DNA of 62,342 bases. Source: Sulfurimonas sp. GTDB taxonomy: Bacteria > Campylobacterota > Campylobacteria > Campylobacterales > Sulfurimonadaceae. The notes under the pieces were generated by a model. That model was not told the origin of the DNA and made no database searches. It was given only the letters and a program-made list of their open reading frames with translations. A program made the translations under genes and the position numbers. Shown piece after piece: positions 1 through 62,342 of the stretch (position 1 is its first letter; each line of letters opens with the position of its first letter). Where the stretch lies: NCBI RefSeq assembly GCF_019429335.1, contig NZ_JAHYJB010000002.1, positions 1 to 62,342 on the forward strand, in the 5' to 3' direction.

Positions 1-27
1 TAGAAAAAATCCAAGAGAAATAAAAAA

Positions 28-112
28 TCATTCGGACACTTATGCTAAAATATCGCCACAGAAAATATCTCTTCTTCAACTGTCCGAATGAAACCGACAG
101 AGGTGTCCGGAT
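28..112. repeat. Short inverted repeats, possible insertion-sequence remnant
   Basis: TCATTCGGACA at 28-38 is a perfect inverted copy of TGTCCGAATGA at 81-91. A third, near-identical arm, GTGTCCGGAT, lies at 103-112. The long reading frame of the Wzz-like gene to the right cannot be followed through this segment, because an in-frame TGA sits at 89-91. This looks like leftover terminal repeats of a small insertion (IS or MITE), but no transposase is visible and the family is unknown. Confidence 0.4.
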
Positions 113-994
113 AAACCGTTATATGCACCTTCTTCAAAAGATGAATTTGTCTCTGAAGTTACAAGCATTTCTACAAATAAAAAACTTAAAAACTTTATAG
201 AGATAAGAACAGAAGCAGTCTCAAACGAAGGGGCATTAAAAAAGAACCAAGAGGTTGTTGATTTTATTAAAAACTTATATCAGCCAAAAATAGAGCAATA
301 TATAAAAGAGACAAAAAACAGCATTGAAAACACAAAAAGGATCATCAAAAATATAGATGATTTTGAGATTAAAAATATCAAGGAGCAGATAAGAATTTTA
401 AAAGAGCAAAAGATTGTAAAAATTGATGAAGAGATAAATTTTTTAAAAGATTCTAAATTAAAAACAATCAAGACAAAGATTGATTTCCACACTAAGAAAT
501 TGGATGAGTACACCAAATCAGTAAATAAACTTTATAGTGATATCAAAAATTCTCAAGATGTTGCATCATCAACTATAGCATCCATTCAAATGGTGAACTA
601 TCAAAACCTAATATTAAATTCTCAAAACAAAATAGAGGATTTAAAAATAGAAAAAGAGGTCATTTTAACACAAACAATACCAAATCTTCAAAGAGAAAAA
701 GAGAATATCTCAAATGAGAGTATAAGAAAACTGCAACATCAAATCAATGTAGAGTTGGTGTCCAAAAAGATTAAACAAAACGAGCAAATCGACAAACTAA
801 ACTATAACATTACAGAGCAAAATATCAGAAACAACGAGGTCGTCGGTGATTTTATAGTTAAAGAGCATCCGATAAAACCGAAGAAAAAACTCATAGTCGC
901 TGTTGCGTTTGTGAGCGGTTTGGTTTTGTCTATATTTATGGTGTTTTTATTAAATTTTTTTAGAGATGAAAAGGCAAAGGAGCTTAGCGCATAA
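92..994 (+). pseudogene. Wzz-like chain-length determinant, N-terminus missing
   Basis: The frame is open from 92 to the stop at 992-994, with no convincing start codon or ribosome-binding site. A TTG at 500 is in frame but lies deep inside the coiled coil. The visible part has a long charged, coiled-coil periplasmic region and a C-terminal proline-lysine motif (HPIKPKKK) followed by one transmembrane segment and a short cytoplasmic tail. That is the C-terminal half typical of Wzz/polysaccharide co-polymerases, which set O-antigen or exopolysaccharide chain length at the inner membrane. The N-terminal membrane segment is absent, and the frame breaks at the small inverted repeats, so the gene is probably interrupted. 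The 3' end overlaps the convergent methylase gene by 11 bp. Confidence 0.6.
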
Positions 995-1760
995 AAGCAA
1001 TAAGTGAAGCCGTTACGGCAACGTTTAAAGACTCTACGCCACGGTTCATCGGGATGCTTATCGAGTCGTTGCATAGTTTTTCTATCTCTTTTGAGACTCC
1101 TTCACTCTCGTTTCCAAGAACAAATATAGATTTGTCGCTTTTTTTCAAATCATAGATGCTGTTTTTGGCATGTGAAGAGAGCAGGTAAATTTTTGTCTCC
1201 TCTAGCTCTTTTAAAATCTCATCAAGCGTATTGCAGTAGTAGATTGGGAGCTTAAAAAGTGTTCCTGCACTCGCTTTTATGACGAGCGGAGAGATTTTTG
1301 CGCTGCTTTTTTTAGGAAGGATTATTCCATCGATATATCCGGCGGCACATGAACGGATAATCATTCCTAGATTTTGAGGATTTTGGATGCCATCAAGAGC
1401 TAAGAGTTTGAAACTTTTTAAATTTTTTATCTCATTTGCGCTTTGGTAGGAGGAAGCAATGATGTCAATCGCCACGCCTTGGTCTTGTTTTGCATTTTTG
1501 CTGATTCTGCTGAGCGCATTTTTATCGTGATAAACTACCTCAATACCTCTTTTTTTTGCAAGCCCTAAGATGGTTTCTACCGCACCGTCTGGTTTGTTAG
1601 AGTTTGACATGTGGAGCTTATGAATACCGATGTTTTCATCTTGAAGAACCTCTATGATGACATTTCTGCCATAAAGCGTAATTATCTTCTCGAAATATGC
1701 TTTTTTGTTTTTGTACTCTTGTGAATCTTGCAAAACTTGCCTTTTATTTTTATGATGCAA
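984..1760 (-). CDS. rlmB: SpoU/TrmH-family RNA 2'-O-methyltransferase (RlmB-like)
   Basis: The 258-residue product has the three SpoU signature motifs: QNPQNLGMIIRS at about 127-138, GNESEG at 216-221 and the C-terminal IPMNRGVESLNVAVTASL at 236-253, which forms the SAM-binding trefoil knot. These enzymes methylate the 2'-OH of a nucleotide in rRNA or tRNA; the short N-terminal substrate-binding part fits 23S rRNA G2251 methylase RlmB. The ATG at 1760 is the first in frame, and a later start is possible because the N-terminus is poorly conserved. The gene converges with the Wzz-like remnant. Exact substrate is inferred from family only. Confidence 0.8.
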   Translation of the reverse strand: MHHKNKRQVLQDSQEYKNKKAYFEKIITLYGRNVIIEVLQDENIGIHKLHMSNSNKPDGAVETILGLAKKRGIEVVYHDKNALSRISKNAKQDQGVAIDIIASSYQSANEIKNLKSFKLLALDGIQNPQNLGMIIRSCAAGYIDGIILPKKSSAKISPLVIKASAGTLFKLPIYYCNTLDEILKELEETKIYLLSSHAKNSIYDLKKSDKSIFVLGNESEGVSKEIEKLCNDSISIPMNRGVESLNVAVTASLIAFMR

Positions 1761-1951
1761 TTTTACACTATTTTGTTTTATTTAGATATAGTTTAGAGGA
1801 TAAATTGTTAGTAATGCAAGCTTGTAGCGCAAGAGCATTTCTTTCGGTTATTTGGAATATGATTTTTGAATTACACAATTATTACACACTAAGAAGTATA
1901 TGCTTAACGAATTAAATATTTCGATGACTCACTCTTAATTAAGGATGACCG

Positions 1952-4336
1952 ATGACTACTTCACATAAAGAGCACAAGCACCATAGAGACCCAGTTTGCG
2001 GGATGAATGTTTCACCTGATTCTAAATATTCATACCGCTATAAAAATGAGGATTACCGATTTTGTTCTGAGCACTGTCTTGTCAAATTTAAGGCTCATCC
2101 TCAAAATTATCTCAAAAAAGAGAGTTCTGACACTCTCGTAACAGATAGAGAACCAATCTGCACTAATGAAAATCTCTGCCCCATAAGCACACAGGCGTCT
2201 TACATAAAAGAGGAAAATGTAACAGAATACACATGTCCTATGCATCCAGAAGTCATTCAAGACCATCCGGGAAGCTGTCCAAAATGTGGCATGGCACTTG
2301 AACCTGTTGTCGCAAAAGCAGTAGAAGATAAAAATGAAGAACTCATAGATATGAGTCGTCGTTTTTGGGTTAGTATGGCTCTCTCTATTCCGGTGTTTGC
2401 GTTAGCAATGATTTCAGACCTATTGCCTGCATTTTTGCCTCATTGGCTTAGTATGAAAATGGTTCAATGGGTAGAGTTTATACTTGCTACTCCTGTTGTG
2501 CTTTGGGGCGGCTGGCCGTTGTTTATGCGTGGTTATAGATCCGTTCAAACAATGAATCTAAATATGTTTACATTGATTACCATAGGTGTTTTGGTTGCTT
2601 GGGTTTATAGTGTTGTTGCTCTGTTGGTGCCAAATATCTTTCCTCCTATGATGCAGATGAGTGATGGATTGGTGCATGTCTATTTTGAAGCGGCAGCGGT
2701 AATTACAACGCTTGTGCTTTTAGGACAGGTGCTTGAATTGCGCGCTCGTTCTAAAACCAATGCAGCAATCAAACTCCTACTCGGACTTGCTCCAAACACG
2801 GCACGGATAGTTAGAGATGACGGGAGTGAAGAAGATATAGCGCTGGAGAAGGTTCAAGTCGGAGACATTTTGCGTGTCCGCCCAGGAGAGAAAGTTCCGG
2901 TTGATGGAGTGGTTACAGAGGGTCAAAGCAGTGTAGATGAGTCAATGGTTACGGGTGAGCCGATTGCGGTTAAAAAGTTTGCAGGAGAGAGGGTTATAGG
3001 TGCTACTATTAACTCAAGCGGTACTCTTCTTATGAGAACCCAAAAAATCGGCGCAGATACTCTGCTTTCACAAATTATAGATATGGTCTCACATGCACAG
3101 CGTTCCCGAGCACCTATACAAAAACTAGCTGATATTGTATCTGGATATTTTGTTCCGGCTGTTATCGGTATCGGCATAATATCGTTTTTTGTCTGGTGGA
3201 TATGGGGTCCAGAGCCTCGTTTGGCGTATGCTGTCGTCAGTGCCGTTGCAGTGCTGATTATTGCATGTCCGTGTGCTCTTGGTCTTGCTACGCCCATCTC
3301 TATCATGGTAGCAACGGGGCGAGGTGCCACAAGCGGGGTATTAATCAAAAATGCCGAAGTTTTAGAGATAATGGAAAAAGTTGATATTTTGGTAGTTGAT
3401 AAAACAGGAACATTGACAGAGGGAAAACCTACGCTAGTCAATGTACATGTAGAAGACGGAATTAGTGAAAATGAACTCTTGCGTTTGGTCGCTAGCTTGG
3501 AGAGAGCGAGTGAGCATCCGCTAGCAGAAGCTATAGTAAAGGGTGCCAAAGATAGAGAGGTAGAGCTTGTTAAATCTAACAATTTTAAATCTTTAAGTGG
3601 CATGGGAATAACAGGTGAAGTAGATGGATGCTCCGTTGTCATCGGTAATTCAAAACTTATGGAAAGTTTAAATATAAACGCAGTTGAATTGTCAAAAAAA
3701 GCAGATATAGAGCGCTCTGATGGCAAAATTGTTATGTTGGTTGCCGTTGGCTCAAGAGCAGTCGGTTTCATTGCAATTACCGATCCTATCAAAGAGAGCA
3801 CGGCAGAAGCTATTCATAATTTACACGAGCAAGGTATAAAAGTAGTGATGCTAACTGGCGACAGCCGAACCACGGCAGAAATCGTTGCAAGAAAACTCGG
3901 CATAGATGAAGTGCATGCTGAGGTGTTGCCTGAGCAAAAAGCAGAGATAATTAAAAAGCTTCAGGCAAAGGGGCATATCGTTGCAATGGCAGGCGACGGC
4001 ATAAATGATGCACCTGCACTTGCTCTTGCACATGTCGGCATTGCCATGGGAACGGGAACTGATGTTGCGATGGAGAGCGCCGGTGTTACTTTAGTGAAGG
4101 GCGATTTAAGAGGCATAGTCAGAGCAAGAGTGTTAAGCAGAGCAACAATGCGAAATATTAGACAAAATTTGTTTTTTGCCTTTATTTATAATGCTGCGGG
4201 AATCCCTATTGCAGCAGGGATATTCTATCCATTTTTTGGCCTGCTGCTATCTCCGATGATAGCAGCGGCTGCAATGAGTTTTAGCTCAGTATCGGTAATT
4301 ACCAACTCGCTTAGGCTTAGAGGAATAAAACTATAG
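1952..4336 (+). CDS. copA: P1B-type copper-translocating ATPase
   Basis: This 794-residue inner-membrane pump exports Cu(I), and possibly Ag(I), using ATP. An N-terminal YHS domain (DPVCGM, about 13-55) is followed by a heavy-metal-binding motif [14 protein letters not shown] (about 93-114). These replace the usual GMTCxxC HMA domains. Then come membrane helices, the TGEP actuator loop, the CPC metal site at 439-441, the phosphorylated Asp483 in DKTGT and the GDGINDAP hinge at 681-688. The start ATG at 1952 follows AAGGATG. It stands alone between rlmB and yaaA, both on the other strand. The CPC motif supports monovalent copper; the Cys- and His-rich N-terminus may sense or deliver metal. Confidence 0.93.
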
Positions 4337-4349
4337 GATTAATAGCTTC

Positions 4350-5078
4350 TTAGTTCGCTATATTATAAACAATCTCAGTCTTGTTTTTTATGACTTTGAT
4401 TTCTTTAATACTCAAACCCTCTATCTCTAAAGCCATAAACTCCTTCATAGAGTTTATATTGTTTTGCGCAACCGCTCTTAAAACCAAACCTCGGTAAGCC
4501 TTCGCCCAGTGGCTGATAGTTTTGCCATCCTTTAAAAACTTCAGTGTGGTATAGGGCTTTTTAACTTCATAAAATTTGTTGTAGTATCCAGCGCGCAAGT
4601 CCAAAATCTCACAGTTTGCAAGATAGAGATCAAGTTGATATGAAAATCTATCTTTGTAGAACTTGTCGGGCACAAAACTGCCTATGTTGTTCCCTTGCTT
4701 TACTTTATAGTTAGCTATCGTATCGCCACCAAGCAGCGGTCCGTAAAGATTTGAGAATATGATTGTATTTGATTTGAGATACTCTTTTGCTTCTGTTTGA
4801 AGTGAGTCAAAATCCAGATACTCATAAGCCACGCCGTCATAGCGCTCAACCGCACACATAAGAGGCGAGTTGAAAATGTCGCATATATATGGCTCGCAGT
4901 CGCTAAATTTTTTAAAGCCAAATAGCTCTTTAATAGCATTCTCATCGCCGCTGTTGAGAATAGCGTTGTACTCATTTAGTATACCATCTCTTGCGCTATT
5001 GGAACCAAATAGCTCTTTTTTACTTTTATTTCCGCCGCTCTTTTTGCCCTCGGAAGGGGAAAATAGTATTTTTAACAT
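4350..5078 (-). CDS. yaaA: YaaA-family peroxide stress protein (UPF0246)
   Basis: The 242-residue protein begins MLKILFSPSEGKK, the YaaA/DUF328 N-terminal signature, and keeps the central YxYLDFDSLQ and LYGPLLG blocks seen across the family. In E. coli YaaA lowers intracellular free iron during peroxide stress and can bind DNA; the biochemical activity is otherwise poorly defined. Length matches the family. It ends 13 bp beyond the copA stop on the opposite strand, so the two converge. Its start faces the tRNA cluster. Function is by family membership. Confidence 0.85.
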   Translation of the reverse strand: MLKILFSPSEGKKSGGNKSKKELFGSNSARDGILNEYNAILNSGDENAIKELFGFKKFSDCEPYICDIFNSPLMCAVERYDGVAYEYLDFDSLQTEAKEYLKSNTIIFSNLYGPLLGGDTIANYKVKQGNNIGSFVPDKFYKDRFSYQLDLYLANCEILDLRAGYYNKFYEVKKPYTTLKFLKDGKTISHWAKAYRGLVLRAVAQNNINSMKEFMALEIEGLSIKEIKVIKNKTEIVYNIAN

Positions 5079-5182
5079 CTAAAAGTGACCTTTGTACTAG
5101 TAAATAAAATTAGAAATATGTGAAAAATAATAGCTAATTTTACCTAAAGAGCTAGATATTAAAAACTTTTAGTAAAAAACTA

Positions 5183-5211
5183 TTGACTTTGAAAATATAT
5201 TGCACTATAAT
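5183..5211 (+). promoter_or_regulatory. Sigma-70-type promoter of the tRNA/tuf cluster
   Basis: TTGACT (5183-5188) and TATAAT (5206-5211) are separated by exactly 17 bp and lie 17 bp before the first tRNA. This is the best consensus promoter in the window and suits a strongly expressed stable-RNA operon. Confidence 0.8.
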
Positions 5212-5228
5212 TCTGGCTCAAATTCGAT

Positions 5229-5305
5229 GCCGACATAGCTCAGTTGGCTAGAGCAGCTGATTTGTAATCAGCAGGCCCGGGGTTCGAATCCTCGTGTCGG
5301 CACCA
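5229..5305 (+). tRNA. tRNA-Thr(TGT)
   Basis: Full cloverleaf with GCCGACA/TGTCGGC acceptor stem and encoded CCA. The anticodon stem GCTGA/TCAGC holds loop TTTGTAA, giving anticodon TGT. First of a Thr-Tyr-Gly-Thr set before tuf, the same order as thrU-tyrU-glyT-thrT-tufB in E. coli. Confidence 0.97.
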
Positions 5306-5362
5306 TTGAATTCGAGAATATTAGAAACAGTGTTAGACCAGATAAAATATTTATATATGTAT

Positions 5363-5447
5363 GGTGAGTTAGTCAAGTGGCCAACGACGGCGGACTGTAA
5401 ATCCGCTCCCTCCGGGTTCGGTGGTTCGAATCCACCACTCACCACCA
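5363..5447 (+). tRNA. tRNA-Tyr(GTA)
   Basis: Acceptor stem GGTGAGT/ACTCACC with encoded CCA, long class II variable arm, and anticodon GTA within CTGTAAA. Second tRNA of the cluster. Confidence 0.97.
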
Positions 5448-5461
5448 TTTCAATGGCACAT

Positions 5462-5538
5462 GCGGGCGTAGCTCAGTTGGCTAGAGCGTCAGCCTTCCAA
5501 GCTGAGGGTCGAGGGTTCGAGTCCCTTCACCCGCTCCA
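5462..5538 (+). tRNA. tRNA-Gly(TCC)
   Basis: The anticodon stem TCAGC/GCTGA holds CTTCCAA, giving anticodon TCC. CCA is encoded. The acceptor stem pairs except for a C6-A67 mismatch. Confidence 0.95.
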
Positions 5539-5708
5539 TTGAAACTCTGGAAGCTGAAGTACAATTTCAACCTACTTCATACTAAAAATTATTGTTTATA
5601 TTTTATGAATATATACATAATTATCTACACAAAATAATCTGATATTTAAAATATAATAAAAAAATTATGCAATTATTGCTTTTTTATTTCATTGTACTTC
5701 TTCACTTT

Positions 5709-5783
<75 letters not shown>

Positions 5784-5832
5784 TTAGGTAAAGTATAGGT
5801 AAAATTTAAGCAATAATTGAATAATTTTTGGG

Positions 5833-5838
5833 TATAAT
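5833..5838 (+). promoter_or_regulatory. Candidate -10 box for tuf
   Basis: TATAAT preceded by TGGG, 35 bp before the tuf start codon, resembles an extended -10. No good -35 hexamer is at the right distance. A strong ribosome-binding site, GGAGG (5864-5868), precedes the ATG at 5874. Confidence 0.45.
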
Positions 5839-5873
5839 TCCATCTCTATTCACAAATTAAGTCGGAGGACACT

Positions 5874-7073
5874 ATGGCAAAAGAAAAGTTTTCGCGTAAT
5901 AAACCGCACGTAAACATTGGTACTATTGGTCACGTAGACCATGGTAAGACAACATTAACAGCTGCAATTACTGCGGTTCTAGCAGTAACAAACGGCGCAA
6001 AGATGATGGATTATGATCAAATCGATAATGCTCCAGAAGAGCGCGAGCGTGGTATTACAATTGCAACATCACACGTAGAGTACGAAACAAACAATCGTCA
6101 CTATGCACACGTTGACTGTCCAGGTCACGCGGACTATGTTAAAAACATGATTACTGGTGCTGCACAAATGGACGGCGCTATTTTGGTTGTTTCTGCAGCT
6201 GACGGCCCGATGCCACAAACACGTGAGCATATTCTTCTTTCTAAGCAAGTTGGTGTTCCTTACCTTGTTGTTTTCATGAACAAAGAAGATATGGTTGACG
6301 ATGAAGAATTATTAGAATTAGTTGAGATGGAAATCCGTGAACTTCTTGACATGTATGACTTCCCAGGTGACGATACTCCTATCATAGCTGGATCAGCTCT
6401 TAAAGCTCTTGAAGAAGCAAAAAGTGGTACTCTTGGTGAGTGGTCAGCTAAAATTCAAAAACTTATGGCCGCCGTAGATGAGTATATCCCAGAGCCGACT
6501 CGTGAAACTGATAAAGATTTCCTAATGCCGGTTGAGGATGTTTTCTCAATCTCTGGACGTGGTACAGTTGTAACTGGCCGTATCGAACGTGGTACAGTTA
6601 AAATTGGTGACAACATCGAAATCGTAGGTATCCGTGATACTCAAAAAACTACTGTAACGGGTATTGAGATGTTTCGTAAAGAGATGGATCAAGGTTTGGC
6701 AGGAGACAACTGCGGTATTCTTGTTCGTGGTATCGGTAAGGATGATGTTGAGCGTGGTCAAGTTCTTTGTAAGCCAGGTACTATCAATCCTCACACTAAA
6801 TTTACAGCTGAGATTTACGTACTAAGCAAGGAAGAGGGTGGTCGTCATACTCCATTCTTTACTAACTACCGTCCACAGTTCTATGTACGTACAACAGACG
6901 TTACAGGTGCAATTTCTCTACCTGAGGGTACTGAGATGGTTATGCCAGGTGACAATGTAAGCATTAATGTTGAACTAATTCACCCAATCGCTATGGAAAA
7001 AGGTACTAAGTTCGCTATCCGTGAGGGTGGACGTACTGTTGGTGCCGGTGTTGTAGCTGAGATTATTGCATAA
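5874..7073 (+). CDS. tuf: Elongation factor Tu
   Basis: The 399-residue GTPase delivers aminoacyl-tRNA to the ribosomal A site. The P-loop GHVDHGKT (19-26), the switch [10 protein letters not shown] and the NKxD base-recognition motif (NKEDMVDD) are intact, followed by domains 2 and 3 ending in [11 protein letters not shown]. It lies directly after four tRNA genes and before rpmG and secE, the classical tufB context. Excellent Shine-Dalgarno and conserved start. Confidence 0.99.
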
Positions 7074-7117
7074 TTCGGATTTTCCGAGTTTGCAAAATCC
7101 TTTAAAAGGTTAATAAC

Positions 7118-7270
7118 ATGAGAGAAGCAATACATTTAGGATGTGAGAAGTGTACTCGTCGTAACTACCACACAACTAAAAACAAAAAAATTCACACTGA
7201 AAAATTTTCAGCAAAGAAATATTGTAAGTTTTGTCGTGAGCATACAGTTCACAAAGAGATGAAACTCTAA
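7118..7270 (+). CDS. rpmG: Ribosomal protein bL33
   Basis: A 50-residue protein starting MREAIHLGCEKCTRRNY, with two CxxC pairs (CEKC and CKFC) that mark the zinc-binding form of bL33 in the 50S subunit. It follows tuf by 44 bp and comes just before tRNA-Trp, the usual tuf-rpmG-trnW-secE order. Confidence 0.97.
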   Translation: MREAIHLGCEKCTRRNYHTTKNKKIHTEKFSAKKYCKFCREHTVHKEMKL

Positions 7271-7324
7271 TATAGTTGCAATTTAAGCTTAAGTCTTTTG
7301 ACTTGGCTTTTTTTTGTTTAAAAT

Positions 7325-7401
7325 AGGCGTGTAGCTCCAACGGTTAGAGCACCGGATTCCAAATCCGGGTGTTGGGAGTTCGAATCTCTCTACGCCTGCC
7401 A
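7325..7401 (+). tRNA. tRNA-Trp(CCA)
   Basis: Acceptor stem AGGCGTG pairs with TACGCCT (G7-T66 wobble at the base); discriminator G and encoded CCA. The anticodon stem CCGGA/TCCGG holds TTCCAAA, giving CCA. Lies between rpmG and secE. Confidence 0.96.
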
Positions 7402-7462
7402 CATTAATTATTTGTAAAGCTATGGAGCTTTATCTGTAATTAATGACTATTAGGAAAGTTAA

Positions 7463-7642
7463 ATGAATTTAGGTACACATATAAAGAATGCAAAGTTAGA
7501 GTTAAGCAAAGTTATTTTTCCTACCAAAGGTCAGGTTAAACAAGCTTATATCTCAGTTCTAATTGTAGTAGCAGTTATAGCTGCATTTTTAGCTCTAGTT
7601 GATTTAGCTATGTCGTCAATTATGTCTGCAATCTTAGGATAA
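7463..7642 (+). CDS. secE: Preprotein translocase subunit SecE
   Basis: A 59-residue short-form SecE: an amphipathic N-terminal helix followed by a single transmembrane segment (ISVLIVVAVIAAFLALVDLA). It stabilises SecY in the inner-membrane SecYEG channel. It starts at ATG 7463, after AGGAAAG, and ends nine bases before the preferred nusG start. Confidence 0.95.
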   Translation: MNLGTHIKNAKLELSKVIFPTKGQVKQAYISVLIVVAVIAAFLALVDLAMSSIMSAILG

Positions 7643-7651
7643 GGGGTGGCA

Positions 7652-8194
7652 ATGGAGAATAAAAAAAGCAATCATCAATGGTACTCTATACAAACATATG
7701 GAAATGAAAGAACTGTTCGTTTGGCAATTTTAAATATGATAGAAGAGATGAAATTACAGGATAGAATAACTGATGTTATTGTTCCTACGGAAGATCTCAT
7801 TGAAGTAAAAGATGGCAAGAAAAAAATTTCTGAGAGATCTCTTTACTCCGGTTATGTTTTTGCAAGAATAGATTTAAATACAGAAATACAACACCTAATC
7901 CAGACCATACCGAAAGTGTCTGGATTTATCGGTGAGGCTAATACGCCTACACCGTTAAGCGAACATGATATAAATGTGATCTTGGATCGCGTCTCAAATC
8001 GTGCAGCACCTAAGCCAAAAGTATTTTTTGACAGCGGTGAAACTGTGCGCATTACGGATGGACCGTTTGCAAACTTTACGGCAACTGTAGATGAGTATGA
8101 TTTAGAGCACGGAACTCTAAAGCTTAATGTTTCAATTTTCGGTAGAGCAACTCCAGTTGATATCTCTTATACCCAAGTTGAAAAAATAATTTAA
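7652..8194 (+). CDS. nusG: Transcription termination/antitermination factor NusG
   Basis: The 180-residue protein has the NGN domain (WYSIQTYGNERTV...GYVFARIDL) and C-terminal KOW domain (ETVRITDGPFANFTATV). It binds RNA polymerase, stimulates elongation and couples to Rho or ribosomal S10. I chose the ATG at 7652 because AAGGGG at 7641-7646 is a well-spaced ribosome-binding site; the in-frame GTG at 7646 overlaps that site and is unlikely. It is in the secE-nusG-rplK order universal in this operon. Confidence 0.96.
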   Translation: MENKKSNHQWYSIQTYGNERTVRLAILNMIEEMKLQDRITDVIVPTEDLIEVKDGKKKISERSLYSGYVFARIDLNTEIQHLIQTIPKVSGFIGEANTPTPLSEHDINVILDRVSNRAAPKPKVFFDSGETVRITDGPFANFTATVDEYDLEHGTLKLNVSIFGRATPVDISYTQVEKII

Positions 8195-8201
8195 TTAGGA
8201 A

Positions 8202-8255
8202 TAAACTACGCTAACTTTAGATTTTTCTATAAAAATTTAATGTTAGCGTAGTTTA
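8202..8255. repeat. 14-bp perfect inverted repeat after nusG
   Basis: TAAACTACGCTAAC (8202-8215) pairs perfectly with GTTAGCGTAGTTTA (8242-8255). The arm shares TTAGCGTAG with the composite repeat just downstream. No T-run follows, so it is not a classical terminator; it may be a processing hairpin or half of a repeat element. Confidence 0.75.
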
Positions 8256-8257
8256 AA

Positions 8258-8308
8258 GCGACTAGTCGCGCGAGCATTCTGCTAAAGAAAACTTAGCGTT
8301 AGCGTAGC
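8258..8308 (+). repeat. Composite intergenic repeat, copy 1 (nusG-rplK)
   Basis: A 12-bp palindrome GCGACTAGTCGC (8258-8269), a GAGC...GCT spacer, then ACTTAGCGTTAGCGTAGC (8291-8308). The last block recurs identically at 10267-10284 and, inverted, at 20275-20288. Confidence 0.75.
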
Positions 8309-8361
8309 AAGCTGGACTCTGTTCAGATTGCGTTAAGTAAAATAATAAAAAGGAAAAAAAG

Positions 8362-8787
8362 ATGGCAAAAAAAATAATGGGCTACATCAAGCTACAAATC
8401 GAAGCTGGCAAAGCAACACCTGCACCTCCAGTTGGACCTGCTCTTGGACAGCGTGGTGTTAACATCATGGAATTTACAAAAGCGTTCAATGAGAAAACAA
8501 AAGATAAGATGGGATTTAAAGTTCCTGTTGTTATCACAGTTTATACTGATAAAAGCTTTACTTTTATTGTAAAACAGCCACCGGCATCTGCACTATTAAT
8601 GCATGCTGCAGGACTCAAAGGCGGTTCAAGTAACCCACTTAAAAATAAAGTGGCTAAGATTACTCGTGCTCAGTTAATGGAAGTTGTAAACAGAAAAATC
8701 GAAGATTTGAATACTGATGACAAAGAAGCTGCAGCTAAAACAATTGCAGGTTCAGCACGTTCTATCGGTATTGAAGTAATAGACTAA
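8362..8787 (+). CDS. rplK: Ribosomal protein uL11
   Basis: The 141-residue L11 has the N-terminal [27 protein letters not shown] block and the C-terminal rRNA-binding domain ending ARSIGIEV. It forms the GTPase-associated centre of 23S rRNA with L10/L12 and is contacted by EF-Tu and EF-G. It is 167 bp from nusG, the gap being filled by repeats, and 66 bp from rplA. Start ATG follows AAGGAAAAAA. Confidence 0.98.
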
Positions 8788-8853
8788 AAACAAATATCAT
8801 CGACCACAGTGATATAAAACTTTGTGGCAGAATTTCAAAGGAGAATTTCATAA

Positions 8854-9546
8854 ATGAGTAAAAGATACAAACAATTAACAGAAAAAATTGATGCAGCAAA
8901 AGCTTATAGCGTTGAGGAAGCATCAAGCCTTGTAAAAGATTTAGTAAGTGCAAAATTTGACGAAACTGTCGAAGTTGCATTAAACTTAAACGTAGATCCA
9001 AGACACGCAGATCAGATGATTCGTGGTGCTATCGTTCTTCCTCACGGAACTGGTAAAACTGTTCGTGTTGCAGTTTTTGCTAAGGGCGTTAAAGCTGATG
9101 AAGCAAAAGCAGCGGGTGCTGATATTGTTGGTACTGATGATTTAGTACAGCAAATCAAAGATGGTATTTTTAACTTCGATATCGTTGTTGCTGCACCGGA
9201 TTGTATGGGACTTGTTGGTCAAATAGGTCGTATTTTGGGGCCAAAAGGTATGATGCCGAATCCTAAAACAGGTACTGTAACTCCAGATGTTGCAACAGCT
9301 GTTAAAAATGTAAAAGGTGGTCAGGTAAATTTCCGTGTTGATAAAAAAGGAAATATACATGCAGGTATCGGCAAAGCAAGTTTTGCCGCAGATAAAATTG
9401 CTGAAAACTTTGTTACATTTGTTAAAGCAATCAACAGACACAAGCCGGCATCTGCTAAAGGCCGCTATATTAAAAACTGCGCGCTTAGTTTAACTATGAG
9501 CCCAGCTGTAAAGCTTGATGTTGTGCAATTGGCTGACCTTAAGTAA
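8854..9546 (+). CDS. rplA: Ribosomal protein uL1
   Basis: The 230-residue L1 forms the mobile stalk of the 50S subunit near the E site. The conserved [14 protein letters not shown] stretch and C-terminal [10 protein letters not shown] are present. AAGGAGAA precedes ATG 8854. In many bacteria L1 represses its own rplK-rplA mRNA; I did not identify the binding site here. Confidence 0.98.
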
Positions 9547-9560
9547 AAACGGTAATTTTT

Positions 9561-9582
9561 AGTGCTTTATTCGTAAAGCACT
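9561..9582 (+). promoter_or_regulatory. UUCG-tetraloop hairpin in the rplA-rplJ gap
   Basis: AGTGCTTTA - TTCG - TAAAGCACT is a perfect 9-bp stem closed by a TTCG loop, 15 bp after the rplA stop. There is no downstream T-run, so it may protect or process the mRNA rather than terminate it. Confidence 0.6.
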
Positions 9583-9589
9583 ATCAAGT

Positions 9590-9699
9590 TACTACTTTGG
9601 TAACTGCATTTTATGGACTGAAGATATAGGAGCGAGAGCTTAATCTACTGATTTTTATCGGTACTCCTGTTGAAGTGTTGTCTGGAAAGGAGATATTCT
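9590..9699 (+). promoter_or_regulatory. Candidate L10 autoregulatory leader
   Basis: The structured region just before rplJ contains AGGAGCGAGAGC and GGTACTCCTGTTGAAG and ends in a strong GGAAAGGAG site. Its position matches the L10(L12) leader that represses rplJ-rplL translation in many bacteria. The call rests on position and weak sequence resemblance; a covariance-model match (Rfam L10_leader) would settle it. Confidence 0.4.
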
Positions 9700-10185
9700 A
9701 TGACAAAAACACAAAAAGCTGAAATTATTGAAGTGCTTTCTAATGAATTTAAGGACGCTCAAAGTGTAATCTTCTGTGATTACAAGGGTTTGACTGTTTC
9801 TAACCTTGAAAAACTAAGAAAGATGGCTCGTGAAAAAGAGGCAAAAGTTCAAGTTGTTAAAAATACTTTAGCAACAATTGCGCTAAGCAATGCTGAACTC
9901 GCAGGTGTTGAACTAAAAGACACTAATATACTAGTGTGGGGCGCAGATTCTGTTTCTGCTTCAAAAGTTGCATCAGATTTTGCTAAAGATAACGATAAAT
10001 TCGTTATCAAGTCTGCTTATATTGACCGTGAACCGGCTAGTGCTGCAAAAGTTGAAGCGTTTGCTAAACTTCCTGGTCGTGAAGAACTACTTGCTATGCT
10101 TGCTGCTACTTGGATGGCGCCAGTTACATGTTTTACAATCGGGCTTGACGCGTTAAGACAAAAAAAAGAGGAAGAAGTGGCATAG
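9700..10185 (+). CDS. rplJ: Ribosomal protein uL10
   Basis: The 161-residue L10 anchors L7/L12 dimers to 23S rRNA. FCDYKGLTVSNLEKLRK is the typical N-terminal RNA-binding segment; the C-terminal helix (TCFTIGLDALRQKKEEE) binds L12. I place the start at ATG 9700, directly after GGAAAGGAGAT, rather than at upstream in-frame codons that would run into the leader. Confidence 0.97.
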   Translation: MTKTQKAEIIEVLSNEFKDAQSVIFCDYKGLTVSNLEKLRKMAREKEAKVQVVKNTLATIALSNAELAGVELKDTNILVWGADSVSASKVASDFAKDNDKFVIKSAYIDREPASAAKVEAFAKLPGREELLAMLAATWMAPVTCFTIGLDALRQKKEEEVA

Positions 10186-10229
10186 TCCACTTTTTAGGTT
10201 ATCTGATTTATCAGATTAATTTGGGATAT

Positions 10230-10284
10230 AATCGCACAAGTGCGATGAGCTTCTCGCACGAGGGAAACTTAGCGTTAGCGTAGC
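10230..10284 (+). repeat. Composite intergenic repeat, copy 2 (rplJ-rplL)
   Basis: TCGCACAAGTGCGA forms a hairpin at 10230-10243, followed by TGAGC...GAGGGAA and ACTTAGCGTTAGCGTAGC (10267-10284), identical over 18 bp to the block in copy 1. Confidence 0.75.
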
Positions 10285-10364
10285 TCAAAGAATTACTTCT
10301 TTGGGCGTACAAATAGATGTTAAGGTTCCCTTGAATTTATGCAATAAATTTAAGGAAAAATATT

Positions 10365-10736
10365 ATGGCTATAACTAAAGAAGATGTATTAGAGTTTATT
10401 TCAGGACTTTCTGTACTAGAACTTTCTGAATTGGTAAAAGAGTTTGAAGAGAAATTCGGCGTATCTGCACAGCCTGTTGCAATGGCTGGTGGTGCTGTAG
10501 CTGCTGGAGCTGCTGCTGAAGAGCAAACAGAATTCAATGTTGTTATCCTTGATGCAGGTGATAAGAAAATCAACGTAATTAAAGTTGTTCGTGCTCTTAC
10601 TGGTCTTGGACTAAAAGAAGCTAAAGATGCAACAGAAAACGTACCTTCTACAATCAAAGAGGGCGTAGATAAAGAAACAGCTATGAACGCTAAGAAAGAG
10701 CTTGAAGAAGCTGGTGCAAAAGTAGAAGTTAAATAA
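10365..10736 (+). CDS. rplL: Ribosomal protein bL12 (L7/L12)
   Basis: The 123-residue protein has an N-terminal dimerisation helix, an Ala/Gly-rich hinge ([16 protein letters not shown]) and the globular C-terminal domain with [16 protein letters not shown] that recruits translation GTPases. ATG 10365 follows AAGGAAAAAT. The gap from rplJ holds the composite repeat; L12 is usually made in excess over L10 from a strong internal site. Confidence 0.98.
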
Positions 10737-10750
10737 TTTCTGCTACTCGG

Positions 10751-10837
10751 TCGTGACTTTTAGAGAATTTTTTTCTCTGAAGTCACGAATTTTGGGCGCT
10801 TTTACGAATGGATATGAATCTCTTCGTAAAAGTGCCC
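10751..10837 (+). promoter_or_regulatory. Two tandem hairpins between rplL and rpoB
   Basis: Stem 1 pairs 10751-10767 with 10773-10788 (TCGTGACTT...AAGTCACGA). Stem 2 pairs GGGCGCTTTTACGA (10794-10807) with TCGTAAAAGTGCCC (10824-10837). They sit where other bacteria have the rplJL-rpoBC attenuator and RNase III processing site, so partial termination or processing is the likely role. Confidence 0.6.
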
Positions 10838-10961
10838 TTGCGTCGTTTATAAGCACTGTAAAAATAGCTCTAATTTTTAGAGCTAAAAAATCATCTAGGG
10901 ACGCCTAGGTACGATATCTTAATCTTTATGATTAAGTCTTAATAACAACTCATCGAGGTAG

Positions 10962-19620
<8,659 letters not shown>

Positions 19621-19630
19621 AACCAATTTT

Positions 19631-19653
19631 TGCAGCCTCAAAAAGAGGCTGCA
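19631..19653. terminator. Hairpin after rpoC, possible terminator
   Basis: TGCAGCCTC - AAAAA - GAGGCTGCA is a perfect 9-bp stem 10 bp after the rpoC stop. No T-run follows on the plus strand, so termination would be weak. The remaining 184 bp to rpsL contain no gene that I can see. Confidence 0.45.
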
Positions 19654-19837
19654 TCACCCGCTAAAGAGTTTGACGCAGATTTACGCAACAGCTATTATTT
19701 CCCACTTAGAAACGCCATATATTAAATCATACTTAAAATAAGCTAACTTTAATCACTTTTTTTGTAACATTACGCGTCTATAACTCCATAAAAAATAGCG
19801 AGTTAAATTCTACTGGAAAACTAAGTAAAGGAATTGT

Positions 19838-20212
19838 ATGCCTACAATTAATCAATTGATTAGAAAAGAGCGTCAAAGAGTGGTTAAAAAATCAAAATCA
19901 CCTGCTCTCGTATCATGTCCACAGCGTCGTGGTGTTTGTACTCGTGTTTACACGACAACACCTAAAAAACCTAACTCGGCTTTAAGAAAAGTTGCAAAGG
20001 TTCGTTTGACTTCGGGTTTTGAAGTTATTTCATATATCATGGGAGAGGGTCACAACCTTCAAGAGCACTCAATAGTTCTAGTTCGTGGTGGTCGTATTAA
20101 AGATTTACCTGGTGTTAAGTACCATATCGTTCGTGGTGCACTTGATACTGCAGGTGTTGCTAACCGTACTGTTTCTCGTTCTAAATACGGAACAAAACGT
20201 CCTAAAAAATAG
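19838..20212 (+). CDS. rpsL: Ribosomal protein uS12
   Basis: The 124-residue S12 sits at the decoding centre of the 30S subunit. The streptomycin-linked motifs [18 protein letters not shown] and [14 protein letters not shown] are unchanged at the two lysines associated with resistance. It opens the str operon (rpsL-rpsG-fusA), which here follows rpoC directly, though tuf is upstream rather than last. Confidence 0.99.
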
Positions 20213-20235
20213 GGACTATTTTTTAGGAACCTAGA

Positions 20236-20330
20236 CATTTATTAGTACGCGAAACGAACAAGTCCGTTTCACTGCGCTAACGCTAAGTTCACTTCAGCAG
20301 TGGGCTCATGAAACTAGTTTCATTTTGAAA
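20236..20330 (-). repeat. Composite intergenic repeat, copy 3 (rpsL-rpsG, inverted)
   Basis: Read on the minus strand: palindrome GAAACTAGTTTC, ATGAGC...GCTGAAGTGA, then ACTTAGCGTTAGCG (complement of 20275-20288). It is followed by a further hairpin whose arms are GAAACG (20251-20256) and CGTTTC (20265-20270). Same architecture as copies 1 and 2 but in the opposite orientation relative to transcription. Confidence 0.7.
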
Positions 20331-20423
20331 TTATGTTTTAGTGAAAAGCTGAAAAATATTAAGCTAACACAGGATATATCTTAAGTGATATATTTTGAGT
20401 AAATTTAAAAAAAATTGAAGTAA

Positions 20424-20903
<480 letters not shown>

Positions 20904-20915
20904 CAGGAAGATATT

Positions 20916-23006
20916 ATGGCAAGAACACATAAACTAGAAGACGTAAGAAATATCGGTATTGCTGCTCACATTGATGCAGGTAAAACTACTACGACTGAGA
21001 GAATTTTATTCTATACAGGTCGTGAGCATAAAATCGGTGAGGTTCATGACGGCGCTGCTACAATGGACTGGATGGAGCAAGAACAAGAGCGTGGTATTAC
21101 AATTACTTCAGCTGCAACAACATGTGAATGGGATGGTAAGCAGATTAACATCATCGACACTCCGGGCCACGTTGACTTTACTATTGAAGTTGAGCGCTCT
21201 ATGCGTGTACTTGATGGTGCTGTTTCGGTTTTTTGTGCAGTTGGCGGTGTTCAGCCACAATCTGAGACTGTTTGGAGACAAAGAAATCGTTATGGCGTGC
21301 CATCGATTGTATTTGTTAACAAAATGGACAGAACGGGTGCTGATTTTTATCAAGTTGAAGCTCAAATCCGTGATCGTTTAAAAGGCAATCCGGTTCCAAT
21401 TCAATTGCCAATCGGTGCAGAGGAGAATTTTGCGGGTGTTGTCGATCTTGTGAAAATGAAAGCAATCGTTTGGGATATAGATGCTGCAATGGGTTCAAAC
21501 TACCATGTTGAAGAGATTCCGGCAAATATGGTTGATAAAGCTGCACGGTATCGTGAAAAAATGATTGAATCAATCTCTGAAGTTGATGGTAATGAGCATC
21601 TTGCTGAAAAGTACCTAGAGGGCGAAGAACTAACTGAAGAAGAGATTATTGCAGGAATTAAAGCTGCTACTATCGGTATGCATATCGTTCCAATGACTGC
21701 AGGTACTGCGTTTAAAAACAAAGGTGTTCAAACTCTTCTCGATGCAGTTGTTGCTTATCTTCCGGCTCCTACAGAATGTGCACCAATAACGGGAACAATG
21801 ATGGATGATGAAGAACAAGAAGTTGTTGTTGCATCAACCGACAATGGGCCATTCGCATCATTGGCATTTAAAATTATGACTGACCCGTTTGTTGGAACAT
21901 TGACATTTATTCGTGTTTATCGTGGTTCACTAGAGGCTGGTTCTTTTGTTCACAACTCAACAAAAGATAAAAAAGAGCGAATTGGCCGTATCGTAAAAAT
22001 GCATGCTATCAAGCGTGAAGAGGTTAAAGAGGTTTATGCTGGCGAAATCGCTGCAGTTGTTGGACTTAAATACACAACAACCGGAGATACTCTGTGTGCA
22101 GAAGAGAATAAGGTAATACTAGAGCGTATGGTATTCCCTGAGCCTGTTATCTCTGTTGCAGTTGAGCCAAAAACAAAAGCTGACCAAGAGAAAATGGGTC
22201 TAGCGCTTGCTAAACTTGCTGCTGAAGATCCATCGTTTAGAGTTCATACTGATGAAGAGACAGGACAGACAATTATCTCAGGAATGGGCGAATTGCATCT
22301 TGAAATTCTTGTTGATCGCATGAAAAGAGAGTTTAAAGTAGAAGCTGAAGTTGGCGCGCCACAAGTTTCCTACCGTGAAACTATCAGAAAAGAAGTTGAG
22401 CAAGAGTATAAGTATGCAAAACAGTCTGGTGGACGCGGTGCATTTGGTCACGTATATCTCAGAATCAAGCCGGGTGCAGCTGGTACAGGTTTTGTGTTCC
22501 ACAATGATATTAAGGGTGGTGTAGTTCCAAAAGAGTATATCCCTGCAGTTGAAAAAGGTTGTGCTGAAACTATGGCAAATGGTGTTCTTGCAGGTTATCC
22601 AATGGAAGATATGGACATTACTCTTTATGACGGTTCATACCATGAGGTCGACTCGAATGAGATGGCGTTTAAGCTTGCTGCTTCAATGGGCTTTAAAGAG
22701 GGTTGTAGAAAAGCAAATCCTGCTATCTTAGAGCCAATCATGAAAGTTGAAGTTGAAGTTCCTGAAGATTATATGGGTGACGTTATCGGTGACTTAAATC
22801 GTCGTCGTGGACAAATCAATGCAATGGGTGACAGAGCTGGAAACAAAATTGTTGACGCTTTTGTACCACTTGCTGAGATGTTTGGTTACTCAACTGACCT
22901 TCGTTCTGCTACACAAGGTAGAGCTACGTATGCTATGGAATTCGATCACTATGAAGAAGTTCCAAGAAATGTATCTGAAGAGATTATTAAAAAGAGAAAC
23001 GGCTAG
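20916..23006 (+). CDS. fusA: Elongation factor G
   Basis: The 696-residue translocation GTPase has the P-loop [10 protein letters not shown], the switch regions around RGITITSAA and DTPGHVDF, and the NKMDRTGA base-recognition motif, followed by domains II to V. It drives movement of tRNA and mRNA after peptide-bond formation. Last gene of the str operon; a strong hairpin follows the stop. Confidence 0.99.
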
Positions 23007-23013
23007 ACTAAAT

Positions 23014-23043
23014 TAACAATACTTCTTTTTAGAAGTATTGTTA
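23014..23043. terminator. Hairpin terminator after fusA
   Basis: TAACAATACTTCT (23014-23026) and AGAAGTATTGTTA (23031-23043) form a perfect 13-bp stem with a TTTT loop, starting 8 bp after the fusA stop. The stem is AT-rich and lacks a long T-run, but its position and symmetry fit a bidirectional transcript end. Confidence 0.6.
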
Positions 23044-23097
23044 CCCACTTCCACAAAAAATCCATCAATTAAAATTTTATTGTTTAACTGATATCGA

Positions 23098-23337
23098 CTA
23101 TTTTATATTTCTGTTTTTTAGAAAAAGTATATATTTTAGGATAAGTCTAAATATAAGAACAACAGCATATACCGGTATTGTCCAAAGCAGTGGATGAAGA
23201 TAGTTTTGCTTCTCGAGCATCAAATCAACTCTAGCTATTGGTGAACTTAGCAAATCTGAGTGCTGAATAACCGCCAAAAGCAACAAAACAACAAAAAAGT
23301 AGATGAGTTCAGTTCTTAATGTTTTAATCATTCGCAA
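23098..23337 (-). CDS. Small two-helix membrane protein, unknown
   Basis: The 79-residue product has two hydrophobic segments (LIYFFVVLLLLAVI at about 11-24 and LLWTIPVYAVVLIFRLILKYILF at about 50-72) separated by a charged loop, with basic ends. It lies downstream of bpt on the same strand, 44 bp from the bpt stop, so it may be co-transcribed. I do not recognise a family. Its coding status rests on length and plausible composition. Confidence 0.5.
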   Translation of the reverse strand: MRMIKTLRTELIYFFVVLLLLAVIQHSDLLSSPIARVDLMLEKQNYLHPLLWTIPVYAVVLIFRLILKYILFLKNRNIK

Positions 23338-23381
23338 TTATATCTATTATAAGTAAAAATAAAAAATTATCACTTTATCTC

Positions 23382-24095
23382 TTATTTCCAGATTGCTTCT
23401 TCATATAGTTGCGGCCTGGCGTGTAGTGTGACATATGGTTTATATTGCGATTTATATGAAAGAGACGGGCAATCTTTAACATAGTATCCCAGATAAATCC
23501 ACTGTTTATTGCTCTTTTTTGCAAACATTATCTGATTGTATAAGGATAGCTTTCCAAGTGAGTAGTGAGCATATTCTGGGTCATAGTAGAAGTATATTGA
23601 TGATATGCCATCTTCTAAAATATCTATCAAATCAACGCCTATAAGCTTCTCCTCTGCAAAATATAATACCTCATATCCAAAATCATTGTGCGCATCCACA
23701 AATGAGCTGTAGTAGCTTTGTGCACTTGATGAAGCATGCTCCCACCCTTTTTTATCATTCATAAAGAGGTGATATTTCTCAAAGAGTTCAAGATGCTCTT
23801 TGCTGAGGGAAGGTCTTTGTATGTAGCTTTTTATATTTGCCGCTTTTCTGATTACTCTTCTTTGTGATGAGGAAAAATCAAAATTTTTAACATCAATTTT
23901 GATACTTTTACACTCATCACATGCAGTGCATATTGGCCTAAAATAGATTTTTCCAAATCTTCTGTATCCGTGCTCAATCAACTCTTGGCAATAGGAAGTC
24001 GAGCAGTTTTCAATGACTTTGTAGTGAGTCGTCTGATCTTTTTGCGCTAAATATGAACATTTATCATTAACTCTAAATTCTTTAAGTATATTCAT
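23382..24095 (-). CDS. bpt: Aspartate/glutamate leucyltransferase
   Basis: The 237-residue protein belongs to the ATE1/Bpt family, which transfers Leu (or Arg) from tRNA to N-terminal Asp or Glu and so feeds the N-end-rule pathway. The N-terminal CSTSYCQEL and RPICTACDECKSIKI cysteine motifs and the GNAT-like C-terminal half (YYDPEYAHYSLGKLSLYNQIMFA) fit Bpt. Its first six codons, ATGAATATACTTAAAGAA, are repeated exactly at 31597-31614 at the far end of the mobile element, so the promoter and leader it now has come from the element. Confidence 0.88.
   Translation of the reverse strand: MNILKEFRVNDKCSYLAQKDQTTHYKVIENCSTSYCQELIEHGYRRFGKIYFRPICTACDECKSIKIDVKNFDFSSSQRRVIRKAANIKSYIQRPSLSKEHLELFEKYHLFMNDKKGWEHASSSAQSYYSSFVDAHNDFGYEVLYFAEEKLIGVDLIDILEDGISSIYFYYDPEYAHYSLGKLSLYNQIMFAKKSNKQWIYLGYYVKDCPSLSYKSQYKPYVTLHARPQLYEEAIWK
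24078..24095. repeat. Left attachment site repeat (in bpt)
   Basis: TTCTTTAAGTATATTCAT on the plus strand is the reverse complement of bpt codons 1-6. The identical 18 bp recurs at 31597-31614. Flanking bases differ immediately on both sides, as expected for a core crossover site. Confidence 0.75.
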
Positions 24096-24153
24096 ATGTC
24101 AATAGTTAAAAATAATCCCATAATATAGGGTTTCTAAGAGATACAATTTCAAT

Positions 24154-24174
24154 TTTAACCCCTTTTTGACCTAT
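24154..24174. repeat. Subterminal 21-bp direct repeat, left copy
   Basis: Begins TTTAACCCC and ends TTGACCTAT. It is identical over 21 bp to 31434-31454 and in the same orientation. It contains the stop codon of the excisionase-like gene. It may be an integrase arm site or an alternative attachment core. Confidence 0.75.
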
Positions 24175-24683
24175 CTTTTCTTCCATTCTTGACTTTTCCC
24201 CCAATTTTCCATCCATTTATCTACTTCTAAAACTCTATATCTAACCTTTCCACCTTTCTTTAATTGAATAAATGGAATACGTCTATCTTTTGGCAATTCT
24301 CTATAACCTTGTTGAACTGTTTCACTATCTCCATATTTGAGAGTAAACTCTTCAATATCTACAATAGTTTTTGCTTCAACTATTTTCTGTCTTTCTAATG
24401 GACTAATTTGACTAGTCACATCTTGTCCTCTTTCATTTATCTCTATAAGCATTCTCAACATAATATCTTGTCTATCTTCTTTTGGAACATCACTATTATT
24501 TTCATTATAATCTATGATTGCGTAAAATTCTTCTTGTTGTTCTTCTGTCAAATCAAAAAATAATAATAGAGCATCTCTTAATAGAGTATTTCCATTAGAA
24601 ACATTATTTTCTTCTCTATAAAAAGATTCTAAACTTGAAGTTCCATAAATTGCTTTGTTTAGTTTGTCTTGTTCAGTCATCAT
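24171..24683 (-). CDS. Excisionase-like helix-turn-helix protein
   Basis: The 170-residue product has an acidic N-terminal part and a C-terminal segment, RRIPFIQLKKGGKVRYRVLEVDKWM, with the layout of AlpA/Xis-type winged helix-turn-helix domains (P..R..GGKVRYR..D..KW). Such proteins bind near attachment sites and favour excision. It is the leftmost gene of the element, next to attL, where excisionases are often found. The N-terminal 110 residues are not recognised. Assignment as excisionase is inference from motif and position. Confidence 0.55.
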   Translation of the reverse strand: MMTEQDKLNKAIYGTSSLESFYREENNVSNGNTLLRDALLLFFDLTEEQQEEFYAIIDYNENNSDVPKEDRQDIMLRMLIEINERGQDVTSQISPLERQKIVEAKTIVDIEEFTLKYGDSETVQQGYRELPKDRRIPFIQLKKGGKVRYRVLEVDKWMENWGKSQEWKKR

Positions 24684-24744
24684 AGTTATCCATAAACATA
24701 ATTGTTTAATTATACAGTAAAAAAAACGTCAGAATTACGTGTTT

Positions 24745-26709
24745 TTATTTCAACTCTATATCTTCTTGTAAAACAGAATTAAACTCTGGAGGAATCTCTC
24801 CACCACCTTTAAATTTCGACCATACTTTCAATATATCTTTTATATTAGTAGCATTTCCCATATCTAACGTAAAATCATAAGTTTTTCTCTCCATAATTTT
24901 TATTAGTTCTTCTTTAACCAACTCAATAAATTTATTCATGTCAATTTGTTTCCAGATTTTTCGTTCTGGTAATTGCGTCATTCCTTTTATATTATTAACT
25001 ATTTTATATATCTTTTCTCTTTGAATTGAATACTTATTTATATACATCTCTCTTTTTTCATTCTCAACATTATTCTTTCCATCGCCTTCACGAATTTTAC
25101 AATTATTCTCTCTCGATAATGTATTAGCAACAAAATCATATCCCTCTTCATTTTCCTTACCCATTAAATCTTTCTCTTGTTCTAAAATATTTACACCAAT
25201 ACTAATACTCTTTTTTATTTCTAATGCTTCTTTACTCTCTTCTTGTGCTAATTGAAACTTTTCATGTGCCTCGTCTGCTTTTGATTTAATTGAATTACCA
25301 TCAAATTTTGACTTAGAATCTTCAATTTTCTTCTTCACTTGTTCTTTTTTAGATTGTATATCTTGTTGTATCTTCTGTTTCTCTACTTGTTTTCTCTCTT
25401 GTTCTTCTTTCAATTTATCCATAGTCTTAGTGATTTCGTCCATATTTGATATAAATGTTTCAAAGACGCTATACTTTTCCTCATTAATTGAACCATACTC
25501 TTTTCTTTTTGAATCTAATCTCTTTGAATCACTCTTTTTCAACTCTTCTAAAAATTTTTTATTCCATGTATAATTTTTAATATTATTTTTATACCACTCC
25601 ATGTGGTCTTTGAACTTTTTCTCTTGTTCGTCTAAATAATATTCATGCTCTTTTCTCTTATCCTCTTTAATCCATTTCCAATAGTTTTTATTTGAAGAAA
25701 TAGAATTAAGATACTCAACTTCAGAGATTGTTCCATCCTTCTTTTTAACCTTTTGAATGTTCTTAAACATAGAATGTTGTCCATCAGCATAATAATTTAA
25801 ACTCTTCTCTTCGTCTTTCAAATATTCTTTTAAATGAATAGTTTCCTTGTTGTATTCTGATTCAACAATACCCATTTTCTCATCTTCTCTCTTGATTCTT
25901 GAATCTAAATATTTAACTTCATTATCTTTTCTCTCTTTTGATTTTTTAATCCATTTCATCTCTAATTTTAAGTCGTCTTGATTCTTTAAAATATTAGATT
26001 TATGTCTTCTATTCATATTTTTTAAATCTGTTCTTTTAGTATTCTGAACTTTCATAATTCCAAAAATACCTTTCATATCTTTACTTAATAATTGAATAGT
26101 TCTCATGTCTTCTTTCATTTTAGGGTCATTCATCACTTTATTCCAATGATTTTGTTTCTGAGTATTAGATTTTTTCTCTTTGAAAAATTGGTCTTGTTCT
26201 TTTTTATTTTTAAGTCCTAACTTATCTCTTGTAGATTTAGGTAATTTCTCAGCAAAATCCCTAGTCATTCCCTCTCTCAATCTCAACATATCAACAGAAC
26301 CGTTTATTTTATATTTATCATTCACGGCAACATGAAGATGTATTCCTTTTTTAACACCTTTACCTTTTTTATTAGAATTTTCTTCTATACCAGCAACAAA
26401 ACCATATCTTCCAAATGTTTTTTTTGTCCATGCTTCACTTTCTTCTTTAACAAGTTTTTTTTCTTCCTCATTTAATTTTTCATATAGTTCTGGATTGATT
26501 GGAGAAATAACAAAGTGTTTCAAGTCCATATTGTCAATAGATTTTTTTGATTCAAATGAATTTTCTTCTTTCTTAACATATTGAACTAAGTTCTTTGCAG
26601 AACCTTTTGTATAACTACCTCCTTTTTTAATATCTTTAAATACTGTTCCTATATTTTGAAGATTTAAACTTTCTTTTCCCCAGTTCCATTGTTTCTTATT
26701 ATTGCTCAT
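24745..26709 (-). CDS. Mobilization relaxase-like protein
   Basis: The 654-residue protein has an N-terminal region with GIHLHVAVN, an H-x-H metal-binding motif like motif III of HUH relaxases. Tyrosines in YTKGSAKNLVQYVKK are candidates for the nicking residue. The remaining three quarters are highly charged coiled coil rich in Lys and Glu. A relaxase nicks oriT and pilots the DNA strand into a conjugative channel. Its start overlaps the end of the upstream accessory gene by 11 bp, as in mob operons. Family placement is moderate; the nuclease core is divergent. Confidence 0.65.
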   Translation of the reverse strand: MSNNKKQWNWGKESLNLQNIGTVFKDIKKGGSYTKGSAKNLVQYVKKEENSFESKKSIDNMDLKHFVISPINPELYEKLNEEEKKLVKEESEAWTKKTFGRYGFVAGIEENSNKKGKGVKKGIHLHVAVNDKYKINGSVDMLRLREGMTRDFAEKLPKSTRDKLGLKNKKEQDQFFKEKKSNTQKQNHWNKVMNDPKMKEDMRTIQLLSKDMKGIFGIMKVQNTKRTDLKNMNRRHKSNILKNQDDLKLEMKWIKKSKERKDNEVKYLDSRIKREDEKMGIVESEYNKETIHLKEYLKDEEKSLNYYADGQHSMFKNIQKVKKKDGTISEVEYLNSISSNKNYWKWIKEDKRKEHEYYLDEQEKKFKDHMEWYKNNIKNYTWNKKFLEELKKSDSKRLDSKRKEYGSINEEKYSVFETFISNMDEITKTMDKLKEEQERKQVEKQKIQQDIQSKKEQVKKKIEDSKSKFDGNSIKSKADEAHEKFQLAQEESKEALEIKKSISIGVNILEQEKDLMGKENEEGYDFVANTLSRENNCKIREGDGKNNVENEKREMYINKYSIQREKIYKIVNNIKGMTQLPERKIWKQIDMNKFIELVKEELIKIMERKTYDFTLDMGNATNIKDILKVWSKFKGGGEIPPEFNSVLQEDIELK

Positions 26710-27238
26710 TTTGAACTTCTTCTACTTCTTCATATTTTCTAACAATTGTCTTTATCTCTCTACATTTATTTTTCATTTCATCTACATTTTTTATATTATT
26801 TAATGAATCTAAATTGATTACAGATTTCATTTCATTGAAATATAGTTCTTCTTCTTTTAAAGTTTTATTTTCAGTTTTAAGTTGTTCAATTTGACTTTTT
26901 AAATCTTCAATAGTTTCTTTATCTGTTTTAAATTGAGAATTATTTTTCTCTTTTTTTTCTTTTAAATACTCTTTCTTTTTACTATTTATTACATTACATT
27001 CTTGTTTGATTTCTTCAATAGTCATATTATTTGAAACGTCTTTATTCATTATTTGAAATAAAATTAAATTTTCAATCTCTCTTGCTATATGATTAGATAA
27101 ACGATTATCTCTGTTATTAAAATGTTGTTGTAAAATATCGTTTAATACCTCATGTTTAGTTTTAAATTCTTTCTTTGATAGGTTGTCAATCTCTGTTAAA
27201 TATTCTATTTGTAAATTAAATCTTTCTAACTTTTTCAT
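26699..27238 (-). CDS. Mobilization accessory protein (coiled coil)
   Basis: The 179-residue protein starts MKKLERFNLQIEYLTEIDNLSKKEFKTKHEVLNDIL, which resembles a short ribbon-helix-helix region, followed by coiled coil (QIEQLKTENKTLKEEE). It overlaps the relaxase gene by 11 bp and is the first gene of that pair, the usual place of MobC-type nicking accessory proteins that bind oriT. No firm family recognised; the role is inferred from context. Confidence 0.5.
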   Translation of the reverse strand: MKKLERFNLQIEYLTEIDNLSKKEFKTKHEVLNDILQQHFNNRDNRLSNHIAREIENLILFQIMNKDVSNNMTIEEIKQECNVINSKKKEYLKEKKEKNNSQFKTDKETIEDLKSQIEQLKTENKTLKEEELYFNEMKSVINLDSLNNIKNVDEMKNKCREIKTIVRKYEEVEEVQNEQ

Positions 27239-27724
27239 CTTAATTCCTTATGTATATTCATACATTTTAAAAAAGTAAAAGATAAATAAAAATTTGAACA
27301 ATTCTTTGCCATATTTGAAAAACATAGAAAACTATAAAATTATTATCTCATAAGAAAAACCTTTGTCAAATAAAGCCACGCAGTGTAGTTCCTCCTCGTA
27401 TTCTCCAACTCAATTTATTGAGGACGGAGTAATACCTTTTCCTGCTGATGCTCTTATCTCTCTTTTCTCTTGTCCTAACAAAAAATTTTAATTCATAATT
27501 TCAAATTATTCTTTAAATATTTCTAATATAAGAATCAATATTTGTATTGAGAAAAACATATTTATGTAATAAAGATTTGTATATTTTTAATATGAAATAT
27601 GAAGTCTTTGAGAATGGAGTTGTATATTTTTAATATAAAATGAAATTGACTTGAATACATAGGTTTTAACCTATATATATTTTATAACTTTGTAAAAGTA
27701 GTTTGTGGTTTTGTAAAAATATAA
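27239..27724. other. Non-coding gap with candidate oriT
   Basis: 486 bp without a gene, upstream of the mob operon. Most is very AT-rich. A GC-richer island at about 27373-27455 holds inverted repeat CTCAAT-TT-ATTGAG (27409-27422) flanked by CTCCTCGTATTCTCC and GGACGGAG, a plausible nick-region layout. The right end contains one arm of the fold-back palindrome. Confidence 0.35.
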
Positions 27725-27757
27725 TTAAATATTTTTACAAAACCACAAACTACTTTT
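27694..27757. repeat. 29-bp perfect fold-back palindrome
   Basis: The arms 27694-27722 and 27729-27757 are perfect reverse complements with a 6-bp loop (AATTAA). The right arm is the last coding part of the IS256-type transposase fragment, so the left arm is an inverted copy of that end. It looks like a template-switch or hairpin-joining scar. Confidence 0.85.
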
Positions 27758-27949
27758 CATAGTTTTAGTAGATTTACCATTTTTTCTATTTTTATTTATC
27801 TCAGATGTAAGATGAGATTCAAGCTCTGCTTGTAATACAGCTTCTGTAAGTTGTTTGATAAGTGGGGCTAAAACTCCATCTTTGCCATCTATTTTTGCAC
27901 CTGCTTTAATTTGTTCAAGTGCATCTGTTAAATCAAGTGTTTGATTCAT
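27725..27949 (-). pseudogene. IS256-family transposase, N-terminal fragment
   Basis: 74 codons matching the start of mutator-type (IS256) transposases: GKDGVLAPLIKQLTEAVLQAELESHL, then RKNGKSTKTMKSS. Full-length enzymes are about 400 residues with a DDE triad, which is absent here. The frame ends abruptly after KSSL inside the fold-back palindrome. The AATTTTGTGTCAG stretch upstream (minus strand, about 27980-27995) resembles the left end of such elements. Inactive remnant inside the mobile element. Confidence 0.8.
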
Positions 27950-27959
27950 TGTTCAATCC

Positions 27960-28075
27960 TTTAGAGTAAATTCTATCAGACTGACACAAAATTTCTAACA
28001 CTCCCTGTGGAATCTCATATCTTCCATCAATTCTTCCATATCTCTTATATTCTTTTTGTGCTGTAATATAGTTTT
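27960..28075 (-). pseudogene. Possible remnant of a helix-turn-helix reading frame
   Basis: On the minus strand one frame reads NYITAQKEYKRYGRIDGRY then EIPQGVLEIL and runs into the IS256-type end without a start codon. The composition looks protein-like (helix-turn-helix flavour) although the frame is closed just upstream by a TAA. It may be the tail of a gene cut by the insertion. Very tentative. Confidence 0.25.
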
Positions 28076-28080
28076 TTTTA

Positions 28081-28323
28081 TTATGAATTTAAACATCTTA
28101 TCTCCTCGTCTGAAATCTCCAAATAACTTAAATAAGTATCTATCTTTTCAATCATATATTTTTCAGATGATATTCTTCCACTTGTAAAGTCCGTTAAGTA
28201 TTCATCTGGTCGTTTTTTGTTTTGTTCCTCGATTAGTTCTTTAAGTTGTTCAATTGTTTCGATACATCCTTTTTTATCTCTTTTAAGTTGTTTAATTAAA
28301 TCTTGTATTTTTTCAGTTTTCAT
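28081..28323 (-). CDS. Small coiled-coil protein of the mobile element
   Basis: An 80-residue product, MKTEKIQDLIKQLKRDKKGC and so on, with heptad-like Leu/Ile and many Lys/Glu, ending EEIRCLNS. GGAATGAG precedes the ATG as a weak ribosome-binding site. It lies 79 bp downstream of rep on the same strand. I do not recognise a family; a plasmid maintenance or copy-control role is possible but unsupported. Confidence 0.45.
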   Translation of the reverse strand: MKTEKIQDLIKQLKRDKKGCIETIEQLKELIEEQNKKRPDEYLTDFTSGRISSEKYMIEKIDTYLSYLEISDEEIRCLNS

Positions 28324-28374
28324 TTTCTCATTCCTTACTTGTTATATATATATTTTATAAAATAAAAATACCTT

Positions 28375-28403
28375 GTCAAAAAAAAAGGTATTTTTAAAAA
28401 AAT
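28375..28403. repeat. Half-iteron-like A-rich tract, copy downstream of rep
   Basis: GTC, nine A, GGTATTTTT, then an A-run. Same sequence at 29479-29507. The rep gene is bracketed by these copies. AAAAATACC just before it (28366-28372 region) makes this copy partly palindromic. Confidence 0.6.
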
Positions 28404-29428
28404 TAGTTTTGCTTTCTTTGAATATGTGTCGTTCTTGAAGTAGCAGTTTTAATCTCTTTCGAATCAATATCAATCATTTCCAAATAGTCATTTGAATACT
28501 CTAATTTGAACACTTCCTGCATCTCTGGTGTCAATAGTCTAAAATCTAAATAATTGTATATATAATCAAATATAATGTCATTTTCAGATAATTTTATAAT
28601 ATCTGTGATTTTGAATACCCATTCTCTACATTCATTTTGATAAACTTCATATTTGAATGAATACATTTTATTTAATAACAGCTCTTGTTTAGTTCTTAGA
28701 ATAATTTGATCCATTTTAGATTTTATAATATGAGTAGTTCCAAAAAAATCATTCATGGATTTTAAGCTTCTCAAGGTTAAATTTTCGTGTCTCAAACTCA
28801 ATGCTTTTTCTATTTCTTGATATATTCTTAATGAATATTTAGAACGAAGATTTTTAACAATATTTATGTTTAGAGGAGTAAATTGACCATTTTGAAAAAT
28901 TGCTAAATATAAAAATTCAACATCTATAGAAACATTACATCTATATTTTTTCTCTACATTCATTTTTTTAATAACAAAGTTTTTAATAGGAGAAACATTT
29001 CTATTTTCAATGCTGTCTTTTGTAGTTCTAATATAAACTACTTTTTTAGTAAATAATTTTCCTAAGACTTCTTCAAGGTCTTGAATATAATTTCCTTCTT
29101 CAACTCTCATAAACTTTTTTAAATGTCTAACATCCATTTCAAAATCAACGAAACTAACATTTCCTTCTTCGGTCTTTAAAAAAAGATGTTCAGTTCTACT
29201 CTCTTCTTCATTTAAACTAAAATGAAAAACTCCTTTACTAGTCCAAAAAAAATCTTCTTTTTTTATCTCTTTACGAATAATATGTCTTTTTTGAAGTGAA
29301 TAGAAGAAGTATTCCAATAGTTTTTCTTCTTTTAATGTAATTGATACCTTATTGTTTTTTTCGTCCATATAATCCATTCTATTTATTAGTTTATTGCTTT
29401 TCGCATAATCTCCGTTTGAAATATTCAT
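28403..29428 (-). CDS. rep: Plasmid replication initiator (Rep_3/RepB-like)
   Basis: The 341-residue protein has two winged-helix-like halves. The NLRSKYSLRIYQEIEKAL segment (about 205-225) is the hallmark of Rep_3 initiators, which bind iterons as monomers and melt the origin. Five iterons lie upstream at 29867-30040. Nearly identical 29-bp A-rich tracts containing AAGGTATTTTT, which resembles a half-iteron in reverse, flank the gene at 28375-28403 and 29479-29507; the upstream one could be an autorepression operator. Presence inside an integrated element is unusual. Confidence 0.75.
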   Translation of the reverse strand: MNISNGDYAKSNKLINRMDYMDEKNNKVSITLKEEKLLEYFFYSLQKRHIIRKEIKKEDFFWTSKGVFHFSLNEEESRTEHLFLKTEEGNVSFVDFEMDVRHLKKFMRVEEGNYIQDLEEVLGKLFTKKVVYIRTTKDSIENRNVSPIKNFVIKKMNVEKKYRCNVSIDVEFLYLAIFQNGQFTPLNINIVKNLRSKYSLRIYQEIEKALSLRHENLTLRSLKSMNDFFGTTHIIKSKMDQIILRTKQELLLNKMYSFKYEVYQNECREWVFKITDIIKLSENDIIFDYIYNYLDFRLLTPEMQEVFKLEYSNDYLEMIDIDSKEIKTATSRTTHIQRKQN

Positions 29429-29866
29429 TTTAAATCCTTATTTGTTATATAAACTATTTTAAGTCTTTTTTATACTAAGTCAAAAAAAAAGGTATTTTTA
29501 AAAAAATATAAGAAAATCACTCCTAGATTAAAAGGAATCATCCACCTCTTTAGAGGTGGAAAAAATATGAATAGATATAAGTTTTGCTGCAGGGCATTAA
29601 AAATATAAATAGGGGGAACGATATATTTTTCAATGAAAATCATTTATGATTTGAAAAGAAAAATAATCGGAGGGTAGAGTAATTTTCATTTATGAAAATT
29701 ATGAGGTATACTTAGTTTTTATAAAAACAAGCATTTTCAAAAAATGACTGCGTAGAGATATAATAGAGACTCTCTTCTCTATAATATAATATATAATAGA
29801 GATTTTTAGTGATTCCTCACAACAAAGGTTTTTAGGGTAATGTAGAAGATTTCAAAAAGTAAAAAA

Positions 29867-30040
29867 ATACCTTTTTACCTATAGTTTTATACCTTTTTAC
29901 CTATAGTTGATAAAATAAAAATACCTTTTTACCTATAGTTTTATACCTTTTTACCTATAGAAAAAAAACCTTTTGAGGTGGGTCTTTTAAGCTTTTGAGG
30001 TGGGTCTTTTTTTTGACATAAAATACCTTTTTATCTATAC
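29867..30040 (+). repeat. Iteron array, five copies
   Basis: ATACCTTTTTACCTATAG occurs exactly at 29867-29884, 29889-29906, 29921-29938 and 29943-29960, with a two-mismatch copy at 30023-30040. Copies 1-2 and 3-4 are each spaced 22 bp, two helical turns, so the Rep protein would bind one face of the DNA. Confidence 0.85.
29970..30010 (+). repeat. 19-bp direct repeat pair within the origin
   Basis: CTTTTGAGGTGGGTCTTTT occurs at 29970-29988 and 29992-30010, again 22 bp apart. It interrupts the iteron array and is unlike the iterons, so a second protein may bind here. Confidence 0.8.
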
Positions 30041-30084
30041 TTTTTTATACATTTTGTATATAGAAAAAATCATTATATAGCAAA

Positions 30085-31392
30085 CTATTTAAAAACTATC
30101 TCGTATGATTTAACATTTTCAAGTAATTCAATCTCTTCTAACATTTGTTTTTTCTTTTTTATCATTTCTAATTTCTTCTTTTTAAGTTCTAATTCAAGTA
30201 GTTCTTTCTCTAAGTCTTGAAGTTCTAATTCTTCGTTTGAAAGAACATTATCTTCTTTTCGAACTTCATTTGTTTTAGTGATTTTTCCACCTCTAACAAC
30301 TTCCCAATATTTAAAAAAAGCTTTTTCAACATTAGGGTATTTTAAGTCAATATAGTTAGTAATCATACCTTGTTGTTGGTGGTTTAAACACTCGTCTGCT
30401 AATCTACTATCTATATGACAATTATCTAACATAACTGACATCATAAGTCTTCTTGTATCGTGTAAAGTCAATTTATGGTTTCCATTAAATTTAACTCCAG
30501 CAAGTAAAACTAATTCGTTTAATCTATTCAATAATGTTCTAGTATTCACATTTGGAAAAATTAAACCTTCTTGATTTTTTAAAAAGTTTTCAACTTCTTT
30601 TGGAAAGGGAAAGTGATAGTAATCTCTTGTTTTTGTTATCTTTGGTGGACTAATGATTTTCGTATTATCAAAATCTATCATATGAGATTCTAATTTAGAT
30701 AATTCTCCAACTCTGTGAGCTGTCATCAATAATAAATAGAACATAGATTGAATTTCAAGTGTTGTATGTTTTTTATGAGTTGGTTCAAATCTAGGAATAG
30801 CATTATAAAGTTTCTTAACTATTTCTAATGAACTATCAGGACTTATATTTGAAAGTTTTCTCTTCTTGTCTTTATTTTTAGGAATTATTAGTTTTTCAAC
30901 AACATTCTCATGAATAATTTTTCTTTTAACACACTCTTCAAATAGTGGGTATAAAATTAATTTAATAAAACTCTTACTTGAATGACTTAACCTTTTCATA
31001 TTTAAAAAAATATCTGATACATCCATATATGTAATTAGGCTAATTCTTTTCCACCCTATAACCTCTCTTATTCTTTTATTGTAATGAGTTGTATATGTTG
31101 TATATGTTCCTTGTTTCCAATCTCCACTATCTAATTTTAATTGACTCCATTCTTCCCATATATCATTTAAAATATCTTTTGATTTATTAAGTGGGTCTTT
31201 CCCCTCGTCAATTCTCTTTCTAACTAAAACAGTTTCGTCATATGCTTCTTGTTCTGTTTTACAACCAAAATATTTAGTGTAATTTACCTCATTATATTTA
31301 GTTCCATTATGTCGTAATCGAACCATAATATTTACAGTTCCATTCTTAAAAATTTGAGTTCTAATACCAGAGAATTTATTTTTATTTTTCAA
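30085..31392 (-). CDS. int: Tyrosine recombinase (integrase)
   Basis: The 435-residue protein has an N-terminal arm-binding domain (RTQIFKNGTVNIMVRLRHNG), a SAM-like core-binding domain and a catalytic domain with TAHRVGELSKL (Arg), LTLHDTRRL (His-x-x-Arg) and GMITNYIDLKY (nucleophile Tyr), plus a lysine-rich C-terminal coiled coil. It joins and resolves the element at the bpt site. The gene sits at the right end beside attR, reading inward, with repeated ATAGGTTTA motifs upstream that are likely arm sites. Confidence 0.92.
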   Translation of the reverse strand: MKNKNKFSGIRTQIFKNGTVNIMVRLRHNGTKYNEVNYTKYFGCKTEQEAYDETVLVRKRIDEGKDPLNKSKDILNDIWEEWSQLKLDSGDWKQGTYTTYTTHYNKRIREVIGWKRISLITYMDVSDIFLNMKRLSHSSKSFIKLILYPLFEECVKRKIIHENVVEKLIIPKNKDKKRKLSNISPDSSLEIVKKLYNAIPRFEPTHKKHTTLEIQSMFYLLLMTAHRVGELSKLESHMIDFDNTKIISPPKITKTRDYYHFPFPKEVENFLKNQEGLIFPNVNTRTLLNRLNELVLLAGVKFNGNHKLTLHDTRRLMMSVMLDNCHIDSRLADECLNHQQQGMITNYIDLKYPNVEKAFFKYWEVVRGGKITKTNEVRKEDNVLSNEELELQDLEKELLELELKKKKLEMIKKKKQMLEEIELLENVKSYEIVFK

Positions 31393-31433
31393 ACTATTCC
31401 TTTGTCATCTGTCTTATTAAGTTTATTTTAGTA

Positions 31434-31454
31434 TTTAACCCCTTTTTGACCTAT
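31434..31454. repeat. Subterminal 21-bp direct repeat, right copy
   Basis: Identical over 21 bp and in the same orientation as 24154-24174. The end TTTTTGACCTAT resembles the iteron core TTTTTACCTAT with one extra base. Confidence 0.75.
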
Positions 31455-31457
31455 AAA

Positions 31458-31486
31458 ATAGGTTTAAATAGGTTTATATAGGTTTA
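31458..31486. repeat. Three ATAGGTTTA repeats at 10-bp spacing
   Basis: Copies at 31458-31466, 31468-31476 and 31478-31486. The regular one-turn spacing beside the integrase gene and attR suggests arm-type integrase binding sites. Confidence 0.6.
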
Positions 31487-31596
31487 AACTGCTTCTTTAT
31501 GAAACTTGGAAAATGATGAAAAAAGTCTTACAAATACCTACTATATGGTAGTTTGTGGAGTGTTTAGGTTAGAAAAAGAATTTAACAATATTTTCG

Positions 31597-31614
31597 TTCT
31601 TTAAGTATATTCAT
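31597..31614. repeat. Right attachment site repeat
   Basis: Exact copy of the 18 bp of bpt codons 1-6. The sequence to its right (31615-31656) would be the original upstream region of bpt before insertion. Confidence 0.75.
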
Positions 31615-31656
31615 GCTGGAAGTTTGACATAATTTTCTTTATAAAAGGTATATAAA

Positions 31657-32022
31657 ATGAGAGAGATATTTATAAAATATAAGATTGTTATTTTTCGCAC
31701 GGCAGGTTCTGTTATGCTCCTCGTTGGCTTTGCACTGTTTTTTTGGATAACCCCAAAAGAGGCTATGAGCGAAAATGAGATTGCTGCTGCAAATGTAGCA
31801 AGGATGGAGGCAAGTGTTTATGGCAGCTCTTCAAGGACTAAGCAGGCTCCAAAACCTGAAACCTCTAAATTTATTGAAGAGCTAAAAAATGCACAAAAGA
31901 AGCAGGTGCAGTATTTGACAATACTAGCCATAGTTTTTGGAGTAGGCTTTTTAGCTTACAGTTTTATACCAAAACCTAAGAGTGATTCTCTAAAGAAATC
32001 TACGAGCGATTTTGAGAAATAA
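31657..32022 (+). CDS. Two-helix membrane protein, unknown
   Basis: The 121-residue product has an N-terminal membrane segment ([17 protein letters not shown], about 15-31), a periplasmic loop rich in Ala and Glu, a second segment ([19 protein letters not shown], about 89-107) and a Lys/Ser-rich tail. Its 3' end overlaps prfB by 23 bp in convergent orientation. Not recognised. It was probably divergent neighbour of bpt before the mobile element entered. Confidence 0.6.
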
Positions 32023-33097
32023 GCACATCCTCAATCATCTTGTCGATATCCCCGTCAAGGATGGCACTTACGTTTGAGTAGGCGATATTGCTTCTTGTAT
32101 CTTTTATCTGCTGATAGGGCTGCATGACATAAGAGCGGATTTGATGTCCCCATCCAATTTCACTCTTCGCTATACCGTCAACAAGTGCTTTTTGAGCCTC
32201 TAGTTCAAGCTCATAAAGACGAGATTTTAACATTTTCATAGCAGTTGCCCTGTTTTTATGCTGGCTTCTGTCGTTTTGGCACTGTACAACCACGTTTGTT
32301 TTTATGTGGGTAATACGGATTGCCGATTCTGTTTTGTTTACATGTTGCCCGCCGGCACCGCTTGAACGGTATGTATCTACGCGTATGTCTTTATCTTCTA
32401 TCTCTATGTTTATGTCGTCATCAACTTCAGGAGAGACCATGACGGAGCTGAACGAGGTGTGTCTTTTGGCGTTAGAGTCAAAAGGAGAGATACGGACTAG
32501 TCTGTGGATGCCGTTCTCCGATTTTAAATATCCGTAAGCATTCTCACCTGAAATCAGAAGGGAAACGTCTTTTATGCCTGCTTCATCGCCCACTTGATAG
32601 TCAAGAACTTCAACACTCCATCCTCGTCTCTCGGCGAATCTTTTATACATTCTAAGAAGCATGGAGGCCCAGTCTTGAGACTCTGTTCCGCCCGCTCCGG
32701 GATGTATTGACAGTATAACATTGTTGGCATCGGTCTCTTCGCTGAGAAGAACCTCAATCTCCATTGTACGGATTAGATCCTCTAACCTCTTAGCTTCGCT
32801 GAAACAGTCAACAATAGAACCTTCATCGCCCTCTTCTTTTGCCATTTCGTAAAGCTCTTTGGCATCATTGATTGCATTTTTTGCAAGGTTATATTTTTTA
32901 AGTTTGCGCTCGCATTGAGTCTTCTCTTTTTGTATAACTGCGGTATTGGCAGCATCGTTCCAAAAATCTTGCGAGTTTTCTAATTCATCTATCTCTTGAA
33001 GTCTTGCCTGAAGTTTAGCAGGCTCAATAACATCTGTAATATTGTTCATTTTTTTTGAAAGGTTTTTTAAAAGCTCTGTATATTCGTAATTATCCAT
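32000..33097 (-). CDS. prfB: Peptide chain release factor 2
   Basis: The 365-residue factor reads UGA and UAA stops. The SPF codon-recognition motif ([15 protein letters not shown]) and the catalytic GGQ ([17 protein letters not shown]) are intact. Unlike in E. coli and most bacteria, it is encoded in one uninterrupted frame from [10 protein letters not shown]; no in-frame UGA or programmed +1 frameshift occurs near codon 25. Divergent from panC. Confidence 0.96.
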
Positions 33098-33149
33098 AAA
33101 ATTTATTCCATTGTTGTATAATTGCGATTATATTAAATTGAGGCTTAAA

Positions 33150-33995
33150 ATGAAGATTATTTCTACCGTGCGAGAACTTAAAGAGTATTTAAAAAATATA
33201 AATCTCTCTGTAGGTTTTCAAGGAAACCAAAGTATTGGTTTTGTGCCTACAATGGGCGCTTTGCATGAGGGACATATATCATTAATAAAAAAAGCAAAAG
33301 AGCAAAATGATTTTGTTGTCGTCTCCATATTTTTAAACCCTACACAGTTCTTGAAGGGAGAAGATTTAGATAAATATCCTAAAAAGGAAGTGGCCGATAC
33401 AAAGTTGTGTAAGTTAAGCGGAGTTGATGTGCTCTTCTTTCCAGATGTTGATGATATATACACAAAAGACGAGGCTTCAATTTTGGCTCCAAAGGCAAGA
33501 GGATTTGTTCTTGAGGGCGAGAGCAGACCTGGACATTTTAACGGCGTTTTAACGGTTGTCATGAAGCTCTTAAATATAGTAAATCCGACTAGAGCCTATT
33601 TTGGAAAAAAAGATGCACAGCAGTTAAACCTTATTTCTCTAATGGTTAGAGATTTTTTTATGGATGTTGAGATAGTTCCGGTAGATACTGTAAGAGAAAA
33701 GGATGGGCTTGCTCTTAGCAGCAGAAACGCATATTTAAGCAAAGAGGAGAGAGAAGAGGCTCTAAAAATAGCCACTTCACTTCGCAACGCTACTGCCATG
33801 GTAATGCGAGGAGTTCTTGACTCTAAGGAGATAACATCCAAGATGAGAGAGATTTTATCACCTATGCATATTTTTTATGTGGAGATACTAAACCGTGAGT
33901 TTAATCAAATCTCACATGTAGAGATAGGAAATACGGTAATTTTGGTTGAAGTTAGAGTGGGAACTACAAGGCTACTTGACAATATTTGGCTTTAG
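33150..33995 (+). CDS. panC: Pantothenate synthetase
   Basis: The 281-residue enzyme joins pantoate and beta-alanine with ATP in coenzyme A synthesis. The HIGH-type motif is in FVPTMGALHEGHISL and the second ATP-binding signature in YFGKKDAQQLNLI and LALSSRNAYLS. I start at ATG 33150 (MKIISTVRELK), preceded by GAGG, rather than at an upstream in-frame ATG at 33111. The end overlaps ftsI by 24 bp convergently. Confidence 0.95.
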   Translation: MKIISTVRELKEYLKNINLSVGFQGNQSIGFVPTMGALHEGHISLIKKAKEQNDFVVVSIFLNPTQFLKGEDLDKYPKKEVADTKLCKLSGVDVLFFPDVDDIYTKDEASILAPKARGFVLEGESRPGHFNGVLTVVMKLLNIVNPTRAYFGKKDAQQLNLISLMVRDFFMDVEIVPVDTVREKDGLALSSRNAYLSKEEREEALKIATSLRNATAMVMRGVLDSKEITSKMREILSPMHIFYVEILNREFNQISHVEIGNTVILVEVRVGTTRLLDNIWL

Positions 33996-35732
33996 ATAAC
34001 CCTCTTCAACCATAATATCAATCGCGTTTTTAAATACAGGTACGGCTGTTTGAGAAGCAAACTGGCTTTTTTTAGGTCTTATAGCAATTGCGCCGATAGT
34101 ATATCTGTTCTCTTCATCGTTGGCAAAACCAATAAAGGCGGTATTGTATTCGTTGACATATTTTCCCTCTTCAACGATATGTGCTGTTCCTGTTTTGCCT
34201 CCTACTTCAAGACCATCTGTTTTTGCCTTTACCCCAGTTCCCTCGTTTACGGTTTTGATTAGAATTTTTTTCATTCTATGCGCAGTCGAGCTCTTTATAA
34301 CCTGAATCTGCTCTTCATTGGGAATCAGAATCTCTCTTTTATAGTTATCTATAAGAGAGCTTATTATTTTTGGGGTAACAATTCTTCCATTATTGTTAAA
34401 AGCGCTGTACGCACGGATGAGCTGCATAAGGTTTGCACGCATGCCGTAGCCGTAAGAACATGTTGCTTTGTAAATTTCGTTGTTTAGCTGCATAGTGCTT
34501 GGAATCGATCCTGCTCTCTCATAGACAAGGTCAGGCGTAGAGGCTTTAGAGAAGCCAAAATTTATAAGTCCTTGGTTAAACTCTGTACCTGTAAGTTTTT
34601 GAGCAAGCTGTGCTATACCGATGTTTGATGAGTGAACAATCGTATCTTCGGCACTGAGCCAGTCGAACTTATGCTCATCTGTTATAATTTTTCTCCCGAT
34701 TTTGTAGCGCCCGTTATGCCCGTTTACCAAATCATAAGGGTTTACTAATCCTTTGTCTAAAAGAAGAGCGAATGTAACTGTTTTGATAACGCTTCCTGGT
34801 TCAAAGCTGTACTCTATCATCGCGCTGTTTAGTGATGGGTAGTCGCTTTTTTGTATTGATTTTGGCAAAAATCTGTTTGAGCTTGCCATAGCGACAACTT
34901 TTCCATTTGCAGAGTTCATTATCGTAATAATGACCTCTCTTGCTTGGAGTTCTTCTTTCATCGCATCAAGCATTTTTTCAATGCGTATCTGAAGCGAAAC
35001 TGGAATGTTTAGCTTTATGTCATAGCCGTTGATTTCGGGTTTTGTAAAACTGTTTTTATTTAAAATAATATAGCTGTTTACATCTCTTAAGCCTTGGCTT
35101 AACTCATCCTGTTTTGCCTGAAGTTCGTTCTCAAACTTCTTCTCCAGCCCCTTGACGCCTTTTACGTAAGTATATCCATCCTCTTCTGCTTTGTGTGGAT
35201 AGCCTATGATAGGTGTTAAAAGCTTGCCGTATGAGTACTCTCTGCTCTCTCCGCTTTCAATAATGCTCAGCCCATGAAGTGAAGTTTTTCCGGTTATCGA
35301 ATTTTTTCTCTCAACAAAAACTTTAAGGCGTCTGAACTCATATGCCAACTGTTTTAGGTATTGAGCCTGTTTTTGGGGTATGTTGTAGCTTAAAACAACT
35401 ATCCCTTTTTGCTTATTTAGTTTTTGTTCAATCTCTTTGGTGTCAATTTCCGAGTAGATGCTAAAGAGCTTTATAAACAAATCTCTCTTTTTTTCATCAA
35501 TATAGTGAGTGTTAACAATAGCTTTATAAAGCTTTACGGTTGTTGCGATGTGAAAGCCATCTGCGCTAATGATTGAGCCTCTGACGGCTTTAGATGTATT
35601 TTTTGTATAAAGAGAGGGGAGGTCGCGCGGTTTTAGTGTAGTGATAAGCATAACAGCCAGAAAAAGCAAAAATCCTGCAACGAGAAGCGCATAAAGAATG
35701 GTTATTTTTTTGCTTTTATTTTGGCTGTTCAT
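33972..35732 (-). CDS. ftsI: Septal transpeptidase FtsI (PBP3-like)
   Basis: The 586-residue class B penicillin-binding protein crosslinks peptidoglycan, most likely at the division septum. One N-terminal membrane anchor (LYALLVAGFLLFLAVML, about 14-30) is followed by the dimerisation domain and a transpeptidase domain with SVIK (SxxK nucleophile), SSN and KTGT motifs. Its place downstream of flgB-flgC-fliE matches H. pylori, where HP1556 (ftsI) follows the same three genes, which supports FtsI over other class B enzymes. Confidence 0.88.
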   Translation of the reverse strand: MNSQNKSKKITILYALLVAGFLLFLAVMLITTLKPRDLPSLYTKNTSKAVRGSIISADGFHIATTVKLYKAIVNTHYIDEKKRDLFIKLFSIYSEIDTKEIEQKLNKQKGIVVLSYNIPQKQAQYLKQLAYEFRRLKVFVERKNSITGKTSLHGLSIIESGESREYSYGKLLTPIIGYPHKAEEDGYTYVKGVKGLEKKFENELQAKQDELSQGLRDVNSYIILNKNSFTKPEINGYDIKLNIPVSLQIRIEKMLDAMKEELQAREVIITIMNSANGKVVAMASSNRFLPKSIQKSDYPSLNSAMIEYSFEPGSVIKTVTFALLLDKGLVNPYDLVNGHNGRYKIGRKIITDEHKFDWLSAEDTIVHSSNIGIAQLAQKLTGTEFNQGLINFGFSKASTPDLVYERAGSIPSTMQLNNEIYKATCSYGYGMRANLMQLIRAYSAFNNNGRIVTPKIISSLIDNYKREILIPNEEQIQVIKSSTAHRMKKILIKTVNEGTGVKAKTDGLEVGGKTGTAHIVEEGKYVNEYNTAFIGFANDEENRYTIGAIAIRPKKSQFASQTAVPVFKNAIDIMVEEGYLKPNIVK

Positions 35733-35787
35733 ATTTTTTTGCTGTCTTGTTTTTAAAAGGGATTATAGCATTTTAACTGATGTTACG

Positions 35788-35817
35788 CACTGAAAACGAA
35801 CTCGTCCGTTTTCAGTG
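35788..35817. repeat. Hairpin repeat in the fliE-ftsI gap
   Basis: CACTGAAAACG (35788-35798) pairs with CGTTTTCAGTG (35807-35817), loop AACTCGTC. It resembles the hairpin at 20251-20270 (GAAACG-AACAAGTC-CGTTTC, then ACTG), so it is probably another member of the dispersed family. Confidence 0.65.
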
Positions 35818-35824
35818 GCATAGA

Positions 35825-36124
35825 TTATAACTGTGTTCTTCCAAGCTCTTTATATGCGCTTAATGCTTTGTTTCTTATCTCAAGCATAAGTTTCATGCTT
35901 GTCTCAGCTTTTCCGATAGCGAGCGCGGCTTGATGAAGGTCTTTTACCTGTCCGCTTGCCATCTCGCCCAAAGCTTTGTCACCCTTTTCTTGAAACTCGT
36001 TTACCTCATTTAGAGCAGATTTCAGATGCTCGGCAAAACCTTCGCCACTAGCACCCTCTACGCCACCCTTTTGTTTTAATAATTCGGCGGATGAAACGCC
36101 TGAAATACCGTTAATGCCACTCAT
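35825..36124 (-). CDS. fliE: Flagellar hook-basal body complex protein FliE
   Basis: The 99-residue protein is the MS-ring to rod adaptor exported early by the flagellar type III system. GFAEHLKSALNEVNEFQEKGDKA and the C-terminal IGKAETSMKLMLEIRNKALSAYKEL are typical. It is 12 bp downstream of flgC. Confidence 0.95.
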   Translation of the reverse strand: MSGINGISGVSSAELLKQKGGVEGASGEGFAEHLKSALNEVNEFQEKGDKALGEMASGQVKDLHQAALAIGKAETSMKLMLEIRNKALSAYKELGRTQL

Positions 36125-36136
36125 AACTTACCTCTT

Positions 36137-36631
36137 TTACTGCAACAGCGAAATTGCGCTGTTAGCTATATTTTTTGAACTCTCAAAAGCTGCTACGTTT
36201 GCCTGATAAGAGCGTGTTGCTTCTACTAAATCGGCCATTTCGATAACAGGATTAATATTTGGATATGCCACATAGCCGTTTGCATCAGCATCAGGATGTG
36301 CAGGGTCAAATTTCATCTTTGGCTCTCTGTCGTCGCGTGAAATTTTATCAACAATAACGCTCATTATAGCAGGATTTACTTTTTTGCCAAACGCACCCTC
36401 ATTTAAAGGGTCACTGTAGCCCACGCTGTCCGTCATGCCGCTTAGTGCTTTGTTAAACTGCTCATTAAAGTCAATTGCTTTAAAGACTACCTCTTTGCGT
36501 CTGTAAGGTCCGCCCTCATCAGTTCTAGTTGTTTGCGCATTCGCAATGTTCTGAGAGATTGTGTTTACGCGAACTCTTTGGGCAGAAAGCCCGTACCCGC
36601 TGATATCAAAACTATTTAAAAAATTTGACAT
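36137..36631 (-). CDS. flgC: Flagellar proximal rod protein FlgC
   Basis: The 164-residue rod protein has the N-terminal SGYGLSAQRVRVNTISQNIANAQT motif shared by axial proteins, the YVAYPNINPVIEMADLVEATRSYQANV C-terminal signature, and ends in the coiled coil needed for stacking. 10 bp from flgB, 12 bp from fliE. Confidence 0.96.
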   Translation of the reverse strand: MSNFLNSFDISGYGLSAQRVRVNTISQNIANAQTTRTDEGGPYRRKEVVFKAIDFNEQFNKALSGMTDSVGYSDPLNEGAFGKKVNPAIMSVIVDKISRDDREPKMKFDPAHPDADANGYVAYPNINPVIEMADLVEATRSYQANVAAFESSKNIANSAISLLQ

Positions 36632-36641
36632 GTAGTAATCC

Positions 36642-37073
36642 TTAGCTTACTTTAGAAGATGAATCTATAACGCTTTTGTATATTTCTGAATTTTTTTTCA
36701 TAGCACTGATTAAAGCGGCAAACATAATGGAGTTTTTGCTCATCTCTGTAGTCTCAACATCCAAATCAACGCTGTTGGCGTCATTTCTTGCCATGTGACC
36801 GTCTCTAAAAAACGTTTTTGCTCTGCTTGATGATTTCTCATCCTGCAGGGGTATGTGCGCTGTGTTTGTTTGAGCCATCTCTAGTTTTGGGCTGTTTTTG
36901 TTTAAAATTTTTGCTTTTTCCTGCGCTAATGCGTTTTCAAAGCTGATATCTCTTGGTCTGTAAAAAGGAGTGTCGGCATTTGCAATATTTGAAGATATCA
37001 TATCTTGGCGAATTGCTCTAAAATCAAGTGCTTTTGCCGCTAATGCATGTGATGCTGAAATCTGTATGCTCAT
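36642..37073 (-). CDS. flgB: Flagellar proximal rod protein FlgB
   Basis: The 143-residue protein is the first gene of the flgB-flgC-fliE operon. AKALDFRAIRQDMISSNIANADTPFYRPRDISF is the axial-family N-terminus, and VDLDVETTEMSKNSIMFAALISAM the C-terminal signature. An AAGGAGTT site precedes the ATG, and a sigma-54-like promoter lies 27 bp upstream. Confidence 0.95.
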   Translation of the reverse strand: MSIQISASHALAAKALDFRAIRQDMISSNIANADTPFYRPRDISFENALAQEKAKILNKNSPKLEMAQTNTAHIPLQDEKSSSRAKTFFRDGHMARNDANSVDLDVETTEMSKNSIMFAALISAMKKNSEIYKSVIDSSSKVS

Positions 37074-37099
37074 CTTAACTCCTTTGATAAAACAGTACT

Positions 37100-37116
37100 A
37101 GCAAATAAAGTTCCAA
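37100..37116 (-). promoter_or_regulatory. Sigma-54 (RpoN) promoter of flgB-flgC-fliE
   Basis: On the minus strand TTGGAACTTTATTTGCT matches the -24/-12 consensus TTGGCACG-N4-TTGCT with the essential GG and GC doublets at correct spacing. Rod genes of epsilonproteobacteria are usually RpoN-dependent. Confidence 0.65.
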
Positions 37117-37219
37117 ATTGTAGTTTTTAGGTATTTAAGCATATCTTAATCACATCTGCTTCATAATGTTTGCCAAGGTTATTAGAGTAACCCGAATTTT
37201 TGTTTTACAAGGAGTTCTT

Positions 37220-37642
37220 ATGAAAAGAGCTGGTTTTACTATGATAGAGTTGATATTTGTTATCGTTATTTTAGGTATTTTGGCTGCGGTTGCGTTGCCA
37301 AGATTTATAGGTGTTTCTGAGCAGGCAGAGGCTGGTAAATGTCAAGCGTTTGTTGGTACACTAAATCGTACCGTTCTTCCTGCAATGTGGTCTAATATGG
37401 TTTTAAACAACCTTACTGTTGCAGAGGCTTTTACTGGTCCTTTGTTGCAAGCTCAGATAGTAGTACCAATAGAATGTGCGGATAATGCAGGAGATGATGA
37501 AGCAACAAGAGCTGCTAGTTTTATTGCTGCCGTTACAGGTCCAACTCTGTTTACAATAGAACTTGGAAATGGTAATTTTGATGTAAATGGAACTTTACCA
37601 ACTCGTACAGAGTCTCCTATCCTTTCATGGACTAAGCAATAA
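37220..37642 (+). CDS. Type IV pilin-like/pseudopilin protein
   Basis: The 140-residue product has a short basic leader, then the prepilin site AGFTMIELIFVIVILGILAA: cleavage before FTMIEL with Glu5 and a 20-residue hydrophobic helix. This class is processed by the PilD-type peptidase and built into type IV pili or type II secretion/competence pseudopili. The start at ATG 37220 follows AAGGAG; an upstream GTG-type extension lacks support. A second pilin-like gene lies 110 bp downstream. Confidence 0.8.
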   Translation: MKRAGFTMIELIFVIVILGILAAVALPRFIGVSEQAEAGKCQAFVGTLNRTVLPAMWSNMVLNNLTVAEAFTGPLLQAQIVVPIECADNAGDDEATRAASFIAAVTGPTLFTIELGNGNFDVNGTLPTRTESPILSWTKQ

Positions 37643-37660
37643 TTGCTCTCTCGTTTTCTC

Positions 37661-37690
37661 TCGTTCCCACGCTCCTGCGTGGGAATGCAT
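37661..37690. repeat. REP-type hairpin between pilin genes
   Basis: TTCCCACGC - TCCT - GCGTGGGAA within TCG...ATGCAT. This GC-rich hairpin resembles a repeat widely scattered in proteobacterial intergenic regions. It starts about 20 bp after the first pilin stop and may stabilise its mRNA. Confidence 0.65.
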
Positions 37691-37752
37691 ATAAAAGTAG
37701 TTGTTTTCAAGTTATTTTAGAATAATTTTAAAATTATTACCTAAGGTTTTTT

Positions 37753-38214
37753 ATGAACTCTTCTAGAGCTTTTACCATTATTGAGCTTATTTTTGTTATC
37801 GTTGTTTTAGGCATTTTAGCGGGGGTGGCTCTTCCAAAATTTGGCAAAACAAGAGAAATAGCAGATCTTGCCAAGGGTCGTGCGGATGTTGCAACTATTC
37901 GTACAGCTATTGTAAATGAGAGACAAACTCAGGTAATTAAAGGAAATCCTTTATATATAACAAAGCTGAGTCCGTCTACTTCGTCCACAACACTTTTTAC
38001 AGGTGATGGTGTTAACAGAACACTTTTAACATATGGCATAAAAGCAGGAACAGGCTCTGGTGATTGGGCTATTACAAGTGAGAATGTTTATACATTTAAA
38101 GTCGGTTCCACAACTACAACTTTTACTTATTATCCTACTGATTCAGGCTCAAATAAAGCAGGGACTTTCGTATGTACGCCTGATACTAACGATTGTAACG
38201 CATTAGTTGACTGA
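37753..38214 (+). CDS. Type IV pilin-like/pseudopilin protein 2
   Basis: The 153-residue product starts MNSSRAFTIIELIFVIVVLG, a prepilin signature with Glu5 and a short leader ending in Arg-Ala. The globular part is Ser/Thr-rich and ends with two cysteines (FVCTPDTNDCNALVD) that can form the C-terminal disulphide loop of many pilins. It shares only the N-terminal helix with the upstream paralogue. Its partner machinery is not in the window. Confidence 0.8.
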   Translation: MNSSRAFTIIELIFVIVVLGILAGVALPKFGKTREIADLAKGRADVATIRTAIVNERQTQVIKGNPLYITKLSPSTSSTTLFTGDGVNRTLLTYGIKAGTGSGDWAITSENVYTFKVGSTTTTFTYYPTDSGSNKAGTFVCTPDTNDCNALVD

Positions 38215-38256
38215 TAAATTTTTATTTTTTCTAAAGTATCGGACCGTCTGAAAACT

Positions 38257-40191
38257 TTGCACTACTACAACATAGCACTTCTTAACTCACCGCTAGAATC
38301 GTTTACATATCAATCATATAAGACAATAGAAATCGGCACAAAAGTAAAGATAAATGTGAGAAACAGGGATGCTTTTGGAGTGGTTCTATCCACATGTAAA
38401 AAACCTGAGTTTGAAACAAACGAGATTTTGGAAGTTTATGATGCTTATTACTCTGAGCAACAGCTTTTGCTTGCTAAGTTTATAGCTTCTTACTATTTTT
38501 GTTCGCTTGGTGAAGCGCTTGGGCTTATGCTGGCGTATGTGGCGACACATTCACAAGTAGAACTTGGGAACGAGAGCAAAGACTGCCACGTCGCTACGCT
38601 CCTCGCAGTGACGGACTTCGTCATTGCGAGCGAGCACAACCTCGTCATTGCGAGCGAAGCGCGGCAATCTCACAGTAACATTGTTCTCTCAGACAAACAA
38701 AAAGAGGCTTTAGCTTTTTTAAAAAAGCATAAGACCTCTCTTCTTTTTGGCGATACCGGCAGCGGAAAAACAGAAATCTACATGTACTATTTTAGTGAGA
38801 TGATAGAGCAAAACAAACGCTCTATTTTTCTTATGCCTGAAATTTCTCTGACTCCGCAAATGAACCAAAGACTGCACAATCATTTTGGCGATGCAGTTGT
38901 TATGTGGCACTCAAAACTTACCCCAAAGCAGAAAAAAGAGGCGCTGGAGAAGATTTATGACGGAAGAGCAAAGATAATAGCAGGTCCCCGTTCGGCTCTG
39001 TTTTTGCCCATCAAAGAGCTAGGTCTTATAGTTGTGGATGAGGAGCATGACGACAGCTACAAGTCGTCTTCAAGACCTCGTTACAACGCAAGAGACATCG
39101 CTATATATATGGGGAAGCTCTATGACATTCCCGTTGTTTTGGGAAGTGCTACGCCAAGCTTGAGTACCTACGTAAAGTTTCCACATGTAAGACTTAAAGG
39201 GGGGTTTTATAACTCTAAAAAAGAGTTTGTTTATGAGAGGAGTGCAGAGAGTTTGTCACCTTTGATAATGGAGAGTCTAAAAAAGAGTCTCCTTGCCAAA
39301 GAGCAGACAATAGTTTTTCTCCCTACACGTGCAAATTTCAAGTATCTTATCTGCTCAGATTGCGGACATACCCATAAGTGCGTTTTTTGCAGTGTCGGAA
39401 TGAGCATCCATCAAAAAACGCGCTCTCTCAAGTGCCACTACTGCAATTTTGCACAGGCAATTCCGCAGGTTTGTTCTGAGTGCAAAGGTCATAATCTCTC
39501 AAGTTCAAGGCTGGGAACCGCAGAAGCCGTTAAAGAGATAAAAGAGGCGTTTACAGATGCTGCGGTTGAGCAGTTTGACAGAGATGTTATAACTACGACA
39601 AACAAGCTAAAAAGTGCGCTAAAGAGATTTAACGACAAAGAGATTGATATCTTGGTCGGAACTCAGATGCTAAGCAAAGGGCATGACTATCATGGGGTCG
39701 CGCAGGCAATTGTTTTAGGCATGGACAACATGTTAAATATGAGCGACTACAGAGCAAGAGAAAAGGCGTTGTCAACTCTCGTCCAAGTAGCGGGGAGAAG
39801 CGGGCGAAAAGAGAGTGCAAAAGTTCTGGTGCAGAGTTTTAACGAGAGCTTTTTTAGTGCTTATGTTGATAAGTATGAGGATTTTCTAGAAGAGGAGAAA
39901 GAGTACCGCAAAGAGCTCTATCCGCCCTATAAAAAGCTTTGCCGCATACTTTTCTCACACAAAAACGGCATAAAAGCTCAGGAGGCGATGAATGAGATGC
40001 AGCAGTGTCTGAAAAATTTCTCAAACGTGGAGATAGTAGGATACGGAAAATGCGCTATTGAGAGGGTTGCGGATAAGTACAGGTTTGAGATACTTCTGCG
40101 CTCAGATAAGAGCACGGATATTATAAAAGCGATTTCTACATGTAAGAATGGTCTGGCGGAGATAGACATGGATCCTATCGAATTTGGCTAG
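38257..40191 (+). CDS. priA: Primosomal helicase PriA
   Basis: The 644-residue restart helicase loads DnaB at stalled forks. Walker A is in LLFGDTGSGKTEIY, Walker B in VVDEEHDDSYK, and the eight-cysteine zinc region runs from CSDCGHTHKCVFC to CSEC. The start is a TTG at 38257 (HYYNIALLNSPLESF) with no better ATG in frame. Residues about 109-139 (38581-38672) are encoded by a palindromic repeat element and are probably not part of the ancestral protein. The end overlaps the Nudix gene by 4 bp. Confidence 0.92.
   Translation: MHYYNIALLNSPLESFTYQSYKTIEIGTKVKINVRNRDAFGVVLSTCKKPEFETNEILEVYDAYYSEQQLLLAKFIASYYFCSLGEALGLMLAYVATHSQVELGNESKDCHVATLLAVTDFVIASEHNLVIASEARQSHSNIVLSDKQKEALAFLKKHKTSLLFGDTGSGKTEIYMYYFSEMIEQNKRSIFLMPEISLTPQMNQRLHNHFGDAVVMWHSKLTPKQKKEALEKIYDGRAKIIAGPRSALFLPIKELGLIVVDEEHDDSYKSSSRPRYNARDIAIYMGKLYDIPVVLGSATPSLSTYVKFPHVRLKGGFYNSKKEFVYERSAESLSPLIMESLKKSLLAKEQTIVFLPTRANFKYLICSDCGHTHKCVFCSVGMSIHQKTRSLKCHYCNFAQAIPQVCSECKGHNLSSSRLGTAEAVKEIKEAFTDAAVEQFDRDVITTTNKLKSALKRFNDKEIDILVGTQMLSKGHDYHGVAQAIVLGMDNMLNMSDYRAREKALSTLVQVAGRSGRKESAKVLVQSFNESFFSAYVDKYEDFLEEEKEYRKELYPPYKKLCRILFSHKNGIKAQEAMNEMQQCLKNFSNVEIVGYGKCAIERVADKYRFEILLRSDKSTDIIKAISTCKNGLAEIDMDPIEFG
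38581..38672 (+). repeat. Palindromic repeat inserted in frame within priA
   Basis: Left half GACTGCCACGTCGCTACGC...GTGACGGA and right half CGTCATTGCGAGCGAAGCGC...ATCTC are imperfect inverted copies. CGTCATTGCGAGCGA is also directly repeated (38620-38634, 38643-38657). The type is a common bacterial REP-like repeat, here translated as about 31 residues between the N-terminal and helicase parts of PriA. Confidence 0.8.
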
Positions 40192-40754
40192 AGAGAGTGT
40201 TGATTGTCAAAAAACCAGTAAAACGCCATCATTACGCCCGTAGTCTTCTGGTAGCTCTCGTCAAACATAAATTTTTTTGCACTCTCAAGCGGGACATAAA
40301 CAACCTCTATATCCTCATCATCAAGTCCGCCGCCGTTATTTACCTTCATGGAGTCATCGCAAGCGGCGTAGTAGAGCGTTTGATGTGTTCCTGATATTCC
40401 TACGCTTGTATAAAAAGAGCTGATTTTTTGGATATTTTCTATCGGTATGTTATAACCGCACTCTTCTAAGATTTCCTCTTTTGCGATTTGGTCATGGCTT
40501 AGATTTTTATCAACTATCCCTGCACAAAGTTCGTACATCATCCCGTTTTCTCTGTTTTTGTTTAAAACTGTAGCGTGAAGCTGTTTTACAAGGATAAAAG
40601 CATTTTTTTCTCTGTGCCAAAGCAGCACTGCAACGCTATCATGCGCGATGACTGCTTCCCATACCCTATCTACACCTTTTAGAGAGTAGTTAATCAAGAT
40701 GGGTTTTATAAATCTAGGATTCTCAAGATTCTGAATCGAGTTTATCTTGTACAC
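40188..40754 (-). CDS. Nudix hydrolase (ADP-ribose/nucleotide-sugar type)
   Basis: The 188-residue protein has a Nudix box, AGIVDKNLSHDQIAKEEILEECGY. The EEILEECG metal-binding half is intact, but the upstream Glu of GX5E is Leu and the Arg of REUXEE is Glu. The fold around LLWHREKNAFILVKQ and YYAACDDSMKV fits nucleoside-diphosphate-sugar pyrophosphatases. It begins 32 bp inside the upstream peptidase gene, on the same strand. Substrate unknown. Confidence 0.8.
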   Translation of the reverse strand: MYKINSIQNLENPRFIKPILINYSLKGVDRVWEAVIAHDSVAVLLWHREKNAFILVKQLHATVLNKNRENGMMYELCAGIVDKNLSHDQIAKEEILEECGYNIPIENIQKISSFYTSVGISGTHQTLYYAACDDSMKVNNGGGLDDEDIEVVYVPLESAKKFMFDESYQKTTGVMMAFYWFFDNQHSL

Positions 40755-41931
40755 ACTGCTCCCCGTTAAAAAAGTAGCAGACGTTATCAGGCATAGAGAC
40801 TCTTGTGAATTTTGTTTCGTTTGTTACATGGAGGTTGAGGCTCTGGTCGTAGTTCGATTTAAGTTTTAAAAATGCTGTTCTCTCGGTACCTTTTAGCTTC
40901 TTGGTGGCTACTTGAACGACTCTTAGAGGGTCTATTGCTCGACCGTCTTTATAGAGGCCAAAGTGAAGATGAGGGCCAGTTGAGAGTCCCGTGCTTCCTA
41001 CATAGCCGATGACTTGGCCTTTTTTAACTGCAGAGCCACTCCTCAACCCTTTTTTAAAAGAGTTTTGGTGTGCATAAAGACTCAAATAACCGTTACTGTG
41101 CTCTATTTTTATCAGTTTTCCATAGCCTCTGGTTTCGCCTATAAAAGCCACTCTTCCATCTCCTGCCGCTATAATTGGGGTACCGCGCCCAGCTGCGTAG
41201 TCAACGCCTTGATGGGCGCGATATTTTTTAAGCACCGGGTGAAATCTTCTTTTTGTAAAGCGCGATGAAATTCTTGCGTTGTTAACAGGTGTTGCGAGTA
41301 AAAATCCCTCAACTTCGTTTCCATCTTGGTTGTAAAACCTGTCGTCGCTGTTTAGGTATATGAAGTGTTTTTTGCCCCTCATTTCGATCATAGCTGCCTT
41401 TAGTGTCGGCATTGAGAACGGCTTGCCTAGACGATATTTTTGCTCATACACCATAGCAAGCGTATCGCCTTTTCTGAGGTCATTTTTAAAGTTAAGGGAG
41501 TTTTGAAAACTTGAGACAAAAATCTTTGCAAGTTTTTTTGAACCTGTCTCTCTTATGATATCTAGATATGGAGAATGCTCTATTTTGAGAGTAAAAGCTT
41601 CGGTTCTCGTTTCGCTGATAATAGGGATAGTTTCAAAGAGATACTGCCCATTATTTTTGTATATATGAATTTGAAGTTCATCATTTAGAGGAATAAAAAC
41701 CTGAGAAATATCTCCGTTTTTCTCTCTTGAGATTTGGCAGTGAACGCCCGATAAAATCTCTTCACTAAGCTGCTGTTCATCTCCGTCTAGATTGTAATAA
41801 AGCGGTCTTAAGGGGAGATTGTTTCTCTCTAAAAACGTCAGATAAGTCTCGCCGCTGCTCCAGCGGAATGTCTCAACGCGTGCGCCAAATAGGGATGTAG
41901 TCAAGAATAAAAGTATAAATAATCGAATCAT
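40723..41931 (-). CDS. M23 (LytM) peptidoglycan peptidase, Csd3-like
   Basis: The 402-residue exported protein has a signal peptide (IRLFILLFLTTSLFGA) and a C-terminal LytM zinc metallopeptidase domain with HQGVDYAAG and GPHLHFGL zinc ligands. Length and layout match Helicobacter Csd3/HdpA (403 residues), a DD-endopeptidase/carboxypeptidase that shapes the cell wall and cell curvature. Domain assignment is firm; Csd3 orthology is inferred from length and the clade. Confidence 0.85.
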   Translation of the reverse strand: MIRLFILLFLTTSLFGARVETFRWSSGETYLTFLERNNLPLRPLYYNLDGDEQQLSEEILSGVHCQISREKNGDISQVFIPLNDELQIHIYKNNGQYLFETIPIISETRTEAFTLKIEHSPYLDIIRETGSKKLAKIFVSSFQNSLNFKNDLRKGDTLAMVYEQKYRLGKPFSMPTLKAAMIEMRGKKHFIYLNSDDRFYNQDGNEVEGFLLATPVNNARISSRFTKRRFHPVLKKYRAHQGVDYAAGRGTPIIAAGDGRVAFIGETRGYGKLIKIEHSNGYLSLYAHQNSFKKGLRSGSAVKKGQVIGYVGSTGLSTGPHLHFGLYKDGRAIDPLRVVQVATKKLKGTERTAFLKLKSNYDQSLNLHVTNETKFTRVSMPDNVCYFFNGEQCVQDKLDSES

Positions 41932-42044
41932 TTGCTATAACCGTAACCATAAATTTTAAAATAATTTTTAAAACTTTAACAAAATTTGCCTTAGTGTGAG
42001 GTTTGTTTGATATAATCGCATTATATTATTTACAAAGTGAAAAA

Positions 42045-42953
42045 ATGAAGAAAATATTTCTATTTTTATTTATATCTCTAAAGCTTTTCGGAGCGGTTGT
42101 CGAGGCCCCTATTAAAGGGATTAATGATGACGCGACAGAGGTCACTGTAGAGGTTGAGAAGATTGATGTAGGTGTGAGTGGTTTTATAGTTCATGAGATT
42201 TCGCAGGGACATACGACAATTTTAAAAAATGCCGTAGTGAAGAGTTTTGATGAGAAGAGTAAAATTGCAAAAGTCGCAATAAGCGAGTATGATGCTCTAA
42301 ACAGCGGCGCTTTGCCAGATGGAAAATGGGAAGTAAAAGTCGGAGATATGGCTGTTTTGGCTTTTGGATATACAAGGGGTTTGCTGATAGCTCCAAATGA
42401 AGATATCTATTACAGAGTTACAAAAAACTCAAAATTGCAGTGGGTTCACCCTGATATTTTTGCAACCCTTTTGTCGTTTAACGGACATCCTACACCAATA
42501 AGAAGTGATTTTACCCAGATGAGCGTTGAGAGTTCTGTAGGTTTGGTGTTTATTTATTTGGACGAGAGAGTCTATACATTGGATGCAAAAAGTTTTAACA
42601 TTTTAGCCATTACAGATGCAAAACTAGAGCAAAAAGAGACAAATCTTCCGTTTTATACAAGGGTTCCTAGGATTAATGCCAATTGGTGGGGAGATGGAAG
42701 CGACGAACTTGAGGAGTATGAACCTTACTACTACGAACTGATGCTAATAGCAAATCCGCAAAACAAAGAGCTTCATGAGATTCTAAAAAGCGGTAGCAAA
42801 AAACTAAAAGAATTACTTGAAGAATTTAATTCTGGAGGAATAAAACATAATAAACAAAAAGTATTTAAACCGTTTGAAGTATTTAAATCATCTGAAGAAT
42901 TTAATTCCGGAGGAATAAAAAATGATAAACAAAAAGTATTTAAACCATTTTAG
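42045..42953 (+). CDS. pgbA: Plasminogen-binding-protein-A-like (PgbA N-terminal domain)
   Basis: The 302-residue product starts KKIFLFLFISLKLFGAVVEAPI, a signal peptide followed by the conserved beta-rich PgbA-type N-terminal domain (VGDMAVLAFGYTRGLLIAPN). In H. pylori PgbA is a surface protein, but in free-living relatives the role is unknown. I prefer ATG 42045 to the upstream in-frame start because the signal peptide begins there. The C-terminal 45 residues come from a 75-bp tandem duplication of the downstream gene's start region. It overlaps glcD by 32 bp. Confidence 0.75.
   Translation: MKKIFLFLFISLKLFGAVVEAPIKGINDDATEVTVEVEKIDVGVSGFIVHEISQGHTTILKNAVVKSFDEKSKIAKVAISEYDALNSGALPDGKWEVKVGDMAVLAFGYTRGLLIAPNEDIYYRVTKNSKLQWVHPDIFATLLSFNGHPTPIRSDFTQMSVESSVGLVFIYLDERVYTLDAKSFNILAITDAKLEQKETNLPFYTRVPRINANWWGDGSDELEEYEPYYYELMLIANPQNKELHEILKSGSKKLKELLEEFNSGGIKHNKQKVFKPFEVFKSSEEFNSGGIKNDKQKVFKPF
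42818..42950 (+). repeat. 75-bp tandem duplication at the pgbA-glcD junction
   Basis: 42818-42875 and 42893-42950 are near-identical 58-bp segments, 75 bp apart (25 codons). Each contains a GGAGGA ribosome-binding site and the AAACAAAAAGTATTTAAACC of the glcD start. In copy 1 the start codon is changed (ACATAATAAAC against AAATGATAAAC). Confidence 0.9.
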
Positions 42954-44307
42954 GAGCATTGTCGGCGAAGAAAATATCTACTACGACAAAGCGCATTTAA
43001 TAGCCTACTCTTATGATGCAACACGTGAGCATTTTGAGCCTGACGCAGTTATATTTCCAAGAGATGAAGATGATATAAGCAAGATTCTAAAGTACTGCAA
43101 TGAGCATAGAATCATTATAGTTCCTCGCGGTGCAGGAAGCGGTTTTACGGGCGGAGCACTTCCAAGCAGCGGCGGAATTGTGTTGGCTATGGAAAAGCAT
43201 ATGAATAAAATTCTAGAGATTGATATGAAAAACATGGTTGCAGTCGTTCAGCCGGGAGTTATTAACATGGATTTGCAAAAGGCAGTTGAAGAGGTGGGAC
43301 TTTTCTATCCGCCAGATCCTGCTTCTCAAGAGTACTCAAGCATCGGCGGTAATGTGAGCGAAAACGCAGGCGGTATGAGAGCTGCGAAGTACGGTATTAC
43401 AAAAGATTATGTCATGGCAACTCGTGCGGTACTTCCAAACGGAGATATCATTAAAGCCGGAAAGAGAACCATAAAAGATGTGGCAGGATACAATATCAGC
43501 GGCATCTTAATCGCATCAGAGGGGACTTTGGCGGTGCTTAGCGAAATAACGCTAAAACTTATCCCAAAACCGAAAATGACAAAAACTGCAATGGGTATTT
43601 TCCCGACCGTGAGTATGGCTATGGAAGCGGTCTATAAAACTATGGCAAGCGGAATTACGCCTGTTGCAATGGAATTTTTAGATAATTTAACCATAAGAGC
43701 GGTTGAGCAGACTTACAAAAAAGGGCTTCCTATTGATGCTGGTGCGCTTTTGGTGACAGATGTTGACGGAAATCTTGAAGAGGATTTGAACTATCAACTC
43801 TCCCAGATTGAGAAAGTTTTTCGCGAAAACGGATGCAGTGAGTTTAAGGTCGCAAAAGATGATAAAGAGGCAAAAGATATCTGGTTTGCAAGAAGAAACG
43901 CATCTCCTTCGCTGAGTGTTTATGGAAGCAAAAAGTTAAATGAAGACGTAACTGTTCCACGCTCTGCGCTGCCTGAGTTGTTAGAGAGATTTTATGCAAT
44001 TGCCGATAAATACAATATTAAAATCCCATGCTTTGGGCATACTGGGGATGGCAATGTTCATACAAACGTAATGGTTGACGGCAAAGACCCAGAGCAGGTA
44101 AAGATTGCTTATCGGGCGATAGAAGAGGTGTTTCAGGCTACTATCGATTTAGGCGGTACACTTAGCGGAGAGCATGGCATAGGTCTTGCAAAAGCTCCCT
44201 ACATGTCGATGGCGTTTACTCCCGAAGAGATGGCTCTATTTAAATCTATTAAGATGGCGTTTGACCCAAACAACATCCTTAATCCTGCAAAGATGGGATT
44301 AAATTAA
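42922..44307 (+). CDS. glcD: FAD-linked oxidase, GlcD-type (glycolate/D-lactate)
   Basis: The 461-residue flavoprotein has the FAD-binding PCMH core (VPRGAGSGFTGGALPSSGG, SIGGNVSENAGGMRAAKYG) and the C-terminal substrate and metal region (CFGHTGDGNVHTNVM, GTLSGEHGIGLAKAPYM). Members oxidise glycolate or D-lactate and pass electrons to the quinone pool with GlcE/GlcF, which are not in this window. The ATG follows GGAGGA by 6 bp. Substrate cannot be decided from sequence. Confidence 0.88.
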   Translation: MINKKYLNHFRSIVGEENIYYDKAHLIAYSYDATREHFEPDAVIFPRDEDDISKILKYCNEHRIIIVPRGAGSGFTGGALPSSGGIVLAMEKHMNKILEIDMKNMVAVVQPGVINMDLQKAVEEVGLFYPPDPASQEYSSIGGNVSENAGGMRAAKYGITKDYVMATRAVLPNGDIIKAGKRTIKDVAGYNISGILIASEGTLAVLSEITLKLIPKPKMTKTAMGIFPTVSMAMEAVYKTMASGITPVAMEFLDNLTIRAVEQTYKKGLPIDAGALLVTDVDGNLEEDLNYQLSQIEKVFRENGCSEFKVAKDDKEAKDIWFARRNASPSLSVYGSKKLNEDVTVPRSALPELLERFYAIADKYNIKIPCFGHTGDGNVHTNVMVDGKDPEQVKIAYRAIEEVFQATIDLGGTLSGEHGIGLAKAPYMSMAFTPEEMALFKSIKMAFDPNNILNPAKMGLN

Positions 44308-44407
44308 TAATCCCATAGAGTAAAAAAGATATATTTGTTATGTTTTTTTATAGATTAGTGTTATTGTGTCATAATAAAACCTAGATATAGAGGTGGGGAG
44401 TTTTTTG

Positions 44408-45304
44408 GTGCCGATTTTTAAAAAAATTTATAATCACGTCAAACTTTTTATAACATCATTTATAGACAAAGACCTCACCTTTTATGCTGCAAGTCTTAGC
44501 TTTTATACCATATTAACGCTGATTCCCCTTCTGCTCATAGTTCTTACGCTCTTTACCTCTCTGCCAAATTTTTCAGAGCATTATGTCAAGATTCAGGAGT
44601 TTATATTTTCAAACCTTATGCCGGTAAACTCTGACACGCTGATGGGGCATATAAACTCATTTTTACAAAATTCAATCAAGATGAGCATGATAAGTTTTGC
44701 AGTAATCATCGTCTCTTCGCTCCTCTTTTTTCAAAACTTCGAGTATATAGCCAATAAGATATTTCATGCAAAAAACAGGGGGGTCTGGCAGTCTGTAACT
44801 ACGTTTTGGACTCTTTTGACATTAACACCTATAGGACTTGGAGTCTCTTTTTATATAACAGGTTACGCTGCTTCTTTGATGGCAAGCAGCGAGTATACGT
44901 CTTGGATTAACATACTGCCTTATGTTCCATATCTCATTATTTGGGCGCTCTTTTTTCTTATATTTCAAATATCGGCAAACACTAAAATCAGCGCAAAAGC
45001 TTCGCTTATCAGCTCATTTGTGACATCAATAATTTTTAGTGTTGCAAAAAACGGTTTTATCTACTACGTTTTTTACAACAAAGCATATGAGACAATGTAC
45101 GGCTCATTCTCTATTCTCATCTTTCTATTTTTATGGATTTATGCCTCATGGATTATCTTTGTCTACGGCCTTAAACTATGCTACATTATAAATCGCATGT
45201 ATGAAAACAGAGCTTCCAAAGAGAAGCAGACTCCACATGAAAAACCTCATGAAAACAGCCCCGATGGAGAGCGTGAGATAAAAATAGAAGAGGTAGGGGT
45301 TTAG
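44408..45304 (+). CDS. yihY: YihY/BrkB-family inner-membrane protein
   Basis: About 298 residues with six predicted membrane helices: FYAASLSFYTILTLIPLLLIVL is the family signature, and LFLWIYASWIIFVYGLKLCYI the C-terminal one. The family was once called RNase BN by mistake; transport or envelope roles are likelier. Starts are GTG 44393, TTG 44405 or GTG 44408; the last is best spaced from GGGGAG at 44395-44400. The hydrophilic C-terminal tail overlaps comEC by 129 bp on the other strand. Confidence 0.82.
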   Translation: MPIFKKIYNHVKLFITSFIDKDLTFYAASLSFYTILTLIPLLLIVLTLFTSLPNFSEHYVKIQEFIFSNLMPVNSDTLMGHINSFLQNSIKMSMISFAVIIVSSLLFFQNFEYIANKIFHAKNRGVWQSVTTFWTLLTLTPIGLGVSFYITGYAASLMASSEYTSWINILPYVPYLIIWALFFLIFQISANTKISAKASLISSFVTSIIFSVAKNGFIYYVFYNKAYETMYGSFSILIFLFLWIYASWIIFVYGLKLCYIINRMYENRASKEKQTPHEKPHENSPDGEREIKIEEVGV

Positions 45305-46438
45305 TTTTATCAAAACTCCTTCTCTTCCCATCTCTATAAGCCAAAGCAGCGGTGCGTCAAAAAGATTTCCAAAATTTATCAGATGTAGAAATATGCTTAA
45401 CGGATAAAAGAGGGTAAAAAGTGTCGTCCAGATGATTGAAAGCGGGTGATAGACGCTGAAGTTTTCAAATATTGCCAAAGAAAACGGAAGCATCATAACA
45501 TAAACCCAGATGGGCAGAAGTGTGAATCGCCATAGCTTGTTTAGATGCTTAAAATGAATCAGAAAAAGAAATATATAAAAAACTCCGCTTGCCGAGAGCC
45601 AGAAACCAAGTGAGAAGAAAAGGCGCGGGAAAAATGACAAAATAAGCAATACGCTTAAAAAGAGAGTCTGCATCGATACTATTTTAATGCCTCTGTCGTA
45701 AAGCACAAAACCAATTACCAGCATTCCAAAAGCGCGGATAAGCGACGGCGGAGAATCTAAAAATAACATGTAGAAAAAAAGCGTAAATGCCACCGCCAAA
45801 AATATATCGAGTTTTGAGTTTCTATATGGAAAGTATCTGTTTTGCGCAAATGAGTAAACTGGGCGCAAAAATAGGTAGAGCAGGGCACTTAGGACGCCGA
45901 GGTGAAAACCGCTTATGGCAAGCAGATGAGAGACCCCCAAATTTGAAAAAGTTTTTTGTAAATCACTATCAAGCGGCGCAGCAGTGTAGAGAGCCTGATA
46001 TATATTTGCAACGTTTTTATCTTCATGTGAAGCTGATATGTAAGCATTTAGTCCATTTTTTAGAGTGAGAGACTCATTTATATCTTTGATTTTGCTATTT
46101 GCATAAAAGGTAGTCAGGTACCCCTGAAAGTTCAAATCTTTTGGCCATATTTCAAGTTTTAGTCTCTTTGTTTTTACATCTTGAAGCGATTTTTTTGCGG
46201 TTGTATAAAATGTCAGCCCATCTGAACTTTTTAGTTTTAGCACCTGGTAGGTTCTGTTGTTTTTGCTCTTTGTGTACTGTTTTAATACGCTAGCTTCAAC
46301 AAGTGCCGAGTCAAAGCGGTTAAACTCCAAAAAGTTTCTATACTCTATAAAAAGTGAAACGCTTAGGATGAGCAAGCAAGCAAAGATAAAGATGAAAAAG
46401 TCCCGCTTTTTGTTAAATAACGAGACTCTCTCTATCAT
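45176..46438 (-). CDS. comEC: ComEC/Rec2-family DNA-uptake channel
   Basis: The 420-residue multi-pass membrane protein contains the Competence domain (FSNLGVSHLLAISGFHLGVLSALLYL, and LIRAFGMLVIGFVLYDRG), which forms the inner-membrane pore for single-stranded DNA in natural transformation. The N-terminal OB-like segment (QVLKLKSSDGLTFYTTAKKS) is present; the C-terminal metallo-beta-lactamase-like domain is absent, as in Helicobacter ComEC. It lies 3 bp downstream of dnaB, an order also found in H. pylori. Confidence 0.88.
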   Translation of the reverse strand: MIERVSLFNKKRDFFIFIFACLLILSVSLFIEYRNFLEFNRFDSALVEASVLKQYTKSKNNRTYQVLKLKSSDGLTFYTTAKKSLQDVKTKRLKLEIWPKDLNFQGYLTTFYANSKIKDINESLTLKNGLNAYISASHEDKNVANIYQALYTAAPLDSDLQKTFSNLGVSHLLAISGFHLGVLSALLYLFLRPVYSFAQNRYFPYRNSKLDIFLAVAFTLFFYMLFLDSPPSLIRAFGMLVIGFVLYDRGIKIVSMQTLFLSVLLILSFFPRLFFSLGFWLSASGVFYIFLFLIHFKHLNKLWRFTLLPIWVYVMMLPFSLAIFENFSVYHPLSIIWTTLFTLFYPLSIFLHLINFGNLFDAPLLWLIEMGREGVLIKLNPYLFYFYLTLSIGAVFMRFFMWSLLLFGSSVFIHAIYNVA

Positions 46439-46441
46439 CTT

Positions 46442-47893
46442 TTAGAGCGGCGGCATTGAGATGGAGTCGTTGGAGAAATTGATATTTGCAGAGCGCGTGT
46501 CAACATTTTCATAAATGGTCTCAACGCCTTTTGCATAAGGAAGCGGATCTATAAACTTGGTAAGTTTTTTCTGAAAAACAAGTTTTACATGTCCTGTAGG
46601 ACCGTTTCTCTGCTTGCCGATGATGATTTCGGCATCTTCTTCCTCTTTTTCAATGTATGTCGAAGTAAACTCTTTGCCTTCGCTTTTAGCTGCTTTTTCG
46701 CGCTCTTTCTCCTCTTTGTAGAGGTAGACGTCATCGCGGTAAACAAAGAGGATGATGTCCGCATCCTGCTCGATAGAGCCGGACTCACGGATATCGCTGA
46801 GCATCGGTCTTTTGTCGTTTCTGGATTCAAGTCCGCGGTTTAGCTGAGAGAGTGCGACAATCGGCATGTTTAGCTCACGTGCGAGCATTTTAAGCCCGCG
46901 AGATATTTCTGAGACCTGTAAGTGTCTGTCTTGAGTTCCGATACCGCTCATAATCTGTAGGTAGTCGATTACTGCTATCTCTATCTCTGGGTGCTGATTT
47001 TTGAGCTTTCTTAGCTTTGAGCGAAGCTGGTTTATGTTTATGCTTCCGTGGTCGTCAACATATAATTTTGCGCTGTTCATTCTGTCAATAGCGCCGTTTA
47101 GTGAACTCCACTGGTCATCATTCATATCGCCGACGCGAAGTTTTTGAAGAGGAATGGACGTCTGAATAGAGAGAAGTCTAAGCATTAGCTGTTCTGCAGG
47201 CATCTCAAGCGAAAAAAATGCAACACCTTTTCCTTGAACGATAAGGCTGTTTACTGTGTTGAGTATAAAAGAGGTTTTTCCCATGGCAGGACGCGCAGCT
47301 ACAATTACCAAATCACCTTTTCCAAAACCGGTCGTCATCTTGTTTAGTTCGTGAAAACCTGTATCAACGCCGACAAGCACATTATTTCCGCGAGCTTTCA
47401 TCTCCTTGATGTACTCCATCGTGTCGAATGTCATCTTTGGAGAGTCTTTAAAGTCGCTTGTCTGGTTGTTTTGGGTTATCTCATAGAGCTTTTTTTCTAC
47501 AATATCAACAACTTCCGCACTTGGAAGCTCCTCTTCAACTGTTACTCTTTTTATCTCGGTTGTAAGCGTCAAAAGATTGCGTTTGAGTGATTTATCTTTT
47601 ATCTCATCGACGTAGGCTCTTGTGTTTGAGATTGGATTTGCAGAGAGAATCTCAAGCATGACATGCTCATCAAACTTTTTCATCTTGATGAGCTCTTTTT
47701 TTATAAACTCCTCATCAATAGGCTGATCTTTTTGCAAAAGCAGAGTCATTACATGAAAGATATCCTGATGAGCAGGAAGATAGAAATCATCTTTTTTTAG
47801 CGTGCTACTAAGTTCGTCAAACTGACTTGGCTCAAAAACTATAGAGCTTAATATGCTTCTCTCAAAAGCTAAATTGTATAAATTATCGTGCAT
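46442..47893 (-). CDS. dnaB: Replicative DNA helicase DnaB
   Basis: The 483-residue hexameric helicase has an N-terminal DnaG-interaction domain and a RecA-like motor with Walker A (VVAARPAMGKTSF), Walker B (IAVIDYLQIMSG) and the DIRESGSIEQDADIILFVYR motif. No intein is present. Its ATG shares a base with the ispG stop codon (TAATG), so translation is probably coupled. Confidence 0.97.
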   Translation of the reverse strand: MHDNLYNLAFERSILSSIVFEPSQFDELSSTLKKDDFYLPAHQDIFHVMTLLLQKDQPIDEEFIKKELIKMKKFDEHVMLEILSANPISNTRAYVDEIKDKSLKRNLLTLTTEIKRVTVEEELPSAEVVDIVEKKLYEITQNNQTSDFKDSPKMTFDTMEYIKEMKARGNNVLVGVDTGFHELNKMTTGFGKGDLVIVAARPAMGKTSFILNTVNSLIVQGKGVAFFSLEMPAEQLMLRLLSIQTSIPLQKLRVGDMNDDQWSSLNGAIDRMNSAKLYVDDHGSININQLRSKLRKLKNQHPEIEIAVIDYLQIMSGIGTQDRHLQVSEISRGLKMLARELNMPIVALSQLNRGLESRNDKRPMLSDIRESGSIEQDADIILFVYRDDVYLYKEEKEREKAAKSEGKEFTSTYIEKEEEDAEIIIGKQRNGPTGHVKLVFQKKLTKFIDPLPYAKGVETIYENVDTRSANINFSNDSISMPPL

Positions 47894-48954
47894 TACTCAG
47901 CCTCTTTCGCCATTTTTTCAACTTCTTCTACAAATCTCTCTACAAGTTCGTTCTCGTCTAGATTTGCAACGACTTCACCCTTTACCATGACAAGACCTTT
48001 TCCTTTGCCGTAAGCAATGGCTACGTCCGCATGTGCGGCTTCGCCAATAGCATTTACAACGCATCCCATAACCGAGACGTTAAGCGGCGCTTTTATGTGT
48101 GCTGTTCGTCTCTCTATCTCGCCGACCGCACTCACCAAATCAGCTTCGATACGTCCGCAGGTAGGGCATGAGATGATATTTAACCCATCTTTTGCCGCGC
48201 CGCTGTCTTTTAAAATAGCACGTGCGACGTTTATCTCCTCTTCAAGCTCTCCGGTGATACTTACTCTCATCGTATCGCCGATACCGTCAAGCAGAAGTGC
48301 GCCAAGACCGATAGAGCTTTTTACGGTTGCATGAAACAAGGTTCCTGCTTCTGTAACTCCAAGATGAAAAGGATAGCTGTTTTTTGGGCGAAGCATACGG
48401 TACGCGTCAACGGTTCTTTGTACGTCGCTTGCTTTTAGGGAGATTTTGATGTCGCTAAACCCCAAATCTTCAAGAAACTTAATGTTGTACTCTGCGGATG
48501 CCACCATTCCCTCAGCAGTCTGCCCGTACTTGTCTAAAAACTCTTTTTCCAAACTTCCTGCATTTACGCCGATGCGAATAGGGATATTACGAGCGCTACA
48601 TGCTTTCACTACCTCTTTTACACGCTCTTTTGAGCCGATATTTCCTGGATTTATGCGTATGCAGTCAACAACTTCGGCGGCAATAAGTGCAAGACGATGG
48701 TTGAAGTGAATATCTGCAACAAGCGGGAGTGAAATCTGCTCTTTGATTGACTTTAGTGCCAGCGCATCTTCCATCTGCGGAACTGCTACACGTACAATGT
48801 CGCACCCTGCAAAGTGGAGTCTTTTTATCTGCTCAACTGTAGCCTCAACATCGGAAGTTTTTGAGAATGTCATCGACTGAACGCTGATAGGCGCGTCACC
48901 GCCAACTGCAACATTGCCAACAAATATCTGTTTGGTTGGGTATCTTTTTATCAT
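47893..48954 (-). CDS. ispG: 4-hydroxy-3-methylbut-2-enyl diphosphate synthase
   Basis: The 353-residue Fe-S enzyme catalyses the sixth step of the MEP isoprenoid pathway. The TIM-barrel part ([32 protein letters not shown]) and the cluster-binding cysteines in [13 protein letters not shown] and [12 protein letters not shown] are intact. First gene of an ispG-dnaB-comEC run; its start faces the CRISPR locus across a 136-bp gap. Confidence 0.97.
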
Positions 48955-49090
48955 AAAGAGATTTTATCTCTTTTGGTCTAAAAAAGTGCTTTGGTATTTA
49001 TTGGTTGAATTCAGGATTAATAAAAATGCATAATTTAATTTATTTCGGATAAAATCTAAGCAAAGTTAAAATTAACAATTAGAGTAAAAA

Positions 49091-49987
49091 ATGAAAAAAG
49101 AATACGATAAGGCACTTTATAGACTTCTTCAAATTTTAAAACGTCTCTATGAAGGCGAAGTGCTTATAGCTAAAAACTTAGCACTAGATTTTAATGTTTC
49201 GCCGCGAACTATACGCCGTGATTTTACGAGACTTTCCTATTTTCCTATTGAAAAAACTAGTGATGGTTATAAATATGAAGATGGTTTTCATCTCCTTAAA
49301 AGCTCAAAAGAAGACGAGGTCTTACTTTTTGAAATGTTTGAGCAGTTTTCAAAAAGTATGGGTGACGGTGCCTCTAAAATTATCTCTAAACAACTTTCAA
49401 AGCTTCATAATCCATCTGCAAAACATCCATTCTTTTTTAATGCAGTCATTGAGGATATTACCGATAAAAGTGAACTATTTTTAATTATGCAAGATGCTAT
49501 AGAACAAAAGCGTGTCGTATCTTTGGAGTATCTAACTGTAACACGAGAGGTAGACCCATATAAAATTGCAAGCTTTGAGGGATTTTGGTATCTTTTTTGT
49601 AAGGAAAACAACAAATACAAAACTTTTTATTTTAAAGATATTCAAAATGTTTCTCTAAAAGAGCAGACTTTTACATGCGATATACACGCGTTACAAGTGA
49701 TGGAAAATGCTTTGAATATCTGGTTTGAAGCACAAGAAGAAGTTTTTGAAGTGCTGCTACATGTAAATAATAATATAGCAAAACATCTCTCTAGGCGTCC
49801 ACTGAGTAAAACACAAAGAGTGTTCAAATATTATGAAAACGGCGACATTGAGATAAGCGTACATGCCACGAGTGATAGTGAAGTAATCCACATGCTAAAA
49901 AAATGGCTCCCAAATCTCAAAGTAATTGCACCTTTACGGATTCATGAAACATTTAAAAAGGAGCTGCAAAAATACATTGACGCGTAA
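49091..49987 (+). CDS. WYL-domain transcriptional regulator
   Basis: The 298-residue protein has an N-terminal DeoR-type helix-turn-helix (LALDFNVSPRTIRRDFTRLSYFPIEKT, about 27-54), a central WYL domain (VSLEYLTVTREVDPYKIASFEGFWYLFCKENNKYKTF) and a C-terminal WCX-like extension. WYL regulators sense ligands, perhaps nucleotides, and often control CRISPR or phage-defence loci. It lies 59 bp upstream of cas12a on the same strand. That gap contains an inverted repeat, so control of the cas operon is plausible. Start ATG follows TTAGAGTAAAAA. Confidence 0.9.
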   Translation: MKKEYDKALYRLLQILKRLYEGEVLIAKNLALDFNVSPRTIRRDFTRLSYFPIEKTSDGYKYEDGFHLLKSSKEDEVLLFEMFEQFSKSMGDGASKIISKQLSKLHNPSAKHPFFFNAVIEDITDKSELFLIMQDAIEQKRVVSLEYLTVTREVDPYKIASFEGFWYLFCKENNKYKTFYFKDIQNVSLKEQTFTCDIHALQVMENALNIWFEAQEEVFEVLLHVNNNIAKHLSRRPLSKTQRVFKYYENGDIEISVHATSDSEVIHMLKKWLPNLKVIAPLRIHETFKKELQKYIDA

Positions 49988-49990
49988 AAA

Positions 49991-50006
49991 GGACATGACG
50001 TTGTCC
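49991..50006. promoter_or_regulatory. Inverted repeat upstream of cas12a, candidate operator
   Basis: GGACATGACGTTGTCC has 5-bp arms (GGACA/TGTCC) around a 6-bp centre, 40 bp before the cas12a ATG. The TTGTCCGTAAGC stretch is GC-richer than its surroundings. It is a good candidate site for the WYL regulator; a second copy was not seen upstream of the regulator itself. Confidence 0.45.
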
Positions 50007-50046
50007 GTAAGCTATGTAAAAATAACAATCAAAAAAAGGAGTTTAG

Positions 50047-53000
50047 ATGCTAGACCAATTTAAAAATCAATACGCACTTTCAAAAACTTTGCGTTTTGAA
50101 CTTAAACCTCTCGGCGAAACGCTCAAACACATAGAAGCTAAAGGTCTCATTGCGCAAGATAAAACACGTGCAGAGGAGTATCAAGAAGTAAAAACAGTTA
50201 TCGATAAGTACCACAAAGCATTTATTGAAGAAGCACTTGATGCTGTTTCATTGAGTAAACTTGAAGATTACGAAATTGCGTTTTTTGATAAAAATCGCGA
50301 CGAAAAAGCTTTTGAAAAACTTCAAGATGTATTACGCAAAGAGATTGTTGTAAGTTTTAAGAAACATCCTAAGTTTGCAACATTATTTAAAAAAGAGCTT
50401 ATCAAACTTGATTTGAAAAATTGGCAGAATTTATCTGAAGAAGAAAAAGAGCTTGTGAAACACTTTGATAATTTCACTACATACTTTACTGGCTTTCATG
50501 AAAATCGTGCCAATATGTACACAGATGAAGCAAAACACTCTTCTATCGCATACCGCATCATCCACGAAAACTTGCCTATCTTTTTAACAAACCAAAAACT
50601 TTTTGAGACAATCAAACAAAAAGCACCGCATCTCGCACAAGAGACGCAAAATGCCCTGCTTGAACATCTAAATGGAGCAGTTGTAGAGGATATGTTTGAA
50701 CTAAGTTATTTCAATCGTATGCTTTCGCAAACCCATATTAATCTTTACAATCAAATGATTGGCGGTATTAAAAAGGATGAACTAAAAATTCAAGGTTTTA
50801 ATGAAAAAATCAATCTTTATCGTCAAGCAAAAGGCTTGTCTAAGCGTGATTTACCAAATCTTAAACCATTACACAAACAAATACTAAGCGACCGAGAGAC
50901 GCTCTCTTGGCTCCCAGAAGCATTTGAAAATTACGAAGAGCTTGTGAAAGGTGTGCAAACCTATTTTGGCAACGAGGTGTTAGCCTTTGAATGTTGTGAC
51001 GGTAAAGTGAATCTTTTAGAAAAGCTGCCTGAACTTTTAGCGCAAACGCAAGATTACGATTTGTCCAAAATCTATTTTAAAAATGATGTGGCGCTCACAA
51101 GTGCATCACAAGTGATTTTCAAAGATTATCGCATCATCAAAGAAGCGCTTTGGGAAGTCAATAAACCTAAAAAGTCAAAAGATTTAGCCGCAGACGAAGA
51201 GAAGTTTTTTAACAAAAAAAACAGTTATTTTAGTATTGAGCAGATTGATGGAGCTTTAAAGTCGGCTCAACTTTCTGTAAAAATGATGGAGTATTTTCAA
51301 AGCGAATCTAGTAAACTCATCGAGCAAATCCAAACCGCTTACAACGATTGGAAACAAAACAGCTCAAACAAAGAACTCTTAAAAACGTTTTTAGATACGC
51401 TACTTTCGTATCAACGGCTTTTAAAACCGCTTAATGCTCCAAACGACCTTGAAAAAGATGTGGCTTTTTATGCCTATTTTGATTCCTATTTTGCGAGTCT
51501 AAGCGGTGTGGTTAAACTCTACGACAAAGTGCGAAACTTCATGACGAAAAAACCGTACTCACTTGAAAAATTTAAACTCAATTTTGAAAACCCAGAGTTA
51601 TTGGGTGGATGGCCAGTTGACAGAGAGATTGCAACTTCATCAGTAATTTTTAAAAAAGATGGGTTATTTTACTTAGGAATATTAAGTAGTGGAAGTAAGC
51701 GTTTTTTTAAAAATCATCCTTTACCGACAGATAAAACAGATGTTATATTAAAAATGAATTATTTACAGGCAGCAGACCCAAGTAAAGATGTTCAAAATCT
51801 CATGGTAATAAATGGGAAAACTGTTAAAAAAAATGGAAGAAAAGAAAAAAGTGGAGAATTTGCAGGTGAAAATTTACAACTAGAAAGTTTAAAAAATCAA
51901 TATCTTCCAAATGAAATTAATGAAATCCGTAAAGCAAAATCATATTCAAAAATGAGCATAACTTTTAATAAGAATGATTTAGTGAAATTTATTGATTATT
52001 ATAAACAAAGAACGATTGAATATTTTAACCAGTATTCTTTTGAATTTAATGCGAGTGAAAATTACAAGGATTTTGGAGAGTTTACTGAGCATATTAACCA
52101 ACAAGCTTATCAGATTAAATTTGTTGAAATTTCACAAAGTTATTTAAATTCTCTTGTCGATGCAGGCAAGCTATACCTATTCCAAATCTACAACAAAGAT
52201 TTCTCCCCATTTAGCAAAGGTACGCCAAATATGCACACACTTTATTGGCGTGCACTTTTTGATGAAAAAAATCTCGCCGATGTAATCTACAAGCTCAATG
52301 GGCAAGCGGAGATATTTTTCCGTCAAAAGTCAATCGACTATTCCGAAGAGAAACTTAAACTTGGGCATCACCACAATACGCTTAAAGATAAATTCGCATA
52401 CCCGATTATCAAAGACCGCCGTTTCGCTTTTGATAAGTTCCAGTTTCATGTACCCATAACGCTCAACTTTAAAGCAAAGGGCAACGAAAATATCACGCCA
52501 CAAACTTTTGAGTATATTCGTGCAAATCCCGACAATATCAAAGTTATTGGTATCGACCGCGGTGAGCGCCATCTGCTCTATCTTTCACTTATTGATGCTA
52601 AAGGGCAGATTGTAGAACAATTTACACTGAATCAAATAGTAAATAGTTATAACAGTAAAGAGCATGTTATCGACTACCATGCCAAACTTGACGCAAAAGA
52701 AAAAGACCGTGATAAAGCACGTAAAGAGTGGGGAACTGTCGAAAATATCAAGGAGCTTAAAGAAGGATATTTAAGTCACGTCATCCATAAAATCGCGACA
52801 CTCATCGTTGAACACGGTGCGATCGTAGCGATGGAAGATCTCAACTTCGGCTTTAAACGAGGACGTTTCAAAGTAGAAAAACAGGTCTATCAAAAATTTG
52901 AAAAAGCGCTTATCGACAAGCTGAACTATCTGGTCGATAAGAAAAAACAGCCCGACGAGTTAGGCGGTATTTTTAACGCACTCCAACTTACGAACAAGTT

Positions 53001-53709
53001 CCAAAGCTTTGAAAAAATGGGGAAACAAAACGGATTTTTATTTTATGTGCCTGCGTGGAATACTTCTAAAATAGACCCAGTTGCAGGGTTTGTCGATCTC
53101 TTTGATACTCGTTATGCAAGTGTAGAAAAATCCAAAGCGTTTTTTGCTAAATTTAAATCCATATGCTACAACGAAACCAAAGACTACTTTGAGTTTGCAT
53201 TTGATTACAACGACTTTACCGACAAAGCCAAAGAGACTCGTAGCGAATGGACACTTTGTACTTATGGTGAGCGAATTGTGAGTTTTAGAAATGCGGAAAA
53301 AAATCACCAATGGGACAATAAAACACTTCATCTCACAACCGAATTTAAAAATTTATTTGGTAATTATACGGGTGACTTAAAAGCAACGATTTTAGCGCAT
53401 GACGACAAAGAATTTTTTGAGAAGCTTTTACGCCTTTTACGTTTTACACTTCAGATGCGTAACTCTATTACGGGTACTGACATAGATTACCTTGTCTCTC
53501 CTGTCGCAGATAAACAAGGAAATTTTTACGATAGCCGCAAAGCTCATGGTTTGTTACCAAAAGACGCCGACGCAAACGGTGCGTACAACATTGCTCGTAA
53601 AGGCTTGATGCTCATGCGTCGCATCCAAAAAGCCGATGACCTCAAAAAAGTAAATTTGGCGATTTCAAATCGTGACTGGCTCCGCTATGCTCAAGGTTTG
53701 GAGAGCTAG
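50047..53709 (+). CDS. cas12a: CRISPR effector nuclease Cas12a (Cpf1)
   Basis: The 1220-residue type V-A effector processes its own crRNA and cuts double-stranded DNA. The N-terminus LKNQYALSKTLRFELKPLGET-like block opens the WED domain, followed by REC lobes. The RuvC triad is Asp837 (IGIDRGERH), Glu930 (VAMEDLNFGF) and Asp1175 (DADANGAYN). Arg1138 in TLQMRNS matches the Nuc-domain arginine, and HHHNTLKDKFAYPIIKDRRF is the crRNA-processing region. GGAGTTTAG precedes the ATG. The segment at roughly 51640-52165 is markedly AT-richer than its flanks and covers the PAM-interacting region. All catalytic residues are intact, so it should be active. Confidence 0.97.
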   Translation: MLDQFKNQYALSKTLRFELKPLGETLKHIEAKGLIAQDKTRAEEYQEVKTVIDKYHKAFIEEALDAVSLSKLEDYEIAFFDKNRDEKAFEKLQDVLRKEIVVSFKKHPKFATLFKKELIKLDLKNWQNLSEEEKELVKHFDNFTTYFTGFHENRANMYTDEAKHSSIAYRIIHENLPIFLTNQKLFETIKQKAPHLAQETQNALLEHLNGAVVEDMFELSYFNRMLSQTHINLYNQMIGGIKKDELKIQGFNEKINLYRQAKGLSKRDLPNLKPLHKQILSDRETLSWLPEAFENYEELVKGVQTYFGNEVLAFECCDGKVNLLEKLPELLAQTQDYDLSKIYFKNDVALTSASQVIFKDYRIIKEALWEVNKPKKSKDLAADEEKFFNKKNSYFSIEQIDGALKSAQLSVKMMEYFQSESSKLIEQIQTAYNDWKQNSSNKELLKTFLDTLLSYQRLLKPLNAPNDLEKDVAFYAYFDSYFASLSGVVKLYDKVRNFMTKKPYSLEKFKLNFENPELLGGWPVDREIATSSVIFKKDGLFYLGILSSGSKRFFKNHPLPTDKTDVILKMNYLQAADPSKDVQNLMVINGKTVKKNGRKEKSGEFAGENLQLESLKNQYLPNEINEIRKAKSYSKMSITFNKNDLVKFIDYYKQRTIEYFNQYSFEFNASENYKDFGEFTEHINQQAYQIKFVEISQSYLNSLVDAGKLYLFQIYNKDFSPFSKGTPNMHTLYWRALFDEKNLADVIYKLNGQAEIFFRQKSIDYSEEKLKLGHHHNTLKDKFAYPIIKDRRFAFDKFQFHVPITLNFKAKGNENITPQTFEYIRANPDNIKVIGIDRGERHLLYLSLIDAKGQIVEQFTLNQIVNSYNSKEHVIDYHAKLDAKEKDRDKARKEWGTVENIKELKEGYLSHVIHKIATLIVEHGAIVAMEDLNFGFKRGRFKVEKQVYQKFEKALIDKLNYLVDKKKQPDELGGIFNALQLTNKFQSFEKMGKQNGFLFYVPAWNTSKIDPVAGFVDLFDTRYASVEKSKAFFAKFKSICYNETKDYFEFAFDYNDFTDKAKETRSEWTLCTYGERIVSFRNAEKNHQWDNKTLHLTTEFKNLFGNYTGDLKATILAHDDKEFFEKLLRLLRFTLQMRNSITGTDIDYLVSPVADKQGNFYDSRKAHGLLPKDADANGAYNIARKGLMLMRRIQKADDLKKVNLAISNRDWLRYAQGLES

Positions 53710-53710
53710 T

Positions 53711-54265
53711 GTGGAGCCTTATATCCCGATTTCGTTTTTAAACGATTTTATCTTTTGTCCTCGCTCGATTTACTTTCATCAGCTTTACGGCAGAAGTGAT
53801 GAAAGTTTGTATCACAGTACCGACCAAAGTGAGGGTAAAGCCGCACATGCGACAGTCGATGCAAAAACCTACACAACGGCAAAAAAAGTGCTGCAAACCA
53901 TAGAAATCTATAGCCAGACATATGGTTTAGGTGGAAAAATAGACACTTTTGACACAGCTACCGGAGTGCTAACTGAGCGTAAAAAAAAGATAAAAGTAAT
54001 CTATGACGGCTATATCTACCAACTTTATGCACAGTACCATTGTTTGGTGGAGTCGGGTTACGAGGTACATGCCATGAGACTTTACAGTATGGATGACAAT
54101 AAAGTGTACCCCATTGCATTGCCAAGTCAAGACAAAGCGCATCAGAGTGCTTTTGAATCACTTTTACAACAAATACGCATTTTTGATATGAGTGCACCCT
54201 TTGCCGTAAACCCAAACAAATGCTTTCGATGTATCTACCGTTATTTATGTGATGTGGCAATATGA
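53711..54265 (+). CDS. cas4: CRISPR-associated exonuclease Cas4
   Basis: The 184-residue protein trims pre-spacers and helps select PAM-adjacent DNA. It has the first iron-sulfur cysteine (FIFCPRSIYF), RecB-nuclease motifs GGKIDTFD, TERKKK and QLYAQYHCL, and the C-terminal cysteine cluster NPNKCFRCIYRYLC. I prefer the GTG at 53711, two bases after the cas12a stop, because GGAG at 53700-53703 is a well-spaced ribosome-binding site; an in-frame ATG at 53687 lies inside cas12a. It overlaps cas1 by 4 bp. Confidence 0.92.
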   Translation: MEPYIPISFLNDFIFCPRSIYFHQLYGRSDESLYHSTDQSEGKAAHATVDAKTYTTAKKVLQTIEIYSQTYGLGGKIDTFDTATGVLTERKKKIKVIYDGYIYQLYAQYHCLVESGYEVHAMRLYSMDDNKVYPIALPSQDKAHQSAFESLLQQIRIFDMSAPFAVNPNKCFRCIYRYLCDVAI

Positions 54266-55233
54266 TGAGTCTTCCAGATTTCAAACAAAAGCAGATCATT
54301 ATTGCACTTTTAAACCATGGCGAAAAATTGAGTTTTAAAAACGATAATTTTGTCATTACAGACGCAGATGGGAAGATTAAACATCAATCGACATGCTATA
54401 GACTTTTTGCACTTATGATAGTCGGAAATATCAGTATCACCTCGGGGCTTTTACAGCGTTCAAAGAAGTTTGGTTTTAGTATCACGCTACTAAGTTACGG
54501 GCTTATCCCCTATGGCATGTGGCAGTATAAAACCGAAGGAAATTTTCTGTTGCGACAAAAACAATACGCTTATAAAAGTAATGCTATTGCACTTCATATT
54601 GTGCAAAACAAAATCGATCAGCAGATTATCCATCTGCAAAAAAGACGTAACAAATCAGACGCTTTGACTCAAGCTATTGATAAACTTCGTGACTATCGAG
54701 GAAGACTTTTAGATGAGTCTTTAGATTTTCAAGAAATTTTAGGTGTTGAGGGCGTGGCTTCGCGACTTTATTTTGCCCACATGTTTGACAATATCGAGTG
54801 GAACGGGCGAACGCCCAGAACCAAAAAAGATATTATCAACCTTTTGTTAGATATAGGCTACATGCAACTTTTCCATCTCATAGACGCTATGCTTAATCTC
54901 TACGGCTTTGATACCTACAAAGGTGTTTATCACAAAGAGTTTTATCAGCGAAAATCTTTAGTCGCAGATATTGTAGAGCCGTTTCGACCTATAGTGGATT
55001 ATAGAATCAGAAAAGCCTATAATCTAGGACAAATCAATCCAGATGATTTTGATTTTATAAATGGTCAATACCGTCTTTTTGGAGATAAAGCAAAGCCATA
55101 TACTAAATGGCTCTTAGAAGCGATTTTGGAATATAAAAACGAAATGTTTTTGTATGTACAGCAGTACTATAGAGCATTTATGCAAGAGAGAACCATTGGT
55201 GCATACCCGATGTTTTTAGGAAAAATACCATGA
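54262..55233 (+). CDS. cas1: CRISPR integrase Cas1
   Basis: The 323-residue Cas1 has the metal-binding set Glu163 (GVEGVASRLYF), His224 (GVYHKEFYQRK) and the Asp236/Glu239 pair (LVADIVEPFRP). With Cas2 it inserts new spacers at the leader end. ATGA overlaps with both neighbours (cas4 stop and cas2 start, 4 bp each) suggest coupled translation of the whole adaptation set. Confidence 0.97.
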   Translation: MMSLPDFKQKQIIIALLNHGEKLSFKNDNFVITDADGKIKHQSTCYRLFALMIVGNISITSGLLQRSKKFGFSITLLSYGLIPYGMWQYKTEGNFLLRQKQYAYKSNAIALHIVQNKIDQQIIHLQKRRNKSDALTQAIDKLRDYRGRLLDESLDFQEILGVEGVASRLYFAHMFDNIEWNGRTPRTKKDIINLLLDIGYMQLFHLIDAMLNLYGFDTYKGVYHKEFYQRKSLVADIVEPFRPIVDYRIRKAYNLGQINPDDFDFINGQYRLFGDKAKPYTKWLLEAILEYKNEMFLYVQQYYRAFMQERTIGAYPMFLGKIP

Positions 55234-55505
55234 TTATAGTTTCATATGACATTAGTAACGACAAACTTCGTACAAGATTTTCAAAATTTCTTTTAAAATA
55301 CGGTTTTCGTTTGCAGTACTCGATATTTCAAATCCGAAACAGCAAAAGAATTTTGGCGTTAGTTTCTTCCGAAATAAAAAATAAGTTTGAAAAATGTTTC
55401 TCTCAAACAGATAGTATCATCATTTTTAATCTGAGTGAACAGTGTAAAATAACAAGGTACGGTTATGCCAAAAACGATGAGGAAGACCTAATCATAATTG
55501 ATTAA
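55230..55505 (+). CDS. cas2: CRISPR adaptation protein Cas2
   Basis: The 91-residue ferredoxin-like protein starts MIIVSYDISNDKLRTRFSKFL with the conserved Asp7 after beta-1. As a dimer it bridges two Cas1 dimers in the integration complex. It is the last gene of the cas12a-cas4-cas1-cas2 operon; the leader and array follow. Confidence 0.96.
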   Translation: MIIVSYDISNDKLRTRFSKFLLKYGFRLQYSIFQIRNSKRILALVSSEIKNKFEKCFSQTDSIIIFNLSEQCKITRYGYAKNDEEDLIIID

Positions 55506-55621
55506 AATGCAAACCTTAGTCTTTATGCGTTTTTTATTGAATTATTGCCAACTTTTTACCTCATTTTTGAATAAAAATAGGGTAAAATGGCACGTATGGT
55601 AACAAAAATGGCAGTTTATCT
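55506..55621 (+). promoter_or_regulatory. CRISPR leader
   Basis: An AT-rich 116-bp stretch between cas2 and the first repeat. GGGTAAAATGG near 55580-55590 is a candidate -10 region about 35 bp before the first repeat. New spacers are expected to enter at its right edge; repeats nearest to it are all identical while variants lie far away, which supports this polarity. Confidence 0.7.
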
Positions 55622-58600
55622 GTCTAAAGATACCACCAAATTTCTACTGTTGTAGATTACAAAGTTTTGTACCTGCTCTACTGTGTCTAAAGATACCACC
55701 AAATTTCTACTGTTGTAGATCTATTCTTAATCCAGTTTTACTTTTTTTGTCTAAAGATACCACCAAATTTCTACTGTTGTAGATTTTGATAGTGTAAAGA
55801 TAGAGGTTGATAGTCTAAAGATACCACCAAATTTCTACTGTTGTAGATTCGGGTACATATTTATTGCCTGACGGGGTCTAAAGATACCACCAAATTTCTA
55901 CTGTTGTAGATATAAAGCAATATGTTTAGTTCACGTTGTCTAAAGATACCACCAAATTTCTACTGTTGTAGATTCAAGTGATGCACCTAGCGCAAACTCG
56001 TCTAAAGATACCACCAAATTTCTACTGTTGTAGATCTAGAAATTTCAATCCATCGTGACGAAGGTCTAAAGATACCACCAAATTTCTACTGTTGTAGATA
56101 CGAGATATTTGAACTTCTCATTATCAGGTCTAAAGATACCACCAAATTTCTACTGTTGTAGATAAAAAGCAAAACAAGCGAAGCGCAAGGGTCTAAAGAT
56201 ACCACCAAATTTCTACTGTTGTAGATCTTGTTGATATATTCTTTTAAGTCGTTGTCTAAAGATACCACCAAATTTCTACTGTTGTAGATTTGAAGCAGTG
56301 CCTCCGCCTTTTGAGGGTCTAAAGATACCACCAAATTTCTACTGTTGTAGATGAACAAAAGACGACCATTTCCACTCAAGTCTAAAGATACCACCAAATT
56401 TCTACTGTTGTAGATAAGTTCTTCGATTTTTGTTTCTTTTCGTCTAAAGATACCACCAAATTTCTACTGTTGTAGATAAAGATATTTTAAAGGCACAAGT
56501 GAGCGTCTAAAGATACCACCAAATTTCTACTGTTGTAGATGAGGATTTGTACGGGATTTTGTTTTTTGTCTAAAGATACCACCAAATTTCTACTGTTGTA
56601 GATAACCTAAAATGCCTCGTAACTGTTGCGTCTAAAGATACCACCAAATTTCTACTGTTGTAGATAAAATAACCTCAAAGAAGTAGTTTTTGTCTAAAGA
56701 TACCACCAAATTTCTACTGTTGTAGATAAGTTAAATCATTCAAATCGGCGAACAAGTCTAAAGATACCACCAAATTTCTACTGTTGTAGATTTTTACAGA
56801 TACCTCTCGACATACTCTTGTCTAAAGATACCACCAAATTTCTACTGTTGTAGATATGACAACTCCACTCTTTACAAGTCAAGTCTAAAGATACCACCAA
56901 ATTTCTACTGTTGTAGATGATAATGAAGAGATAGAAACAGAGTTGGTCTAAAGATACCACCAAATTTCTACTGTTGTAGATGAATAGCATCGGTTGGGAT
57001 TTCTCTATGGTCTAAAGATACCACCAAATTTCTACTGTTGTAGATTAGGAAGCTCCGTCATTTATGGCGGGGGTCTAAAGATACCACCAAATTTCTACTG
57101 TTGTAGATACATTAAGCAGACTTCTTAAAGAGGCAAGTCTAAAGATACCACCAAATTTCTACTGTTGTAGATCTTTACCCCTTAGTACTAGTTCGATTGT
57201 CTAAAGATACCACCAAATTTCTACTGTTGTAGATAAAATGTTTGATACGAACATAACCCAAGTCTAAAGATACCACCAAATTTCTACTGTTGTAGATATC
57301 GCTCGTTTTCGTCAAGCAGTTTGTGTCTAAAGATACCACCAAATTTCTACTGTTGTAGATATAGAATGTATAACGAAGATAAAAAAAGTCTAAAGATACC
57401 ACCAAATTTCTACTGTTGTAGATCCCAATCCACCAACGGAAGCCAACATAGTGTCTAAAGATACCACCAAATTTCTACTGTTGTAGATATAGATTTACAA
57501 TGTATTTTAGTGCCAGTCTAAAGATACCACCAAATTTCTACTGTTGTAGATTCAAGTTCTTCCATTGTCTCCATCATAAGTCTAAAGATACCACCAAATT
57601 TCTACTGTTGTAGATGTAGCTACTGCTGATTTTGCAATAGATGTCTAAAGATACCACCAAATTTCTACTGTTGTAGATAAGCAAGAGCGGCTTTTACTCT
57701 CTCATCGGTCTAAAGATACCACCAAATTTCTACTGTTGTAGATTTATAATCCAGAACACATTGCTCATTAAGTCTAAAGATACCACCAAATTTCTACTGT
57801 TGTAGATCCATTATTGCGTTAATAGTTTTTATATGTCTAAAGATACCACCAAATTTCTACTGTTGTAGATTTAGCTCACTCCTCAAGTTCTTATATTGTC
57901 TAAAGATACCACCAAATTTCTACTGTTGTAGATCACTAAATATCAAGAGCTTAAAACAAAAGTCTAAAGATACCACCAAATTTCTACTGTTGTAGATATA
58001 TTCTCGTTAAGAGTTGGTATTATTGTCTAAAGATACCACCAAATTTCTACTGTTGTAGATCTCTTAAAGAGCTATCTCGTACAAACGGTCTAAAGATACC
58101 ACCAAATTTCTACTGTTGTAGATATTCAAGCACACGCCTTTGATATAGGTCGTCTAAAGATACCACCAAATTTCTACTGTTGTAGATCTTGTGACGGTGA
58201 GAGAACACCTTTAAGTCTAAAGATACCACCAAATTTCTACTGTTGTAGATAGTAATGATGCCCTGTTGTATCTTCTAGGTCTAAAGATACCACCAAATTT
58301 CTACTGTTGTAGATGCAGGTACACTCTTCAACACTTCATCAGTCTAAAGATACCACCAAATTTCTACTGTTGTAGATCAATGCACTCTCCCTCTGCTTCA
58401 ATCTCGTCTAAAGATACCACCAAATTTCTACTGTTGTAGATAATCAAGCGGAACTATTTAGAAAGGGTAGTCTAAAGATACCACCAAATTTCTACTGTTG
58501 TAGATACAAATAGATTAATTCAACAAGGAGTGATGTCTAAAGATACCACCAAATTTCTACTGTTGTAGATAGAAAAGCACTCGAGGCTGTGTATAGTGGT

Positions 58601-61600
58601 CTAAAGATACCACCAAATTTCTACTGTTGTAGATTACCCAACTAATCCTGCTACCCCTTTTGTCTAAAGATACCACCAAATTTCTACTGTTGTAGATAAT
58701 GAATGTTAAATCCTCGTTGAACTGGTCTAAAGATACCACCAAATTTCTACTGTTGTAGATAAAGAAGCATCAACCCGCTTAGAGTAGAGTCTAAAGATAC
58801 CACCAAATTTCTACTGTTGTAGATGCAAACAAGAAAGCAGCCAAAGCAAACGGGGTCTAAAGATACCACCAAATTTCTACTGTTGTAGATGTGAGTGGGG
58901 CAAAATTCCCTGCTACTGTCTAAAGATACCACCAAATTTCTACTGTTGTAGATAACTAAATGTTAATAATCTACAAATAACGTCTAAAGATACCACCAAA
59001 TTTCTACTGTTGTAGATTTTGTCTACACTTTGTAGCTTCATCCCGTCTAAAGATACCACCAAATTTCTACTGTTGTAGATAGAGTGGTCGTCATACCCTG
59101 CTTCTGCGTCTAAAGATACCACCAAATTTCTACTGTTGTAGATATGAAACTCAAAAACAGACCAATGAGGCGTCTAAAGATACCACCAAATTTCTACTGT
59201 TGTAGATTCATGACTCTGGACTTTATCATAGTGCAGTCTAAAGATACCACCAAATTTCTACTGTTGTAGATAAATAGCTCTCTCTGGTTTTTCTTCTTTT
59301 GTCTAAAGATACCACCAAATTTCTACTGTTGTAGATATGAAGATTCAATAGCATTGTATAAATTGTCTAAAGATACCACCAAGTTTCTACTGTTGTAGAT
59401 GCACCATGTAAAACACTACAATAAACGCAGTCTAAAGATACCACCAAATTTCTACTGTTGTAGATAAACCTCGTCTATCTTATAAGGGATTGTGGTCTAA
59501 AGATACCACCAAATTTCTACTGTTGTAGATTTTTTTACGTCAATAACCATTGATAAAGTCTAAAGATACCACCAAATTTCTACTGTTGTAGATTTTGTAC
59601 CAATATCAAAGAATGTATCTGGTCTAAAGATACCACCAAATTTCTACTGTTGTAGATTGTACAATTTCATCATCTCACAAGCTCTGTCTAAAGATACCAC
59701 CAAATTTCTACTGTTGTAGATAGAAGAGAACTTGCTCTTTTGCTATTTTGTCTAAAGATACCACCAAATTTCTACTGTTGTAGATTTCCAATTCTCTTGA
59801 TGTATCTCGTGACGTCTAAAGATACCACCAAATTTCTACTGTTGTAGATATGAGTTTGAAGCAGATAGTGACAAGATGTCTAAAGATACCACCAAATTTC
59901 TACTGTTGTAGATTCATATTCAATCTCATATAAAAATGATAGTCTAAAGATACCACCAAATTTCTACTGTTGTAGATGAATATCATCAAGCTCTGGATGT
60001 TGTCGTCTAAAGATACCACCAAATTTCTACTGTTGTAGATGGAAATTTATTTAAAGGATAGGTGTATGGTCTAAAGATACCACCAAATTTCTACTGTTGT
60101 AGATTAATGAGCTTAATACGGGGGTTGTGGAAGTCTAAAGATACCACCAAATTTCTACTGTTGTAGATGTCTGTCAAAACGCATTTCGTGGATATGGTCT
60201 AAAGATACCACCAAATTTCTACTGTTGTAGATGTCGCAAAAGTTGTAAAAGTAAATGCAAAAAGTCTAAAGATACCACCAAATTTCTACTGTTGTAGATT
60301 AATGAGCTTAATACGGGGGTTGTGGAAGTCTAAAGATACCACCAAATTTCTACTGTTGTAGATTTAGGAGGAATATTGCACAAAAAGGTTGTCTAAAGAT
60401 ACCACCAAATTTCTACTGTTATAGATTACTATTTACCCCTCTTAAAGCCCTATTGTCTAAAGATACCACCAAATTTCTACTGTTGTAGATATGCAGCAAC
60501 CTTTTGTTTTCTTCTATGTCTAAAGATACCACCAAATTTCTACTGTTGTAGATGTCTATCAAAACGCATTTCGTGGATATGGTCTAAAGATACCACCAAA
60601 TTTCTACTGTTGTAGATGCAATTCCTTCAAGCACATCACAAACGTCTAAAGATACCACCAAATTTCTACTGTTGTAGATAAGGTATAGACTTTAAAAGTA
60701 GCGGGTGTCTAAAGATACCACCAAATTTCTACTGTTGTAGATCACTAATCTTCGCCTCTTCCTCTTTTAGGTCTAAAGATACCACCAAATTTCTACTGTT
60801 GTAGATTATAGCTCCCATCTTCGACGTAGTGGTGTCTAAAGATACCACCAAATTTCTACTGTTGTAGATTGGACGCAAAAGCAAAAGAAAAAGGATGTCT
60901 AAAGATACCACCAAATTTCTACTGTTGTAGATCAACGAGCTTAATACGGGTGTTGTGGAAGTCTAAAGATACCACCAAATTTCTACTGTTGTAGATTTAA
61001 ATAGTCCTACCAGAGCAACACTGTGTCTAAAGATACCACCAAATTTCTACTGTTGTAGATAGGGCATTGATTTTAAGAGCAGTGGCGTCTAAAGATACCA
61101 CCAAATTTCTACTGTTGTAGATGCAAGAGCTTTAATCTTTAGAGATTTGGTCTAAAGATACCACCAAATTTCTACTGTTGTAGATTACAGACTCCGAAGC
61201 CATTTTCTCAGCCGTCTAAAGATACCACCAAATTTCTACTGTTGTAGATACGACTGGATTTGACGCTGTCCACATCGGTCTAAAGATACCACCAAATTTC
61301 TACTGTTGTAGATATCAACTTTGCTATCTAAAACGTCTCTTGTCTAAAGATACCACCAAATTTCTACTGTTGTAGATGCTGTTAGTTCTCTTGTGGTTGT
61401 TACAGTCTAAAGATACCACCAAATTTCTACTGTTGTAGATGTGGAAGAGAAGCTTAGAATACAAAAGTCTAAAGATACCACCAAATTTCTACTGTTGTAG
61501 ATATTGCATCCGCCATTATCTCACAAATAGTCTAAAGATACCACCAAATTTCTACTGTTGTAGATCATTACGCAGGACAGATAAGCTGACTATGTCTAAA

Positions 61601-61684
61601 GATACCACCAGATTTCTACTGTTGTAGATGTCGGGCATATAGAGCGAAATGAATTTAGTCTAAAGATACCACCAAATTTCTACT
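55622..61684 (+). CRISPR. Type V-A CRISPR array, 95 full repeats plus one partial
   Basis: The 36-bp repeat reads GTCTAAAGATACCACCAA followed by ATTTCTACTGTTGTAGAT. The 3' part folds into the Cas12a handle TCTAC-TGTT-GTAGA, so crRNA is read on the plus strand with spacers 3' of each repeat. Counting every start, I find 95 complete repeats and a final repeat cut after 27 bases (61658-61684), enclosing 95 spacers of 26-31 bp, mostly 27-28. Three repeats carry one change each: starts 59365, 60391 and 61594, all in the distal third. Spacers 71 and 74 are identical, and several others are close variants. Confidence 0.98.
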
Positions 61685-61734
61685 AATGAGAGCTACCTAT
61701 ATTTCTGGAGTTCAAAGTCACCATCTTTTTAGCA

Positions 61735-62197
61735 ATAAATTTTACAAACTTCCCTATTTTTAGAGTTTCGTCATGATGCTTCGTATTTAGAAGTCATCTA
61801 TGAAAAGTATCTAAAACCGCTAAATCCACAAGGTAAAATCTATGTAATTTTTGATGAGATACAGTTCTTTGACAACCGGCAGGTTTATATAAAAAGCAAG
61901 TATGAATCGAGTGATATCAAGTTTATCATCACCGGTTCACACTCCTCTATGCTATCAAACGAACTTGGTACGCTTTTGACGGGTCGAAGTCTCAATATTT
62001 ATCTCGATACTTTTTCGTTTAGGGAATTTTTAGATTACAAGGGGATAGATTATAGTGGTGAGTTGTCACAGCTGAGGCACAAAATAAAGATATCAAGAGC
62101 AAAGGATGAGATTTTTACGGTAGAAGATGAGCTGACAAAAAAAGAGCTACTAACAAGCTATGCTAAAACTCTCAAGCAACTTAGGAACGGCACTTGA
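61735..62197 (+). pseudogene. AAA_14-type ATPase remnant
   Basis: One frame reads LEFRHDASYLEVIYEKYLKP, then IYVIFDEIQFF (Walker B), FIITGSHSSMLSNELGTLLTGR and YLDTFSFREFL, the order found in AAA_14/DUF4143 ATPases. The Walker A part is missing upstream, where the frame closes near 61735 just after the truncated last CRISPR repeat. The C-terminus after KGIDYSGEL looks unrelated to the family, and the whole is far shorter than the usual 350-450 residues. An in-frame ATG at 61949 exists but cannot make a functional ATPase. Likely a degraded gene that abuts the eroded array end. Confidence 0.75.
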
Positions 62198-62210
62198 AAA
62201 TGCCGTTTTT
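62186..62210 (+). terminator. Rho-independent terminator
   Basis: AACGGCA (62186-62192) pairs with TGCCGTT (62201-62207), loop CTTGAAAA, ending in a five-T run. It overlaps the stop of the ATPase remnant and lies between two convergent genes. Confidence 0.75.
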
Positions 62211-62240
62211 AACGCTTTGTCGATACGACAAGGGTCAGTC

Positions 62241-62342
62241 CTAGAATTTGAAAGTAAGATTTGTGTAGAAATATCTTCCTGGTTCGTTAAGAAGCATTGT
62301 ACTGCCTGCAGAATTAAGAAGTATCAAGTCGACATAGCTATT
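62241..62342 (-). CDS. TonB-dependent outer-membrane receptor, C-terminal end
   Basis: Partial: 33 codons plus stop on the minus strand, entering from beyond the window. The end reads LLNEPGRYFYTNLTFKF and stops, i.e. a GRxFY turn, alternating residues and a terminal Phe. This is the last beta-strand signature of TonB-dependent receptors recognised by the BAM complex. Ligand cannot be inferred. Confidence 0.65.
   Translation of the reverse strand, partial: NSYVDLILLNSAGSTMLLNEPGRYFYTNLTFKF

What the first reader, a model, noticed from the sequence alone, without database searches (positions are those of the whole stretch)
60680..61086. Spacer pair whose eight differences are all at third codon positions (GIDFKSSG)
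Spacer 80 (60680-60706) and spacer 86 (61061-61086) align over 26 bp with mismatches at positions 2, 5, 8, 11, 17, 20, 23 and 26, exactly every third base. Read from position 3, both encode Gly-Ile-Asp-Phe-Lys-Ser-Ser-Gly with different codons. This is direct evidence that the spacers were captured at the same site of one conserved gene in two diverged phages or plasmids, with the PAM kept. It identifies a recurrent acquisition hotspot and a peptide that could identify the target gene.
Basis: seen in the sequence. Interest (0 to 1): 0.85.

Follow-up and report, generated by a model that had tools for sequence, protein, structure and literature searches.

The report
CRISPR spacers recapturing one phage-primase site
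A bacterium's Cas12a CRISPR memory holds two spacers taken from exactly the same eight codons of the DNA-copying enzyme (primase-polymerase) of two different viruses, and a related species with a different CRISPR type holds a third, so the same short conserved spot was remembered independently at least three times.

Summary
Spacers 80 (60680-60706) and 86 (61061-61086) of a 94-spacer type V-A array match at 18/26 bases. All 8 differences fall in one codon phase and are synonymous (GIDFKSSG); shuffled arrays never gave such a pair.

GIDFKSSG is a near-invariant stretch of a ~750-aa phage primase-polymerase (PF09250 Prim-Pol/PriCT_2/DUF3987) encoded in an AAA/DUF669/YqaJ/PrimPol/SF2-helicase module. 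One homologue carries a TTTA PAM exactly where Cas12a needs one and matches spacer 80 at 24/27, all mismatches synonymous. Spacer 87 hits the same protein elsewhere, spacer 89 the neighbouring helicase. A congeneric genome's type I-F array holds a third spacer over the same codons.

The array has two more same-register sets: 71/74/84 on a Dam-like methyltransferase (NELNTGVVE) and 72/78 (target unknown). Repeated protospacers also occur in the three other type V-A arrays with at least 24 spacers that I read.

Best reading: independent re-acquisition at one PAM site from diverged phages of one lineage. Whether the excess reflects an acquisition hotspot or selective retention is unresolved. Exact protospacers were not found. 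The kind of event is known; the codon-level pair and cross-type convergence are the new parts.

The parts
50047..53709 (+). cas12a (1220 aa), effector of the type V-A system
   Evidence: Pfam RuvC_1 1.6e-102, REC1, NUC, Cpf1 REC2, PI-like; 78% identical Cas12a in congeneric G089
53672..54265 (+). cas4 (PAM selection in type V-A adaptation); ORF as listed, its 5' end overlaps cas12a so the true start may be later
   Evidence: Pfam Cas_Cas4 1.1e-9
54262..55233 (+). cas1 integrase
   Evidence: Pfam Cas_Cas1 2.1e-48
55230..55505 (+). cas2
   Evidence: Pfam CRISPR_Cas2 3.4e-14
55506..55621 (+). presumed leader (between cas2 and the first repeat); newest spacers next to it
   Evidence: position and sequence; orientation inferred from the truncated repeat at the far end
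55622..61629 (+). CRISPR array: 95 repeats of GTCTAAAGATACCACCAAATTTCTACTGTTGTAGAT, 94 spacers of 26-31 nt
   Evidence: three repeats carry one substitution each (59365, 60391, 61594)
61658..61684 (+). truncated repeat closing the trailer (old) end
   Evidence: GTCTAAAGATACCACCAAATTTCTACT then unrelated sequence
60680..60706 (+). spacer 80: codons GIDFKSSG of phage primase-polymerase
   Evidence: 24/27 to L031:1833 with TTTA PAM, all 3 mismatches in the same codon phase; p below 1/1128 against shuffled spacers
61061..61086 (+). spacer 86: same codons GIDFKSSG, same register, 8 synonymous differences; older than spacer 80 if the leader is at cas2
61123..61149 (+). spacer 87: ARALIFRDL, a different site of the same primase-polymerase
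   Evidence: ARAIIFREL in L023/L034, 6 nt mismatches, TTTT 5' flank; p=0.0009
61250..61277 (+). spacer 89: TTGFDAVHI, SF2 helicase encoded beside the primase-polymerase
   Evidence: TTGFDAPHI in L040/L009/L043, 23/28 nt to L040; p below 1/1128
60105..60132 (+). spacer 71: NELNTGVVE of a D12-class (Dam-like) adenine methyltransferase
   Evidence: TTTA PAM at this site in L083, L058, L053
60300..60327 (+). spacer 74: identical to spacer 71
60933..60960 (+). spacer 84: same methyltransferase site as 71/74, three synonymous differences (1, 4, 19)
60491..60517 (-). spacer 77: opposite strand of the same methyltransferase gene, IEENKRLLH
   Evidence: 9/9 residues in congeneric phage-like contig L083; 24/27 nt in L090
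60169..60196 (+). spacer 72: same site as spacer 78, one difference at PAM-proximal position 5; target unidentified
   Evidence: searches empty
60554..60581 (+). spacer 78: partner of spacer 72, older if the leader is at cas2
60807..60833 (-). spacer 82: possibly HYVEDGSY of the primase-polymerase (suggestive only)
   Evidence: HYAEEGGY in L019; p=0.004 against shuffles, about 0.4 such expected by chance among 94

Best explanation
Spacers 80 and 86 are two independent acquisitions by a Cas4-Cas1-Cas2/Cas12a (type V-A) system from the same PAM-defined protospacer. The protospacer covers the near-invariant codons GIDFKSSG of a phage primase-polymerase, present in two phages of one lineage that had diverged to saturation at silent sites. 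Shown: the synonymous-only pattern, the identical register, the gene family, a TTTA PAM at the expected place in some homologues, two further spacers against the same protein or module, and a third acquisition over the same codons by a type I-F system in a congener. Inferred: spacer 86 is the older one and no longer matched the later phage (8 mismatches, two of them at PAM-proximal positions 2 and 5), so immunity had to be rebuilt. Protein constraint kept the peptide and PAM while silent drift or escape changed the target, so naive adaptation, which selects TTTV PAMs through Cas4, could take the same protospacer again. Sets 71/74/84 and 72/78 record the same process at other sites. Whether this site is also intrinsically favoured at the capture step is left open.
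For: Pattern and shuffles. In-frame GIDFKSSG in long primase-polymerase ORFs with PF09250/PriCT_2/DUF3987. L031:1833 with TTTA PAM and 24/27 to spacer 80, all mismatches in the silent phase. The site lies in one of the most conserved blocks of seven primase-polymerases, six of them picked by whole-protein homology from phage records; 6 of the 7 have exactly GIDFKSSG. Independent support from spacers not used to find the genes: 87 (same protein), 89 (adjacent helicase), 77 (same methyltransferase as 71/74/84, 9/9 residues in a congener's contig). Type I-F spacer GTAGGCATCGACTTTAAAAGTAGCGGTTTTGT in G094 beside csy1/csy3/csy4. Type V-A adaptation picks TTTV through Cas4, with no sign of priming in the tested system (PMC9419969). 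Independent re-acquisition in another V-A array: G089 spacers 15 and 17 start at the same base but are 28 and 29 nt long.
Against: No exact protospacer was found for any of these spacers in IMG/VR patterns, 50,697 phage records or 228 same-family genomes, so target and PAM rest on homologues. Most homologues have Tyr, not Phe, before GIDFKSSG and so lack TTTV. The age order depends on the leader lying next to cas2.
Confidence: 0.93

Rival explanations
1. Acquisition hotspot: the adaptation machinery of type V-A systems strongly prefers certain protospacers (end structure, local sequence, DNA breaks), and the primase-polymerase and methyltransferase sites are such hot sites, so repeats mainly reflect biased capture. 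(This rival concerns why the site recurs; it is compatible with the best explanation.)
For: Three recurrent sites within spacers 71-86. All four type V-A arrays with at least 24 spacers that I read hold repeated protospacers: window; G089 15/17 with different trimming; L072 8/27 and 13/25 in nested order; L074 22/23 and 31/33. The one type I-F array (41 spacers) has none. Chance coincidences within the 24 trailer-end spacers would be about 0.14-0.28 pairs for 1000-2000 sites.
Against: With all 94 spacers drawn from one phage about 2 pairs are expected, and the number of spacers per phage is unknown. Small, uncontrolled sample of arrays. A type I-F system with another PAM, on the opposite strand, hit the same codons, which a V-A sequence preference would not explain.
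Confidence: 0.35
2. Selective retention: spacers land everywhere, but those against codons that phages cannot easily change (catalytic or cofactor motifs) stay useful longest and are kept, so the old end of the array is enriched for conserved sites. (Also compatible with the best explanation.)
For: All confidently assigned spacers (71, 74, 77, 80, 84, 86, 87, 89) lie in the trailer-end 24, and the identified recurrent sites code for strongly conserved peptides. Trailer-end conservation is described in nature (PMC3330103). A type I-F array converged on the same codons.
Against: Targets were recognised through conserved peptides, so conserved sites are over-represented by method. Synonymous change is available, and the pair itself shows that phages underwent it.
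Confidence: 0.35
3. Spacer 80 (or 84, 72) arose from its partner by duplication and mutation inside the array rather than by a new acquisition.
For: 71 and 74 are identical; 72 and 78 differ by one base.
Against: Array DNA is under no codon constraint, so eight changes confined to third positions cannot come from drift there. Homologues carry the same kind of silent variation. The order 71-72-74-78-80-84-86 does not fit block duplication, and 80 and 86 differ in length (27 and 26). Duplication is not excluded for 71/74 and 72/78.
Confidence: 0.02
4. Chance similarity of two unrelated spacers.
For: 18/26 identity alone occurs by chance (0.65 pairs per shuffled set).
Against: Phase probability 1.2e-5, identical peptide, and that peptide is a conserved phage motif with a PAM in homologues.
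Confidence: 0.005

Closest known systems
Synechococcus hot-spring CRISPR spacers versus a viral lysozyme/lysin gene (PMC2612747, 2009)
   Same: The target gene varies by silent or conservative changes while the peptide over the spacer stays the same
   Different: There one spacer was compared with many viral reads; here two diverged alleles of one site are both stored as spacers in the same array
Legionella pneumophila spacers against LME-1 (Rao et al. 2016, PMC5071653)
   Same: Pairs of spacers of different age target overlapping regions of one element, newer ones matching better; several systems target one element
   Different: There the element is nearly identical between hosts and a priming type I-C system acts; here the targets are diverged to saturation at silent sites and the system is type V-A, where priming was not seen in the one system tested (PMC9419969)
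Type V-A adaptation of Francisella novicida (PMC9419969, PMC13034035)
   Same: cas12a-cas4-cas1-cas2 set, TTTV PAM chosen by Cas4, similar spacer length, hotspots reported
   Different: Laboratory hotspots there were tied to replication sites of plasmids and chromosome; no codon-level recurrence in phages was studied
Trailer-end conservation in natural CRISPR arrays (PMC3330103, 2012)
   Same: The old array end holds spacers to a long-lived virus lineage
   Different: Here re-capture of the same site from diverged viruses is seen

Membership tests
CRISPR-Cas type V-A | Cas12a effector with RuvC, Nuc and REC domains | tested here: met
   Pfam hits over 1220 aa
CRISPR-Cas type V-A | cas4-cas1-cas2 next to cas12a and array | tested here: met
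CRISPR-Cas type V-A | Direct repeat ending in the TTTCTAC..GTAGAT hairpin | tested here: met
   95 copies
CRISPR-Cas type V-A | 5' TTTV PAM at the protospacers | tested here: inconclusive
   TTTA at the homologous site in L031, L064, L065/L069, L118 and, for the methyltransferase, L053, L058, L083; true protospacers not found
Phage primase-polymerase (PF09250 Prim-Pol + PriCT_2 + DUF3987) as target of 80, 86 and 87 | Spacer peptide in frame in the family | tested here: met
   GIDFKSSG in frame in 45 of 46 viral contigs, Pfam on L031, 6 of 7 aligned phage proteins
Phage primase-polymerase (PF09250 Prim-Pol + PriCT_2 + DUF3987) as target of 80, 86 and 87 | Exact protospacer in a member gene | tested here: not met
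   Best are 24/27 with PAM (L031) and 25/27 without PAM (L004, L040); the assignment is to the gene family by homology, not to a sequenced phage
D12-class adenine methyltransferase as target of 71, 74, 84 and 77 | Both spacer peptides in one member gene | tested here: met
   L083 gene has NEFNTGVVE with TTTA PAM and IEENKRLLH; Pfam MethyltransfD12 1.7e-15
CRISPR-Cas type I-F (G094 array) | csy1, csy3, csy4 beside a 28-nt repeat array with 32-nt spacers | tested here: met
   Pfam Cas_Csy1, Csy3, Csy4; 42 repeats
Primed adaptation | New spacers stimulated by partly matching old ones | not testable with these tools
   Needs experiments; not seen for V-A in PMC9419969

The most novel reading that the evidence does not exclude
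Short, protein-constrained codon stretches of phage replication genes are repeatedly captured and kept by unrelated CRISPR types (V-A and I-F) in one bacterial genus, so conserved enzyme codons act as lasting targets that phages can escape only synonymously; and type V-A systems re-acquire identical protospacers unusually often.
Probability: 0.3. Interest if true: 0.72.

Novelty: new member of a known kind. Interest (0 to 1): 0.52.

Why it matters
A synonymous-only spacer pair shows, from one array and without any virus sequence, that a host met diverged members of one phage lineage and re-took the same PAM site. It gives the gene family, frame and flanking peptide of the target. If conserved codons prove to be favoured or longest-kept targets across CRISPR types, that helps explain how old spacers stay useful and makes 'hotspot versus retention' directly testable with two small constructs.

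Tried and rejected
Exact or near protospacers: degenerate patterns for GIDFKSSG and NELNTGVVE in IMG/VR gave homologues, no exact match. The trailer-end spacers joined and run against 50,697 phage records gave only chance hits. Prophage source: no such primase-polymerase in 228 same-family genomes (no positive control there). Target of 72/78: HIHEMRFDR, S(V/I)KTHFVDM and the DNA itself gave nothing. Same phage for the methyltransferase and primase-polymerase spacers: the two genes never shared a contig among the loci held, so two phage groups are likely. GIDFKSSG-pattern hits L060-L063 in the genus are chance matches in other genes or frames. Weak translated hits (spacers 8, 30, 63, 82 and others) do not stand up clearly against shuffles. 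The primase-polymerase has no solved relative by sequence. More type V-A arrays in the order: hits were contig ends or loci already held.

Full report
What is there. The window carries a complete type V-A CRISPR locus: cas12a 50047-53709, cas4, cas1, cas2 (Pfam) and an array of 95 repeats and 94 spacers at 55622-61629, closed by a truncated repeat at 61658-61684. I take the cas2 side as the leader, because the far end has the broken repeat and the variant repeats; spacer 94 is then the oldest. This orientation is inferred.

The observation. Spacers 80 and 86 are exactly as described. Eight mismatches sit at 2, 5, 8, 11, 17, 20, 23 and 26, one codon phase, and both read GIDFKSSG. Only one of nine third positions (the TTT of Phe) is unchanged, so the two source genes had diverged to near saturation at silent sites. 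In 20 shuffled spacer sets, pairs with 8 mismatches occurred (0.65 per set) but never in one phase; conditional probability 1.2e-5. An all-against-all comparison also gives 71=74 (identical), 84 versus 71/74 (positions 1, 4, 19, all synonymous in NELNTGVVE) and 72 versus 78 (position 5 only). All sets keep the same first base, hence the same PAM position.

The target gene. GGNATHGAYTTYAARAGYAGYGG in IMG/VR hit 46 contigs. In 45 the motif is in frame inside a long ORF with the context H..Y/F-x-GIDFKSSG-F/Y-VVG-x-x-S-x-H-x-SG, homologous to one protein with Prim-Pol (PF09250), PriCT_2 and DUF3987 domains. It is encoded with an AAA protein, a protein here called DUF669-like (from memory; Pfam gave no hit), a YqaJ recombinase and an SF2 helicase. 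In an alignment with six primase-polymerases taken from phage records by whole-protein homology (Pseudomonas, Alcaligenes, Vibrio, Klebsiella phages and one uncultured; 31-39% identical), this is among the most conserved blocks and six of seven have GIDFKSSG exactly.

The PAM. Reading back from the spacer, a Cas12a PAM TTTV requires Phe (TTT) and then a codon V-A-A/G before GIDFKSSG. Most homologues have Tyr there. L031, L064, L065/L069 and L118 have Phe and TTTA in place; L031 matches spacer 80 at 24/27, all three mismatches in the silent phase. No exact protospacer was found, so PAM and target remain inferences from relatives. No genome of the family showed this gene, so the source is probably not a common prophage of the group.

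Independent support. Testing all spacers in six frames against the collected phage proteins, with shuffled spacers as control, the clear hits are: primase-polymerase 80, 86 and, at another site, 87 (ARALIFRDL, p=0.0009); the neighbouring SF2 helicase 89 (TTGFDAVHI versus TTGFDAPHI); methyltransferase 71, 74, 84 and, on the other strand, 77 (IEENKRLLH). Spacers 77, 87 and 89 played no part in finding these proteins. Contig L083, from a genome of the same genus, has one D12-class methyltransferase gene with both methyltransferase sites: NEFNTGVVE behind a TTTA PAM and IEENKRLLH letter for letter. The two target genes never shared a contig, so probably two phage groups are recorded.

Same site, other CRISPR type. 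In 228 genomes of the family and 397 of the class, the only other GIDFKSSG-coding match is spacer 23 of a 41-spacer array in congeneric G094, GTAGGCATCGACTTTAAAAGTAGCGGTTTTGT = VGIDFKSSGFV. csy1, csy3 and csy4 stand beside it: type I-F. Homologues such as L024, L025 and L046 have GG directly after this stretch, which reads CC, the type I-F PAM (general knowledge), on the strand the crRNA would use. So a system with a different PAM, working on the opposite strand, took the same codons.

How it likely works. Shown: independent captures at one register from diverged alleles. Inferred: naive adaptation, with Cas4 choosing TTTV (PMC9419969), took the site once (86); the phage lineage changed silently, including PAM-proximal positions 2 and 5, which weakens Cas12a recognition (general knowledge of Cas12a seed behaviour), while protein constraint kept peptide and PAM; a later encounter led to a second capture (80). 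Sets 71/74/84 (differences at 1 and 4) and 72/78 (5) also carry a PAM-proximal change. Priming would be an alternative trigger but was not seen in the V-A system tested.

Hotspot or not. TTTV density in these phages is about 55 per kb, so a 40-kb phage offers roughly 2,000 sites. If all 94 spacers came from one phage, about 2 coinciding pairs would be expected; within the 24 oldest spacers only about 0.14-0.28, against five pairs at three sites seen. The confident assignments all fall in the last 24 spacers (p=6.6e-6), but most of them seeded the search; counting only 77, 87 and 89 it is 0.015 (2024/134044, by hand). Among other V-A arrays, G089 (24 spacers) has 15 and 17 with the same start but 28 and 29 nt, a mark of separate capture; L072 (34) has 8=27 and 13=25 in nested order; L074 (43) has 22=23 and 31=33; the I-F array has none in 41. 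This suggests biased capture or retention, but the sample is small and exposure is uncontrolled. I leave 'hotspot' and 'retention' as rivals.

What is known. Silent viral change under a spacer is described (PMC2612747). Pairs of old and new spacers over overlapping sites, and several systems aimed at one element, are described in Legionella (PMC5071653). Trailer-end persistence is described too (PMC3330103). What I did not find in the papers searched is a synonymous-only pair inside one array that names its own target codons, or V-A and I-F arrays of one genus meeting on the same eight codons; the library is partial, so this is not a claim of first report.

Caveats. The genome is a multi-contig assembly; a 100-bp exact repeat (71/74 with flanking repeats) could be misassembled, though 80/86 and 71/84 are unaffected.

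Noticed in passing
L082 10158-12645 (G094:C13), spacer 23 at 11506-11537: A type I-F array in a congeneric genome carries a spacer over the same GIDFKSSG codons of the phage primase-polymerase.
   Followed up: yes
L114 (G089:C3), spacers 15 and 17 of its type V-A array: Same protospacer taken twice with identical first base but 28 versus 29 nt, separated by one other spacer; marks two acquisitions rather than a duplication.
   Followed up: partly
L072 array 15565-17734; L074 array 16011-18670: Other type V-A arrays hold identical spacers (L072 8/27 and 13/25 in nested order; L074 22/23 adjacent and 31/33).
   Followed up: partly
window 60169-60196 and 60554-60581: Spacers 72 and 78 differ only at position 5; the target gene could not be found.
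   Followed up: partly
L083 (G139:C105, 4.8 kb): Phage-like fragment binned with a genome of the same genus, with a D12-class methyltransferase and a second methyltransferase-like ORF; relative of the phage targeted by spacers 71, 74, 77 and 84.
   Followed up: partly
window 61949-62197: Short ORF just past the array's old end, apparently a remnant of a longer gene.
   Followed up: no
window 59365, 60391, 61594: The only three repeats with a substitution all lie in the older part of the array.
   Followed up: no

What the first reader, a model, noticed from the sequence alone, without database searches (positions are those of the whole stretch)
60169..60581. Third variant pair: spacers 72 and 78 differ at one synonymous site
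Spacer 72 (60169-60196) and spacer 78 (60554-60581) differ only at position 5 (G/A). On the complementary strand the frame reads His-Ile-His-Glu-Met-Arg-Phe-Asp-Arg, and the change is GAC/GAT, both Asp. Three independent sets within about 1 kb of array, all purely synonymous, argue for repeated encounters with one phage family over time.
Basis: partly seen in the sequence, partly recalled or inferred. Interest (0 to 1): 0.7.

Follow-up and report, generated by a model that had tools for sequence, protein, structure and literature searches.

The report
Near-twin spacers in Cas12a CRISPR array
Two entries in a bacterium's Cas12a immune memory differ by one letter, most likely because the same spot was sampled from two variants of one invader; this is ordinary CRISPR record-keeping, and its 'synonymous' reading proves nothing on its own.

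Summary
Spacers 72 and 78 of a 95-spacer type V-A (Cas12a) array differ only at position 5 (G/A), far beyond chance, and neighbouring spacers do not repeat, so it is not a block duplication. 'Synonymous' carries no weight for this pair: each of the 28 possible transitions in spacer 72 is silent in at least one open frame, and this one is silent in two (HIHEMRFDR and LSKRISWI). No target was found: 0 viral contigs, 0 of 30 phage records, and only the array itself among related genomes. The other two sets do have conserved phage targets: 71/74/84 a D12-class adenine methylase, 80/86 a phage primase-polymerase; 77, 89 and weakly 87 fall in the same replication module. One 17-kb phage contig carries homologues of both genes, but only 1 of 85 primase records does. 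As a control, 55 arrays of other CRISPR types from the same order hold 15 variant and 22 identical scattered spacer pairs among 2,161 spacers, so this array is not exceptional (P about 0.2). Best reading: repeated sampling of one site from variants of an unidentified element. Ordinary biology.

The parts
60169..60196 (+). Spacer 72 (28 nt), G at position 5; the younger of the pair if the array grows at the cas2 side
60554..60581 (+). Spacer 78 (28 nt), A at position 5; otherwise identical to spacer 72
60105..60132 (+). Spacer 71, encodes NELNTGVVE of a phage D12-class adenine methylase; identical to spacer 74
60300..60327 (+). Spacer 74, identical to spacer 71
60933..60960 (+). Spacer 84, 3-difference variant of 71/74, same peptide NELNTGVVE
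60680..60706 (+). Spacer 80, encodes GIDFKSSG of phage bifunctional primase-polymerase
61061..61086 (+). Spacer 86, 8-difference variant of spacer 80, same peptide
60491..60517 (+). Spacer 77, complementary strand IEENKRLLH; homologous site IEESKRLLH in the methylase of phage contig L026, PAM TTTC
61123..61149 (+). Spacer 87, ARALIFRDL; weak match to ARALIIREL in the prim-pol (PAM there TATG, not TTTV)
61250..61277 (+). Spacer 89, TTGFDAVHI; homologous to TTGFDAPHV of the phage helicase, PAM TTTA
55622..61684 (+). CRISPR array: 95 full 36-nt repeats, a truncated 96th (61658-61684), 95 spacers
50047..53709 (+). cas12a (1220 aa; REC1, RuvC_1, NUC domains)
53672..54265 (+). cas4
54262..55233 (+). 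cas1
55230..55505 (+). cas2; the 116 bases between it and the array are the likely leader (inferred)
   Evidence: leader role inferred

Best explanation
[quoted passage not shown] Spacers 72 and 78 are two separate acquisitions of the same 28-nt protospacer from two variants of one mobile element, probably a tailed phage, that differ at one base in the PAM-proximal seed. Mechanism (steps from the literature and inference): Cas4-Cas1-Cas2 picks a DNA piece next to a TTTN/TTTV PAM and inserts it at the leader end, so 78 is older than 72. When a variant with a changed seed base came by, the same site was sampled again. Shown here: the pair, the array anatomy, and phage-gene targets for the two neighbouring sets. 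Inferred: independent acquisition, phage origin of this pair, and order in time. The target gene and its reading frame are unknown.
For: One difference in 28, about 3e-11 by chance. Complete V-A locus. Neighbouring spacers do not pair up in the same order, so no block duplication. Two interleaved neighbouring sets carry 3 and 8 differences and map to conserved phage proteins, which in-array mutation cannot easily explain. Repeats are nearly free of mutation (3 variant bases of 3,420). Scattered same-site pairs recur in two other V-A arrays of the order: G287 15/17, with lengths that differ by one base, and G733 8/27 and 13/25. Literature: F. novicida V-A acquires spacers behind TTTV (PMC9419969, passages) or TTTN (PMC13034035, passages).
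Against: No target found for 72/78 in any search; phage origin and PAM are therefore untested for this pair. A single difference could also arise by mutation inside the array. If only 10-19 spacers come from a phage with about 2,000 TTTV sites, just 0.02-0.09 coincident pairs are expected, so uneven site choice or retention must be assumed.
Confidence: 0.65

Rival explanations
1. One acquisition, then a copy of that spacer unit elsewhere in the array by recombination between repeats, then a point mutation in one copy.
For: In-array copies that later mutate do occur: in a control array (L270) spacers 37/44 differ by one base inside a seven-spacer duplicated block. From the repeat variation (3 of 3,420) a copied 28-nt spacer pair would carry a mutation about 5% of the time (my arithmetic).
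Against: Neighbours of 72 (71, 73) and of 78 (77, 79) do not match, so a single unit would have to move alone. The companion sets differ at 3 and 8 sites in codon-like patterns.
Confidence: 0.18
2. Escape and re-acquisition (a narrower form of the best explanation): Cas12a pressure from spacer 78 selected a seed mutant of the same phage line, which was then re-sampled at the same site.
For: Position 5 lies in the seed (recalled); 71/84 also differ at positions 1 and 4, and 80/86 at 2 and 5. PMC10132644 (abstract seen): phages escape mainly through PAM and seed mutations.
Against: PMC9419969 (section read) found no primed adaptation in F. novicida V-A with a seed-mutated target, so nothing known drives re-sampling of the same site. 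80/86 differ at 8 sites spread over third codon positions, which looks like natural divergence. The same pattern is common in arrays of other types.
Confidence: 0.12
3. Assembly or sequencing error.
For: Draft genome of 73 contigs; long arrays are hard to assemble.
Against: Spacers are unique apart from the sets named and spaced regularly; only 3 of 3,420 repeat bases vary.
Confidence: 0.04

Closest known systems
Type V-A CRISPR-Cas (Cas12a with cas4, cas1, cas2), e.g. Francisella novicida U112
   Same: Gene set and order, Cas12a domains, repeat ending TCTACTGTTGTAGAT, spacers of 26-31 nt, TTTV-like PAM at homologous sites of several targets
   Different: A 95-spacer array with three sets of same-site spacers; nothing in the machinery differs visibly
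Same-site variant or repeated spacers in other CRISPR arrays (control arrays of this order)
   Same: Scattered near-identical or identical spacer pairs; 15 variant (4 mismatches or fewer) and 22 identical in 55 arrays
   Different: The controls have no V-A repeats; their types were not assigned here
Re-acquisition driven by seed escape or priming in type I systems
   Same: Same phage sampled again after a seed change
   Different: Priming was not seen in V-A (PMC9419969), and here neither escape nor priming is shown

Membership tests
Type V-A CRISPR-Cas | Cas12a effector with REC1, NUC and RuvC domains | tested here: met
   PF18501, PF18510, PF18516 above cut-offs
Type V-A CRISPR-Cas | cas4-cas1-cas2 next to the effector and array | tested here: met
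Type V-A CRISPR-Cas | Repeat with the 3' stem-loop TCTAC...GTAGA | tested here: met
   repeat GTCTAAAGATACCACCAAATTTCTACTGTTGTAGAT; the stem-loop as hallmark is recalled
Type V-A CRISPR-Cas | 5' TTTV PAM at protospacers | tested here: inconclusive
   At homologous sites: TTTC for 77, TTTA for 89, TTTA or TTTG in some records for 80, TTTA in L013 and L018 for 84/71; but TATG for 87, AGGG for 10, and TTCA/TATA in other records. No exact protospacer known; none at all for 72/78
Independent acquisition of one protospacer from phage variants | Both alleles found in target elements | tested here: inconclusive
   No target of 72/78 found; for 71/84 and 80/86 only homologues 3 or more mismatches away, so the true targets are not in the collections
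Independent acquisition of one protospacer from phage variants | Not part of a duplicated block | tested here: met
   neighbouring spacers do not match in order
Seed-escape re-acquisition | Phage carrying the new allele escapes the old spacer | not testable with these tools
   needs a phage and plaque assays

The most novel reading that the evidence does not exclude
In V-A arrays of this order the adaptation machinery, or selection on spacers, returns again and again to the same few protospacers in essential phage replication genes, catching each new seed allele. That would be a site-specific updating of memory without priming. Scattered same-site pairs in 3 of 4 V-A arrays parsed (one of them this window) hint at it; outside the window 3 pairs were seen with 0.55 expected from other array types, P about 0.02, a small post hoc sample.
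Probability: 0.12. Interest if true: 0.5.

Novelty: new member of a known kind. Interest (0 to 1): 0.2.

Why it matters
If the pair does come from successive phage variants, the array is a dated record of which bases of a phage changed under Cas12a pressure, without primed adaptation. As it stands it mainly shows that a silent single change in one spacer is no evidence of a reading frame, and that near-twin spacers are common in CRISPR arrays of this order.

Tried and rejected
Target of 72/78. HIHEMRFDR in IMG/VR: 0 contigs. IHEMRFD (pattern also allows Ser for Arg and Glu for Asp): 21 contigs, in unrelated proteins or short spurious frames. QNAFRGY frame: 1 contig, spurious short frame. KTHFVDM frame: 0. 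Exact 23-mer: 0. HIHEMRFD in genome contigs: 1 hit, a 15-codon frame in a Deltaproteobacterium MAG, 5 mismatches to spacer 72. Pattern in 397 class genomes and, with 3 mismatches, 228 family genomes: only the array itself. 30 phage records with 3 mismatches: 0 (20, 10). blastn to phages and plasmids: only partial matches with E 0.4 or worse. All five open frames scored against phage ORFs with shuffled controls: none stood out.

VRR-NUC idea: L026 has EHIHQVTF at the start of a VRR-NUC-like protein (the name is recalled; PHROGs call relatives endonuclease or Holliday junction resolvase); rejected because the conserved Q and W of the family do not fit HIHEMRFDR.

Provirus in the genus: the prim-pol of L026 rang in 0 of 135 genomes at E 1e-20; no positive control was available there.

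Poor or dropped rows: only two candidates per genome were scored, so it is not a full search. In one search some control arrays were counted more than once; the numbers used come from the de-duplicated. Of 27 variant pairs, 12 with more than 4 mismatches were left out of the rate as possibly chance. Of 60 regions fetched as controls, 54 gave an array; one of the 60 (G372) is from a genome with cas12a and gave none; the type of the control systems was not assigned. Regions of G615, G372 and G424 hold cas12a hits but no array was parsed there. The genome sets of the family and order searches overlap.

Full report
What is there. The window ends in a type V-A CRISPR-Cas locus: cas12a (50047-53709), cas4, cas1, cas2 and an array of 95 full repeats plus a truncated one, with 95 spacers. 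Repeats are nearly uniform; 3 of 3,420 bases vary. The cas2 side carries the likely leader, so low-numbered spacers should be younger (inference from known polarity). Spacers 72 and 78 sit towards the old end and differ only at position 5. Chance cannot give this (about 3e-11).

Is the synonymous argument sound? Not for this pair. Five of six frames are open in both spacers, and the change is silent in two of them: HIHEMRFDR on the complementary strand and LSKRISWI on the + strand. All 28 possible transitions in spacer 72, and 72 of 84 possible substitutions, are silent in at least one open frame; over all spacers 2,259 of 2,616 transitions are. For 71/84 (3 differences) random changes give a silent frame about 10% of the time; for 80/86 (8 differences) 0.02%. 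Only 80/86 is strong evidence for a coding frame from the array alone.

Targets of the companion sets. NELNTGVVE of 71/74/84 occurs in 10 IMG/VR contigs (pattern, which also allows Phe for Leu: 8 with Leu, 2 with Phe), in a protein that reads [YF]DLFGGG...YNE[LF]NTGVVELL; a relative of it, in L026, scores to Pfam MethyltransfD12. F[KE]GIDFK[ST]SG of 80/86 occurs in 20 IMG/VR contigs in a bifunctional primase-polymerase (the L026 copy scores to Prim-Pol, PriCT_2 and PHROG 3022). Named relatives of that protein lie in phages of about 38-61 kb, such as Pseudoalteromonas phage H103, 40% identical. Spacer 77 fits the methylase of contig L026 (IEESKRLLH, PAM TTTC), 89 fits the helicase (TTGFDAPHV, PAM TTTA), and 87 weakly the prim-pol; against 40 shuffles each, 77, 80, 86 and 89 stand well above the best shuffle and 87 only just. 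L026 carries prim-pol, Sak4-like protein, SSB, RecE-like exonuclease, helicase and methylase together. Against a single family: only 1 of 85 prim-pol records carries this methylase (many records are fragments), and in L026 the 71/84 site reads NEFNEAVVN. Spacer 10 has an exact nine-residue match in a GpA-type terminase of a different record that carries the methylase, G503, but without a TTTV PAM.

Target of 72/78. None. The searches are listed under Tried and rejected. This neither confirms nor refutes phage origin, because the true targets of the other spacers are not in the collections either; their best matches are homologues 3 or more mismatches away.

Is it unusual? Other V-A arrays of the order were parsed: G287 (24 spacers) has one repeated site 15/17, G733 (34 spacers) has two, 8/27 and 13/25, in opposite order so not a block copy, and G349 (22 spacers) has none. 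As a control, 60 regions around cas1 genes of the order gave 55 arrays in 54 regions with 2,161 spacers and no V-A-like repeat. Outside neighbours and collinear blocks they hold 22 identical pairs and 27 variant pairs, 15 of them with 4 mismatches or fewer, in 9 arrays. At that rate this array should hold 2.3 such pairs; it holds 4 (71-74, 71-84, 74-84, 72-78), P about 0.2. Counted as variant pairs only, 3 against 0.9, P about 0.07; as sets, 2 against 0.9, P about 0.24. The other three V-A arrays hold 3 against 0.55, P about 0.02, from a small post hoc sample. So the pattern is ordinary, with a faint hint of excess in V-A.

Mechanism. Same-site sampling from variants is the simplest account. 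Under even sampling of about 2,000 TTTV sites, 10-19 spacers from one phage give 0.02-0.09 coincident pairs, so site choice or retention must be uneven; the controls show that this is general. In the one V-A study read for this point, priming by a seed-mutated target was not seen, while acquisition hot spots tied to RecBCD were (PMC9419969, passages and one section). Seed changes are a main phage escape route (PMC10132644, abstract). Whether 72 answers an escape from 78 cannot be told here.

Literature on near-twin spacers was searched with no directly fitting paper among the listings; I do not claim that none exists.

That it belongs to the Campylobacterota is my recollection of the gene content and was not tested.

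Noticed in passing
window 57046-57072 (spacer 23); L067, L068, L065, L066: Spacer 23 matches with one mismatch a hairpin-like stretch in four genomes of the same genus; in L067 it lies about 28 nt downstream of a TnpB (OrfB_IS605) gene and has a TTTC PAM: a Cas12a spacer aimed at the end of a TnpB transposon, near where its guide RNA would be made.
   Followed up: partly
L118 1048-2937; window 56227-56253 (spacer 10): Spacer 10 has an exact nine-residue match (NDLKEYINK, 4 nt mismatches) in a GpA-type phage terminase of a record that also carries the NELNTGVVE methylase; the site there lacks a TTTV PAM.
   Followed up: partly
L226 (G733), L225 (G287): Other V-A arrays of the order hold scattered identical spacers, in G733 in opposite order (8/27, 13/25), so not block copies.
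   Followed up: partly
L316 spacers 1 and 12; L283 spacers 43 and 62: Control arrays show the same codon-like variant pattern, e.g. YRLLTP[AS]QIE read from two diverged spacers and a TTCGAC/TTTGAT pair; the frames are my reading and were not checked against targets.
   Followed up: no
window 61658-61684 and after: The array ends in a repeat cut off after 27 bases, followed by an ATPase-like fragment; possible deletion at the old end. The ATPase label is my impression and was not searched.
   Followed up: no
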